43,736 nt of DNA, taken from Geobacteraceae bacterium. GTDB taxonomy: Bacteria > Desulfobacterota > Desulfuromonadia > Geobacterales > Geobacteraceae. The stretch covers positions 1-43,736 of the forward strand of contig JAMXLF010000028.1 in NCBI GenBank assembly GCA_024281055.1. Direction: 5' to 3'. Below, piece after piece: positions 1 through 43,736 of the stretch (positions within the stretch are counted from its first letter, which is position 1; every line of letters starts with the position of its first letter). The translations under genes and the position numbers were made by a program. The notes under the pieces were generated by a model. The model saw only the letters and a list, made by a program, of their open reading frames with translations, was not told the DNA's origin and made no database searches.

Positions 1-985
1 GGAGCATGAGATACCAGCCGGTGACCAGTATATTTATCAATGCAACCGGAGTCAACACTTTCCAACCGAAATGCATCAACTGGTCGTACCTGAGCCGCGG
101 CAGCGTGCCGCGCATCCAGATGAAGAAGAAGGCGAACGCCAGCACCTTGATGAGAAACCATATCGGGGGGGGCAAGAGCGGACCATGCCATCCCCCGAGA
201 AAGAAGGTGGCGGCAAGACCACCGAGGACGATGATGTTGATGTATTCGCCGACGAAAAAGAGCCCGAAGCGCATCCCCGAATACTCCGTATGGAAGCCGG
301 CCACCAGTTCCCCCTCCGCTTCCGGGATGTCGAAGGGAATCCTCTTGCACTCGGCGGAGATGCTGATGAGGAAAATGACGAAGGCGAGGGGCTGGTAGAC
401 GATGAAGGGGACGTGGGCCTGGGCATCGACGATGTCGGCGAGGCGGAAGGATTTGGCCAGCATCACCACCGGCACGAGGGAGAGCCCCATGGAGAGCTCG
501 TAGGAGATGAGCTGGGCGAGGCCCCGGATGCTCCCCAGCAGGGCGTATTTGGAGTTGGAGGCCCACCCGCCGAGGGCCACACCGTACACGGCGATGGAGG
601 AAAAGGCCATGAAGACGAGGAGTCCCACGTTGAGGTCGCTCACTACCAGCGGCACCTCTCGACCCAGGATTCGGACGTCGGCGCCGAAGGGGATGACGGC
701 GAAGGTGAGGATGGCCGGGATCGCCGCCATGGCAGGGGCGAGGTAGAAGAGCCACCGGTCGGCCTGCGCAGGACGGAAATCCTCCTTGGTGAGGAGCTTG
801 ATCAGGTCGGCCAAGGGCTGCAGGAGACCCTGTGGACCCACCCGGTTCGGCCCCTTGCGGTCCTGGATCCAGGCGAGGATCCGGCGCTCGGCGAGAACCA
901 GGTATGCGGCCAGGGTGAGGATCACGAAGAAGATGAGGGCGAGCTTCACCACAAGAAGGAGTATGTCGACGGCATCAGACGCCAT
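1..985 (-). CDS. nuoH: NADH-quinone oxidoreductase subunit H (3' end outside window)
   Basis: This is the membrane subunit at the junction between the hydrophilic and membrane arms of complex I, lining the quinone site. The reverse strand reads from an ATG at 985 through 328 codons without a stop and leaves the window, so only the last few residues can be missing. Family signatures are visible: GPNRVGPQG near residue 45, a conserved loop with [20 protein letters not shown] in the second half, and about eight hydrophobic helices. An AAGGGA ribosome site sits 6 nt before the ATG. It follows the small lipoprotein gene, and nuoI and later subunits are expected to the left. The identity is certain; only the end is unseen. 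Confidence 0.95.
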
Positions 986-1012
986 GGGTATCCCTTGCTC
1001 CAGGGGGCTAAG

Positions 1013-1300
1013 CTAGTCTTCTTTCATCTGCCGGTAGACACCGGCCACCCCACCGCCGGAGCCGGCCGAACCGAGGATGACGCTGCGGCCGACGTCGTTC
1101 AGGCCAAGCTGCGCTCCCCGCACCTTGCAGATGCAGCCGTTGGTATACTCGCCCATGGCGACCATCCCCACCAGGTCCATGTCCCACTTGCCGCATATCT
1201 TGCGACAGTCCTCGGGACCGTCTACCTTGGCACTGCCGCTGAAGCTGGTGGCACACCCCGTGAGCAGCAGACAAAACAACAGCACTCCCGATTTCTTCAT
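1013..1300 (-). CDS. small predicted lipoprotein inside the nuo operon
   Basis: A 95-residue protein with a lipoprotein signal: MKK, a hydrophobic run, then the lipobox LLTGC, so Cys16 would be lipidated and the protein exported. The mature part has four further cysteines (in [10 protein letters not shown] and GCICKV) and a glycine-rich tail ([11 protein letters not shown]). A strong GGAGGAG ribosome site precedes the ATG. It sits between nuoG and nuoH, 27 nt before nuoH, on the same strand, so it is very likely co-transcribed. I do not recognise a family. The [14 protein letters not shown] segment suggests a disulfide-rich periplasmic domain. Its placement inside a complex I operon is unusual, and a role in complex I is not shown by the sequence. 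Confidence 0.75.
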
Positions 1301-1372
1301 GGTCTCCTCCCGTGCAGCCCGTGGCTGCCCCTAGAATCCGTGCCGGTTGAGGCCGACACCCCTCGCGAAACC

Positions 1373-3313
1373 TTATCGTTGTGGGAGCTCGAACACCCGG
1401 ACTCCTTCCCCGTCGGGGTCAAGTTCCCGCAAGCTCTCCCACGCGTCAGTAAACGGATGTTCAACCCTTTCCGCGCCCAGCCGCTCCATGATCGCCGCCA
1501 TCAATCGCCAGGCCGGCAAGAGACTCCCTCCGGGCGGCTCCCTTCGATGGACCCGGGGTGGGTAGAGCGGTACAGGCTTGTCTGCCGAGGCGTGGTAGCG
1601 GGCCGGGAGTCCCCGCAGGGGAAGGCCTGGCGCCATCGCCTTGCGGAAGCGTTGCGCCCTTCCCTCGTTGTTGACGAAGGTGCCGTCCATTTCCGTCCAG
1701 GCGGCCGTTGGCAGGACGATGTGGGCCTGCTTTGCCGCCTCGGTGGGACGCCAGTCGGCGACGGCGAGGAGCGCCATCCCTTCCAGGAGTTCCGTCGGGA
1801 TATCCGCCTCGAAGGCGAGGATTCCCTTTACCTTCCCCGCGGCAACCGCTTCGGTGAGCGAGGTGCAGTCCTGCTCCCGGGACAGGAGCGCCGCGCCGAA
1901 GGCGTTGGGGCCGGGAAGGAGAAAGGCGAGCTTTGCCCCGGCGTGGGTGAGCTCCGCGATGGCCGCAGGGGAGTTGTGCCGCGTGCCGCAGATAACCACG
2001 GGCCTCTCGAATATCCCCAAGGGGGCTTCTTCCAGGATGCTGAGCTCTATTGCCTCGATGGAAATGGCGCGCGCCTGTTCCAGCGGTGCGTTCTTTCCCA
2101 CCAGGAAGACCGGCGCTCCCTTGCGCCACGCCTGGCGCACGGCGAGGAGCATCATCGGCCCCTCCTCCCGGAGGTCGCACTCGAAAATGGCAATGCAGTC
2201 GGCTTCTCCCACGTCGGCCATAGAGGCGGTGTTCGTTCCGTTCAGCAGGGAAACAGCCGCGGCGCTCCGGTCCCCTTCTTCCAAGCTGCTGAAGTAGCAG
2301 AGGGTGTCGGTGGCGAGGAGTTCCGCCAGTCGTGGCAGAAGGAGGCATCCCTCCAGAGAGAGGCGCGGCGAGCCGACTACCGCCAGGCTCCCTTCGCCAT
2401 AAAGCTCGTTCAGCTCTCCGATGCGGGTGACGAGGACGTCGAGAGCCTCGTCCCAGCTTGCTTCCCGGCCGTCAAGGAGTGGTGTGTGCGGCCGCGCCGG
2501 GTCGTTCACCGGGGCGTTGGTGAAGCGCCCCCGGTCGCAGATGAACCAGCCGTTCACCGCGTCGTTTCTCCGGGCGATGGTCTTGAGGAGTTCCCGGTAG
2601 CGGGCCGCCGGGACCGTGTTGCACCCGAGCGAGCACCAAGGGCAGACGGACGGGGCCATCTCGTAGTCCCAGTAACGGGCCCGGAAGCGGGCGGTCTTGT
2701 CGGTATAGACTCCGGTCGGGCAGATGTCGAGGATGTTGCCGGAGAAGGGGGATTCGAGGGCGCCGTCCGTGAACCTGCCGAAGTAGACCCGGTTGGCGTT
2801 GGCCATGACGCCCAGGTCGGTGCCACCGGCGAAATCCTGGTAGAAGCGGACACAGCGGTAGCACTCGATGCATCGGTTCATCTCGTGCTCCACATAGGGT
2901 CCCAGGTCCTGGTTTCGGAAGGTCCGCTTCTTTCCCCGGTATCTGCGGATACCGTGGCCGCCGGCCACGGTGTAGTCCTGGAGGAGGCACTCGCCCCCCT
3001 CGTCGCAGACCGGACAGTCATGGGGGTGGTTGAGCATCAGCCACTCGATGACGAGGCTGCGCATCCGTGCCGCCTCGCCGTCGGTGGTGGAGACCACCAT
3101 CCCGTCCTGGGCAGGCACCATGCACGACATCTGCACTCCCTTCACCGGCCCCTCGAGAAACTTCATGGCGCAGAGCCGGCAGGCGCCGACGCTCCCGAGC
3201 GCCGGGTGGTAGCAGAAGTGGGGGATCCAGACTCCCACCTTCTTCGCCGCCTCCAGGACGTTGGTGCCAGCGGGGACCTCCACTTCGATGTTGTCGATGA
3301 TCAGTTTGGGCAT
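1373..3313 (-). CDS. nuoG: NADH-quinone oxidoreductase subunit G, short form
   Basis: Iron-sulfur subunit of the complex I peripheral arm that carries electrons from NuoF toward NuoI/NuoB. The ATG at 3313 (MPKLIIDNIEVEVPAG) is chosen because the only upstream in-frame start is a TTG inside an AT-rich repeat. A [2Fe-2S] set is visible at about Cys34, 45, 48 and 64, then the His/Cys cluster in HPHDCPVCDEGGEC, then CIECYRC, then CPWCSLGC at the start of a molybdopterin-oxidoreductase-like domain. At about 646 residues it is shorter than E. coli NuoG (around 900), so the C-terminal domain is reduced. The start codon lies directly beside a hairpin repeat with no clear ribosome site, which may limit its translation. 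Confidence 0.95.
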   Translation of the reverse strand: MPKLIIDNIEVEVPAGTNVLEAAKKVGVWIPHFCYHPALGSVGACRLCAMKFLEGPVKGVQMSCMVPAQDGMVVSTTDGEAARMRSLVIEWLMLNHPHDCPVCDEGGECLLQDYTVAGGHGIRRYRGKKRTFRNQDLGPYVEHEMNRCIECYRCVRFYQDFAGGTDLGVMANANRVYFGRFTDGALESPFSGNILDICPTGVYTDKTARFRARYWDYEMAPSVCPWCSLGCNTVPAARYRELLKTIARRNDAVNGWFICDRGRFTNAPVNDPARPHTPLLDGREASWDEALDVLVTRIGELNELYGEGSLAVVGSPRLSLEGCLLLPRLAELLATDTLCYFSSLEEGDRSAAAVSLLNGTNTASMADVGEADCIAIFECDLREEGPMMLLAVRQAWRKGAPVFLVGKNAPLEQARAISIEAIELSILEEAPLGIFERPVVICGTRHNSPAAIAELTHAGAKLAFLLPGPNAFGAALLSREQDCTSLTEAVAAGKVKGILAFEADIPTELLEGMALLAVADWRPTEAAKQAHIVLPTAAWTEMDGTFVNNEGRAQRFRKAMAPGLPLRGLPARYHASADKPVPLYPPRVHRREPPGGSLLPAWRLMAAIMERLGAERVEHPFTDAWESLRELDPDGEGVRVFELPQR

Positions 3314-3389
3314 AAAAACAAATTCCAAATCTCAAATACCAAATCCCAAATATGATGAATTTTGAGATTTGGTATTTGGAATTTGAGTT
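3314..3389. repeat. AT-rich heptamer hairpin repeat, nuoF-nuoG gap
   Basis: The entire nuoF-nuoG gap is an AT-rich imperfect inverted repeat in a GC-rich region. The left arm is built from 7-nt units of the type CCAAATN/TCAAATN; the right arm has the complement, with units such as ATTTGGT and ATTTGGA. It begins at the nuoG start codon and ends at the nuoF stop codon. Three other elements here (6307-6364, 8791-8860, 36934-37018) share the 7-nt period and hairpin plan but use different units. Confidence 0.8.
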
Positions 3390-4652
3390 TTAACGAAACG
3401 GGCAGCGCCGTTTCGTGATGTGCTCCCGGATTTCGTCCTCGAAGAGTTGCAAAAGCCCCTCTACCGGTCCCATTGCCCCCGGGGCGAGGGCGCAGAAGGT
3501 GTAGTTGAGGTAATGGACATGCTCGCGGAGGATCTCGATATCCTCCGGTTCCCCGCCCCCCGCCTCGATGCGGGTCAGGATCTCCCGCACATAGGGGAGT
3601 CCTTCCCTACAGGGGGTGCACCAGCCGCACGATTCCCGGGCGAAAAACTGCGTCAGGTTGAGGGTTGCCCCGACCATGCAGGTCTGCTCGTCAAAGACCA
3701 CGATACCGCCGGTGCCGAGGCGCGAACCGGCCTTCGCCACTGCATCGAAGTCCATCGGGACGTTAAAGTGGTCGGCCGTGAAATAGGGCGTAGACGCCCC
3801 GCCGGGGATGCAGGCCTTGAACTTTTTCCCCGGCAGCATGCCGCCGCACGGCCCGTCGATGATCTCGCCGAGGGTCATCCCGAGAGGGAGCTCCATGCAG
3901 ACGGTGTTCCTGACATGACCGCTCGGGCAGAAGAGCTTCATCCCCGACCCTTCGGGGGTCGTGGCCAGTCCCTTGAACCGGGTCGCACCGTTAGCGACGA
4001 TGTACGGCACGTTGGCGAGAGTTTCCACGTTGTTCACCACCGTCGGCCTCCCCCAGAGCCCCTTCACCGCCGGGAAGGGGGGCTTCGCCCGCGGGTTGGC
4101 CCGGACCCCCTCCAGGGCATTCATGAGGGCGGTCTCCTCGCCGCAGATGTAGCGGCCGGCCGAGAGGTGAATGTCGATCTCCATGGAGAAGCCGGAACCG
4201 AGGATGTTCCTGCCGAGCAGGCCCGCTTCCTTCGCCTCGGCGATGGCATGCCGGAGGTTTGCCGCCGGCAGCTCGTAGCCGCGCCGGATGAAGATGAAGG
4301 CATGGGAGACGCCGATGGCGTAGCCGGCGAGCACCATCCCCTCCACGAGGGAGTAGGGGTTTGCCTCCAGGAGCGCCCGGTCCTTGTAGGTCCCCGGCTC
4401 CATCTCGTCGCAGTTGCAGATGAGGTAGCGCGGCCCGGGGAGGTCCCGCGGCACGAACGACCATTTCTTCCCTGTGGGAAATCCCGCCCCGCCCCGGCCG
4501 CGCAGCCCCGAGTCGATCACCGCCCGCTGCACGTCGTCGGGGGAGAGCTCCTTCAGTGCCTTGTGGAGCGCTGCAAAGCCCCCCTCGGCGCAGTACTCGG
4601 CAAAGGTCACCGGCCGGCCCGGTTTGTTATGTCGAAAGAGAACCTGTTCCAT
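3390..4652 (-). CDS. nuoF: NADH-quinone oxidoreductase subunit F
   Basis: NADH-binding flavoprotein subunit: takes a hydride from NADH onto FMN and passes electrons to its [4Fe-4S] cluster N3. The start is the ATG at 4652 (MEQVLFRHNKPG); the longer open frame upstream runs through the DUF488 gene in another frame and is not coding. An AAAGGG site overlapping the DUF488 stop lies just before it, 8 nt after that gene. The FMN/NADH glycine-rich motif GRGGAGFPTGKKW is near residue 50, followed by the CDEMEPGTYKDR region. The N3 ligands lie in ESCGWCTPCREG plus the later FCALAPGA cysteine. Length (420) is normal. It lacks the N-terminal thioredoxin-like extension of some homologs. Confidence 0.96.
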   Translation of the reverse strand: MEQVLFRHNKPGRPVTFAEYCAEGGFAALHKALKELSPDDVQRAVIDSGLRGRGGAGFPTGKKWSFVPRDLPGPRYLICNCDEMEPGTYKDRALLEANPYSLVEGMVLAGYAIGVSHAFIFIRRGYELPAANLRHAIAEAKEAGLLGRNILGSGFSMEIDIHLSAGRYICGEETALMNALEGVRANPRAKPPFPAVKGLWGRPTVVNNVETLANVPYIVANGATRFKGLATTPEGSGMKLFCPSGHVRNTVCMELPLGMTLGEIIDGPCGGMLPGKKFKACIPGGASTPYFTADHFNVPMDFDAVAKAGSRLGTGGIVVFDEQTCMVGATLNLTQFFARESCGWCTPCREGLPYVREILTRIEAGGGEPEDIEILREHVHYLNYTFCALAPGAMGPVEGLLQLFEDEIREHITKRRCPFR

Positions 4653-4660
4653 GGAACCCT

Positions 4661-5002
4661 TTACCGCGACAGCAGTTCCTTCAGCACCACCGCGTTGTTG
4701 TGCTCTTCGTCCCTCGCGGCAAAGAGGAGAGTGACGGTCCCCTTGTGCGCCTCGGCGCGGAGCCGGTCGAGGAGCTCGCCATGGTCCTTGAGCTCCTCCC
4801 GGTAGCGCGTGCGGAATTCCGCCCACTTGGCGGGGTCATGGCCGAACCACGTGCGCAGCTCGTCGCTCGGGGCGATCTCCTTCAGCCACTCGTCAACCTT
4901 TGCCTCGTTCTTGGACATCCCCCGTGGCCAGAGCCGGTCGATGAGAACCCGCCTGCCGTCGGCGGCCGCCGGCGGCTCATAGATCCGCTTGATCCTGATC
5001 AT
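4661..5002 (-). CDS. DUF488 (YeaO-like) family protein
   Basis: 113-residue cytoplasmic protein. The family signature is clear: [25 protein letters not shown] near the N-terminus, then [31 protein letters not shown], then [21 protein letters not shown] at the C-terminus. DUF488 proteins are small and of no settled biochemical function. The ATG at 5002 has a GAGG site 6 nt upstream. The gene sits between a cytochrome gene and nuoF, 8 nt from nuoF, so it must be transcribed with the nuo genes. It may be a passenger or may respond to the same redox conditions; the sequence does not decide. Confidence 0.85.
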
Positions 5003-5047
5003 GGCTGCCTCGCGGGGGCGACCCTGCGGGCCGCCCCGGTTATCCGG

Positions 5048-5365
5048 CTATTTGAACGTTTTCAAGACGTACTCGGCGATCTCCTTGGCATCCTTGTTGG
5101 GGATGGTCTTCTCGTCGAACATGGTCATCCCCGGGCCCGGTTTGCGCATCTTGCCGATGATGTCCTTGGCCGTCTTCACCCCGTGCGCATCCCGGTCCTT
5201 CTTGTGCAGGGTGAACTGGGGGTTGACGATGTTGCCGCCGTCGGGATGGCATACGGCGCAGTGCTGCTTGAAGAGCGCCTCGCCCTTGCTTTCCTTGGCG
5301 AAGATGGCCGGGGGCAGGGCGGCAACCGCCAGCATGCAGATCGTTACGATCAATCCTTTTTTCAT
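5048..5365 (-). CDS. small monoheme c-type cytochrome, copy 2
   Basis: 105-residue precursor of a periplasmic class I cytochrome c. The start is the ATG at 5365 (MKKGLIVT), preceded by AGGAGG at 8 nt; an upstream in-frame ATG would add seven residues over that site. The signal peptide runs to about Ala23. The heme motif CAVCH is at Cys36-Cys39-His40, and Met80 in KPGPGM is the likely sixth ligand. The mature domain is about 80 residues, like cytochrome c6/c553. It is a close paralog of the cytochrome gene 33 nt upstream, sharing the heme context and the KDRDA, KPGPGM/NPGPGM and IAEYV(L/I)KTFK segments, so this is a tandem duplication. It could exchange electrons in the periplasm; a direct link to complex I is inference from position. 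Confidence 0.9.
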   Translation of the reverse strand: MKKGLIVTICMLAVAALPPAIFAKESKGEALFKQHCAVCHPDGGNIVNPQFTLHKKDRDAHGVKTAKDIIGKMRKPGPGMTMFDEKTIPNKDAKEIAEYVLKTFK

Positions 5366-5398
5366 CGTTTCTTCCTCCTTTCGCACGTCAGGGAATGA

Positions 5399-5731
5399 CT
5401 ACTTGAACGTCTTGACGATGTACTCGGCGATGGCCTTTGCCTCCTTGTCGGCGATGGCCTTCTTGTCGAACTTGGTCATGCCGGGGCCGGGGTTGCGCAT
5501 GTACTTGACGATGTCTTTCCAGGTCTTGATGCCGTTGGCATCCCGGTCCTTCTTGCTGAGGGTCTTGGCCGGGTTCATGGTGTTGCCGCCGTTGGGATGG
5601 CAGACGGCGCAGTGCTCCTCGAACTCGTGCTTCGGGTCGATCTTCCCCCCTTTCGGGACGTCGGCGAAGCCTGCCGACGCCAGGGCGAGCAGGGCTATTG
5701 TCCCCGCAGTTACCACCAATCCTTTTTTCAT
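5399..5731 (-). CDS. small monoheme c-type cytochrome, copy 1
   Basis: 110-residue precursor with an N-terminal signal peptide (cleavage likely after the ASAGFA stretch), a CAVCH heme-binding motif at Cys41-Cys44-His45 and a probable axial Met85 in RNPGPGM. Strong AAAGGAGG ribosome site before the ATG. Same fold and near-identical heme context as the next gene downstream, but with a lysine-rich insert (PKGGKIDPKHEF) before the heme. It follows nuoE across a palindromic repeat. Soluble periplasmic monoheme cytochromes are common in metal-respiring Desulfuromonadia, but their insertion between nuoE and nuoF is not the textbook gene order. Confidence 0.9.
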   Translation of the reverse strand: MKKGLVVTAGTIALLALASAGFADVPKGGKIDPKHEFEEHCAVCHPNGGNTMNPAKTLSKKDRDANGIKTWKDIVKYMRNPGPGMTKFDKKAIADKEAKAIAEYIVKTFK

Positions 5732-5752
5732 CGGTATGTCCTCCTTTATTGG

Positions 5753-5826
5753 TAGGGGCGCATGGCATGCGCCCTGCTGGAAACAACGATGCAGGTTCGA
5801 TCAAGGGCGAACGCCGTTCGCCCCTA
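5753..5826. repeat. REP-like palindromic element with TAGGGGCG ends
   Basis: Two hairpins back to back. The left arm starts TAGGGGCGC and folds on GCGCCC; the right one reads GGGCGAACG, then CGTTCGCCCCTA. The outer ends are inverted copies of TAGGGGCG. The element fills the gap between nuoE and the first cytochrome gene, and its last bases form the nuoE stop codon (TAG on the minus strand). Confidence 0.7.
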
Positions 5827-6297
5827 CAATCCCTGTCTTTCCTTCGCCAGGATTTCGTCCGCTATTTCCGGGGTCACTTTTCCGTACAGGGTTTCGCCGA
5901 CCATCATCGCCGGCCCGTCGCCGCACAAGCCGAGACAGGCACACGGGAGGAGCGTGAACATCCCGTCCGCGGTGGTCCCCCCCGGCTCCACGCCGAGCCG
6001 TTTGCCCAGGTGCGCCATGAGGGTCTCGTACCCCACCGCCCAGCAGGAGATGGAGTCGCAGACGTGGAGCACCCTCTTTCCCACCGGCCGGCGGTAGATC
6101 ATCTCGTAGAAGGTGGCGAGCTCCTCCACCTGGAGCGGCGAGAGCGCGAGAAGCTCCGCTGCCTCGTGCACCGCCTCGTCGGTCAGCCAGCCGTAGTGGC
6201 GCTGCAGCTCCTTCATCACGTCCACGGCCGCCTCACGGGGAGTGATTGCCGTAGCGACGCGGGCGTGCAGCTCTTTTTTCAGCTCTTCGGGGATCAT
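5824..6297 (-). CDS. nuoE: NADH-quinone oxidoreductase subunit E
   Basis: The 24-kDa-type subunit carrying the [2Fe-2S] cluster N1a. The ligands are visible as the pair in HVCDSISC and the pair in LPCACLGLCG. Length is about 157 residues, normal for the family. The ATG at 6297 (MIPEELKKELHARV) is chosen; a TTG seven codons upstream would translate part of the heptamer repeat as MNLERDF and is unlikely. The ribosome site is weak, probably because the repeat has replaced the natural leader. The stop codon is provided by the edge of the TAGGGGCG repeat. It is separated from nuoF by two cytochrome genes and a DUF488 gene, whereas nuoE and nuoF are usually adjacent. Confidence 0.94.
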   Translation of the reverse strand: MIPEELKKELHARVATAITPREAAVDVMKELQRHYGWLTDEAVHEAAELLALSPLQVEELATFYEMIYRRPVGKRVLHVCDSISCWAVGYETLMAHLGKRLGVEPGGTTADGMFTLLPCACLGLCGDGPAMMVGETLYGKVTPEIADEILAKERQGL

Positions 6298-6306
6298 AAA
6301 GTCTCG

Positions 6307-6364
6307 TTCAAGGTTCAATGTTCAATGTTCAAGGTTTTTAAACTTAGAACCTTGAACCTTGAAC
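6307..6364. repeat. TTCAAGG/TTCAATG heptamer hairpin repeat, nuoBCD-nuoE gap
   Basis: Left arm 6307-6334 is four consecutive heptamers (TTCAAGG, TTCAATG, TTCAATG, TTCAAGG). After a short AT-rich loop, the right arm 6347-6364 carries the complement (CCTTGAA units). It occupies the whole gap between the nuoBCD stop and nuoE. Same unit as the repeat at 8791-8860. Confidence 0.85.
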
Positions 6365-6369
6365 GGGTT

Positions 6370-8745
6370 TTATCTGTCCAGATCCGCCAGCACGAAATCG
6401 ATCGACCCCAATATCGCCAGCAGGTCTGCCACGAGCCACCCCCGGCTCATGAGGGGGAGGGCCTGCATGTGGGGGAAGCTCGGGGTCTTGATCCTCACCC
6501 GGTAGGGGATGTTGAGGCCGTCGGAGACGACGAAGTAGCCGTTCTCCCCCTTGGGGGCCTCGATGGCGGCGTAGCACTCCCCCTTGGGGGGCGCCATGCC
6601 GCGCGTCGAGTTGATGAAGTGGTGGATGAGGGACTCGATGTCGTTCAGGGTGTCCCGCTTCTGCGGCAAGACGTAGCGGTAGTCGTCCGTTATCCAGCGT
6701 CCCCCCGGCATCTCCCGCAGCGCCTGCCCGACGATCCGGAGCGACTGGCGCATCTCTTCCAGCCGCACCAGGTAGCGGGCGTAGCAGTCTCCTCCCTCGG
6801 CCGTGGCGATCTCGAAATCGAAGCGGTCGTAGCCGTTGTACGGGATCTTCTTCCGCAGGTCCCAGGCGAAGCCGCACGCCCGCAGGTTCGGCCCGGAGAG
6901 CCCCCAGTCGATCGCCTCATCCAGCGAAACTGCACCAACTCCCACAAGCCGCGCCTTGAAGATCGGGTTCTCGTTGAGGAGGGCCTCATACTCCTTCAGG
7001 CGCGGCGGGAACCAGTCGAGGAAATGCTTCACCGGCTCCTCCCACCCCTCGGGGAGGTCCTCGGTGACGCCTCCGATCCGGAACCAGGAGGGGTGCATCC
7101 GGCCGCCGGTGATCATCTCGACGATGTCGAAGATCTTCTCCCGGTCGGTGAAGGTGTAGAAGACCGGGGTCATCGCCCCCACGTCGGCGGCGTACGTGCC
7201 GAGCCAGACCAGGTGGCTGGCGACGCGGAAGAGCTCGGCGAGCATGACCCGGATGGTGATCGCCCGGTCCGGGACGGTGATGCCGCAGAGCCGTTCCACG
7301 CTGTTCACGTAGGCCAGGTTGTTCTGCACCCCGGCGAGATAGTCGATCCGGTCCGTATAGGGGATGAACTGGTTCCAGTGCTGGCGCTCCCCCATCTTCT
7401 CCGCGGCCCGGTGGTGGTAGCCGATGTCGGTGTCCAGGTCGACGATCTCCTCCCCCTCCAGCTTGAGAACGATGCGGAGGATGCCGTGGGTCCCCGGGTG
7501 CTGGGGGCCGATGTTGAGGATCAGGTTCTCCTCGTCGATCCGCTCGAAGAAGTCGGCCCCCGGGAGCGGCTGATGGCGGCGGGCATCCTCGGTGGTGTAG
7601 GCGGGCATCTCGGTAGCGCGGAACGGGTGCTCCTTGCGCAGGGGATGTCCCTCCCAGTCGGGGGGCATGAGGATGCGGCGCAGGTTCGGGTGGCCGGCGA
7701 AGCGGATACCGTACATGTCGAACACCTCCCGCTCGTACCAGGCGGCGGCTGGCCAGACGTTGGTCACGGTGGGGAGTTCCGGATAGCTTCCCTCAAGGTC
7801 GGTCTTGATCCGGATATGTCCGGGCGTGTCGAAGCAGAGGAGGTGGTAGTTGACGGTGAAATCCTTGTAGTTTCCCCGCTCCCGGCGACACGATTCGTCC
7901 ACGCAGGCGATATCCTCCAGTCGCCGGAAGGGGTTCGCGCTCCGGTGCTTCAGGTGCTCGAGGACCGCCGGCACCAGCTCCGGCGGCACCCGCCAGGTGG
8001 GCATGTCGGTGGCGGCAGGGTCTGCCGCGACCTTTCCCCCGAACGCAGCCTCCAGCTCGCCGACGAGGCCGAAGTCGGGGAAGTCGTGCTTCGGCGCGGG
8101 GGGGCGCCACATCTCGTCGGAGCGGGGCATCCAGAAGTGGGGGTGCTGTACCGCGGTGCCCCGGATGTGGGTCCCTTCCATCCCCGGGCCGCGGGTGTCG
8201 CGGGACTTGGTCACGCCGTCCACGAGGACCGGCGTGGTGGTCCCCTGGGTCCCCCCCTTCAGATGGAGCACCGGCCGGGCCGGATGCTCGTCGCTCCTGA
8301 TCTTCTCCTGAAGGAGCATGAGCCCCTGGAGGAACGCCTCGGGGCGCGGCGGGCAGCCGGGGACGTAGACATCCACGGGGATGATCTGGTTCACCCCCTG
8401 CACCACACTGTAGACGTCGTACATCCCGCCCGAGTTGGAGCAGCTCCCCATGGAGATAACCCACCGCGGCTCGGCCATCTGCTCGTAGAGCCTGAGGATC
8501 GAGGGGGCCATCTTCTTGAAGACGGTGCCGGCGATCACCATCAGGTCCGCCTCCCGCGGCGTGCCGCGCAGCACCTCGGCGCCGAACCGGGAGACGTCGT
8601 AGCGGGAGGTGAACGAGGTCATCATCTCCACGAAACAGCAGGAGAGCCCGAAGAACATCGGCCAGAGGGAGTTGGCCCGACCCCAGTTGATCAGGTCGTC
8701 CAGCCGGGTGAGGAGGATGTTGTCAGGGACTTCGTTCGTTGTCAT
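6370..8745 (-). CDS. nuoBCD: fused NADH-quinone oxidoreductase subunit B/C/D
   Basis: One 791-residue polypeptide holds three complex I subunits. NuoB is residues 1 to about 160, with the N2 [4Fe-4S] ligands at Cys36-Cys37 (GLSCCFVEM), Cys102 (GSCSNSG) and Cys131 (VPGCPPRPE). NuoC is about 225-385, with the [15 protein letters not shown] signature and [16 protein letters not shown]. NuoD is about 400-791, starting with [12 protein letters not shown] and ending in [12 protein letters not shown] linker of about 60 residues (160-225) separates B from C. There is no stop or frameshift between the parts. NuoCD fusions are common; a B-C-D fusion is rarer but I recall it from other Geobacter-type genomes. 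A GAAGAG site lies 6 nt before the ATG. Confidence 0.96.
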
Positions 8746-8790
8746 AGATACTCTTCGTTTTCAACATCGGATCCTTCGACTAAAGAATTT

Positions 8791-8860
8791 GTTCAAGGTT
8801 CAATGTTCAACGTTCAAGGTTGTTCTTTTAACTTTGAACCCTGAACCTTGAACTTTGAAC
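8791..8860. repeat. TTCAAGG-type heptamer hairpin repeat at the nuoA 3' end
   Basis: Left arm 8791-8825 holds GTTCAAG, GTTCAAT, GTTCAAC and GTTCAAG units; right arm 8836-8860 holds the complement (TTGAACC, TTGAACT). The nuoA reading frame runs through the right arm and stops within the left arm, so the element overlaps the gene. Same unit family as 6307-6364. Confidence 0.85.
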
Positions 8861-9266
8861 TTTTTGATGGTCCCCATTCCAAGCCCCCCTTGAGCCACAG
8901 CCATGCAAGACCGAGGAGGAGTACCACGATAAAGAAAGTGATGTGGATCAATCCGGTCAATCCGAGCTCGTCCCAGGCCACGGCCCAGGTGAAGATGAAG
9001 ACCGCCTCCACGTCGAAGACGATGAAGAAGATGGCGATGAGGTAGAAGGGGACCGGGTAGGCGAGTCGGGCGCTCCCGGTGGGGATCACCCCCGACTCAT
9101 AGGGGAGCTCCTTGTCGCGGGAGGTGGAGCGGGCGCCGAGCCACCAGGCGGCGAGGAGCAGGACCCCGACCAGGAGGACCGCTGCCACCGTATACAGTAC
9201 CAGGGGAAATATCTCGCTCGCGAGCGCCGCGTTTGCGGTCATTGTCTCTGCCGTTTCCTGAGGCAT
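8814..9266 (-). CDS. nuoA: NADH-quinone oxidoreductase subunit A with repeat-encoded tail
   Basis: Small membrane subunit of complex I. Three hydrophobic helices are visible, at about residues 19-45, 72-96 and 107-126. The family motif YESGV and the segment FYLIAIFFIVFDVEAVF are present. Length is 150 residues where about 120-130 is usual. The last 15 or so residues (KFKVQGSKLKEQP and before) are read from the heptamer repeat, so the natural stop has been lost and the frame ends inside the repeat. The ATG at 9266 has a GAAAGAG site; an ATG at 9242 is a possible alternative. First gene of the nuo series, preceded by a G-rich palindrome rather than an evident promoter, so probably read from the ferredoxin promoter upstream. 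Confidence 0.93.
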   Translation of the reverse strand: MPQETAETMTANAALASEIFPLVLYTVAAVLLVGVLLLAAWWLGARSTSRDKELPYESGVIPTGSARLAYPVPFYLIAIFFIVFDVEAVFIFTWAVAWDELGLTGLIHITFFIVVLLLGLAWLWLKGGLEWGPSKSSKFKVQGSKLKEQP

Positions 9267-9274
9267 GTGGCTCT

Positions 9275-9353
9275 TTCAAACCCCTCCAAACCTCCCCTTG
9301 TCAGGGGAGGCTTAAACGCTTTACCCCTGACAAGGGGGGACTGAGGGGGGGTA
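9275..9353. repeat. composite G-rich palindromic element (arms A and B')
   Basis: Two hairpin units joined by a short AT-rich spacer around CTTAAACGC. Unit A (9275-9310) ends CCTCCCCTTGTCAGGGGAGG. Unit B' (about 9323-9353) begins CCCCTGACAAGGGGGGACTG. The same pair occurs in reverse orientation with a longer spacer at 22803-22946, and related copies lie at 23663-23695 and 29229-29307. It fills the gap between the thioredoxin gene and nuoA. Confidence 0.8.
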
Positions 9354-9369
9354 GGATGTTGGATTGTTA

Positions 9370-9822
9370 TCACTCGCTATGCCTCTTCCACCAAGCGAGG
9401 AGCGCATTCCTGTCCATGGCGCCGCTCACGCTGTCCACCACCTGGCCCTTGCGCAGGATCATAACCGTCGGGATCCCCCTGATTCCGAACCTGCTCGCCA
9501 ACTGGCGATTCTCCTCGGTGTTGATCTGCACCACCACCCCCGAGCCCGCCAGTTCCTCCGCCACTTGTTGCACCACCGGTGCAAGGCTTCGGCAGTGCGG
9601 TCACCAGGGGGCCCAGAACTCGGCCAGCACCTGCCCCGGGTAATGAACCACGAACTCGTCGAAGCTCTGGTCCGTGAGGGCTACCGGTATACGGTAGAGG
9701 GGAGGGAGCGCGGCGTGACAGCTGCCGCATTTCCCAGACCGTCCCTCGCTCTCCGCAGGGACCTGGTTAGCCGCGCCGCAGGCGGGGCAGCGGATGATGT
9801 AACTGTCGTGTGATGGCGCCAT
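9370..9822 (-). CDS. TrxC-type thioredoxin, probable selenoprotein (UGA = Sec74)
   Basis: A single 150-residue frame interrupted by one TGA (9603-9601) exactly where the first redox cysteine belongs: FWAPW-(TGA)-PHCR. Reading TGA as selenocysteine gives a full-length thioredoxin. It has an N-terminal zinc ribbon (Cys12, 15, 32, 35 as in thioredoxin 2), then UPHC at 74-77, and the cis-proline loop GIRGIPTVM near 118. A hairpin fitting a bacterial SECIS follows the TGA. The downstream part is intact to the normal C-terminus, which argues against decay. The ATG at 9822 is chosen as the TrxC-like start (MAPSHDSYIIRCPAC). It sits between bcp and nuoA on the same strand, 14 nt after bcp, and could reduce that peroxiredoxin. 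Alternative: a nonsense mutation or base error. Confidence 0.85.
9568..9603 (-). promoter_or_regulatory. SECIS-like hairpin after the thioredoxin UGA
   Basis: On the minus strand the TGA at 9603-9601 is followed after 16 nt by the hairpin TTGCACC-GGT-GGTGCAA (9584-9568): seven perfect base pairs and a GGT loop. The loop starts 23 nt after the TGA and has G in its first two positions. This agrees with the known bacterial SECIS rules (loop about 16-37 nt downstream, G near the loop start; E. coli fdhF also has a GGU there). An outer GCC/GGC pairing is possible. Confidence 0.75.
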
Positions 9823-9836
9823 GGCGGGTTCTTTCT

Positions 9837-10301
9837 CTACCGCTTTTTCAGGAATTCCAGCACGTCGGCCGGGTGCGTCTCCGCCTTGGCCACCTTCGGC
9901 CACTGCTTCACCACCGTACCGTCCGGCCCGATCACCACCGTGGAGCGGATGACCCCGGTGGTCTTCTTCCCATACATAATCTTCTCGCCGTAGGCGCCAT
10001 ACGCCGACATCACCGCTGTGTCCGGGTCGGAGAGGAGGACGAAGGGGAGGTGAAAGTCGCCGATGAATTTGTCATGGGACTTGAGGCTGTCCTTGCTCAC
10101 CCCGAGGACTACGGCGTTCAGTCCCTCCAGGGTGCCGTGGAGGTCCCGGAAGCCGCACGCCTCCCTGGTGCATCCTGGGGTATTGTCCCGGGGGTAGAAA
10201 TAGAGGACGACGGTCTTCCCGGCATAGTCCGCCAGCCGGTGGGTCTTCCCGTCGCTTCCCGCCAGCTCGAAATCGGGGGCTTTCCTTCCTTCAAGAGACA
10301 T
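9837..10301 (-). CDS. bcp: thioredoxin-dependent peroxiredoxin, Bcp/PrxQ type
   Basis: Reduces hydrogen peroxide and organic peroxides using thiols from thioredoxin. 154 residues from the ATG at 10301 (MSLEGRKAPDFEL); the longer frame upstream overlaps the ferredoxin gene. The peroxidatic cysteine is in YFYPRDNTPGCTREA, the family hallmark. The second cysteine of the usual CX4C pair is replaced: TREAC follows, with CTREAC giving Cys-x4-Cys, so the resolving cysteine is present. Nested tightly between ferredoxin (8 nt) and the Sec-type thioredoxin (14 nt), which is its natural reductant. The peroxiredoxin here uses Cys, not Sec. Confidence 0.93.
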   Translation of the reverse strand: MSLEGRKAPDFELAGSDGKTHRLADYAGKTVVLYFYPRDNTPGCTREACGFRDLHGTLEGLNAVVLGVSKDSLKSHDKFIGDFHLPFVLLSDPDTAVMSAYGAYGEKIMYGKKTTGVIRSTVVIGPDGTVVKQWPKVAKAETHPADVLEFLKKR

Positions 10302-10309
10302 GGAGAACG

Positions 10310-10498
10310 TTACTCCCAGTGGATACAGTTCACGGGGCACGCGTCGATCGCCTCCTGGATCTTATCTTCGGGCGCCCCAAAGGGGTCGTAGACCTCGGCC
10401 AGATTGGCGTCGTTCATCTGGAATACCTCGGGAACGGTGTTCACGCAGAGCTGGCAGCTGATGCAAACATCCTGGTCAACGTACGGTTTGCGGGCCAT
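10310..10498 (-). CDS. small single-cluster ferredoxin
   Basis: 62-residue cytoplasmic ferredoxin. The ligand pattern CISCQLCVNTVP plus the later CPVNCIHW gives four cysteines for one [4Fe-4S] (possibly [3Fe-4S]) cluster, as in Desulfovibrio/Thermotoga-type monocluster ferredoxins. The C-terminal acidic helix (APEDKIQEAIDACP) is typical. The ATG at 10498 is preceded by GAGGAG. First gene of the ferredoxin-bcp-trx series, behind a TTGCCA/TAGAAT promoter. Possible electron partner of the glutamate synthase encoded just upstream, or of the Nuo complex; both are inference. Confidence 0.92.
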   Translation of the reverse strand: MARKPYVDQDVCISCQLCVNTVPEVFQMNDANLAEVYDPFGAPEDKIQEAIDACPVNCIHWE

Positions 10499-10575
10499 GG
10501 CGTCGTCTCCTCTTCATGAATTAGCTTCAGTCGGGCCAAATAGGTTACAGCCAGCGACGGAGGCATTATCCATAA

Positions 10576-10603
10576 ATTCTAGCCGATTTTTCTTGCCTGG
10601 CAA
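10576..10603 (-). promoter_or_regulatory. candidate sigma-70 promoter for the ferredoxin-bcp-trx(-nuo) series
   Basis: Minus strand: TTGCCA (10603-10598), 16-nt spacer, TAGAAT (10581-10576). The -35 box lies directly after the gltB stop codon. No comparable promoter is seen in the repeat-filled gap before nuoA. Confidence 0.5.
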
Positions 10604-10604
10604 G

Positions 10605-13600
10605 TCACTCGGTGTTCACCGGCGCAACCTGGCTCTTCTCCGGCACGATCTTGACGAAACGGCTCAGGCAGGCGGCGAGCACCTCTTCCACCCAGTCCGC
10701 CTCCTCCTCCTGGTGGGAGTGGAGGAGCTCCCGGTGGTAGGTGAGGAGCAGCTCGTTCACGGTGGCCACGTCTTCCTCGTCGATGTCACGGATTTCTACG
10801 CCGGCCCCCCTGGCCTGCCGGCGGTGCAGGGCCTCGCGGGTCAGTCCCATTTCCGGGTCGAGGTGGCAGTATACCACGCCGCCGGTCATCCCTGCGCAGA
10901 GCCAGGGGCCGGGGTCGCCGAGGACCACGGCCCTGCCGGCGGTCATGTACTCGAAGGCAAACCCCTTGAGATTGGCCCGCCCGGCCATGTTCCCCTTGGC
11001 ATCGTCCAGGGACGCCCGGAGCCGGCCGCCGAGGACCACGTCCGCCCCGGAGAGCCGGATGCAGGCACGGCTGTCGGCATCCCCCTGGATAAGGAAGGTC
11101 CCTCCCTGGGCGCCGTAGGCGAGCCCCTTGCCCACTGAGCCGCCGACCCGCCGCCCGTCACGGTTTTCCCCCTTAAGGATGACGATCTTCCCCCCCCGGG
11201 CGGATTTTCCCACCCCGTCCTGGGCGCCCCCTTCGACGCGGATGGTGATCCCCGGGATGTTGAAGGCACCGAGGCCGTTTCCCGGGATGGAGTCATGACG
11301 GAAGTGGATGAGCGTCTCCTGTCCGGCGGTGAACCGCCCGTCCTCCCGCCCCCGCACCATGGTCCCCGCCAGATGGGTGCCGATGGCCCGGTCGGAGCTG
11401 GAGGCGTTATCGTCGTCGTAGCGGACCCGCTCCTCTCCCCGGTCGAAGGCCTCGGCCACGAGGCCGGAAACGAGCGAGGTGAGATAGTTCAGGGGCTTGC
11501 GGATGATGCGCACCCGGCTTTCCGGGGCCTTGGTCGCACCGGCCGCCGGCGGGGCGAGGAGGTCGGCCAGGTCGAGGCGGTCGGTCCCCCGGGCCTGGAC
11601 GAGGAGGTCGGCCCGTCCCACCAGGTCCTGGGTGCGGCGGAACCCGAGCTTGGCGGTGAGGATCCTGATCTCGCGGCCCATCCCGCGGAAGAAGGTGGTT
11701 TCGTAGATCACCCCGTTTTCCAGGACCCGCGGCACGAAGCGCTTGAGCCCCCGGGCCGTCGCCTCTTCGACGGTCTCGATCTGGGTGGCGATCCCCACGT
11801 GGCAGGTGCCGAGGTGGCATCCCCGGCAGGCGGTGCAGCCGATGATCACCATGGCGAGGGTGCCGAAGCCGACCCGGTTGGCGCCTAAGAGCATGAGCTT
11901 TACCACGTCGCGGCCTGTCCGGGCGCCGCCGTCGGCCCAGATCTCTACCCGGTCGCGCAGCCCCGCCTCCACCAGTGCCCGGTGCGCCTCGCGCACACCG
12001 ATCTCGGCGGGGAAGCCGACGAACTTGATGGCATGCTTGCGGGCCGCACCGGTGCCGCCGTCATAGCCACTCACGGTGATGATGTCCGCCCCCGCCTTGG
12101 CGACCCCCAGCGCAATGGTGCCGATCCCTGCCACCGCCGGGACTTTGACCGAGATCCGCGCCCGCAGGTTGGCAGTGCGGAGTTCCTCGATGATCTGGGC
12201 CAGATCCTCGATGGAATAGATATCGTGGTTGTTGGAGGGGGAGATGAGGGAGACCCCCGGGGTGGCGTGGCGCGCGGCAGCGATCTTCTCCGTCACCTTG
12301 AACCCGGGGAGGTGCCCCCCTTCGCCCGGCTTGGCCCCCTGGCCCACCTTTATCTCCAGGAATGCCGCGGAGTTGAGGAACTCCATGTTCACTCCGAAGC
12401 GCCCCGACGCGATCTGCTGGCCGCGGTTCTCCCGGTAGCGCCCCATCATGTCGGCGATCTCACCCCCTTCGCCGTTCATGCAGACGATGTTCAGCCGCCG
12501 CGCCGCTTCCGCGTAAATGCGGAAGGGGGTCTCCCCTTGGGAGCCGAAGCTCATGGCCGAGAAGAGAATGGGGAGGTCGTGGGTGCCGACGCTGGTGTCC
12601 ACCTCCTCCGGGTCGACGGAGAGCTCCGCCTCGTAGCGGAAGTCCACCAGGTGCCGGATGGCGAGGGGATTTTCCCCCTCCAGCTGCTGGATGAGGCGGG
12701 AGAGGTCGGCGTAGGTCTCTTCCATCTTCGCCACAGCGGAGACCATCTTCCAGATGCGGGGGTAGAGGCGGAACTGGACCGGGACAGGCTGCTTGTCGCG
12801 GCTACGGGCCACCCGGGTGCGCTCCCGGTGCTCCTCCTCCAGGCGGGCGAGGGTGAGCCCGCCGGTGCCTGAGCCGCAGAAGGTGGGTGTCTCGAAGATC
12901 TCTGCCAGGTGCCGGCAGAGGCCGATGGCGGCAAAGTACTTGCCGTAGCCGCCAATCTCGTGGGTCCCCATGGTGGATATCACCTTTTCAAGCCCCTTCC
13001 CGAGGACGCTGAGGAGGTTTGCGACGCCCTTCTCCTCCTCCCCGGCCAGCTCCCACATGAGGTAGGGGCAAAGGGCGTCGGCCCCCATGCCGAGGGCGAA
13101 GATGAGGTCGTGGAGGTTGCTGAGCGCCCCGGAGCGGATCACGATGGAGACCCGGCGCCGCAGGCTCTCGCCCGTGGCGCCGGTCGCCTCCTTGAGAGCC
13201 TTGTGAACCACGGCGACCGCCAGAAAGGGGTCGAGGAAGTCCTGTCCCCCCGCGAATACACGGGCATCGTCCAGGAGGAGGAGCCGCGCCCCCCGGCCAA
13301 CGGCCCCGACTGCCTCGTCCCGAAGCCGGTCCAGCGCCCGGGCAAGGGACTCGTTCCTCCCCATGGTGCAGGAGATGATCCGGCTCCGCCTTCCGGGGAA
13401 GGCGGCCAGGAGCTCCTCCAGGGTGCGGGTGCCGGACTCCCGGGCGAGCGTTTCCTCTGGCACGGGCGTCTCGTCCCTTCCTCCCCCGAGGAGGAGGGGA
13501 AGCTCCAGGGCCACGGCGGGCTCGGCCGCCCCGCGAAGGGCCGGACGGGGGCCGAGGCAGACCCGGGTGGAGAAGTGCTCTCCCTCCCGCTCCCGATCGA

Positions 13601-15140
13601 TGGCCGGGTTGGTGACCACCGCCACCTGTTCCTTGAAATAGTCGGCCAAGTTTTGGCGGGAGTTGGAGAGGGCCGCCAGCGGCCCGTCGTAGCCGAGCGA
13701 CGCGATCGGGTCGCTTCCGCTGCGGGCCATCTCCTTGAGGTTCTGCAGGTCGCTCGACTTCCAGGCCAGGGCCGAGAGGAGGTTGTCCCGGAAGAGCTTC
13801 GCACTCCGCGGCCAGTTTGCCCGGATGCCGGGGGCGACGGCGGCGCCTTGCGTGCTTGTGTCGCACACCAGGGCCTTCGCGTGGGCCGCCAGATTGGTCC
13901 GCCTCCGGAAGGTCTCGTACACTGCCCGTCGAAGCTCCGGGTGCGCCAGCACTTCCACCCCTTTGCCGGGCTTCACCCGCACCCCCACCTTTTCCCCCGG
14001 GGCGAGTGGGCGCGGGTCGGCGACGATCTCCTCGTGGGGGACCACCCCCAGCTCCGAGGAGGCGAAGAGCTCTTTTTCTGTCTCGCCGAACCAGAGGGGG
14101 CGAAGCCCCATGGCGTCGACGCTGAAGACGCAGAGGTCGCGGTGCCGGGCGACGATGGCCGCGGGCCCCTGGGCGGAGGCGGTGAGAAAGCGCCGGAACC
14201 AGGAGTACATGGCGCCGAGCTCTGCCGGCAGCCGCTCCATCTCGGTGAAGATCGGGGGAAAGACGAGCTCCATCGCCTCGAAGAGCGTAAGGCCGAAGCG
14301 GAACATGAGCCCCTCGAGGGTCCGGTTCAGGTCCTGGGAGTCGCTCCCGCCCGGGGTGAGCGGGATGCCGAGCATGCGCGCCTCCTCCCGCAGCCGGGCG
14401 ATGGTGTTGATCTCGCCGTTGTGGCCGAGGAGCGAGAAGGGCTGTGCGCGGAGCACGGTGGGGAGCGTGTTGGTGGAGTAGCGGCTATGGCCGATGGTGA
14501 CCCCCGAGAGGAAGTCGCGGCGCTTCAGCTCCGGGTAGTAACGGGGGAGGAGTTCCGGAGCGCCGTGCACCTTGTAGACGGTCGTATCGGTGGAGAGGGA
14601 GGCGGTGTGGAGGGGAAAGTCGCGCTCCAGCTCCACCTCGATCCCGTGGAGGAGGGAAGGCGCAGCGGCCGCGTCGGGGCAGAGGAGGGCGAGCTGCCAG
14701 AAGAGCGGCTCCTCGGCCCGCCCGCGGGTGGAGAGGACCTCGCTTCGCACTGCGCCCGGCCGCTCTACGAGGACGTCCACTCCCGCGTCGGTGAAGCGGC
14801 GGAGGATGGCAGCCTGCAGTTCCGGTCCTTGGGCCGGGGCGTCCTTGGGGATGAGGAGGTGCCCCACGGCGAAGCGCGGCGAGTCGGCCAACTCCGGGTC
14901 GTGTCCCGCCTCGGCCAGAGCCTCCCGCCAGAGGAGGCGGGGGATGTCGGTGAGGATGCCGCAGCCGTCCCCCTCGCCGTTGATCTCGCCAGCCCGGTGG
15001 CCCATCCGGACGAGGGCCTCGATGGTCCGCTGCATGTTGCCGTGGGTGGGGCGGGCAGCCTTGTTGACGTAGCAGATGATGGCGCAGGCGTCTCGCTCTA
15101 TGGGCATGAGGCCGCTGGGGTCGTGATGATGCCGGTTCAT
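10605..15140 (-). CDS. gltB: glutamate synthase large subunit
   Basis: 1511-residue enzyme that moves the amide of glutamine to 2-oxoglutarate. The N-terminal amidotransferase domain starts at about Cys19 (ERDACAIICYV) after a short propeptide; GHNGEINT follows near residue 240. The central domain is followed by the FMN-binding synthase domain (about 800-1180). The [3Fe-4S] ligands lie in GCTACRGCHLGTCHVG near residue 1100. The C-terminal beta-helix (GXGXK domain) has GGSVGKGLAYGAQGG and GANRVG-like repeats. No gltD gene follows, so a separate NADPH subunit or the adjacent ferredoxin must supply electrons; the latter is inference. Good GAGAGGAG site before the ATG. Confidence 0.95.
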   Translation of the reverse strand: MNRHHHDPSGLMPIERDACAIICYVNKAARPTHGNMQRTIEALVRMGHRAGEINGEGDGCGILTDIPRLLWREALAEAGHDPELADSPRFAVGHLLIPKDAPAQGPELQAAILRRFTDAGVDVLVERPGAVRSEVLSTRGRAEEPLFWQLALLCPDAAAAPSLLHGIEVELERDFPLHTASLSTDTTVYKVHGAPELLPRYYPELKRRDFLSGVTIGHSRYSTNTLPTVLRAQPFSLLGHNGEINTIARLREEARMLGIPLTPGGSDSQDLNRTLEGLMFRFGLTLFEAMELVFPPIFTEMERLPAELGAMYSWFRRFLTASAQGPAAIVARHRDLCVFSVDAMGLRPLWFGETEKELFASSELGVVPHEEIVADPRPLAPGEKVGVRVKPGKGVEVLAHPELRRAVYETFRRRTNLAAHAKALVCDTSTQGAAVAPGIRANWPRSAKLFRDNLLSALAWKSSDLQNLKEMARSGSDPIASLGYDGPLAALSNSRQNLADYFKEQVAVVTNPAIDREREGEHFSTRVCLGPRPALRGAAEPAVALELPLLLGGGRDETPVPEETLARESGTRTLEELLAAFPGRRSRIISCTMGRNESLARALDRLRDEAVGAVGRGARLLLLDDARVFAGGQDFLDPFLAVAVVHKALKEATGATGESLRRRVSIVIRSGALSNLHDLIFALGMGADALCPYLMWELAGEEEKGVANLLSVLGKGLEKVISTMGTHEIGGYGKYFAAIGLCRHLAEIFETPTFCGSGTGGLTLARLEEEHRERTRVARSRDKQPVPVQFRLYPRIWKMVSAVAKMEETYADLSRLIQQLEGENPLAIRHLVDFRYEAELSVDPEEVDTSVGTHDLPILFSAMSFGSQGETPFRIYAEAARRLNIVCMNGEGGEIADMMGRYRENRGQQIASGRFGVNMEFLNSAAFLEIKVGQGAKPGEGGHLPGFKVTEKIAAARHATPGVSLISPSNNHDIYSIEDLAQIIEELRTANLRARISVKVPAVAGIGTIALGVAKAGADIITVSGYDGGTGAARKHAIKFVGFPAEIGVREAHRALVEAGLRDRVEIWADGGARTGRDVVKLMLLGANRVGFGTLAMVIIGCTACRGCHLGTCHVGIATQIETVEEATARGLKRFVPRVLENGVIYETTFFRGMGREIRILTAKLGFRRTQDLVGRADLLVQARGTDRLDLADLLAPPAAGATKAPESRVRIIRKPLNYLTSLVSGLVAEAFDRGEERVRYDDDNASSSDRAIGTHLAGTMVRGREDGRFTAGQETLIHFRHDSIPGNGLGAFNIPGITIRVEGGAQDGVGKSARGGKIVILKGENRDGRRVGGSVGKGLAYGAQGGTFLIQGDADSRACIRLSGADVVLGGRLRASLDDAKGNMAGRANLKGFAFEYMTAGRAVVLGDPGPWLCAGMTGGVVYCHLDPEMGLTREALHRRQARGAGVEIRDIDEEDVATVNELLLTYHRELLHSHQEEEADWVEEVLAACLSRFVKIVPEKSQVAPVNTE

Positions 15141-15170
15141 GGGTGCTCCTCTCCGTGGTGTACTACGTTA

Positions 15171-15199
15171 TGTATAGCAGAGGAGGGGGCGCCAGGCAA
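15171..15199 (-). promoter_or_regulatory. candidate promoter of gltB
   Basis: Minus strand: TTGCCT (15199-15194), exactly 17-nt spacer, TATACA (15176-15171), about 30 nt before the gltB start codon. Same -35 type as those before ferredoxin, fprA and glgP. Confidence 0.55.
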
Positions 15200-15298
15200 G
15201 GAAGGAACAGGCGCGACGGCTTGACAACCAGGGAAATTGGGCCTTAATTTGAAGGAAACCAAGAGGGCGGGCTGGCACCCCGCTGGAAAGGAGAAGGT

Positions 15299-15454
15299 AT
15301 GCTTTATTTTGTGAAGGAAAACAAGCTGCACCAGTACCCCGTTCCGAAACGCTGCAAAGAGGTCTATACGAAGGAGCAGCTGCGGGACACTATTCCCCAT
15401 GGGGTCGAGGAGTGTGTCTACTGCATGGGGACCTGGCCCGGGGATAACAAGTGA
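15299..15454 (+). CDS. 51-residue conserved-looking small protein
   Basis: ATG at 15299 with a GGAGAAGG ribosome site, ending in TGA at 15452-15454. The product starts MLYFVKENKLHQYPVPKRC and ends VYCMGTWPGDNK; it is basic in the middle with three cysteines and a CVYC pair. A TTGACA box at 15221-15226 with a weak TTAATT 17 nt later could drive it, and a good intrinsic terminator follows 28 nt after the stop. These signals make it a real single-gene unit although it is short. I do not recognise the family. The CxxC and GTWPGD tail suggest a metal-binding or redox peptide, but this is a guess. Confidence 0.7.
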   Translation: MLYFVKENKLHQYPVPKRCKEVYTKEQLRDTIPHGVEECVYCMGTWPGDNK

Positions 15455-15482
15455 CAGGTTGTACCTGGTGATTCCAGCACAC

Positions 15483-15512
15483 AAGGACGGGCGTGACGGC
15501 CTGTCCTTTTTT
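15483..15512 (+). terminator. intrinsic terminator of the 51-residue gene
   Basis: Stem AAGGACGGGC / GCCTGTCCTT (one G-U pair), loop of six, followed by a run of T. Confidence 0.8.
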
Positions 15513-15536
15513 GTTGGTGAAATGGGGGGGAAACTC

Positions 15537-17798
15537 CTAGAGCATGTCAACCGGGTCGACGTCGATGGCGAGGCGCACGGTGGCCGGAGGGCGGACTTCG
15601 GCGCGGAAGCGGGCGAGGAGCCGGTGCAGGTCGGCACGGTTGGCCGCCTTCAGGAGGAGCTGCCAGCGGTGGCGGCCGCGAACCTTGGCCAGGGGTGCCG
15701 GGGCCGGGCCGAGTATCTCCACCCGGTGTCGGTGCTCGCGCTTGAGCCTCTGCAGGAGTATGGCGGCGGCATCGGCTGCCGATTCCGTCGCGGCCGCCGC
15801 GGTGCCCGAGAGGGTAATCCCGGCAAGGTGGGCGAAGGGGGGGTAGCCGAGCTCCTCACGGCAGGCGAGCTCCTCGCGGCAGAAGGCTTCGAACTCGTGG
15901 GCCGCGGCGCGGCTGACGGCGTAGTGGTCCGGGGCCAGGGTCTGGATGAGGACGCGACCCGGCTGGTCGCCCCTGCCGGCCCGTCCCATCACCTGGGCGA
16001 TCAACTGGAAAGTCCGCTCGGCGGCCCGGAAATCGGGGAGATTGAGGGCTGCGTCGGCGGAAACCACCCCCACCAGGGTGACGCCGGGGAAGTCGTGCCC
16101 CTTGGCGATCATCTGGGTGCCGATGAGGATGTCGAGGCTCCCCTCCTCAACTCCCTTGAGGAGGCGGGCATGTCCCCCCCGGCCGCGGGTGGTGTCCCGA
16201 TCCATGCGCGCCACCCGGGCGTCGGGTAGCAGGGCCCGAACCTCCTCCTCGACCCGCTCGGTCCCCCGGCCGAGGAGGCCGATATCGGGGCTCGTGCAGC
16301 CGGGGCATACGGACGGGGCGGGAATGGCATAGTCGCAGTAGTGGCAGAAGTGGCGCTGGCGGTTTCTATGGAAGGTGAGGGTGACCGCGCAATTGGGGCA
16401 GCGCAGGACAAAACCGCACTCCTGGCAGATGAGGTAAGTGGCGTAGCCTCGCCGATTGAGGAAGAGGAGGGTCTGCCCCCCGGCGGCCAGATTCTCCGCA
16501 AGGGCGGCGGCAAGCTCCGGGGCGAAGGTGTCCCCCTTGCGGTGGCGCATGTCGATGAGCTCAGTCCGGGGCATGGGAAGCTCCCGCACCCGCTCGGGGA
16601 GGGTGAGGAGGGTGAGCTTCCCGGCCTGCGCCGCGTGCCAGGTGGTGACGAGCGGGGTGGCCGAGCCGAGGACGACCACTGCCTTTTCCATCTTTCCCCG
16701 CACCAGTGCCAGGTCCCGGGCGTTGTAGCGCAGCCCCTCCGACTGCTTGTAGGAGCCCTCGTGCTCCTCATCCACGACGATCATACCGAGCCCCTCGATG
16801 GGGGCGAAGATGGCGGAGCGGGCGCCGATGGCGATGGTCACCTCGCCGCGCCGGATGCGGCGCCACTCGTCGAAGCGTTCCCCGTCGGAGAGGCCGCTGT
16901 GGAGGACCGCGATGCCGCAGGAAAATCTCCGCTTGAAGCGGCGGACGAGCTGCGGGGTAAGGGCGATCTCGGGGACGAGGACAAGGGCGGTCCTCCCACG
17001 GGCGACCGCGTAGGCTATGGCCTGCAGATAGACCTCGGTCTTACCGCTCCCGGTGACGCCGTGGAGGAGGAAGGGGGCAAACTTCCCGCCGGTCATGGCC
17101 TCGGTGAGGCTGGCGAGCGCCACGGCCTGGGCGTGGTTCAGGGGCAGCGGCGCGTCGTGCTCGAACACCTCCTCCCGGAAGGGGTCGCGGTAAACCTCCC
17201 GCTCCTCCATCTCGGCGAGCCCCAGCTCCACCAGCCGGGTGAGCTGCGGCGCGCTCCCCCCGAAGCGGCTCCGGATAAGCTCCGCCGATGCCTCGCCGGC
17301 GTCCCGCAGCAGGTCGAGGATCTCCTTCCCCTTGCCGCGGGGTGGCTGCGTTCCCGCCGGCGGCGCGAGCGGCCGGTAGAAGCGGCCGGTCTTCACTTTC
17401 CTGCCGCCGGTCAGCACCTCATCCTTCGCCGCGTCCGCCTGGGTCCCGGCGTCCCGCTTGCGGCTTGCCACGTTGATCCCGGCGGGAAGCGCCGTCTTGA
17501 TCACCTCCCCCAAGGGGTGAAGGTAGTAGCAGGCGACCCAGCGGAAGAACTCCAGCTCTGCAGCGGTGAAGAGGGGCTCCGGGTCGAGGACGTCGACGAT
17601 CTCCTTCAGCTCCTCACTGCTTGCTGCCACGGGGCCGAGGACGTATCCGGTCACTTTGCGCCTGCCGAAGGGGACGAGGACGCGCACACCGGTCGCGACG
17701 CGGGGGGCGAGGTCCGGCGGGACCGCGTAGTGGAAGGTCGCGTCCAGGGGGAGCGCCACCGCAACCTCGATGATTATTGGGGGGGTCGGTTCGGTCAT
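15537..17798 (-). CDS. priA: primosomal protein N' (replication restart helicase)
   Basis: ATP-dependent 3'-5' helicase that recognises stalled forks and reloads the replisome. 753 residues from the ATG at 17798 (MTEPTPPIIIEV); a TTG 13 codons upstream is the alternative. The N-terminal 3'-DNA-binding domain (LPLDATFHYAVP...VLVPFGRRKVTGYV) is followed by Walker A GVTGSGKTEVYL near 250 and the DEEHEGSYKQ box near 340. Then come the zinc-binding cysteine pairs CQECGFVLRCPNC and CHYCDY...CPGC (about 455-500), and GTQMIAKGHDFPGVTLVG. It ends in the usual IDVDPVDML. No clear ribosome site. Transcribed divergently from the HAD gene. Confidence 0.95.
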   Translation of the reverse strand: MTEPTPPIIIEVAVALPLDATFHYAVPPDLAPRVATGVRVLVPFGRRKVTGYVLGPVAASSEELKEIVDVLDPEPLFTAAELEFFRWVACYYLHPLGEVIKTALPAGINVASRKRDAGTQADAAKDEVLTGGRKVKTGRFYRPLAPPAGTQPPRGKGKEILDLLRDAGEASAELIRSRFGGSAPQLTRLVELGLAEMEEREVYRDPFREEVFEHDAPLPLNHAQAVALASLTEAMTGGKFAPFLLHGVTGSGKTEVYLQAIAYAVARGRTALVLVPEIALTPQLVRRFKRRFSCGIAVLHSGLSDGERFDEWRRIRRGEVTIAIGARSAIFAPIEGLGMIVVDEEHEGSYKQSEGLRYNARDLALVRGKMEKAVVVLGSATPLVTTWHAAQAGKLTLLTLPERVRELPMPRTELIDMRHRKGDTFAPELAAALAENLAAGGQTLLFLNRRGYATYLICQECGFVLRCPNCAVTLTFHRNRQRHFCHYCDYAIPAPSVCPGCTSPDIGLLGRGTERVEEEVRALLPDARVARMDRDTTRGRGGHARLLKGVEEGSLDILIGTQMIAKGHDFPGVTLVGVVSADAALNLPDFRAAERTFQLIAQVMGRAGRGDQPGRVLIQTLAPDHYAVSRAAAHEFEAFCREELACREELGYPPFAHLAGITLSGTAAAATESAADAAAILLQRLKREHRHRVEILGPAPAPLAKVRGRHRWQLLLKAANRADLHRLLARFRAEVRPPATVRLAIDVDPVDML

Positions 17799-17891
17799 GA
17801 CAGGGGAGATTATGGGGCTTCCCCGCTGAGGTGTCAAATTGAAAAAACCTTCACTTTACAAGCGAGGGAGTGCTGGCATATAAAGGAACGT

Positions 17892-18518
17892 ATGGCGGCA
17901 GAAAGGGACATAGCGGGGGTTCTCGCCCGGAAATTCTGGGTCTTCGACCTGGATGGGACGCTCACCCTTCCGGTGCACGACTTTGCCCGGATCCGCGCCG
18001 CCCTCGGCATCCCGGATGGGGCGGACATCCTCGGCCATCTGTCCGAGCTCCCGGCGGTGGAGGCGCAGCTCCTCCACGAGCGGCTCGACGGCATCGAGCG
18101 GGAACTCGTCACCGAGACCGGGCCCGCGCCGGGGGCTGTGGCTCTCGTGGAGCTTCTCGCCCTGCGGGGGTGCCGCCTGGGGATCCTCACCCGGAACACA
18201 CGGGAGATCGCCGTGGAGACCCTGGCGCACATCGGCCTCGGCTCCTTTTTCACCCGGGAGTGCATCCTCGGCCGCGCCGAGGCCCCGCCGAAGCCCGATC
18301 CTGAGGGGATCTACCTGCTCGCCCGGCTCTGGAGGGCGCAGCCGACGGAGCTCGTTATGGCGGGGGACTACCTGTATGACCTCCAGGCCGGCCAGGCGGC
18401 CGGCGCCGCCACCATCCATGTCCACGGGAGCCGGGAGCGGCGCTGGCCGGAGTGGACCGATCTCTGCGTCACGTCGCTGGCTGAGCTGGCCGAGATGGTG
18501 CAGGCCGTGGCTGGCTAA
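17892..18518 (+). CDS. HAD-superfamily hydrolase (phosphoglycolate-phosphatase-like)
   Basis: 208-residue cytoplasmic phosphatase. All four HAD motifs are present: DLDGTLT near residue 22 (nucleophile Asp), LTRNTRE (motif II Thr), the lysine in PPKPDP, and the acidic GDYLYDLQAG. The helical cap between motifs I and II is about 80 residues, type C1 as in Gph/YjjG-like enzymes. The ATG at 17892 with AAGGA 5 nt upstream is chosen over a much longer open frame that is antisense to priA. A TATAAA box at about 17879 is so close to the ATG that it may give a very short leader. Substrate cannot be told; a 2-phosphoglycolate or nucleotide role is only by family. Confidence 0.88.
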   Translation: MAAERDIAGVLARKFWVFDLDGTLTLPVHDFARIRAALGIPDGADILGHLSELPAVEAQLLHERLDGIERELVTETGPAPGAVALVELLALRGCRLGILTRNTREIAVETLAHIGLGSFFTRECILGRAEAPPKPDPEGIYLLARLWRAQPTELVMAGDYLYDLQAGQAAGAATIHVHGSRERRWPEWTDLCVTSLAELAEMVQAVAG

Positions 18519-18525
18519 AAGCCCG

Positions 18526-18573
18526 TTGACAAAATAGAGCATATACACTAGTTTAGAGTATACGCTCTATTTT
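18526..18573 (+). promoter_or_regulatory. promoter overlapped by a long palindromic operator
   Basis: TTGACA at 18526-18531, then a near-perfect palindrome centred on 18552 (18531-18573). Its half-sites ATAGAGCATATAC and GTATACGCTCTAT differ at one base, and an inner CTA...TAG pair extends the symmetry. The palindrome covers the spacer and -10 region (TAGTTT after 17 nt). It stands 17 nt before the start of an operon that includes a TetR gene, so it is the obvious operator for that protein. It could also fold as a weak AT-rich terminator for the HAD gene, since T residues follow. Confidence 0.7.
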
Positions 18574-18589
18574 TTTGCGGAGGTTGGCC

Positions 18590-19948
18590 ATGAAAATCCT
18601 GCTGATCCAACCGTACAGTTCGTCCGACCTGATGGACCGGGTCTACCTGTTCGAACCGCTGGCCCTGGAATACCTGGGTGCCGGAGCAAAGCTCGACGGC
18701 CACGACGTCCGGCTTCTGGACGCCCGGATCGACCGCGATATCGAGGGCGCGGTCAGGATGTTCCGGCCGGAGGTCGTCGGCATTACCGGTTTTACCAGCC
18801 ACGTGAACATCATCAAGGCCATTGCCGGTCAGGTGAAGGGGATCGACCGGAAAGCGGCGGTGATCGTCGGCGGCCATCATGCCACCGTCCGGCCCGACGA
18901 CTTCAACGATCCCCGGGTCGATTATGTCGTTATCGGCGAAGGGGTATTCACCTTGCGGGAGCTGTTGCGGGTCATTGCCGGCACGATGGAGCTGCGGCTG
19001 GTGCGCGGGGTCGCCGTGCCGTCGCCGGAAGGGCTGCGCATGACCTCCCCGCGCCCGTACACGCCGCTGGACGAGCTCCCCGTTCCCGACCGGAGCCTGA
19101 CGGCCTGCTACCGCCACCGCTATTTCAGCGAGTGGTTCAAGCCCCTCGCCTCCATCCGGACCTCGCTCGGCTGCACGGCCCGCTGCACCTTCTGTGCCCT
19201 CTGGGGGATTACGGACGGGAAATACCTGCGCCGCGACCCGGAACGGGTGCTGGAGGAGCTGCGCGGGATCGCGGAGGAGAACGTTTTCTTCTGCGACGAC
19301 GAGTCCATGTGCGACACGAAACGGATGGAGCGGCTGGCGGAGCTGATCGAGGCGGCCGGGATCAGGAAGAACTATTTCCTCTACGGCCGGGTCGATACCA
19401 TCGTCCGTCACCCGGAGCTCTTCGCCACGTGGCGAAAAATCGGCCTCTCCCAGGTCTTCGTCGGCATGGAGGATTTCTCCGATGCCAGGCTCGCGGCGAT
19501 GAAGAAGGGGGTGACGGTTGCCCAGCAGGAAGAGGCCGCCCGGATTCTGGACCGCCTGGGAATCATGATGTATGCGTCGTTCATGGTCGATCCGGACTAC
19601 TCGAAGGAGGATTTTGCCTCGTTGAAGAGCTACATCAGGAAGCTGAAGCTGAAATACGCCACCTTCACGGTCATGACCCCGCTGCCGGGAACGGCGCTGC
19701 ACGAATCGGTCAAGGAGCGGCTCCTGGCCCAAAAGCCGGAACTGTACGACATGCTGCATGCCCTGGTGCCGACCCGGCTGCCGCTGCCGGAGTTTTACCG
19801 GGAGATGGCAACGCTCTACAGGACGGCGGTGCCGCTTTACCGTGTCCTTCCCACGCTGTGCCGCTTCGGCCTGCACGGCATGCAGCTGAGGGTGAGGCTC
19901 TTCGGCGAATTCCTCAAGCGGGTGCAGACGTTCCACCTGGAGTATTGA
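18590..19948 (+). CDS. B12-binding-domain radical SAM protein (class B methylase-like)
   Basis: 452 residues from the ATG at 18590 (MKILLIQPYSSS) with GGAGG upstream. The N-terminal cobalamin-binding-like domain (about 1-150) has the typical FEPLALEYLGAGAKLDGHDVRLLD start and GGHHATVRPDDF. The radical SAM core follows with CTARCTFC at about 195-202 (CxxxCxxC, [4Fe-4S]). The C-terminal 100 residues include MTPLPGTALHE. The overall plan and the N-terminal motifs resemble hopanoid C-2/C-3 methylases (HpnP/HpnR) and related methyltransferases, but the substrate cannot be assigned from sequence alone. It heads an operon with TetR, a GT1 glycosyltransferase and a flavoprotein, which points to a modified lipid or secondary metabolite. 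Confidence 0.85.
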   Translation: MKILLIQPYSSSDLMDRVYLFEPLALEYLGAGAKLDGHDVRLLDARIDRDIEGAVRMFRPEVVGITGFTSHVNIIKAIAGQVKGIDRKAAVIVGGHHATVRPDDFNDPRVDYVVIGEGVFTLRELLRVIAGTMELRLVRGVAVPSPEGLRMTSPRPYTPLDELPVPDRSLTACYRHRYFSEWFKPLASIRTSLGCTARCTFCALWGITDGKYLRRDPERVLEELRGIAEENVFFCDDESMCDTKRMERLAELIEAAGIRKNYFLYGRVDTIVRHPELFATWRKIGLSQVFVGMEDFSDARLAAMKKGVTVAQQEEAARILDRLGIMMYASFMVDPDYSKEDFASLKSYIRKLKLKYATFTVMTPLPGTALHESVKERLLAQKPELYDMLHALVPTRLPLPEFYREMATLYRTAVPLYRVLPTLCRFGLHGMQLRVRLFGEFLKRVQTFHLEY

Positions 19949-19949
19949 C

Positions 19950-20591
19950 GTGTCCAAGGCAGACCGCACCAAGAGCAGGATTCTTGAAACCGCCATCGAA
20001 CTCTTTAACGACAGGGGGACGAAGGCGGTCACCACCAACCATATCGCCGCGGCCCTGGGAATCAGCCCCGGCAACCTCTATTACCATTTCCGCAACAAGG
20101 AAGAGATCATCCGGGCGATTTTCGTCCAGATGCACGAGGTGGGGGTGAGCGAGTACCGGGAGATCAACGACCCGCGAGGGCCCGGCAACGCCGCCAGCAT
20201 GGAGGAGACCTTCCTGATGATCCAGCGCTTCAACTGGCGCTACCGCTTTTTCAAGCGGGAACTGGCGGCGCTGGTGCAGAGCGACCCGGAGCTGAAGGCG
20301 CTGTTCGTCGCCTCGCACCGGGAGCACCTGGCCATGGTACGGCAGGCCATCGACGCGAGTATCGAGCAGGGCTTTTTCCGGGAGATCCCGCTCCATCTGC
20401 GGGAGCTGCTGACGGAGCAGATCTGGCTGATGGCGCTGTTCTGGCTCAACTACCTGGAGGTGGGGGGGGAAGAGGTGACCGAGGCGACCCTTGCGCGCGG
20501 CAACGAAATCCTGCGCACCATGATGCTGCCCTACCTCTCCGAAAGTGCACTGCGGTCTGTCATGCAAGGAAGTGGGGTGCACACCCTGTGA
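19950..20591 (+). CDS. TetR/AcrR-family transcriptional regulator
   Basis: 213 residues, GTG start at 19950 one base after the previous stop, GGAG 8 nt upstream. The N-terminal helix-turn-helix is classical: RILETAIELFNDRGTKAVTTNHIAAALGISPGNLYYHFRNKEEIIRAIF. The C-terminal ligand domain has FNWRYRFFKRELAALVQSDPEL, like the TetR subgroup with a repressor C-terminal domain near acyl-CoA or lipid genes. It overlaps the glycosyltransferase start by 4 nt, so the two are translationally coupled. The palindrome at 18531-18573 upstream of the operon is its likely binding site, giving autoregulation. The ligand is unknown. Confidence 0.92.
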   Translation: MSKADRTKSRILETAIELFNDRGTKAVTTNHIAAALGISPGNLYYHFRNKEEIIRAIFVQMHEVGVSEYREINDPRGPGNAASMEETFLMIQRFNWRYRFFKRELAALVQSDPELKALFVASHREHLAMVRQAIDASIEQGFFREIPLHLRELLTEQIWLMALFWLNYLEVGGEEVTEATLARGNEILRTMMLPYLSESALRSVMQGSGVHTL

Positions 20592-21883
20592 GCCGCTTTC
20601 TCTTTACGACGTTCGGATCGTTGGGGGATCTCCACCCCTATGTGGCCATCTCCCGGGCCCTGATCGAACGGGGCCACACAGCCGTGATTGCCACGTCCGG
20701 GGATTATCGCGATCAGGTGCAGGGGGCGGGCGTGGAGTTTGCGACAGCCGGTCCGGGCCTGGAGGAGCTGGGCGACTACCGTACCCAGGTCACGCGAATC
20801 TTCGATGTGCGGCAGGGACCGGAATATCTCTTCCGCACCATGATCATGCCGTACCTGCGGCCGACATACCACCAGCTGCTTGAGGCGGCCGACGGCGCGG
20901 ACCTCCTGGTCTCGCACCCTCTCGCGGTTACGCTCCCGCTGGTGGCACAGCGACGCCAGGTGCCCTGGGTCTCGACCGTCCTCGCGCCCATGAGCTTCTT
21001 TTCGTGCTACGATCCGCCCCTCCTGGCTGCCGCGCCATTCCTGCCCCGGTTGCGGCGGACCTTCGGGCTGACTCCCCTTCGGCTCTTTTTCACCATCGTC
21101 AAACGGGGCGCGCGGAGCTGGGAGGAGCCGTTGCGGGAATTCCGCGCGGAGCTCGGCCTGCCGCCGACCGACCAACTGGCAATCTTCGAGGGCCAATTTT
21201 CGCCATTTCGAACCCTGGCGCTCTTCGATTCCCTCCTGGCGCAACCTCAGCCCGACTGGCCCGCCAATACCCGCATCTGCAATACTCCCGTCTTCGACGG
21301 GGTCTCTGAAGAACAAGGCATGTTGAAGGAATTGGAGGAATTCCTCGCCGCAGGAGAGCCTCCCGTCGTTTTTGCCCTCGGTTCGTCGGTGGTATGGATT
21401 GCTGAGGACTTCTGGGAGAAAGCGGTCGAGGCCGTGCGGCTTCTTGGGCGGCGGGCGGTGCTGCTTACCGGGCCGACAACGCTGCCGTCGCTGCCGGAAA
21501 CGGTCAGGGCCTTCCCGTATGTCCCCTATTCAGCGATCTTTCCGCGTGCAGCGGCGATCGTGCACCAGGCGGGCATCGGCACGCTGGCGCAGGCGTTGCG
21601 CGCCGGTCGCCCCCAATTGCTTCTCCCCGTGGCGTTCGACCAGCCTGATAATGCGCACCGTGCGGCCGGCCTCGGGCTCGGGCGAGTCGTCCCCTTCTGC
21701 AAGATTACTGCCGGCCGGCTGGCCGACGAGCTCGCAAAGCTCCTCGGCAATTCCGGCTATGCCGATGCGGCTCGTGCCGTGTCGCGAGATCTGGCGGGAA
21801 CCGATGGTGCGGCGTGCGCCGCCGATGAACTGATTGCCTGTCTGCACGGAGGGGAGGACCCACGAGCGGGACGAGTAGAATGA
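20588..21883 (+). CDS. GT1-family glycosyltransferase (UGT/rhamnosyltransferase-like)
   Basis: 431 residues, GTG start overlapping the TetR stop (GTGA). The N-terminal acceptor domain opens with the GT-B start MSRFLFTTFGSLGDLHPYVAISRALIERGH. The C-terminal nucleotide-sugar domain has VVFALGSSVV and the family signature HQAGIGTLAQALRAGRPQLLLPVAFDQPDNA near residues 325-360. This is the group containing sterol 3-beta-glucosyltransferase, RhlB and macrolide glycosyltransferases, all of which act on lipophilic acceptors. In this operon it would glycosylate the product of the radical SAM enzyme or a related lipid; this is inference. No transmembrane segment is seen, so it is cytoplasmic or peripheral. 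Confidence 0.9.
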   Translation: MSRFLFTTFGSLGDLHPYVAISRALIERGHTAVIATSGDYRDQVQGAGVEFATAGPGLEELGDYRTQVTRIFDVRQGPEYLFRTMIMPYLRPTYHQLLEAADGADLLVSHPLAVTLPLVAQRRQVPWVSTVLAPMSFFSCYDPPLLAAAPFLPRLRRTFGLTPLRLFFTIVKRGARSWEEPLREFRAELGLPPTDQLAIFEGQFSPFRTLALFDSLLAQPQPDWPANTRICNTPVFDGVSEEQGMLKELEEFLAAGEPPVVFALGSSVVWIAEDFWEKAVEAVRLLGRRAVLLTGPTTLPSLPETVRAFPYVPYSAIFPRAAAIVHQAGIGTLAQALRAGRPQLLLPVAFDQPDNAHRAAGLGLGRVVPFCKITAGRLADELAKLLGNSGYADAARAVSRDLAGTDGAACAADELIACLHGGEDPRAGRVE

Positions 21884-21904
21884 CCGATGGAGGAGATGAC
21901 GAGG

Positions 21905-22489
21905 ATGATCCTCATACTCAATGGCAGTCCCAGGAAGCATGGTGTGACATCGACGCTCCTCAGGATTATAGCGGATGAAGCACGCTCTGCCGGCGCCGAA
22001 GTGGAGTGGGTCGATGTCAACAACCTTTCGATAAGGCCGTGTATCGGGTGTCTGCAATGCAGGCCCGACAAAGAGTGCATTCTTCCGAAAGACGACGCGC
22101 AGCGTATAGGAGAGCTGATAGAACGCTGCTCAGGTCTGGTGGTGGGCACCCCTACCTATTGGGGCAACATGACCGGGCCGTTGAAGCTCCTCTTCGACCG
22201 GATTGTTCCTACCTTTGAGTACTGTGTGCCCTATGAAAAGCGCTTTCCAAGGCCGAAGCACAAGGGTAAGAAGGCGGCAATCGTTACCGCCTCCCTGGCA
22301 CCGTTTCCCTTCAACCAACTCCCCTCGCAGGCCCGCGGGGCACTTCGCGCCGTCAAGATTGTCCTGAACGCTGCCGGCTTTGATATCAGGAGCCAGATCA
22401 ACGTCCCGCTACCCCCGGACCCAGCACGCATTGGGAACCGATGGCTGATAAAAGCCAGAAAGCTGGGAAGGGAAATAGGATCCTGGTAA
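21905..22489 (+). CDS. flavodoxin-fold iron-sulfur flavoprotein / NADPH-dependent FMN reductase
   Basis: About 194 residues from the ATG at 21905 (MILILNGSPRKHGVTS), with GGAGGAG 9 nt upstream; two upstream ATGs at 21887 and 21896 overlap that site. The FMN phosphate loop NGSPRKHGVTSTLL is followed by a compact cysteine motif CIGCLQCRPDKEC near residues 45-60, as in iron-sulfur flavoproteins of the Isf group. GTPTYWGNMTGPLKLLFDR is the second flavin loop. Same strand, 21 nt after the glycosyltransferase, so probably the last gene of the operon. It may provide reducing equivalents for the radical SAM/B12 enzyme; this is inference. Confidence 0.85.
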   Translation: MILILNGSPRKHGVTSTLLRIIADEARSAGAEVEWVDVNNLSIRPCIGCLQCRPDKECILPKDDAQRIGELIERCSGLVVGTPTYWGNMTGPLKLLFDRIVPTFEYCVPYEKRFPRPKHKGKKAAIVTASLAPFPFNQLPSQARGALRAVKIVLNAAGFDIRSQINVPLPPDPARIGNRWLIKARKLGREIGSW

Positions 22490-22498
22490 GATCGTTGA

Positions 22499-22624
22499 TT
22501 GGCGCTGGTCAGAGCACGGCAGGAGGAGATCGAGAAGGACCGGGGGAACCCGACCCTGGAAACGCTGGAGAAGATCGCCCGGCCGTTCGGGCTGAAGGTG
22601 GGGTTTGTGCGGGAGCGACGGTAA
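22499..22624 (+). pseudogene. remnant of an XRE-type helix-turn-helix gene
   Basis: A 41-codon tail of a HigA/XRE-like regulator or antitoxin: RQEEIEKDRGNPTLETLEKI then ARPFGLKVGFVRERR and a TAA stop. This matches the last helices of such proteins, where the recognition helix and N-terminal half should precede. A TGA at 22496-22498 closes the frame upstream and the neighbouring sequence encodes the end of the flavoprotein, so the front half is deleted. Confidence 0.7.
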
Positions 22625-22643
22625 GCCGGGCTTTTTGACACAT

Positions 22644-22805
22644 GCCCGCCCGCACCGCAACTGCCTCACCCTCGACACTGCCGCCGAGGCCCTCGGCATC
22701 AGCCGGCGCATGCTCGCCTACTACCGGAGCGGCTAAAAACCGATCCCCCGCCATATCTGGCTGGCCTGCGTTGGGTGGGAAACCGAACGGCACAAGGCGG
22801 CCTAA
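22644..22805 (+). pseudogene. remnant of a second helix-turn-helix gene with an internal stop
   Basis: Frame reads HRNCLTLDTAAEALGISRRM, then LAYYRSG, a TAA at 22734-22736, and KPIPRHIWLACVGWETERHK to a final TAA. LDTAAEALGISRRMLAYYRSG is an evident DNA-binding helix-turn-helix. In relatives RSGEKPIPR is continuous, so the TAA looks like a GAA-to-TAA change. The 5' part is missing. The final TAA is the first triplet of the G-rich repeat at 22803. Confidence 0.7.
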
Positions 22806-22837
22806 CCCCCCTCAGTCCCCCCTTGTCAGGGGGGAGG
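22803..22837. repeat. G-rich palindrome, B arm
   Basis: TAACCCCCCTCAGTCCCCCC followed by TTGTCAGGGGGG. It is the reverse complement of the B' arm at 9323-9353 and pairs with the A' arm at 22907-22946 to make one composite element. Confidence 0.75.
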
Positions 22838-22847
22838 AGTTCGCGCA

Positions 22848-23342
22848 ATGGTGGAAGAAGAGTTTGCGGAAAGTGCAAATTTGGAAATGCCTCAGAAGGA
22901 CGTAACACCCTCCCCTGACAAGGGGAGGGCTGGGGAGGGGTTTGAAGGCAGTGAGGGGTTTGAATCCGGGGAGCGACTGGGGGTAGCCTTTCTCCCCTAT
23001 AACAAGAGCCTCGTCCATGTTGCAAGAGAAAACCGGAACAACCCCACCAAGGCCGAATGCCGGATATGGAACGAAGTGCTGCGAATGCGGCGGTTTGCCC
23101 GCTACAAATTCCTGCGTCAGAAACCGATCGAAAATTTCATAGTCGATTTTTACTGCTCGGAACTGGGGCTGGTGATTGAAATAGACGGTGACAGCCATGC
23201 CGGGACCGTCGAGTATGACGAGGAGCGGACCAGGAGTCTCGAAAAGTATGGTCTGAAAGTTGTTCGCTATACAAACGAAGAGGTCATGAGCAACATTGAT
23301 GGTGTTTTTGAAGACCTTTACCACAAAATAGGAAAGATTTAA
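22848..23342 (+). CDS. DUF559 (Vsr-like PD-(D/E)XK) nuclease-domain protein
   Basis: The C-terminal 115 residues are a clear DUF559 domain: LPYNKSLVHVARENRNNPTK, AECRIWNEVLRMRRFARYKF, RQKPIENFIVDFYCSELGLVIEIDGDSH, then EKYGLKVVRYTNEEV. The acidic residues in AE, VDF and EIDGD fit the Vsr/very-short-patch-repair-like nuclease core. The N-terminal 55 residues are read from the spacer and A' arm of the G-rich palindrome (PSPDKGRAGEGFEG), so the true start is uncertain: the ATG at 22848 lies in the spacer and no ATG is near the domain start. Function is unproven; a link with the repeat family is proposed below. Confidence 0.8.
   Translation: MVEEEFAESANLEMPQKDVTPSPDKGRAGEGFEGSEGFESGERLGVAFLPYNKSLVHVARENRNNPTKAECRIWNEVLRMRRFARYKFLRQKPIENFIVDFYCSELGLVIEIDGDSHAGTVEYDEERTRSLEKYGLKVVRYTNEEVMSNIDGVFEDLYHKIGKI
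22907..22946. repeat. G-rich palindrome, A' arm, inside the DUF559 5' end
   Basis: ACCCTCCCCTGACAAGGGGA followed by GGGCTGGGGAGGGGTTTGAA. Reverse complement of the A arm at 9275-9310 (both share the TTCAAACCCCTCC outer end). With 22803-22837 it forms the same composite as at 9275-9353, in opposite orientation and with a spacer of about 70 nt instead of 12. Confidence 0.75.
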
Positions 23343-23416
23343 GAAAGGATAAGCGCTTAAAGTTTCTTAGCGCGTTTCGTTAAGAAGGGAAAGTTTCGTA
23401 AGAAGAGGAGCAACCA

Positions 23417-23632
23417 ATGAAACGACTGGCAATGCTGTGCATGGTCTTGATCATGGCAGCCTGTAGCGCCGACAAGAGCGGGGAACTGTTCAAAACGGCG
23501 CAGTTCGAGGAAAAGCAGAACAACCGGGAGCATGCGCGGCAGCTCTACCAGGAGATCGTCACGAAGTACCCGAAAAGCCCCCTGGTGAAACAGGCCGAAG
23601 AAAGACTCGCGGCGCTTGGGGGAAAACCGTAA
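23417..23632 (+). CDS. small lipoprotein with a TPR-like segment
   Basis: 71 residues. Signal with lipobox MAAC at about residue 16 (MKRLAMLCMVLIMAAC), then a helical segment KTAQFEEKQNNREHARQLYQ and EIVTKYPKSPLVKQAEERLA. The latter resembles one tetratricopeptide/BamD-YbgF unit (pattern AxxLYxxIVxxYPxSPLxxxA). AAGAAGAGGAGC precedes the ATG. Probably an outer-membrane or periplasmic lipoprotein acting as a scaffold. A stand-alone single TPR is unusual but seen in Desulfuromonadia. No operon partner is evident. Confidence 0.8.
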   Translation: MKRLAMLCMVLIMAACSADKSGELFKTAQFEEKQNNREHARQLYQEIVTKYPKSPLVKQAEERLAALGGKP

Positions 23633-23662
23633 TCAGCGTTTAGGCGACATAATCCTTTCGGT

Positions 23663-23695
23663 CCCCTAACCCCTCGGTCCCCCCTTGTCAGGGGG
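23663..23695. repeat. G-rich palindrome, single B-like arm
   Basis: CCCCTAACCCCTCGGTCCCC followed by CCTTGTCAGGGGG. A solo copy of the B arm of the composite elements at 9275 and 22803, lying between two convergent genes. Confidence 0.7.
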
Positions 23696-23713
23696 TGAAG
23701 GCCGTAGAACCTA

Positions 23714-24184
23714 CTAAAATTTACTTGCATGATATGAGAACGTATCGACCTTGCTTTCCTTATTGAATTTTATTATGACTGTAAGTGTCTTCTGGGTTGT
23801 ACTTGAAGCTCCGGCATCTCTTGAATAATTTCCACCAAAAATTCCTAAAATAAGTGCTGAACCTGCTATCCCTCCTGCGCCCGCAACTCCTCCCGTCCCA
23901 CCGGTGTCTTTTGAATAGGAGGCTTCCGTTGCAATCTTGTCATAAATCCACGTTTCCTTGCCCTCGCTATCTCTTGTGACTATATTTGGCGAGCCAAGAG
24001 CGGTTGCCACGTCAGCCTGTGACATTCCAACCCGAATTTCTTTCTGGACAATGCCCACTGTCATTTCTCGTTCTTGGGTCGAAGATAACGATCGCTGATG
24101 TTCAGCCGCGGTCATACAACCGGATATCACCATAACAGTCAATAATGAAAAGACGACAGCCAGCCTCTGTTTGTTTGTAAACAT
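23714..24184 (-). CDS. BamE/SmpA-like lipoprotein
   Basis: 156 residues with the lipobox VISGC after a hydrophobic signal, so an exported lipoprotein. The mature region carries the SmpA/OmlA-type motif IRVGMSQADVATALGSPNIV, then KETWIYDKIATEASYS. A glycine/alanine-rich stretch (GGTGGVAGAGGIAGSALILG) is followed by a final beta segment TLTVIIKFNKESKVDTFSYH. The order GMSxxxVxxxLGxP - W.Y - V.F.  is the BamE fold. The GAGGAGG ribosome site is strong. The glycine-rich loop is not usual in BamE, so this is a relative rather than the assembly factor itself. Convergent with the small lipoprotein gene. Confidence 0.8.
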   Translation of the reverse strand: MFTNKQRLAVVFSLLTVMVISGCMTAAEHQRSLSSTQEREMTVGIVQKEIRVGMSQADVATALGSPNIVTRDSEGKETWIYDKIATEASYSKDTGGTGGVAGAGGIAGSALILGIFGGNYSRDAGASSTTQKTLTVIIKFNKESKVDTFSYHASKF

Positions 24185-24478
24185 ATGCCCTCCTCCCTTC
24201 CGATCTTACCTGGAAATTGGCCGCCCTATCGCCATCAACCCGGCAGAATTTTTATTAAATAAAATTATACCACCAAAAGATCGATCAGGGTGGCTGCTAA
24301 AATCTGAGTCGACTCGCCCCATTCCCAAGCCATTGACTTCAGCCGAACAAGAGATAAAATTTTCTCATTATAAAACGTGTTTTGTGAAAGAAGGCCCATG
24401 GCTTCGTCTCCAGTGCAACTCGATTCCGGCCACGACGGGCAAGCCTGCTGCTGGTGCTGCTCCGGCTATGGCGGGCGG
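24185..24478. promoter_or_regulatory. 294-nt divergent intergenic region with a candidate promoter
   Basis: An AT-rich gap between the BamE-like gene (minus) and the lipoprotein trio (plus). On the plus strand TTGACT (24333-24338), a 16-nt spacer and TAAAAT (24355-24360) form a plausible sigma-70 promoter for the trio. No gene-like frame is seen except a 34-codon upstream extension of the next gene, which I reject. Confidence 0.45.
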
Positions 24479-25060
24479 ATGTCGCTGCTCCTGCGGCGAT
24501 GGTTGCGTGCGGCAGTATGCATGACTGTCCTCGCGAGCATCGGGGGGTGTGCGACCATGCAGCCGGCGGAATTCTTCGAACTGTCGGCCGAGAGCCCTGC
24601 GCACAAGGCGATGCAGACCCGCCTCTTTGAGACCGGCAACGAAAAGGAGCTGCTGTCGGCATCGGCGGCGGTGCTCCAGGATCTGGGCTTCCAGGTGGAC
24701 GAGGTCGTGAGGGAAGTGGGGATGCTGCGTGCGGTCAAGGAGCGTAGTGCCCGTGAATATGGGCAGGAGATCGGCCGCTTCTTTGTCATGGTGCTCACGA
24801 TCGGCTATGTTCGCAACTCGGTGGACTTGCAGCAGAGGATCTCGGCTGTCCTGATAACGCGCCCCGTTGATAAAGCGGGCATGCGTTCTGAAGTTAGAGT
24901 GATGTTTTACCGGGTCGTATGGAAGGGAGATGGCTATGTGGAACGCACCACTATCCTCCCCGGTGAACAGAGAATGGAAATGATCTACGACCCGGAAATT
25001 TACCGGCAGTTTTTTTTCAAGCTCTCCAAGGCCGTGTTCCTGGAGGCATTCACACTGTGA
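24479..25060 (+). CDS. lipoprotein of a tandem paralog trio, member 1
   Basis: About 193 residues from the ATG at 24479 (MSLLLRRWLRAAVCM) with lipobox SIGGC. The two landmarks shared by all three members are AAVLQDLGFQVDEVVREVGMLRAVK near the middle and DPEIYRQFFFKLSKAVFLEAF at the C-terminus. Between them lies a short hydrophobic helix (RFFVMVLTIGYVRNSV) not present in the other two, then a beta-rich part with ITRPV and RVMFYRVVW. The protein is exported and lipid-anchored. Function unknown. A longer frame starting at 24377 is open but adds a cysteine-rich stretch with no coding look. Promoter probably at 24333-24360. Confidence 0.8.
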   Translation: MSLLLRRWLRAAVCMTVLASIGGCATMQPAEFFELSAESPAHKAMQTRLFETGNEKELLSASAAVLQDLGFQVDEVVREVGMLRAVKERSAREYGQEIGRFFVMVLTIGYVRNSVDLQQRISAVLITRPVDKAGMRSEVRVMFYRVVWKGDGYVERTTILPGEQRMEMIYDPEIYRQFFFKLSKAVFLEAFTL

Positions 25061-25069
25061 GCGAGGATC

Positions 25070-25510
25070 ATGGGAGACATGAGAACCATCGGTAAGATGC
25101 TGATACTGGGGGGAGCGCTGCTGGTGCAGGGGTGCGTAGCCCCGAAGCCCGGCCCGGACCTGCTGGCGCCCACCGAAGCGCAGACGAAACTGAGGAGTTT
25201 TCAGACCAGGACGTTTGACGTCGCCGATCGCAAGGTTGCCATGCGCGGGGTCATAGCGGCGCTTCAGGATCTCGGTTTCATCATCGAGCGCGCCAACGAG
25301 CCGTTGGGCCTGGTCACGGCCGCCCGCTTTGCCGAGCCGGACAACCTGTCGGTCGTCGAGGTTACCGTCACCGTGCGCCCGCAAGCGGATGGCCACATGA
25401 TGGTGCGAGCCAATGCGATCTTCAATCACACACCAATCGATGATCCCAAGGTCTATCAGAATTTTTTCGCGACGCTTGACCGGTCGCTTTTCATAAACAA
25501 GGAAGAGTAG
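25070..25510 (+). CDS. lipoprotein of a tandem paralog trio, member 2
   Basis: 146 residues, lipobox LVQGC near residue 22. The shared core is compact here: RTFDVADRKVAMRGVIAALQ, DLGFIIERANEPLGLVTAAR, then a beta strand pair (VEVTVTVRPQADGHMMVRANA) and the end motif IDDPKVYQNFFATLDRSLFI. This is the minimal form of the domain. 9 nt after member 1 and 7 nt before member 3, so one operon. The pattern (a short helix, a variable strand, a conserved FFxxLxxxLF end) resembles small outer-membrane lipoproteins of unknown function; I cannot name a family. Confidence 0.82.
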   Translation: MGDMRTIGKMLILGGALLVQGCVAPKPGPDLLAPTEAQTKLRSFQTRTFDVADRKVAMRGVIAALQDLGFIIERANEPLGLVTAARFAEPDNLSVVEVTVTVRPQADGHMMVRANAIFNHTPIDDPKVYQNFFATLDRSLFINKEE

Positions 25511-25517
25511 GCGGCCG

Positions 25518-26099
25518 ATGCCAGTTCTCCGAACGCCATATTCCGCCCTCCTGCCCACAGGCTTAATGCTGGGTATCTGTCTGCTGCTTTCGGGGTGTCC
25601 TACGCCGTACGAGTGGCGGCACGAAAACCAGTGGGACTCGCGGGAGCAGATCGGGATGGCGGAGGCAAGCCAGGTAACATTGCGTGATGCCCAAAGCCGG
25701 GTCTTCGACACCAACGACACACGGCGCATCCTCGAGGCGGTCATTGACACCATGCAGGATCTGAACTTCAAGATCCAGGTGCTGGATGAGGAACTGGGGG
25801 CCGTTTCCGGGACACTCCTTATGTCATTTGAGCGGCCCGCTTACCCTGATCCGTCCTATGATCTCTACAACGATCAGAGCCTGATGATCTTTTCCGGGAA
25901 TTCTCGCTCCTGGGGTCCATTCTGGTATCGCAGCGACCTGGTACGGCTCACGGTCACCGTGCGCAAACGCAACGAGAAACAGTCCGTCGTCCGTGCAAGC
26001 GTCCAGTTCTATTTGAAGGCGGTTGAAAGCCCCGAGCCCTACCAAACGTTCTTCCGCACCCTTGAGAAGTCGTTGTTCCTCGCAGGTCACTCTGTTTAG
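25518..26099 (+). CDS. lipoprotein of a tandem paralog trio, member 3
   Basis: 193 residues with lipobox LLSGC. It carries the same core: SRVFDTNDTRRILEAVIDTM, QDLNFKIQVLDEELGAVSGT, LVRLTVTVRKRNEKQSVVRA, then SPEPYQTFFRTLEKSLFLAG. A 35-residue insert (SFERPAYPDPSYDLYNDQSL and on) separates the first helix-strand unit from the rest. An ATG at 25566 just before the lipobox is a possible alternative start. Last gene of the trio; the region after it is without a clear terminator. Confidence 0.82.
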   Translation: MPVLRTPYSALLPTGLMLGICLLLSGCPTPYEWRHENQWDSREQIGMAEASQVTLRDAQSRVFDTNDTRRILEAVIDTMQDLNFKIQVLDEELGAVSGTLLMSFERPAYPDPSYDLYNDQSLMIFSGNSRSWGPFWYRSDLVRLTVTVRKRNEKQSVVRASVQFYLKAVESPEPYQTFFRTLEKSLFLAGHSV

Positions 26100-26138
26100 C
26101 GCTGGATTCCACGCAATCCTCCGATGAACACGCCGTTT

Positions 26139-26264
26139 TCACGCCGTGCGCTTGCGTTCCCGCCACACCTGGCGGGCCGCCAGGTGCTCGTCGGACACGA
26201 GAGCAACACCCATCGCTTCGTCCATTTCCTTGAGAAACGCCTCGAAGGGGAGGTTCCTTGCCAT
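26139..26264 (-). CDS. possible 41-residue protein or gene fragment
   Basis: The minus strand reads MARNLPFEAFLKEMDEAMGV then ALVSDEHLAARQVWRERKRT and stops at 26139-26141. The residue pattern is protein-like (amphipathic helices), unlike the shadows in the other frames. No ribosome site precedes the ATG and it starts within the region upstream of the next plus-strand gene. It may be the remains of a longer gene. I do not recognise it. Confidence 0.35.
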   Translation of the reverse strand: MARNLPFEAFLKEMDEAMGVALVSDEHLAARQVWRERKRTA

Positions 26265-26319
26265 GGATAAACTGCATGGTAAACTGATAGCCGAAATTTC
26301 AAAGCGGGAGGGTTATCCG

Positions 26320-26709
26320 ATGCTGATACGCGTTCAGTATGCCGATAATTCCTATGATCTGGTAGATGGTGCGAAACTTGACTCGCTTATCGCAACGAAC
26401 GCGATAGTTGGCTTCAAACGGTCAAACGGGTGGGTACGGCTAGGCATCGATCGGGTAAGAACCGCCAGGGGTGGCAGAAGGCGAAGCGAGGCTTTCCTGG
26501 AGCCACAAGTCCCCAACGATTCCCGATGCAGGACCTATCGTTGTTATGACGACTTGTGGTTGTGCCTTGTCGATGATGTAAGCGAATGCCCATATACCCA
26601 TACAGTCATGTCCGAAAGATTTTGTACATCCGACAACGCAGCAAAATACAAAACACACGGCGCTGGGTCAGGACTTGCTCACCTCCGCCGCGCCAGTTCG
26701 CCAGCATAG
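26320..26709 (+). CDS. small FKRSN-family protein with an aberrant C-terminus
   Basis: The first 48 residues (MLIRVQYADNSYDLVDGAKL, then IATNAIVGFKRSNGWVRLGI, then DRVR) match the protein at 30790-30993, which has the same KRSN-W-V-x-(L/I)G-x-D-x-(V/I)R track. The ATG at 26320 has GGGAGGG 9 nt upstream. In the relative the chain ends soon after in YSGPERRK; here the frame continues 80 residues with no such ending and with low-quality composition (many Arg, Cys, Tyr). I infer that the original end is lost through a frameshift or rearrangement. Function unknown; the fold looks like a small beta-sheet. Confidence 0.6.
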   Translation: MLIRVQYADNSYDLVDGAKLDSLIATNAIVGFKRSNGWVRLGIDRVRTARGGRRRSEAFLEPQVPNDSRCRTYRCYDDLWLCLVDDVSECPYTHTVMSERFCTSDNAAKYKTHGAGSGLAHLRRASSPA

Positions 26710-26771
26710 GTCAGTTCCGCCAGAGTCATCCCCACAGACTGGCTCCGGGCGCGACACGAAGGCATTTTTCG

Positions 26772-26800
26772 TTGACACCCGGCGACCCCTTTGCTATAAC
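26772..26800 (+). promoter_or_regulatory. sigma-70 promoter of the riboswitch transcript
   Basis: TTGACA (26772-26777), 17-nt spacer, TATAAC (26795-26800). Transcription would start near 26807, leaving about 270 nt of leader before the outer-membrane barrel gene. Confidence 0.75.
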
Positions 26801-26825
26801 GCCGACATTCAGACACCCAGACAAA

Positions 26826-26911
26826 CTGAAGCAGCGATAGACGATAATACTCAACCATCCGCGAGGATGGGGCGGAAAGCCTAGGGTCTCAAGCAGACAG
26901 CCGGGTTGCCG
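26826..26911 (+). ncRNA. GEMM-like riboswitch aptamer (cyclic dinucleotide class I relative)
   Basis: The order of elements is that of GEMM-I: a 5' single-strand part (ACGATAATACTCAACC), a tetraloop stem CCATCC-GCGA-GGATGG, the joining GGGCGGAAAGCC, a second stem GGGTCTC...GCAGAC, then AGCCGGGTTGCCG. The consensus has GCAAACC and GACGCAAAGCC; this copy has TCAACC and GGCGGAAAGCC, so key ligand-side bases differ. Ligand (c-di-GMP, cGAMP or other) therefore cannot be assigned. A promoter lies upstream and an overlapping terminator downstream. Confidence 0.7.
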
Positions 26912-26946
26912 AAATTTCACTCGATTTCGGTAACCCGGCTTTTTTT
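26899..26946 (+). terminator. riboswitch expression platform: intrinsic terminator
   Basis: AGCCGGGTTGCCGAAAT pairs with ATTTCGGTAACCCGGCT (one mismatch), followed by seven T. The left arm is also the 3' strand of the aptamer, so ligand binding should block the terminator (ON switch by this reading). Confidence 0.85.
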
Positions 26947-27075
26947 GCGGCCATAATCCAACAAGGGGAGGTGTTCAAGCGGCGCTGTACAAGGCGACTC
27001 TATCGGTCTGCGGCGGTTGCAAACTGGGCGGAGAGCAGTTGCTCGAAAAATTTTTCCACAACAGGAGACAGCAAA

Positions 27076-27657
27076 ATGAAAAAATGGTGCGTGGTATTCA
27101 GCCTAGGCGCGGTCCTTACCATGGCGGCCGGTGCGGCACATGCGGAAGACATCAAGGGAAGGCTCGGCATAACAGGCCGGTTCGGTTTTGCCGTGCCTGC
27201 CGACAGCGATGCGTTTGGCTACAGAGTGTCGACCGATGTCGGCTTCGTGGGTGGCGGCGGCCTGATCTACGGGGTGACCGATAACATCGCCCTGGAAGCG
27301 GACGTTACCCATGCCAGCTACGGCTCAACCCCCGACTTCGGTTTCAACACCACCGATATCTCCCTTGGCGCCCAGTATCGCTTTCTCAATGTACCCGTGC
27401 CGCATCTGGTCCCCTTTGCCGGCGGCGGCCTCGACATTCTCGTCAACGGCGCCGACGGGGCGGATGTCGATACCGTGGTCGGGGCCCACGTGAAGGGGGG
27501 CGTCGACTACTTCATTACCAAGGACCTGGCAGCAACCGCCGAAATGAAGTGGGTCATTGCGCCCAATGCGGACGTCCACGATTTCACCGGGGTGAAGGTC
27601 GGAAACTTCGATCCCATGAATTTTTCGATGATGTTCGGCGCGCGTTACTTCTTCTGA
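27076..27657 (+). CDS. outer-membrane beta-barrel protein
   Basis: 193 residues with a Sec signal (MKKWCVVFSLGAVLTMAAGAAHA, cleavage after AHA) and AGGAGA before the ATG. The mature part has alternating strands rich in Gly/aromatics (GRLGITGRFGFAVP, TDVGFVGGGGLIYG, ALEADVTHASYG, DISLGAQYRF, VPFAGGGLDILV, AHVKGGVDYFI, LAATAEMKWV) and ends with F (MMFGARYFF). Eight strands fit a small OmpA/OmpW-like or opacity-type porin fold. It is controlled by the GEMM-like riboswitch in its leader, suggesting cell-surface change in response to a cyclic dinucleotide. Possible ion or ligand passage is unknown. Confidence 0.85.
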   Translation: MKKWCVVFSLGAVLTMAAGAAHAEDIKGRLGITGRFGFAVPADSDAFGYRVSTDVGFVGGGGLIYGVTDNIALEADVTHASYGSTPDFGFNTTDISLGAQYRFLNVPVPHLVPFAGGGLDILVNGADGADVDTVVGAHVKGGVDYFITKDLAATAEMKWVIAPNADVHDFTGVKVGNFDPMNFSMMFGARYFF

Positions 27658-27807
27658 TTGAATGTAGCAACGGGGGCACTAGGGAGGGCGCCGCACCGGC
27701 TGCCCTCCCAGCCCTGCTGGTTCGCCGTGCCAAAACCGGCGAGCTGGAAAAAGGCATGGATTTCTGCTATAGTTTGGCCGCTGGAAAACCAATCTCAAGG
27801 AGCTGTC
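27658..27807. other. 150-nt gap between the barrel gene and aroE
   Basis: Holds a GGGAGGGC...GCCCTCCC hairpin (about 27684-27711) without a T-tract, which may end or stabilise the barrel mRNA, and a TATAGT box near 27769 that could be the aroE -10; no good -35 is seen. No coding frame is convincing. Confidence 0.5.
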
Positions 27808-28668
27808 GTGAGAGCAATCACCAATGACACCAAACTCTGCGCCGTGATCGGCAACCCCATCGGCCACAGTCTGTCGCCTGCCATCCACAACGCAGCCTTC
27901 GAAGCCCTGAACCTGGATTTCGTCTACCTCGCCTTCCGGGTGGAGGATGTGCAGGGCGCGCTGGCGGGGATGCGGGCCCTGTCCAACTTCCGCGGTATGA
28001 GTGTCACCATCCCCCACAAGATCGAGGCAATGCGGTACATGGACGAGATCGCCGAGGTGGACCGCTCCATCGGCTCCATCAACACAATCATCAACGACAA
28101 CGGAAAGCTCAGGGGCCTCGGGACCGACGGTCCGGGGGCGCTGAAGGCGCTCCTCGACGCAGGCGTGGCCCTCGACGGGAAGCACGTCCTGATGCTCGGC
28201 GCCGGCGGCGCGGCGCGGGCCATCGCCTTTACCTTGGCACGCACGGCCGGGCTGGCGCAGCTGACCCTGCTGGACGTGAACGAACCCCTCTTGCGCGGGC
28301 TGACCGACGACCTGCGGGCCGGGACGACCACTGCAATCGCCGGCGAGGCGCTCACCGACGAGGCGCTTGCCCGGGCGATGGCCGGGGCGGACGTGGTCAT
28401 CAACTGTACCCCGGTCGGCATGCACCCGAAGGTGGACGCCTCGCTGGTTCCGCCGGCGCTTTTCCGGCACGGCCAGGCGGTCTTCGACATCGTCTACACC
28501 CCGCTGGAGACGCGGCTTCTGGCCGATGCCCGGGCAAAGGGGCTCAAGGTCGTCTCCGGGGTGGAGATGTTCGTCAACCAGGCGGTCCTCCAGTTCCGGG
28601 AGTTTACCGGCCAGGACGCCCCCATCGACGTGATGCGGCGGGTGGTGATGGAGCGGCTCGCGTCATGA
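27808..28668 (+). CDS. aroE: shikimate dehydrogenase (NADP)
   Basis: Reduces 3-dehydroshikimate to shikimate in the aromatic amino acid pathway. 286 residues; GTG start at 27808 with AAGGAG 6 nt upstream (an upstream open extension is not homologous). The substrate-binding SxSxxxH track is GNPIGHSLSPAIHNAAF near residue 17, then MSVTIPHKIEAM (catalytic Lys and Asp partner), the nucleotide loop GAGGAARAIAFTLA, and VINCTPVGMHP. Length is normal. Coupled to aroK by a 4-nt overlap. Cytoplasmic monomer or dimer by family. Confidence 0.95.
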   Translation: MRAITNDTKLCAVIGNPIGHSLSPAIHNAAFEALNLDFVYLAFRVEDVQGALAGMRALSNFRGMSVTIPHKIEAMRYMDEIAEVDRSIGSINTIINDNGKLRGLGTDGPGALKALLDAGVALDGKHVLMLGAGGAARAIAFTLARTAGLAQLTLLDVNEPLLRGLTDDLRAGTTTAIAGEALTDEALARAMAGADVVINCTPVGMHPKVDASLVPPALFRHGQAVFDIVYTPLETRLLADARAKGLKVVSGVEMFVNQAVLQFREFTGQDAPIDVMRRVVMERLAS

Positions 28669-29174
28669 ACATCGTCCTGATCGGCTACCGCGGCACGGGG
28701 AAGAGCGAGGTGGGCGGGCTTCTGGCCCGGCGCCTCGGCATGGAGTACGTGGGGATGGATGCGGCCATCGTCGCGCGGGCGGGAATGCCGATCCCGGAGA
28801 TCGTGGCAAAGCATGGCTGGCCCCATTTCCGCGACCTGGAATCGGCAGAGGCCCGGGAGCTGGCCGGGCGTGACAACCTCGTCATCGACACCGGCGGCGG
28901 GGTGATCGAGCGGCCGGAGAATGTTGCGGTCCTGCGGGAGAACGCCCGCGTCTTCTGGCTGCAGGCCTCGGTGGCGACCATCGTCGCCCGCATCGAGGGG
29001 TGCTGCGAGCGCCCGGCCCTCACCGCCGGCAAGACCTTCACCGAAGAGGTGGCGGAGGTCCTGGAGCGGCGGACCCCCCTCTACCGGAGCGCCGCCCACC
29101 ACGCCATCGACACTGACGTGCTCACGCCGGAGGAGGTAGCGGAGAGGATCGTGGCGATCTGGGAAAAAAGATAA
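28665..29174 (+). CDS. aroK: shikimate kinase
   Basis: Phosphorylates shikimate with ATP, the next step after AroE. 169 residues with Walker A GYRGTGKSEVG at the start, the DIEID-equivalent GMDAAIVARAGMPI, the shikimate-binding GGGVIERPENV and the lid region RPAL. ATGA overlap with aroE shows translational coupling. Family length is 165-180, so it is complete. The kinase has a longer than usual tail (EEVAERIVAIWEKR) still in range. A bidirectional terminator follows. Confidence 0.94.
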   Translation: MNIVLIGYRGTGKSEVGGLLARRLGMEYVGMDAAIVARAGMPIPEIVAKHGWPHFRDLESAEARELAGRDNLVIDTGGGVIERPENVAVLRENARVFWLQASVATIVARIEGCCERPALTAGKTFTEEVAEVLERRTPLYRSAAHHAIDTDVLTPEEVAERIVAIWEKR

Positions 29175-29228
29175 AGTCTAAAAGGCTTCTAGCCACAGAT
29201 AACTGCCGATAACGGCGGATGTTTTGCA

Positions 29229-29307
29229 CCCTCCCCCAGCCCCTCCCATCAAGGGAGGGGGGCTTAACATTCCCTCTCCCCTTGTGGAGAGGGTTAGGGA
29301 GAGGGGG
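29229..29307. repeat. composite G-rich palindromic element, divergent copy
   Basis: Two units, CCCTCCCCCAGCCCCTCCCA then TCAAGGGAGGGG, and CCCTCTCCCCTTGTGGAGAG then GGTTAGGGAGAG, joined by GCTTAACATT. The joint matches the CTTAAAC spacer of the element at 9275. It lies behind aroK. Confidence 0.7.
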
Positions 29308-29314
29308 AAAAAAT

Positions 29315-29354
29315 AAAAAGCCGGGAATGCTTTCCGAAGCGTCCCCGGCTTTTT
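29315..29354. terminator. bidirectional intrinsic terminator
   Basis: AAAAAGCCGGG ... CCCGGCTTTTT with an inner TTTCCGAAGC pairing. The T-tract is good for both aroK (plus strand) and fprA (minus strand). Confidence 0.85.
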
Positions 29355-29373
29355 GTGTTTGTGTTCCGCGAAG

Positions 29374-30561
29374 CTACTTCTTCAGCACTTCCTCGGCGAT
29401 GGCCCGGCCGAGGGCCTCGCACTGCTCCAGCGCGTCGGGCCGCGGGGTGAAGGGGGCGCGGACGAAGGGGACCGGGAGCTTGAAGTTGACTCCCCTGAGC
29501 CGCTCCTCCGTGATCTTGCACGCCTCGCCGCTCCAGCCGTAGCTGCCGAACACCCCGGCGATGGCGGTCTTCAGCTTGACCGTGGAGAGGTAGGCAAGCA
29601 CGTCCCACATCGGCTTCGGAACGTCGCGGTTGATGGTGGGAACCCCGAAGATGAGGGCATCACCCTGCTCCATCAGGTCGCGGATCTCGTCGGCCGTATG
29701 GTGGGAGATGTGGTAGCTCTCCACGGTGACTCCCGGGAGCGCCGCTCCCTTCGCCACGGCGGCGGCCATCTTCTCGGTGTTGCCGTGGGGGGAGAGGTAG
29801 AAGATCACCACCTTTTTACCGTCGCCCACCGGTTGGCACCACTGTTCGTAGTAGCCGATGTGGTGCCACGGGTCCCTGCGGATGACCGGGCCGTGGGAGG
29901 GGCAGACCGCTTCGAGCCGTTCCCCCTTGATCTTCGCGATGGCCGCCAGGGCCTTGTCCTTGAAGGGGCGCATGATGCAGTCGAAGTAGAACTTCATGTC
30001 CTCGAGATAGTCGTCGAGCTCGTCGGCGAAGAGGCTCTCTCCGCAGTAGTGGGCGCCGAAGGCGTCGCAGGTGAACAGGGCGCCGTCCTCCTCCAGGAGG
30101 GCGAACATGGTGTCGGGCCAGTGGAGGAACGGGGCGACGATGAAGCGCAGGTGCTTCCCCCCCAGGTCGATCACCTCGCCGTCCTTCACCACGTGGGCGT
30201 CGAAGGGGGTGTGGATGAGATTCCCGAGGAAGGTCCTGGCGGCCTGGGTGGAGACGACCGTCGCTTTCGGGCAATGTTCGAGCATGAAGGCCAGGGAGCC
30301 GGAGTGGTCGGGCTCGGTATGGTTCACGACGAAGTAGTCCACGTCCGCCGGGTCGACCAGCTTCGTCACCTTGGCCAGGAACTCCTCGGCCCGGTTTCCC
30401 TTCACCGTGTCGATGATGGCGATCTTGTCGTTTCCCTTGATGAGGTAGGAGTTGTAGGTGGTCCCCCGCTCGGTGGGGAAGAGGTCGTCGAAGGTGCGCA
30501 GGTCCGGGTCTTCGGCGCCGATCCACCAGACGCCGGGCTTTATTGCGATCACGTCGTTCAT
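29374..30561 (-). CDS. fprA: flavodiiron protein (oxygen/nitric-oxide reductase)
   Basis: Reduces oxygen to water or NO to nitrous oxide at a diiron site, protecting anaerobes. 395 residues from the ATG at 30561 (MNDVIAIKPGVWWIGAED) with GGGAGA upstream. Metallo-beta-lactamase domain ligands: NHTEPDHSGSL near residue 80 (H-x-E-x-D-H), HWPDTMF, and CDAFGAHY. The C-terminal flavodoxin domain starts at about 250 with KKVVIFYLSPHGNTEKMA and has GSYGWSGEA. No rubredoxin or NAD-oxidoreductase domain is fused, so it needs a separate donor. Promoter with a palindrome lies just upstream. Confidence 0.95.
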   Translation of the reverse strand: MNDVIAIKPGVWWIGAEDPDLRTFDDLFPTERGTTYNSYLIKGNDKIAIIDTVKGNRAEEFLAKVTKLVDPADVDYFVVNHTEPDHSGSLAFMLEHCPKATVVSTQAARTFLGNLIHTPFDAHVVKDGEVIDLGGKHLRFIVAPFLHWPDTMFALLEEDGALFTCDAFGAHYCGESLFADELDDYLEDMKFYFDCIMRPFKDKALAAIAKIKGERLEAVCPSHGPVIRRDPWHHIGYYEQWCQPVGDGKKVVIFYLSPHGNTEKMAAAVAKGAALPGVTVESYHISHHTADEIRDLMEQGDALIFGVPTINRDVPKPMWDVLAYLSTVKLKTAIAGVFGSYGWSGEACKITEERLRGVNFKLPVPFVRAPFTPRPDALEQCEALGRAIAEEVLKK

Positions 30562-30602
30562 GGTAGCTCTCCCTTGCAATTCAGGTAAACTGCGTGCATT
30601 AA

Positions 30603-30631
30603 ATAATACCAAATTGGTCCGATTCAGGCAA
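30603..30631 (-). promoter_or_regulatory. fprA promoter with overlapping palindrome
   Basis: Minus strand: TTGCCT (30631-30626), 17-nt spacer, TATTAT (30608-30603). The perfect 11-nt palindrome ACCAAATTGGT (30608-30618) covers the spacer and the edge of the -10, a good position for a repressor such as an Rrf2-type or other redox sensor. The regulator is not encoded nearby. Confidence 0.6.
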
Positions 30632-30789
30632 GGGCGTATACAGAGGTCATGTAAAAACGAAGCATGCGGCATGGGGCGGTAACCAGAAACGAACGTAACG
30701 GGTTACGGCATACTTTTTCGTGCATACCATGGTGGTAAATCTGTTGGATGGTATACTTTGATTGCAAACTTCAGCGGAGGAGGCCGACA

Positions 30790-30993
30790 ATGATCATAAA
30801 GGTAATCGGCACGGTTGAGAATGCCACTGGCTTGGTCGATGCATCTTACCTGGAGGGCTTGATAAAGAGCGGCACCATCAAGGCGTTCAAGCGCTCGAAC
30901 AGATGGGTAAAGATCGGCCGGGACCCGATCCGGCAAGACAGCGGCGACTATTCAGGGCCGGAACGGAGAAAGATCGACCATCTTACCTGGTAA
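30790..30993 (+). CDS. small FKRSN-family protein with a GPERRK ending
   Basis: 67 residues, ATG at 30790 with GGAGGAGG 7 nt upstream. Sequence features: MIIKVIGTVENATGLVDASY, then a helix, then IKAFKRSNRWVKIGRDPIR, and the tail SGDYSGPERRKIDHLTW. The FKRSN-W-V core is shared with 26320-26709. The GPERRK tail recalls linkers found in PilZ-type and response-regulator proteins, and the next gene is a PilZ protein. A TATACT box (30752-30757) and an ATACCAT/ATGGTAT inverted repeat (30724-30730 and 30748-30754) lie upstream. I see no enzyme motif; function unknown. Confidence 0.75.
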   Translation: MIIKVIGTVENATGLVDASYLEGLIKSGTIKAFKRSNRWVKIGRDPIRQDSGDYSGPERRKIDHLTW

Positions 30994-31086
30994 GGATGCA
31001 ACTGGCGGAGGGGTCGGGGGACCATACAAGGGGATCGTCTGTCCCGAGAGCGGATGCTGTCCGGCGGGCGTTCACAGAAGGTGGGT

Positions 31087-31467
31087 ATGGCACGTACAAA
31101 GAAACGATGGTCCGAGAGGAGAAGTTTCCGGCGCCTGGATTTCCAGGCGAAGGCTTTTCTCGTGTTCTGCAACGACAGGGCTCCGTGCACGATCAGAAAC
31201 ATCAGCAACACGGGAGCCTTCGTGGACACAAACAGGATGTACGAGCTGGACGATGAGATCGAGTTGCTCATTTCCTTTACCAAGGGTACTTCGGAACTTT
31301 CCCTGCGGATACCGGGGAAAATAGCCCGCATTGCCGGGAGTGGGGTCGGGTTTGCCTCCCCGCACATGAACATCAATCAAATACTCCAGCTGGAGTTGAT
31401 GCTGGACTGCAATCAGGAAAACCCGAAAGAGCTCGTCAGCGAGTTTTGTAAATTCTTCGCGACGTAA
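31087..31467 (+). CDS. PilZ-domain protein
   Basis: 126 residues from the ATG at 31087 (MARTKKRWSERRSF). The c-di-GMP binding signature is present in the right order: RRSFRR (RxxxR) near residue 10, then IRNISNTGAFV (D/N-x-S-x-x-G) near residue 40. The rest is the PilZ barrel (DDEIELLISFT, SELSLRIPGKIARI, GVGFASP). No fused output domain, so it is a small receptor that should act on a partner. It lies 79 nt before the MshE/PilB-type ATPase gene and may regulate it. The start is supported by an AGAAGG site. Confidence 0.85.
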   Translation: MARTKKRWSERRSFRRLDFQAKAFLVFCNDRAPCTIRNISNTGAFVDTNRMYELDDEIELLISFTKGTSELSLRIPGKIARIAGSGVGFASPHMNINQILQLELMLDCNQENPKELVSEFCKFFAT

Positions 31468-31546
31468 ACCATTGCGGCAGATCCTCCAGGAACTATGGCT
31501 GTTCCAAGCATACGCGGCGACGCCCGCCGAATTCAGAAGGAGATGC

Positions 31547-33796
31547 ATGGATAACAGGGTAGTCCTCATGTTCAGAAACGGACAGAGGCTGGAAGCGTCG
31601 TTGGCACAACCATTCAGGTCCCGGCAGGAGACCATCGTTGTCCTTCCGGGCAACGGCGAAAAGCCGCGCACGTTTCGCCTCGCCGAGATCTGCTGCATCG
31701 CAGTTCCGGGCACCCCCCGCCCGACGGTAGGCGACCAACTCGCGGAATCGCTCGAAGAGGTGGAGATCGTCACCGGCGAACGCTGGCTGGTGCGCGTCAT
31801 GCCCAACCAGCAGTTCCACAATGGCTTCTATTGCACTCCTGCCGATGAAACCCTCCCCTACCAGAGTCTGTTCATCATGTCCCACGCGGTAAGAAACCGC
31901 ACGCAGCACAGTGCTGGGGGCGAAGATCCGGCGAACGGCGATCTCATCCAGGCCGATGGAGACTTGACCGCCTACGAGGAACTGAGCGTAGTCGTTGACG
32001 AAACTGCGCCGGCAACCCCGGATGTCCTTCACCAGGGAGCCATTGAAGAATTCCATGCTGCCCAAGTGAACCTTCCCGCAGATCAACTGAATGCGAGGGT
32101 TGGCGACATTCTGGTGAGCGCAGGCCTCATAACACGGGATCAGGTGGAGAAGGCCCTCGAAGGCCGGGAACGGAAAAAGATCGGCGTCCACCTCATCGAG
32201 CGCGGGCTCATTACCGAGGATCAGCTCCTCACGGCCCTGGCCACCAAATTCCGGATGCAATTCGTTGACCTCGAAACCGTCGCTCCCAGTACGGGCGCCC
32301 TGCTGGCCCTCTCCCGGGAGATGGTCACTCAGATGCAGGTCCTCCCCCTGGAGCGAACGGGGAAACGGCTCGTCGTGGCGACGTCGGAGCCGACCGACAT
32401 CACCATCATCGATCGGCTGCGCTTCATCACCAACTGCAACATCGAACTGGTGGTCGCCCTGTCCCGGCAGATCTCGGCTGCCATCAAAAAGTACTACAAG
32501 ACGCCGGAAGAATCGGTGGACGCCCTGATCAGCGAGATGGACGGCGGGCAGGCGACCGTCGTCGAGCAACCCGAAGAAGTCGCATTCACCGAACCGGATT
32601 CGAAGGTCATTCGGCTGGTCAGCAAGATCCTGATCGACGCCTACCACAAGGGGGCGTCCGATGTCCATTTCGAACCGGCACTCGACAGGAATCCGTTCGT
32701 CGTGCGTTACCGGATCGACGGGGAATGCCTGATCGCCCACCAGATCCCGTTCGCCTTTAAGAGTGCCATCATCTCCCGGCTCAAAATCCTCGCCAATCTC
32801 GATATCTCCGAGCACCGAAAGCCGCAGAGCGGCAAGATCTTCCTGTTGTACGAAAAACGGAAGCTGGAATACCGGCTGGAGATCACCCCCACGGTCGGGG
32901 GGCGGGAGGATGCGGTCCTGCGGCTGCTGACCGCCGGCAAACCGCTCTCCCTCCACGGGATGGGATTCTCGCCCCTCAACCTGACCAGGTTCGAAGAGAT
33001 ACTGGCCAAACCATACGGCATCATTCTCTGCGCAGGCCCCACCGGCTCGGGGAAAACCACCACCCTGCACTCGGCCCTGGCGACCATCAATTCTCCGGAG
33101 CGCAAGATATGGACCGCCGAAGACCCGGTGGAGATAATCCAGCAAGGGCTGAGGCAGGTGCAGGTCAACCCGAAAATCGGCTTCACCTTTCAGGAAGCCC
33201 TGCGCTCCTTTCTCCGTGCCGACCCCGATGTCATCATGATCGGCGAGATGCGGGACGCTGAGACCGCAAAGACGGCGATTGCAGCCTCGCTGACCGGTCA
33301 TCTCGTGTTCAGCACGCTCCACACCAACAGTTCTCCGGAGACGGTCGTCCGTCTCATCGAGATGGGGATGGACCCCTACAATTTTTCCGACGCGCTTCTG
33401 GGGATCCTTGCCCAGCGCCTTGCCCGCAGGCTGTGCGAGAAGTGCCGGACGCCGTACCATCCGGCACGGGAACAATACGAAGAGCTCGTGAAGCAGTACG
33501 GTCGCTTGTGGTTCGGAGAGCACGGGATGCCGTCCTACAGCGACGATCTCATGCTGATGAAAAAGACGGGCTGCAAGAAATGCGACAACACCGGCTACCG
33601 GGGGCGCATCGCGATCCACGAGCTGCTGGTCGCCACCTCGGCCGTCAAGCACGCCATCAAGTCCAACACGACCGTCGAACTGCTGCGGGACCTGGCGGTG
33701 CGCGAAGGGATGCGGACCCTCAAAATGGACGGCATTCACAAGGTGTTCCAGGGGGTCACCGATCTCGACCAGATCATGAAAGTCTGCATGCTCTGA
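31547..33796 (+). CDS. GspE/PilB/MshE-type assembly ATPase with MshEN domain
   Basis: 749 residues; ATG at 31547 with AAGGAG 6 nt upstream. Domains: an N-terminal beta-rich part of about 55 residues (MDNRVVLMFRNGQRLEASLA and on) that looks like a PilZ-like or YcgR-type pocket, a linker, then the MshEN module (about 175-300). The MshEN motif occurs twice: ARVGDILVSAGLITRDQVEKAL and IGVHLIERGLITEDQLLTAL; this module binds c-di-GMP in MshE. The motor has GPTGSGKTTTL near 500, FLRADPDVIMIGEMRD, and FSTLHTNS. Zinc-finger cysteines lie in CEKCRTPY and CKKCDNTGYRGR. It drives type IV pilus or type II secretion; no pilin or inner-membrane partner is adjacent. Confidence 0.9.
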   Translation: MDNRVVLMFRNGQRLEASLAQPFRSRQETIVVLPGNGEKPRTFRLAEICCIAVPGTPRPTVGDQLAESLEEVEIVTGERWLVRVMPNQQFHNGFYCTPADETLPYQSLFIMSHAVRNRTQHSAGGEDPANGDLIQADGDLTAYEELSVVVDETAPATPDVLHQGAIEEFHAAQVNLPADQLNARVGDILVSAGLITRDQVEKALEGRERKKIGVHLIERGLITEDQLLTALATKFRMQFVDLETVAPSTGALLALSREMVTQMQVLPLERTGKRLVVATSEPTDITIIDRLRFITNCNIELVVALSRQISAAIKKYYKTPEESVDALISEMDGGQATVVEQPEEVAFTEPDSKVIRLVSKILIDAYHKGASDVHFEPALDRNPFVVRYRIDGECLIAHQIPFAFKSAIISRLKILANLDISEHRKPQSGKIFLLYEKRKLEYRLEITPTVGGREDAVLRLLTAGKPLSLHGMGFSPLNLTRFEEILAKPYGIILCAGPTGSGKTTTLHSALATINSPERKIWTAEDPVEIIQQGLRQVQVNPKIGFTFQEALRSFLRADPDVIMIGEMRDAETAKTAIAASLTGHLVFSTLHTNSSPETVVRLIEMGMDPYNFSDALLGILAQRLARRLCEKCRTPYHPAREQYEELVKQYGRLWFGEHGMPSYSDDLMLMKKTGCKKCDNTGYRGRIAIHELLVATSAVKHAIKSNTTVELLRDLAVREGMRTLKMDGIHKVFQGVTDLDQIMKVCML

Positions 33797-34048
33797 ACCG
33801 GGAGGCCTCCTGAGTCTGCGCTGGCAGACAGGCTAGCGGATGAAGGGTTTTTGTGTGATCTCTCAATATGCATTCTGTCCCGCCTCGCAAGAGGCATTTT
33901 TTTTGGGCAACCGGACTTTACCCGATGCAGGGGAAGCCGGAAACAGCAGGCGGGACGGGGTTACCCAATCGAAAGGGCCTTCCCCTTGACTTCCGCTTCC
34001 CATTTCCATTACCCTGATGATGTTGACAAAAGCTGGACGGGAGATTTT
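33797..34048. other. 252-nt gap before ttcA
   Basis: Contains a GTCTGC-GCTG-GCAGAC hairpin (33814-33829), the terminator at 33882-33904 and a plausible long-range pairing GGGCAACC / GGTTACCC (about 33905 and 33959). A TTGACT-like box near 33987 may serve ttcA. No coding frame supported. Confidence 0.4.
33882..33904 (+). terminator. intrinsic terminator behind the assembly ATPase
   Basis: GCCTC-GCAA-GAGGC followed by A and eight T. Confidence 0.9.
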
Positions 34049-34819
34049 GTGGCACTCATAGAGGATAAACGGTACAAGAAGATAAAGAACGCTGTTGGCC
34101 GGGCGATTGCCGACTTCGGCCTCATCGCGGACGGGGACCGGATCGCGGTGGGGGTTTCGGGTGGGAAGGATTCCTACTCCCTGCTTCACCTTCTGGAGGC
34201 GCTGCGGAAACGGGCGCCGGTCAAGTACGAGCTCGTTGCCATCACCATTGATTCGGGCTACCCGGGCTTTCGCGCCGATATCATCGCCGAGCACCTGCGG
34301 GAGCACGGTTTTAACCACCACGTGGAGAAGACCAACCACTACGAGGTGATCGCCGAGAAGCGGCGCCCCGGCTCCTCGTACTGCTCCATCTGCGCCCGTC
34401 TGAAACGGGGGGTGCTCTACACGCTGGCCCAGCAGTTTAACTGCAACAAGCTGGCCCTCGGCCACCACCTGGACGACTTCGTGGAGACGCTGCTGCTCAA
34501 CCAGTTCTTCGTCGGCTCCCTTAAGGCGATGGCCCCCGGGATGCTCGCCGACAACGGGGTGACCACGGTGATCCGGCCACTGGTCTACGTGGAGGAGCGG
34601 GACATCATCCCCTTTTCCCGGGAGAACCGCTTTCCGGTGGTCTGCTGCTGCTGCCCGGTCTGTGGCAAGGCCGACCTGCAGCGCAAAAGGATGAAGCGGC
34701 TTCTGGCCGAGCTTGAGCAGGAAAACCCCCACGTCAAGCGGAGCTTGCTCTCGGCTCTCGCCAACGTGCAGCCGCGCCACCTCCTCGACCGGCGGCTGCA
34801 GGGGATGACTTCTTCCTGA
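34049..34819 (+). CDS. ttcA: tRNA 2-thiocytidine synthetase TtcA
   Basis: Adds sulfur to cytidine 32 of certain tRNAs using ATP and an iron-sulfur cluster. 256 residues; GTG start at 34049 (VALIEDKRYKKIKNAVG) after GGGAG, chosen because the upstream extension is not conserved. PP-loop SGGKDSYSLLHLL near residue 40, then CSICARLKRG (first Cys pair) and CCCCPVCGKADLQ (second) that hold the [4Fe-4S] cluster, and GHHLDDFVETLLLN. Complete by length. Its last 86 nt overlap in antisense the small membrane protein gene from the opposite strand. Confidence 0.92.
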   Translation: MALIEDKRYKKIKNAVGRAIADFGLIADGDRIAVGVSGGKDSYSLLHLLEALRKRAPVKYELVAITIDSGYPGFRADIIAEHLREHGFNHHVEKTNHYEVIAEKRRPGSSYCSICARLKRGVLYTLAQQFNCNKLALGHHLDDFVETLLLNQFFVGSLKAMAPGMLADNGVTTVIRPLVYVEERDIIPFSRENRFPVVCCCCPVCGKADLQRKRMKRLLAELEQENPHVKRSLLSALANVQPRHLLDRRLQGMTSS

Positions 34820-34958
34820 ACTGGTAGACCTTCGCCGTTGCCGGGGTTTTTTCCTTCGCGGGGTCCGGCTTCTGCCGGAAATCCCGGACGATGTCGTAGA
34901 GGGCGATGAAGCCGCAGTAGATGACGAGCCCCGCGCCAAAAATGACCAGAGGTTCCAT
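34734..34958 (-). CDS. small single-span membrane protein, convergent overlap with ttcA
   Basis: 74 residues: MEPLVIFGAGLVIYCGFIAL is one transmembrane helix, followed by YDIVRDFRQKPDPAKEK, KTPATAKVYQFRKK and a tail that is antisense to ttcA (PAAAGRGGGAAARWREPRAS). A very strong AGGAGG site 7 nt upstream of the ATG supports it. The membrane part lies clear of ttcA; only the tail overlaps it by 86 nt. The tail has low complexity and may be tolerated rather than functional. The gene is divergent from the iron-sulfur membrane protein at 35034 and may be functionally linked to it. I do not recognise the family. Confidence 0.75.
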   Translation of the reverse strand: MEPLVIFGAGLVIYCGFIALYDIVRDFRQKPDPAKEKTPATAKVYQFRKKSSPAAAGRGGGAAARWREPRASSA

Positions 34959-35001
34959 GACCTTCCTCCTGTTAGCTTTATGATGGAAGCATACCAGGTG
35001 G

Positions 35002-35024
35002 TTGTGTCACAATAAGTCACACAA
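35002..35024. promoter_or_regulatory. palindromic operator, CRP/FNR-like look
   Basis: TTGTGTCAC-AATAA-GTCACACAA: nine-base half-sites with one mismatch, in the 75-nt space between divergent genes (small membrane protein and the Fe-S membrane protein). It ends 9 nt before the plus-strand ATG, covering the ribosome-site region, which suits repression of that gene. The binding protein is not known; CRP/FNR-superfamily sites have similar TGTGA/TCACA ends. Confidence 0.55.
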
Positions 35025-35033
35025 AGGATTCCC

Positions 35034-36011
35034 ATGGACAAACGCTACATGCAACCCCTGCGGCTCGCCGTCGCCTGGGGCTTTCTCCTCTTCCAGCTCT
35101 ACCTGGGGGTGCAGTTCTTTCGCTTCGTCCTCCATCTCCGTTCGGGGGGGGCTACCCCCTTCGTCCCCCGGCCGGACGGGGTGGAGGGCTTTCTCCCCAT
35201 CTCCGCCCTGGTAAGCCTGCGGGACTGGTTCCTGAACGGCACCATCAACCAGGTCCACCCGGCGGCCCTCGTCATCCTCCTCACCGTCATGGCCGTGGCG
35301 CTTCTCCTCAAGCGCTCCTTCTGCTCCTGGATCTGCCCGGTGGGGACGCTCTCCGAGCTCCTCTGGAAGTGCGGCTTCAAACTGTTCCGGCGTAACGTCC
35401 GGCCACCGCACTGGCTCGACATCGCCCTGCGCGGGGTGAAGTACCTCCTTCTCGCCTTCTTCCTCTTCACTATCTTTCTCGCCATGCCGGCGGCGGAGGT
35501 GGCCGGCTTCGTTCACTCGGACTACAACAAGATCGCCGACGTCCGGCTCCTCGACTTCTTCCTCCACCTGTCCGGGGTTCCCCTGGCGGTCATCGGCGTC
35601 CTCGTCCTTGTGTCCCTTCCGGTGCGCAATCCCTTCTGCCGCTTCCTCTGCCCCTACGGCGCGCTCCTCGGCCTCATCGCCCTCCTTTCGCCGGTGAAGG
35701 TGACGCGGGAGAAAAAGACCTGCGTGGCGTGCGGGGTCTGCACCCAGGTCTGCCCCTCCTACATCCCGGTGATGCAGAAGGAGCGGGTCATGTCCGAGGA
35801 GTGCATCGGCTGCTGGCGCTGCATCAGCCACTGCCGGTCGATGGGGACCCTGGAGATGAAGCTGACCGGACGGAAGGTCGTCGTCCCCGGCATCCTCTTC
35901 GCTCTCCTCGTCGTTCTCCTTTTCTGGGGGGGGACGCAGGTGGGAAGGGCTACCGGCCACTGGCACAGGGGGATAACCCTCGCGGAATACGCGCGGCTGC
36001 TGGGGCGGTAG
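35034..36011 (+). CDS. membrane-bound 4Fe-4S polyferredoxin-like protein (NapH/CcoG/RdxA-like)
   Basis: 325 residues with at least five hydrophobic helices (about 10-33, 72-93, 128-150, 175-198, 285-305). Two cytoplasmic-type motifs CSWICPVGTLSEL and CRFLCPYGALLG (CxxxCP pairs) follow the second and fourth helices. The soluble part has two [4Fe-4S] sites: CVACGVCTQVCPSYIP and CIGCWRCISHC. This is the NapH/CcoG/NosR-C group that moves electrons across or along the membrane. Short AAAGGA site; a palindrome just upstream may repress it. No nap, nos or cco genes are adjacent, so the partner is unknown. Confidence 0.88.
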   Translation: MDKRYMQPLRLAVAWGFLLFQLYLGVQFFRFVLHLRSGGATPFVPRPDGVEGFLPISALVSLRDWFLNGTINQVHPAALVILLTVMAVALLLKRSFCSWICPVGTLSELLWKCGFKLFRRNVRPPHWLDIALRGVKYLLLAFFLFTIFLAMPAAEVAGFVHSDYNKIADVRLLDFFLHLSGVPLAVIGVLVLVSLPVRNPFCRFLCPYGALLGLIALLSPVKVTREKKTCVACGVCTQVCPSYIPVMQKERVMSEECIGCWRCISHCRSMGTLEMKLTGRKVVVPGILFALLVVLLFWGGTQVGRATGHWHRGITLAEYARLLGR

Positions 36012-36021
36012 GGAAGAACGC

Positions 36022-36942
36022 ATGACTGTCAAGCGCTACAACGCCTTTTCCGATGAGCTGAAACGGCTCTTCGGCTGCAGGGTGCACCGGATCTCGGTGG
36101 ATGCCGGGTTCACCTGCCCGAACCGGGACGGTACGGTCGGGACCGCCGGCTGCATCTACTGCGGCGGCGCGGGTTCCGGCTCCTTCGGCATCGCCCGCGG
36201 GCTTCCGGTGGCGGCGCAGCTGGAGGAGGGGAAGGAGGTGATGATCCGCAAGTACAAGGCGGGGAAGTTCATCGCCTACTTCCAGCCCTACTCAAACACC
36301 TACGCGCCGGTGGCGCGCCTGGCATCTCTTTATGACGAGGCACTCACGGTCGCGGACGTGGTGGGACTCATTGTCGGCACCCGCCCCGACTGCCTGCAGC
36401 CTGAGGTCGTCGATCTCCTCGGGGAGTACCACCGGCGGACTTACTTCTGGCTGGAGTTGGGCCTCCAGTCCCCTTACGACCGGACCCTGGCGCGGCTTAA
36501 CCGGGGGCACGACTTCGCCGCTTTCGCGGGCGCGGTTGAGAGGTGCCGGGAGCGGGGGCTCAGGGTCTGCGCCCACGTCATCCTCGGGCTGCCGGGGGAG
36601 ACGCGGGCCGAGATGCTGGGGACTGCACGGGTTCTCAACGGCCTCGGGGTGGACGGGGTGAAGCTCCACCTCCTCCACGTCATGCGGGGGACGCGGCTTG
36701 CCGAGCTTCACGCCCGGGGGGAGGTGCCGCTCCTTGAGCGGGACGACTACGTGGGGCTTGTCTGCGACTTTCTGGAACGCCTCGACCCGCGGATTATCGT
36801 GCAGCGGCTTACCGGCGACGGGGGACGGGACTTTCTGGTGGCGCCCCTCTGGTCGCTGGCGAAGTTCGAGGTGCTCAATGCCATCGACGCGGAACTGGAG
36901 CGGCGCGGGAGTTTCCAAGGCTGCGCCCTTCGGGAGTTATGA
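36022..36942 (+). CDS. radical SAM protein, YhcC family (TIGR01212-like)
   Basis: 306 residues, 10 nt after the Fe-S membrane protein gene, thus one operon. The cluster motif is the family-specific wide form CPNRDGTVGTAGCIYC (C-x9+-C-x2-C) near residue 30. Then come AYFQPYSNTYAP, LIVGTRPDCL, ELGLQS and HVILGLPGETRAEML, as in E. coli YhcC. The C-terminal part includes VQRLTGDGG. The substrate of the family is not known to me. The stop codon TGA falls in the first unit of the GAGTTTT repeat, so the last residues (REL) are repeat-encoded. Confidence 0.9.
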   Translation: MTVKRYNAFSDELKRLFGCRVHRISVDAGFTCPNRDGTVGTAGCIYCGGAGSGSFGIARGLPVAAQLEEGKEVMIRKYKAGKFIAYFQPYSNTYAPVARLASLYDEALTVADVVGLIVGTRPDCLQPEVVDLLGEYHRRTYFWLELGLQSPYDRTLARLNRGHDFAAFAGAVERCRERGLRVCAHVILGLPGETRAEMLGTARVLNGLGVDGVKLHLLHVMRGTRLAELHARGEVPLLERDDYVGLVCDFLERLDPRIIVQRLTGDGGRDFLVAPLWSLAKFEVLNAIDAELERRGSFQGCALREL

Positions 36943-37018
36943 GTTTTGAGTTATGAGTTTTAAGTTGTGAGTTGAAGACCTTATCTCAAAACTAAGAACT
37001 CAAAACTCATAACTTAAA
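36934..37018. repeat. GAGTTTT/GAGTTAT heptamer hairpin repeat
   Basis: Left arm from 36934: GAGTTAT, GAGTTTT, GAGTTAT, GAGTTTT, AAGTTGT, GAGTTGA; right arm has the complement (ACTCAAA, ACTCATA, ACTTAAA). It fills the gap between two convergent genes and supplies stop codons to both: TGA of the YhcC-like gene and TAA of the barrel gene. Same design as 3314-3389. Confidence 0.85.
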
Positions 37019-38258
37019 AGGGATATCCCAAGCCGACGAAAACCGCTGGCCCTTCGTTCCCGAAGCCCACATCGACCCGGCCGATGATGTTGGGGCGGAC
37101 GACGGCCCGGACGCCGAGGCCGGGGTTGAACTCGAAGTTCTTGGTGCTGGCCTGGTCGAGGGACTTCATCACCGAGCCGAAGTCGATGAAGGGGGCCACC
37201 TCCCAGTCGGCGGTGACATTGAAGATCTCCCAGCGAAAGAGCCTGATCCGCTCCTCCAGGTTGAGGAGGAGGTAGCTCGAATCGATGAAGCGGTTGCGGC
37301 CGTAACCGCGCAGAGTTGTCTCCCCGCCGAGGATGCTCCGTTCCAGGAAGGGGACCCTGCTGCCGAGGGTCTGGTTGTAGGCGAGGCGAAAGGCGGTGAT
37401 GTAGCGGGCGTTGTCGAGGGGGATGAAGCCCTTCAATTCCATCTCATAATGCCGGTAGTCGGTGCTGCTGCCGAGGAGCTTGGCGCTGTTCTCGAAGGCG
37501 ATCCTGGCGTAGCCGCCGTAGGTGGGCATGGTGTCGGAATCGAGGGTGGTGTAGGCGAGGGCGATCTTCTGGGCATGGGCGGTAAAGCCGTCGATACCGG
37601 GGACCCCCAGTGGGGTGAACCGGTCACGGATGAAGGGGACCGAGGTGACTGCCCCTTCGTGGATGCCGACTTTGCGGATGCGTTCGCTGAAGATCACCTG
37701 GTAGTGTTTCCAGAATGGGTAGCCGACGGAGAGGGTGAGGCCGAGTTCCGAGTCGTCATAGTTCGTCTCGGCCTGCCGCCGGCTTGAGGACTCGAAGCCG
37801 AAAAAGCGGGCGGAGCCGTCGTTGAAGTAATAGCCGAATAAATTCACGTCGAGGTTTTTATCGAAGAAATTCCGGTCGATGTACCTGGCTTCGTAGTCGT
37901 TGTTGACCTTGGTGGACTGGGAGAGGTTTACCTCCAGGCTCTGCTTCGAGGAAGGGTAGAAGGCGCCGTAGAGGGAGGTGGTGACCCCGAAGTTCTCATT
38001 GAAGTTCACCTGCGGTGCGAGCAGGGTGCTGATCTCGTCCTTCCTGTTGTGCAGCAGAAAGGCGGCGAGAGCCCCGGCGGTGATCCCTTCGTTGGGGCTC
38101 GATGCGATGACCGGCAGCGGCACGGTGACCACCTTCACCTGGTCGCCGAACTCGTCGGTGGTCAGGGGATAGGGGAGGTCCTTGCGGGGGACCGTGGTGG
38201 TGCAGGCGGCCAGCAGCAGGCAGACCGTGATCAGTTGCAGCGATACGTACAGGCGCAT
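37014..38258 (-). CDS. lipidated BamA/TamA-like (Omp85) outer-membrane barrel protein
   Basis: 414 residues from the ATG at 38258; a 10-residue extension is possible. Signal with lipobox LLAAC (MRLYVSLQLITVCLLLAAC), then a short linker (about 40 residues) and a D15-type barrel: it has the family motif LGGETTLRGYGRNRF, FIDFGSV, NPGLGVRAV and the final strand VDVGFGNEGPAVFVGLGYPF. No POTRA domains precede the barrel, unlike BamA/TamA, so this is a truncated-type Omp85 member, possibly a passive pore. The ending Phe fits barrel insertion. The TAA is supplied by the heptamer repeat. Convergent with the YhcC gene. Confidence 0.8.
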   Translation of the reverse strand: MRLYVSLQLITVCLLLAACTTTVPRKDLPYPLTTDEFGDQVKVVTVPLPVIASSPNEGITAGALAAFLLHNRKDEISTLLAPQVNFNENFGVTTSLYGAFYPSSKQSLEVNLSQSTKVNNDYEARYIDRNFFDKNLDVNLFGYYFNDGSARFFGFESSSRRQAETNYDDSELGLTLSVGYPFWKHYQVIFSERIRKVGIHEGAVTSVPFIRDRFTPLGVPGIDGFTAHAQKIALAYTTLDSDTMPTYGGYARIAFENSAKLLGSSTDYRHYEMELKGFIPLDNARYITAFRLAYNQTLGSRVPFLERSILGGETTLRGYGRNRFIDSSYLLLNLEERIRLFRWEIFNVTADWEVAPFIDFGSVMKSLDQASTKNFEFNPGLGVRAVVRPNIIGRVDVGFGNEGPAVFVGLGYPF

Positions 38259-38333
38259 AGCGAGTTTTCTTCGACGGGGAATGGACAACCTGCGAAAGAT
38301 AGCGTTTCAGGTGGGATTTTTCAAGGGTTTTTT

Positions 38334-38364
38334 CGCGGGAAAGGGGCGATACCCCTTTCCCGCG
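38334..38364. other. perfect 13-bp hairpin after glgP
   Basis: CGCGGGAAAGGGG-CGATA-CCCCTTTCCCGCG, 4 nt beyond the glgP stop codon. On the minus strand (the glgP sense) it is followed by A residues, not T, so it is not a standard intrinsic terminator; it may stabilise the mRNA end. Confidence 0.7.
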
Positions 38365-38368
38365 GTTC

Positions 38369-40933
38369 TTATCCCCAGAGGAGGGTGCCCGGCTCGTAGA
38401 GCGCCCCCAGTTCCCGGTGCTTCGGCATGACCCGGAGGAGGAAGCCGTGGCGTCCGCAGAACCGGCATTCGATGGTGCCGGCAAATTCGTAGGCGCCGGG
38501 TGCGTATTCGCCGTTCGCTTCGAGGGGGACCAACTCTCCCCCGACGATGGCACCGCGTGAGTCGAGGACGCCGAAGTAGGCTTCCACCGCGACGTCGGCC
38601 GGAGGAATCTCCCCGAGAAAGATCCTGGCCCGGACCGGAAGGATGGTGCCCACGGCGACGTCATCGGTCCCTTCCGCCGAAACCTCGTCGATCCGTACCT
38701 GGTGCCAGAGCCTCTGGAGGCCCTCCTTCCAGCGGGCCAGGTCGACGGCCAGGGAAAAGCCGTCCCGTTCGAGCTGTTGCCATTGGCTGCCGGCGGGGAT
38801 GTAGAAGCGGCTGGCATATTCCTGTACCATCCGATCGGTGCCGAACACCGGACTGAGGGTTTGGATCGATGCCTTCATGGCGGCTATCCAGCCCCGGGGA
38901 ATGCCGTCGGCGCCCCGATCGTAGAAGAGCGGCACGACCTCGTTCTCCAGGAGGTCATAGATGGCCCGCCCTTCCACCTCGTTCTGATACTCCATATCCT
39001 CGTAGACTTCCCCCCGACCGATGGCCCAGCCGTTGTTTCCCTTGTACCCCTCGACCCACCAGCCGTCGAGCACGCTCATGTTCAAACCGCCGTTGAAGGC
39101 CACCTTCATGCCGCTCGTACCGCTCGCCTCCATCGGCCGGCGCGGCGTGTTGAGCCAGACGTCCACCCCCTGGACGAGATGACGCGCGACCGCCATGTCG
39201 TAATCCTCGATGAAGACGATCCGGTGGCGGAAGCGCTGCTGGTGGGAGATCTGTACGATCTGGCGGATGAGCTCCTTGCCCTGGTGGTCGGCCGGATGGG
39301 CCTTGCCGGCAAAGATGATCTGCACCGGCCGGGCCGTGTCGTTGAGAATCCGGGCCAGGCGCTCCACATCGCGGAAGAGGAGGGTGCCGCGCTTGTAGGT
39401 GGCGAAGCGGCGGGCAAACCCGATGGTGAGGCAGTCGGGATCGAGGACCTCGTCGGCCACGGCGATCTCCTTGGCGCTTGCCCCCACCTGGGTGAGCTGC
39501 TCTTTGAGACGCAGCCGGGCGAAGTCGACGAGGCGCTCCCGGCAGCGCTTGTGGGTTCGCCACAGCTCTGCGTCCGGGATCCGGGTGATGCGCCGCCACA
39601 GGGCGTGGTCAGTGGAGTCCTCGCGCCAGCGGCTCCCCAGGTAGCGGACGAAAAGTCCGGCCATGTCGCCGGAAAGCCAGGTCCGGAGATGGACCCCGTT
39701 GGTGATGGAGGTGAGGGGGATGTGTTCCTCGGGGAGCTCGGGCCAGAGCCCTTTCCACATCTTGCGGGAGACCTCGCCGTGGAGCTGGCTCACGCCGTTG
39801 GCATGTCCCGCGAGTTTCAGGGCCAGGACCGCCATGCAGAAGGTCTCGTGGGGATTCCTGGGATTGTGGCGGCCGAGCCCGAGGAACTCCTCGCGGGAGA
39901 GGCCGAGGCCGCGGTAGTAGCGTCCCAGGTATTTCTCCAGCAACTCCGTGGGGAAGTGGTCAATGCCGGCTTCGACCGGGGTGTGGGTGGTGAAGATGTT
40001 CCCCGCCCGGACCGCTTCGCGCGCCCCCGTGAAGCTGATCTTTGTCTCCTCCATGATGATGCGGATCCGCTCCAGCGCCAGGAACGCGGCATGTCCCTCG
40101 TTCATGTGGCAGACGTTGGGGGTGATTCCGAGAAGATGCAGCGCCCGGATGCCCCCGATACCGAGGAGTATCTCCTGGCGGATGCGCATGTCCTGGTCAC
40201 CGCCGTAGAGGCGGGTGGTGATCTCCCGGTCTTCCGGGGCGTTCTCCTCCAGGTTGGTGTCGAGGAGGTAAAGGGGAACGCGCCCCACTTGGACCCGCCA
40301 TATGTGGACTCTCACCCGCCGGCCGGCATAGTCCAGCTCCACGGTAAGCGGGGTGCCGGCGGCATCCCGTTCCAGGTGGAGCGGCAGGTTGTAGAAGTCG
40401 TTTTCCGGATAGTATTCCTGCTGCCATCCCTCGATGTTCAGGTACTGGCGAAAGTATCCCTGGCGATAGAGGAGTCCCACCCCGACGAGCGGTATCCCCA
40501 GGTCGCTCGCCGACTTGAGATGGTCGCCGGCGAGGATGCCGAGCCCTCCCGAGTAGACGGGGAGCGATTCGTGGAGGCCGAATTCCATGGAAAAGTAGGC
40601 AACCCGCAGGCTCGTGTCACCGGCGGCGACCGTTTCGTACCAGGTTTTGGCGCAAAGGTAATCCCGAATCTTGGCGTCAACTTCCGCCAGGTGCGACATG
40701 AAGCCTTCGTCCGCCTTGAGCCCGTCAAGGGTCGCCTGCTGGAGGGTGCCGAGGATCTCCACGGGGTTGTGACGGGTCTCCTTCCATAGTTCCGGATCGA
40801 GCCTCTTGAAGAGCTCGATGGCTTCTGGCTCCCAGCTCCAGCAGAGGTTGTAGGCGATCCTCTGGAGTGTCTCCAGCTCCTTCGGCAGGCAAGGGACGAC
40901 AGTGAATCGGTGGATCAGTTTCGTGAAGTCCAT
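38369..40933 (-). CDS. glgP: alpha-glucan (glycogen/maltodextrin) phosphorylase
   Basis: Phosphorolyses alpha-1,4-glucans to glucose-1-phosphate. 854 residues of the GT35 type with the short-form N-terminus (RIAYNLCWSWEPEAIELFKR, DUF3417-like). The active-site loop EFGLHESLPVYSGGLGILAGD near 115-135 is clear, as are THTPVEAG and the PLP region ASGTSGMKVAFNGGLNMSVLDGWW. The C-terminal 80 residues include a small domain with CRFCGRHGFLLRVMPKH, typical for this subgroup. AGGAGC precedes the ATG. Promoter candidate TTGCCA/TACTAT upstream. It would mobilise stored glycogen; no other glg gene is next to it. Confidence 0.94.
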   Translation of the reverse strand: MDFTKLIHRFTVVPCLPKELETLQRIAYNLCWSWEPEAIELFKRLDPELWKETRHNPVEILGTLQQATLDGLKADEGFMSHLAEVDAKIRDYLCAKTWYETVAAGDTSLRVAYFSMEFGLHESLPVYSGGLGILAGDHLKSASDLGIPLVGVGLLYRQGYFRQYLNIEGWQQEYYPENDFYNLPLHLERDAAGTPLTVELDYAGRRVRVHIWRVQVGRVPLYLLDTNLEENAPEDREITTRLYGGDQDMRIRQEILLGIGGIRALHLLGITPNVCHMNEGHAAFLALERIRIIMEETKISFTGAREAVRAGNIFTTHTPVEAGIDHFPTELLEKYLGRYYRGLGLSREEFLGLGRHNPRNPHETFCMAVLALKLAGHANGVSQLHGEVSRKMWKGLWPELPEEHIPLTSITNGVHLRTWLSGDMAGLFVRYLGSRWREDSTDHALWRRITRIPDAELWRTHKRCRERLVDFARLRLKEQLTQVGASAKEIAVADEVLDPDCLTIGFARRFATYKRGTLLFRDVERLARILNDTARPVQIIFAGKAHPADHQGKELIRQIVQISHQQRFRHRIVFIEDYDMAVARHLVQGVDVWLNTPRRPMEASGTSGMKVAFNGGLNMSVLDGWWVEGYKGNNGWAIGRGEVYEDMEYQNEVEGRAIYDLLENEVVPLFYDRGADGIPRGWIAAMKASIQTLSPVFGTDRMVQEYASRFYIPAGSQWQQLERDGFSLAVDLARWKEGLQRLWHQVRIDEVSAEGTDDVAVGTILPVRARIFLGEIPPADVAVEAYFGVLDSRGAIVGGELVPLEANGEYAPGAYEFAGTIECRFCGRHGFLLRVMPKHRELGALYEPGTLLWG

Positions 40934-40995
40934 CGGCAGCTCCTGAAATGGTATGGCCTGATGGCGTGTGGGACAATTCCCCCCGTCGCTTCACA

Positions 40996-41023
40996 ATAGT
41001 ATCAGAACGAGCGGCGATGGCAA
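40996..41023 (-). promoter_or_regulatory. candidate promoter of glgP
   Basis: Minus strand: TTGCCA (41023-41018), 16-nt spacer, TACTAT (41001-40996), in the 113-nt gap after the response regulator gene. Confidence 0.5.
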
Positions 41024-41046
41024 GGGGGGGGAGCCGTGCGGAAACG

Positions 41047-42411
<1,365 letters not shown>

Positions 42412-42457
42412 ATGGTCTCCTTCGGATGGAACAGAGGGGGTGCCCCCTTCTTTCCGT

Positions 42458-43736
42458 CTATACCTGTTTTTTTACGGGGAGGACGACCGTGAACGTCGTC
42501 CCTTGCCCCGGGGTGCTCATGACGGCGATCTCGCCGCCGTGCTCCTTGATGATCCGTTCGGTGATGGCCAGCCCGAGGCCGATCCCGGCTTCCCGGGTGG
42601 TGAAGTAGGGCTGGAAGATCTTGCCGAGCTCTTCCGGTGCGATCCCCTTCCCCTGGTCGGCGAAGGTGAGCCGGAAAGCGCCTGCCTCGCGGTCGATGGC
42701 CGCCCCGAGGGTGATCGTCCCACCGTCGGGCATGGCCTGGGCGGCGTTGGTGATGAAGTTGAAGAGGCAGTTTCTGAGCAGCTCCTGGTCCGCCTCCATG
42801 GGGGGGAGGTCGGGGGCGAGCTCCGTCACGATCTCGATGTGCTGCTCGTCGAGCTTGTCCTTGAGGAGCGGCAGGGCCCTGGCGATCAGCTCCGGGTAGG
42901 AGAAGGGGGCCACGCGCAACTTCAGGGGGCGGCCGTAGTTCATGAAATTGAGGACCATGTAGTTGACCCGCCGGACCTCCTCCTTCATCTTGGCGGTGAG
43001 GTCTTCCACCTCCGCGCGCCGCTCCCCGCTCACCGGGAGGATTTCCCCCCGCAGATGGTCGATGGCCAGGCTGATGTAGTTGAGGGGGTTTCTGATCTCG
43101 TGGGCGATCCCCGAGGCGAGCTGGCCCACCTTGGAGAGGTGCTCGGCTTCGTTGAGGCGCTTCTCCAGGGTTTCGCGCTCGCGGAGCTTTGCCACCATCT
43201 CGTTGAAGCTCTCGGCGAGCTCGCCGATCTCGTCCCGCGTCTCCACAGGGAAGGTGACCGACAGGTCACCGGCGGTGACCTTCTTTACCCCCGCCGCCAG
43301 GCGGTGGATCGGGTCGGTGTAACGCCTGGCCAGGAAGAGGGTGAGGAGGATGCCGAACATGAAGATGAAGCAGGTGGCGAGGAGACGCTTCACGAAATTG
43401 GCGTGCTGGATGTCGCGGATGTTGTCGAGGAGGAGATTGATCTGGATGTAGCCGAGCTGCTCGTCGCCGACGATGACCGGCACCACCAGCTCGTACGGGC
43501 GCAGCGATCCGATGCTTTGCGGGGCGCGACCGCGCGCGGCCTTAAGGCCGGGGCCGATCTTTTTGGGATCACGCTTCTTGCCGACCTTCGAGGGGTCCGA
43601 GGAATTGATGATTTCCCCCTCGTTGTTCATGATGTTGATTTCGTTGATCCCCCGGGTGCGCGCTTCCTGGAGGTATTGCTTGAGCCGTTCCGACTCCACT
43701 TCATTTTCGGAGGTGAGATCCTCCACGCTCAGTTGG
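42458..43736 (-). CDS. sensor histidine kinase (N-terminus outside window)
   Basis: The right window edge cuts the 5' end; 426 codons are visible, starting mid-gene (a GTG at 43726 is open but not likely to be the start). A periplasmic sensor part of about 100 residues (SERLKQYLQEARTRGINEIN, YELVVPVIVGDEQLGYIQIN) resembles a single-Cache or PAS-like fold. A transmembrane helix (LLATCFIFMFGILLTLFLA), a HAMP domain (RRYTDPIHRLAAGVKKVTAG), and a HisKA box with the phospho-His in ASGIAHEIRNPLNY follow. The ATPase part has NFITNAAQAMP and GQGTTFTVVLP. Operon with the NtrC-type regulator. Signal unknown. Confidence 0.93.
   Translation of the reverse strand, partial: QLSVEDLTSENEVESERLKQYLQEARTRGINEINIMNNEGEIINSSDPSKVGKKRDPKKIGPGLKAARGRAPQSIGSLRPYELVVPVIVGDEQLGYIQINLLLDNIRDIQHANFVKRLLATCFIFMFGILLTLFLARRYTDPIHRLAAGVKKVTAGDLSVTFPVETRDEIGELAESFNEMVAKLRERETLEKRLNEAEHLSKVGQLASGIAHEIRNPLNYISLAIDHLRGEILPVSGERRAEVEDLTAKMKEEVRRVNYMVLNFMNYGRPLKLRVAPFSYPELIARALPLLKDKLDEQHIEIVTELAPDLPPMEADQELLRNCLFNFITNAAQAMPDGGTITLGAAIDREAGAFRLTFADQGKGIAPEELGKIFQPYFTTREAGIGLGLAITERIIKEHGGEIAVMSTPGQGTTFTVVLPVKKQV

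Follow-up and report, generated by a model that had tools for sequence, protein, structure and literature searches.

Selenium-containing thioredoxins of Geobacter have been in print since 2006. A survey of that year lists, in the part accessible to us, a selenoprotein thioredoxin in G. metallireducens, G. sulfurreducens and G. uraniumreducens (PMC1794560), and the thioredoxin GSU3446 of Geobacter sulfurreducens, with a TGA codon, appears among the known selenoprotein clusters in Table 1 of a 2007 paper, likewise seen in part (PMC1914089). Thioredoxin (Trx, PF00085, motif UxxC) is also a listed prokaryotic selenoprotein family in the accessible parts of two further sources (PMC13188914, PMC9312934), the latter of which cites Kim et al. 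2015 for it. The gene analyzed here lies in a contig stretch of 43,736 nucleotides from a Geobacteraceae bacterium, referred to below as the window. It shares with GSU3446, as far as the table entry of the latter goes, its product (a thioredoxin), the in-frame TGA and the bacterial group, and the two are very probably orthologues. It agrees with the listed Trx family in having UxxC within a PF00085 domain, and it has in addition a Pro-His dipeptide and an N-terminal zinc ribbon, whereas the listed family is known to us from these sources by UxxC alone. In the literature searched, which lay mostly outside the subscription journals, no description was found of a near-fixed U-Pro-His-C motif, of the breadth of its conservation or of reversions accompanied by SECIS decay. 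What was a single listed selenoprotein thus becomes a broad family with matched selenocysteine (Sec) and cysteine versions.

The thioredoxin gene starts with the ATG at 9822, and its terminal codon (9372-9370, minus strand) is likewise a TGA. The original prediction had placed the gene correctly at 9370-9822 and left out the strand, which is the minus strand (Table 1). Reading the internal TGA as selenocysteine gives FWAPW-U74-PHC77-R. The TGA thus falls, as had been claimed, on the first active-site residue of a TrxC-type protein, with the thioredoxin frame open on both sides and its second half intact. The further claim, of a gene cut in two by standard annotation, could be followed in the mechanically called open reading frames only, among which 9601..9903 ends at the TGA. 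From the comparisons described below we consider it very likely that the TGA at 9603-9601 directs the insertion of selenocysteine. A scan of the window gave 77 long frames with TGA read through, and in the 19 whose TGA surroundings were inspected by eye no further selenoprotein-like redox motif was seen.

Table 1. Features of the selenothioredoxin locus (positions in the window)
Feature	Position	Strand	Description or basis
Selenocysteine thioredoxin gene (zinc-ribbon Trx2/TrxC-like), very likely	9370..9822	(-)	150 residues, U74-P75-H76-C77
In-frame TGA very likely read as selenocysteine, residue 74	9601..9603	(-)	TGA/Cys codon comparison across homologues
bSECIS-type hairpin	9568..9584	(-)	7-bp stem, GGU loop, loop 23 nt past UGA, -8.1 kcal/mol
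Bcp-type peroxiredoxin gene, active-site Cys	9837..10301	(-)	named from sequence NTPGCTREACGFRD alone
nuoA-like gene, first of downstream complex I cluster	8814..9266	(-)	named from sequence and context

Homologues were compared for their codon at position 74. A copy with an internal TGA was found in 38 of the 48 genomes of the family (40 copies); in the order, 84 of 141 genomes had a match (E up to 1e-25), and four further genomes came from a search of the class (277 genomes, E up to 1e-28). The order and class searches together made up the classified set of 93 copies listed for 88 genomes. Codon 74 was TGA in 80 copies (75 genomes), TGC in eight and TGT in five, and neither TAA, TAG nor any other codon outside TGA and the Cys codons occurred in the 93, so that the proposed check of orthologues at this position returned TGA or Cys throughout. 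Without the outgroup (G171, a TGT copy with C-G-P-C), the 92 family members comprise 80 TGA and 12 TGC/TGT genes. The TGA copies span six family groups, and Cys is kept at position 77 together with matching downstream sequence. Both marks of a bacterial selenoprotein gene, an in-frame TGA flanked by conserved coding sequence and homologues with Cys at the same position, were thus found. The dipeptide is Pro-His in 91 of the 93 homologues, in Sec and Cys forms alike, and Thr-His (THC) in one; the Pro-His noted at the window locus is therefore near-fixed in the family and no local oddity.

The counts were made on aligned codons because the search listing was misleading for three genomes (G085, G086 and G089), given there as TGA and found to have Cys in the alignment. 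A search of a named collection, with a peptide pattern written for Cys at position 74 and thereby biased towards Cys forms, returned one TGA record (L022) and seven Cys records (L023-L029). These are the same records as G037, G088, G078, G092, G089, G077, G091 and G090, add no evidence, and are named as Geobacteraceae, Geobacter sp. and Desulfuromonadaceae MAGs. A second subgroup, with FWAPT-U-PHCH (FWSPT in G006), occurs as an extra copy in G006, G007, G054 and G055 and is the sole kind listed in several other genomes.

The hairpin TTGCACC-GGT-GGTGCAA begins 16 nt 3' of the TGA (9584-9568), as predicted. The published limits for a bacterial SECIS (bSECIS) element, in the accessible part of the source, are a loop of 3-9 nt with G in its first two positions and located 16-37 nt after the UGA, a stem of 4-16 bp and an energy of -7.5 kcal/mol or lower (PMC13188914). 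The values of the window hairpin (Table 1), with a 3-nt loop and an energy that is that of stem plus loop, lie within all of them; the limits were applied by our own script instead of bSECISearch. Folding of the 58 nt around the TGA gave -20.2 kcal/mol (z -0.41), and 65 of 200 shuffled sequences folded as well, so that one sequence alone proves little and the case is made by comparison across genomes.

In that comparison 79 of the 80 TGA genes passed the bSECIS limits in any register, against two of the 12 Cys family members (G049 and G118); the outgroup failed them. The exceptional TGA gene, G006a, has a 6-bp stem and a five-base loop at -7.4 kcal/mol, missing the limit by 0.1 kcal/mol. In a fixed register the contiguous pairs beside the loop numbered eight in 73 TGA genes, seven in five and six in one, with no stem in G006a, so that apart from this copy the spacing between UGA and stem is constant. 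Their loops were GGC (39), GGT (36), GTC (4) and GGG (1). When synonymous codons were redrawn in the 80 genes, the mean stem was 1.03 bp and the maximum 1.78 in 2000 runs, compared with 7.81 observed. The stem codons were correspondingly biased, with GCA for Ala in 78/80 (0.23 elsewhere), CCG for Pro in 80/80 (0.55) and GTG for Val in 80/80 (0.49). Among columns dominated by a single residue (more than 60%), the five located at positions 5-12 past the Sec codon had a mean codon bias of 1.12 bits versus 0.18 in 69 others (p 0.0012). Little pair covariation was seen in the stem, since its bases are constrained by protein and RNA alike, and the case for the hairpin is made by codon choice and by the difference from the Cys genes; the 80 TGA genes are related and do not represent 80 independent events. 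The hairpin proposed for checking is thus retained in step with the TGA. The presence of TGC or TGT in 12 family members might suggest that the window TGA is a sequencing or assembly error for one of these codons. However, the same TGA recurs in 80 copies from 75 genomes, and the hairpin accompanies it and is mostly missing with Cys; such an error is hardly credible and was rejected on the comparative codon and hairpin counts.

The selenocysteine machinery was sought in the window genome, and all of selA, selB, selC and selD, whose absence would have spoken against the original prediction, were found: SelA above its cut-off, two SelB above theirs, SelD, and two tRNA-Sec genes above the gathering score. 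The SelD gene (C98:45253-46173, L169) itself carries one in-frame TGA, and judging from this codon SelD is probably a selenoprotein too. The two SelB (C38:9762-11651 and C89:817-2706; L146, L147) are 74% identical, and the two tRNA-Sec genes differ at nine of 94 bases. This doubling was set aside as a novelty, since the SelB on contig C38 resembles that of another genus (87% identical to SelB of G036) and the contamination listed for the assembly is 3.42%. The SelB and the tRNA-Sec on C38 may come from contamination, in which case one of each would still remain. The G+C content of C38 is 0.578, compared with 0.63 in the window and 0.548 to 0.628 in other stretches of the genome, which is a weak argument for contamination. 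Two SelB were likewise observed in G006 and G027 among the 47 genomes searched.

Within the order, 72 genomes carry a TGA copy, and five of them (G004, G040, G081, G100 and G104) gave no SelA match with E limited to 1e-40. A tRNA-Sec was found in G040 and G100; at E up to 1e-9 none was found in G004, G081 or G104, whose assemblies are 78%, 96% and 92% complete. These three assemblies still carry a TGA copy and, by translation table 11, the frame ends at the TGA, as it would if the codon were a real stop in a pseudogene or between two separate genes. This explanation is very improbable in view of the retention of TGA across six family groups together with Cys77 and the sequence downstream, and beyond the terminal codons extra stops were listed only in G004; the pseudogene reading was rejected on the comparative codon counts. 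The machinery, the hairpin that tracks the TGA and the TGA-or-Cys homologues support selenocysteine in this thioredoxin, and the call, made from raw sequence alone, in our judgement proved right. The G004 copy (C76:5125-5550, L102) has three in-frame stops including the Sec TGA, in a genome with a SelB match, so that it would be a broken or decaying gene or one misread from poor sequence. SelA was present in ten of the 12 genomes with a Cys thioredoxin, and the other two (G088 and G091) had neither SelA nor tRNA-Sec matches.

To relate the Sec and Cys forms, position 74 was masked and a tree of 90 copies was built. This tree, based on 143 columns, leaves 36 of its 83 inner branches open and has the Cys genes nested among the Sec genes at three points: G118, G049 and a set of ten. 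With the outgroup, four changes were needed, and none of 500 shuffles came as low. Because of this nesting, the change is read as running from Sec to Cys, with about three reversions. The 2006 survey, in the part accessible to us, reports Sec-to-Cys events for no more than four families, with SECIS remnants kept in some cases, and its thioredoxin row, which we saw without its column headings, has dashes after its count (PMC1794560). SECIS remnants as such are therefore already known, and those described here may be new for this selenothioredoxin. Cys genes that keep the hairpin (G049 and G118) and Cys genes that have lost it seem to capture SECIS decay at different stages, and UPHC/CPHC pairs would offer a single scaffold in which to measure what selenium contributes. 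G118, with its Cys thioredoxin, has three tRNA-Sec matches above the gathering score (C43:6528-9112, C30:106276-106368).

Family scans of the protein, run with C substituted for U, gave 95.9 bits with PF00085 (thioredoxin; Pfam gathering score 23.5) and 29.8 bits with PF21352 (Thioredoxin 2 zinc ribbon; 27.1). The TrxC equivalog NF008229 scored 120.4 bits, slightly below its curated cut-off of 125, and the thioredoxin equivalog TIGR01068 scored 93.4 bits, below its cut-off of 96.8. An AlphaFold model (C for U, 10-row alignment) had a mean pLDDT of 89.7 and a thioredoxin-like secondary structure in which residue 74 just precedes helix 75-91. The PDB entry 7d6l, 'Thioredoxin 2', matched residues 5-143 (E 1.6e-26); the protein disulfide-isomerase-type chains 8eky and 3idv scored higher but cover only residues 47-141 and 48-137. 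The protein therefore resembles Thioredoxin 2 (TrxC; NF008229, PDB 7d6l) in combining a zinc ribbon with a thioredoxin domain, and differs from it in falling just under the TrxC cut-off and in having U-P-H-C in place of the C-G-P-C of the TrxC active site. No signal peptide was apparent by eye, and the zinc-ribbon thioredoxin is probably cytoplasmic.

In UxxC thioredoxins, thiol-disulfide exchange proceeds by selenolate attack. We infer a corresponding chemistry for the window protein. The SECIS hairpin just 3' of the UGA very likely recruits SelB carrying Sec-tRNA-Sec, with insertion of Sec at position 74 in place of termination. The selenolate of U74 would then attack disulfides (or sulfenic acids) of the substrate, C77 would resolve the mixed selenosulfide, and thioredoxin reductase would presumably restore the selenothioredoxin. 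The recoding signature, the machinery and the conservation of both protein halves and of the hairpin are apparent in the genomes compared. The location, the reductase and the partner are proposals.

The active-site dipeptide of DsbA is Pro-His. This resemblance, with Pro-His in 91 of the 92 family members and Thr-His in the other, might point to a selenothioredoxin that serves mainly in more oxidising or isomerase-like exchange and not in general thioredoxin reduction, and a stop-free thioredoxin match on contig C39 (39% identical) may supply the general reductant. On the other hand, both the zinc ribbon and the neighbouring Bcp gene point to a reductant of the cytoplasm, no signal peptide is apparent by eye, and we regard the oxidising or isomerase-like role as unlikely. 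It is similarly doubtful that the U-Pro-His-C selenothioredoxins of six family groups of one class form a distinct family, more oxidising than ordinary thioredoxin and a dedicated partner of a peroxiredoxin or other fixed client, in which several lineages went from Sec to Cys. If this were true, the family with its reversions would be a natural series testing what selenium buys.

The Bcp-type peroxiredoxin gene, whose start was placed at the ATG of MSLEG, lies 14 nt upstream of the thioredoxin gene and is likely in the same operon. Its product would be the most likely partner in the window lineage and a possible electron acceptor of the selenothioredoxin, a guess from gene position that we hold tentatively and at somewhat less than even chance. 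The partnership is not general, as 85 of 93 loci had no Bcp match, many of them with only ~1.5 kb of flank; the eight loci with a match upstream had it centred ~470-520 nt (four) or ~910-950 nt (four) away. A nuoA-like match lay downstream in 16 of the 93 loci, and both counts are lower bounds given the short flanks. GSU3446, too, presumably adjoins nuo genes. Clustering of the flanking frames gave no neighbour common to all 93 loci (largest cluster, 34 genomes or copies), and the clusters were full of antisense frames, so that the neighbour analysis was restricted to directed matches for nuoA and Bcp. Between gltB and the Bcp gene in the window, a short ferredoxin-like frame ending in ...DACPVNCIHWE was observed by eye from 10310 upwards on the minus strand.
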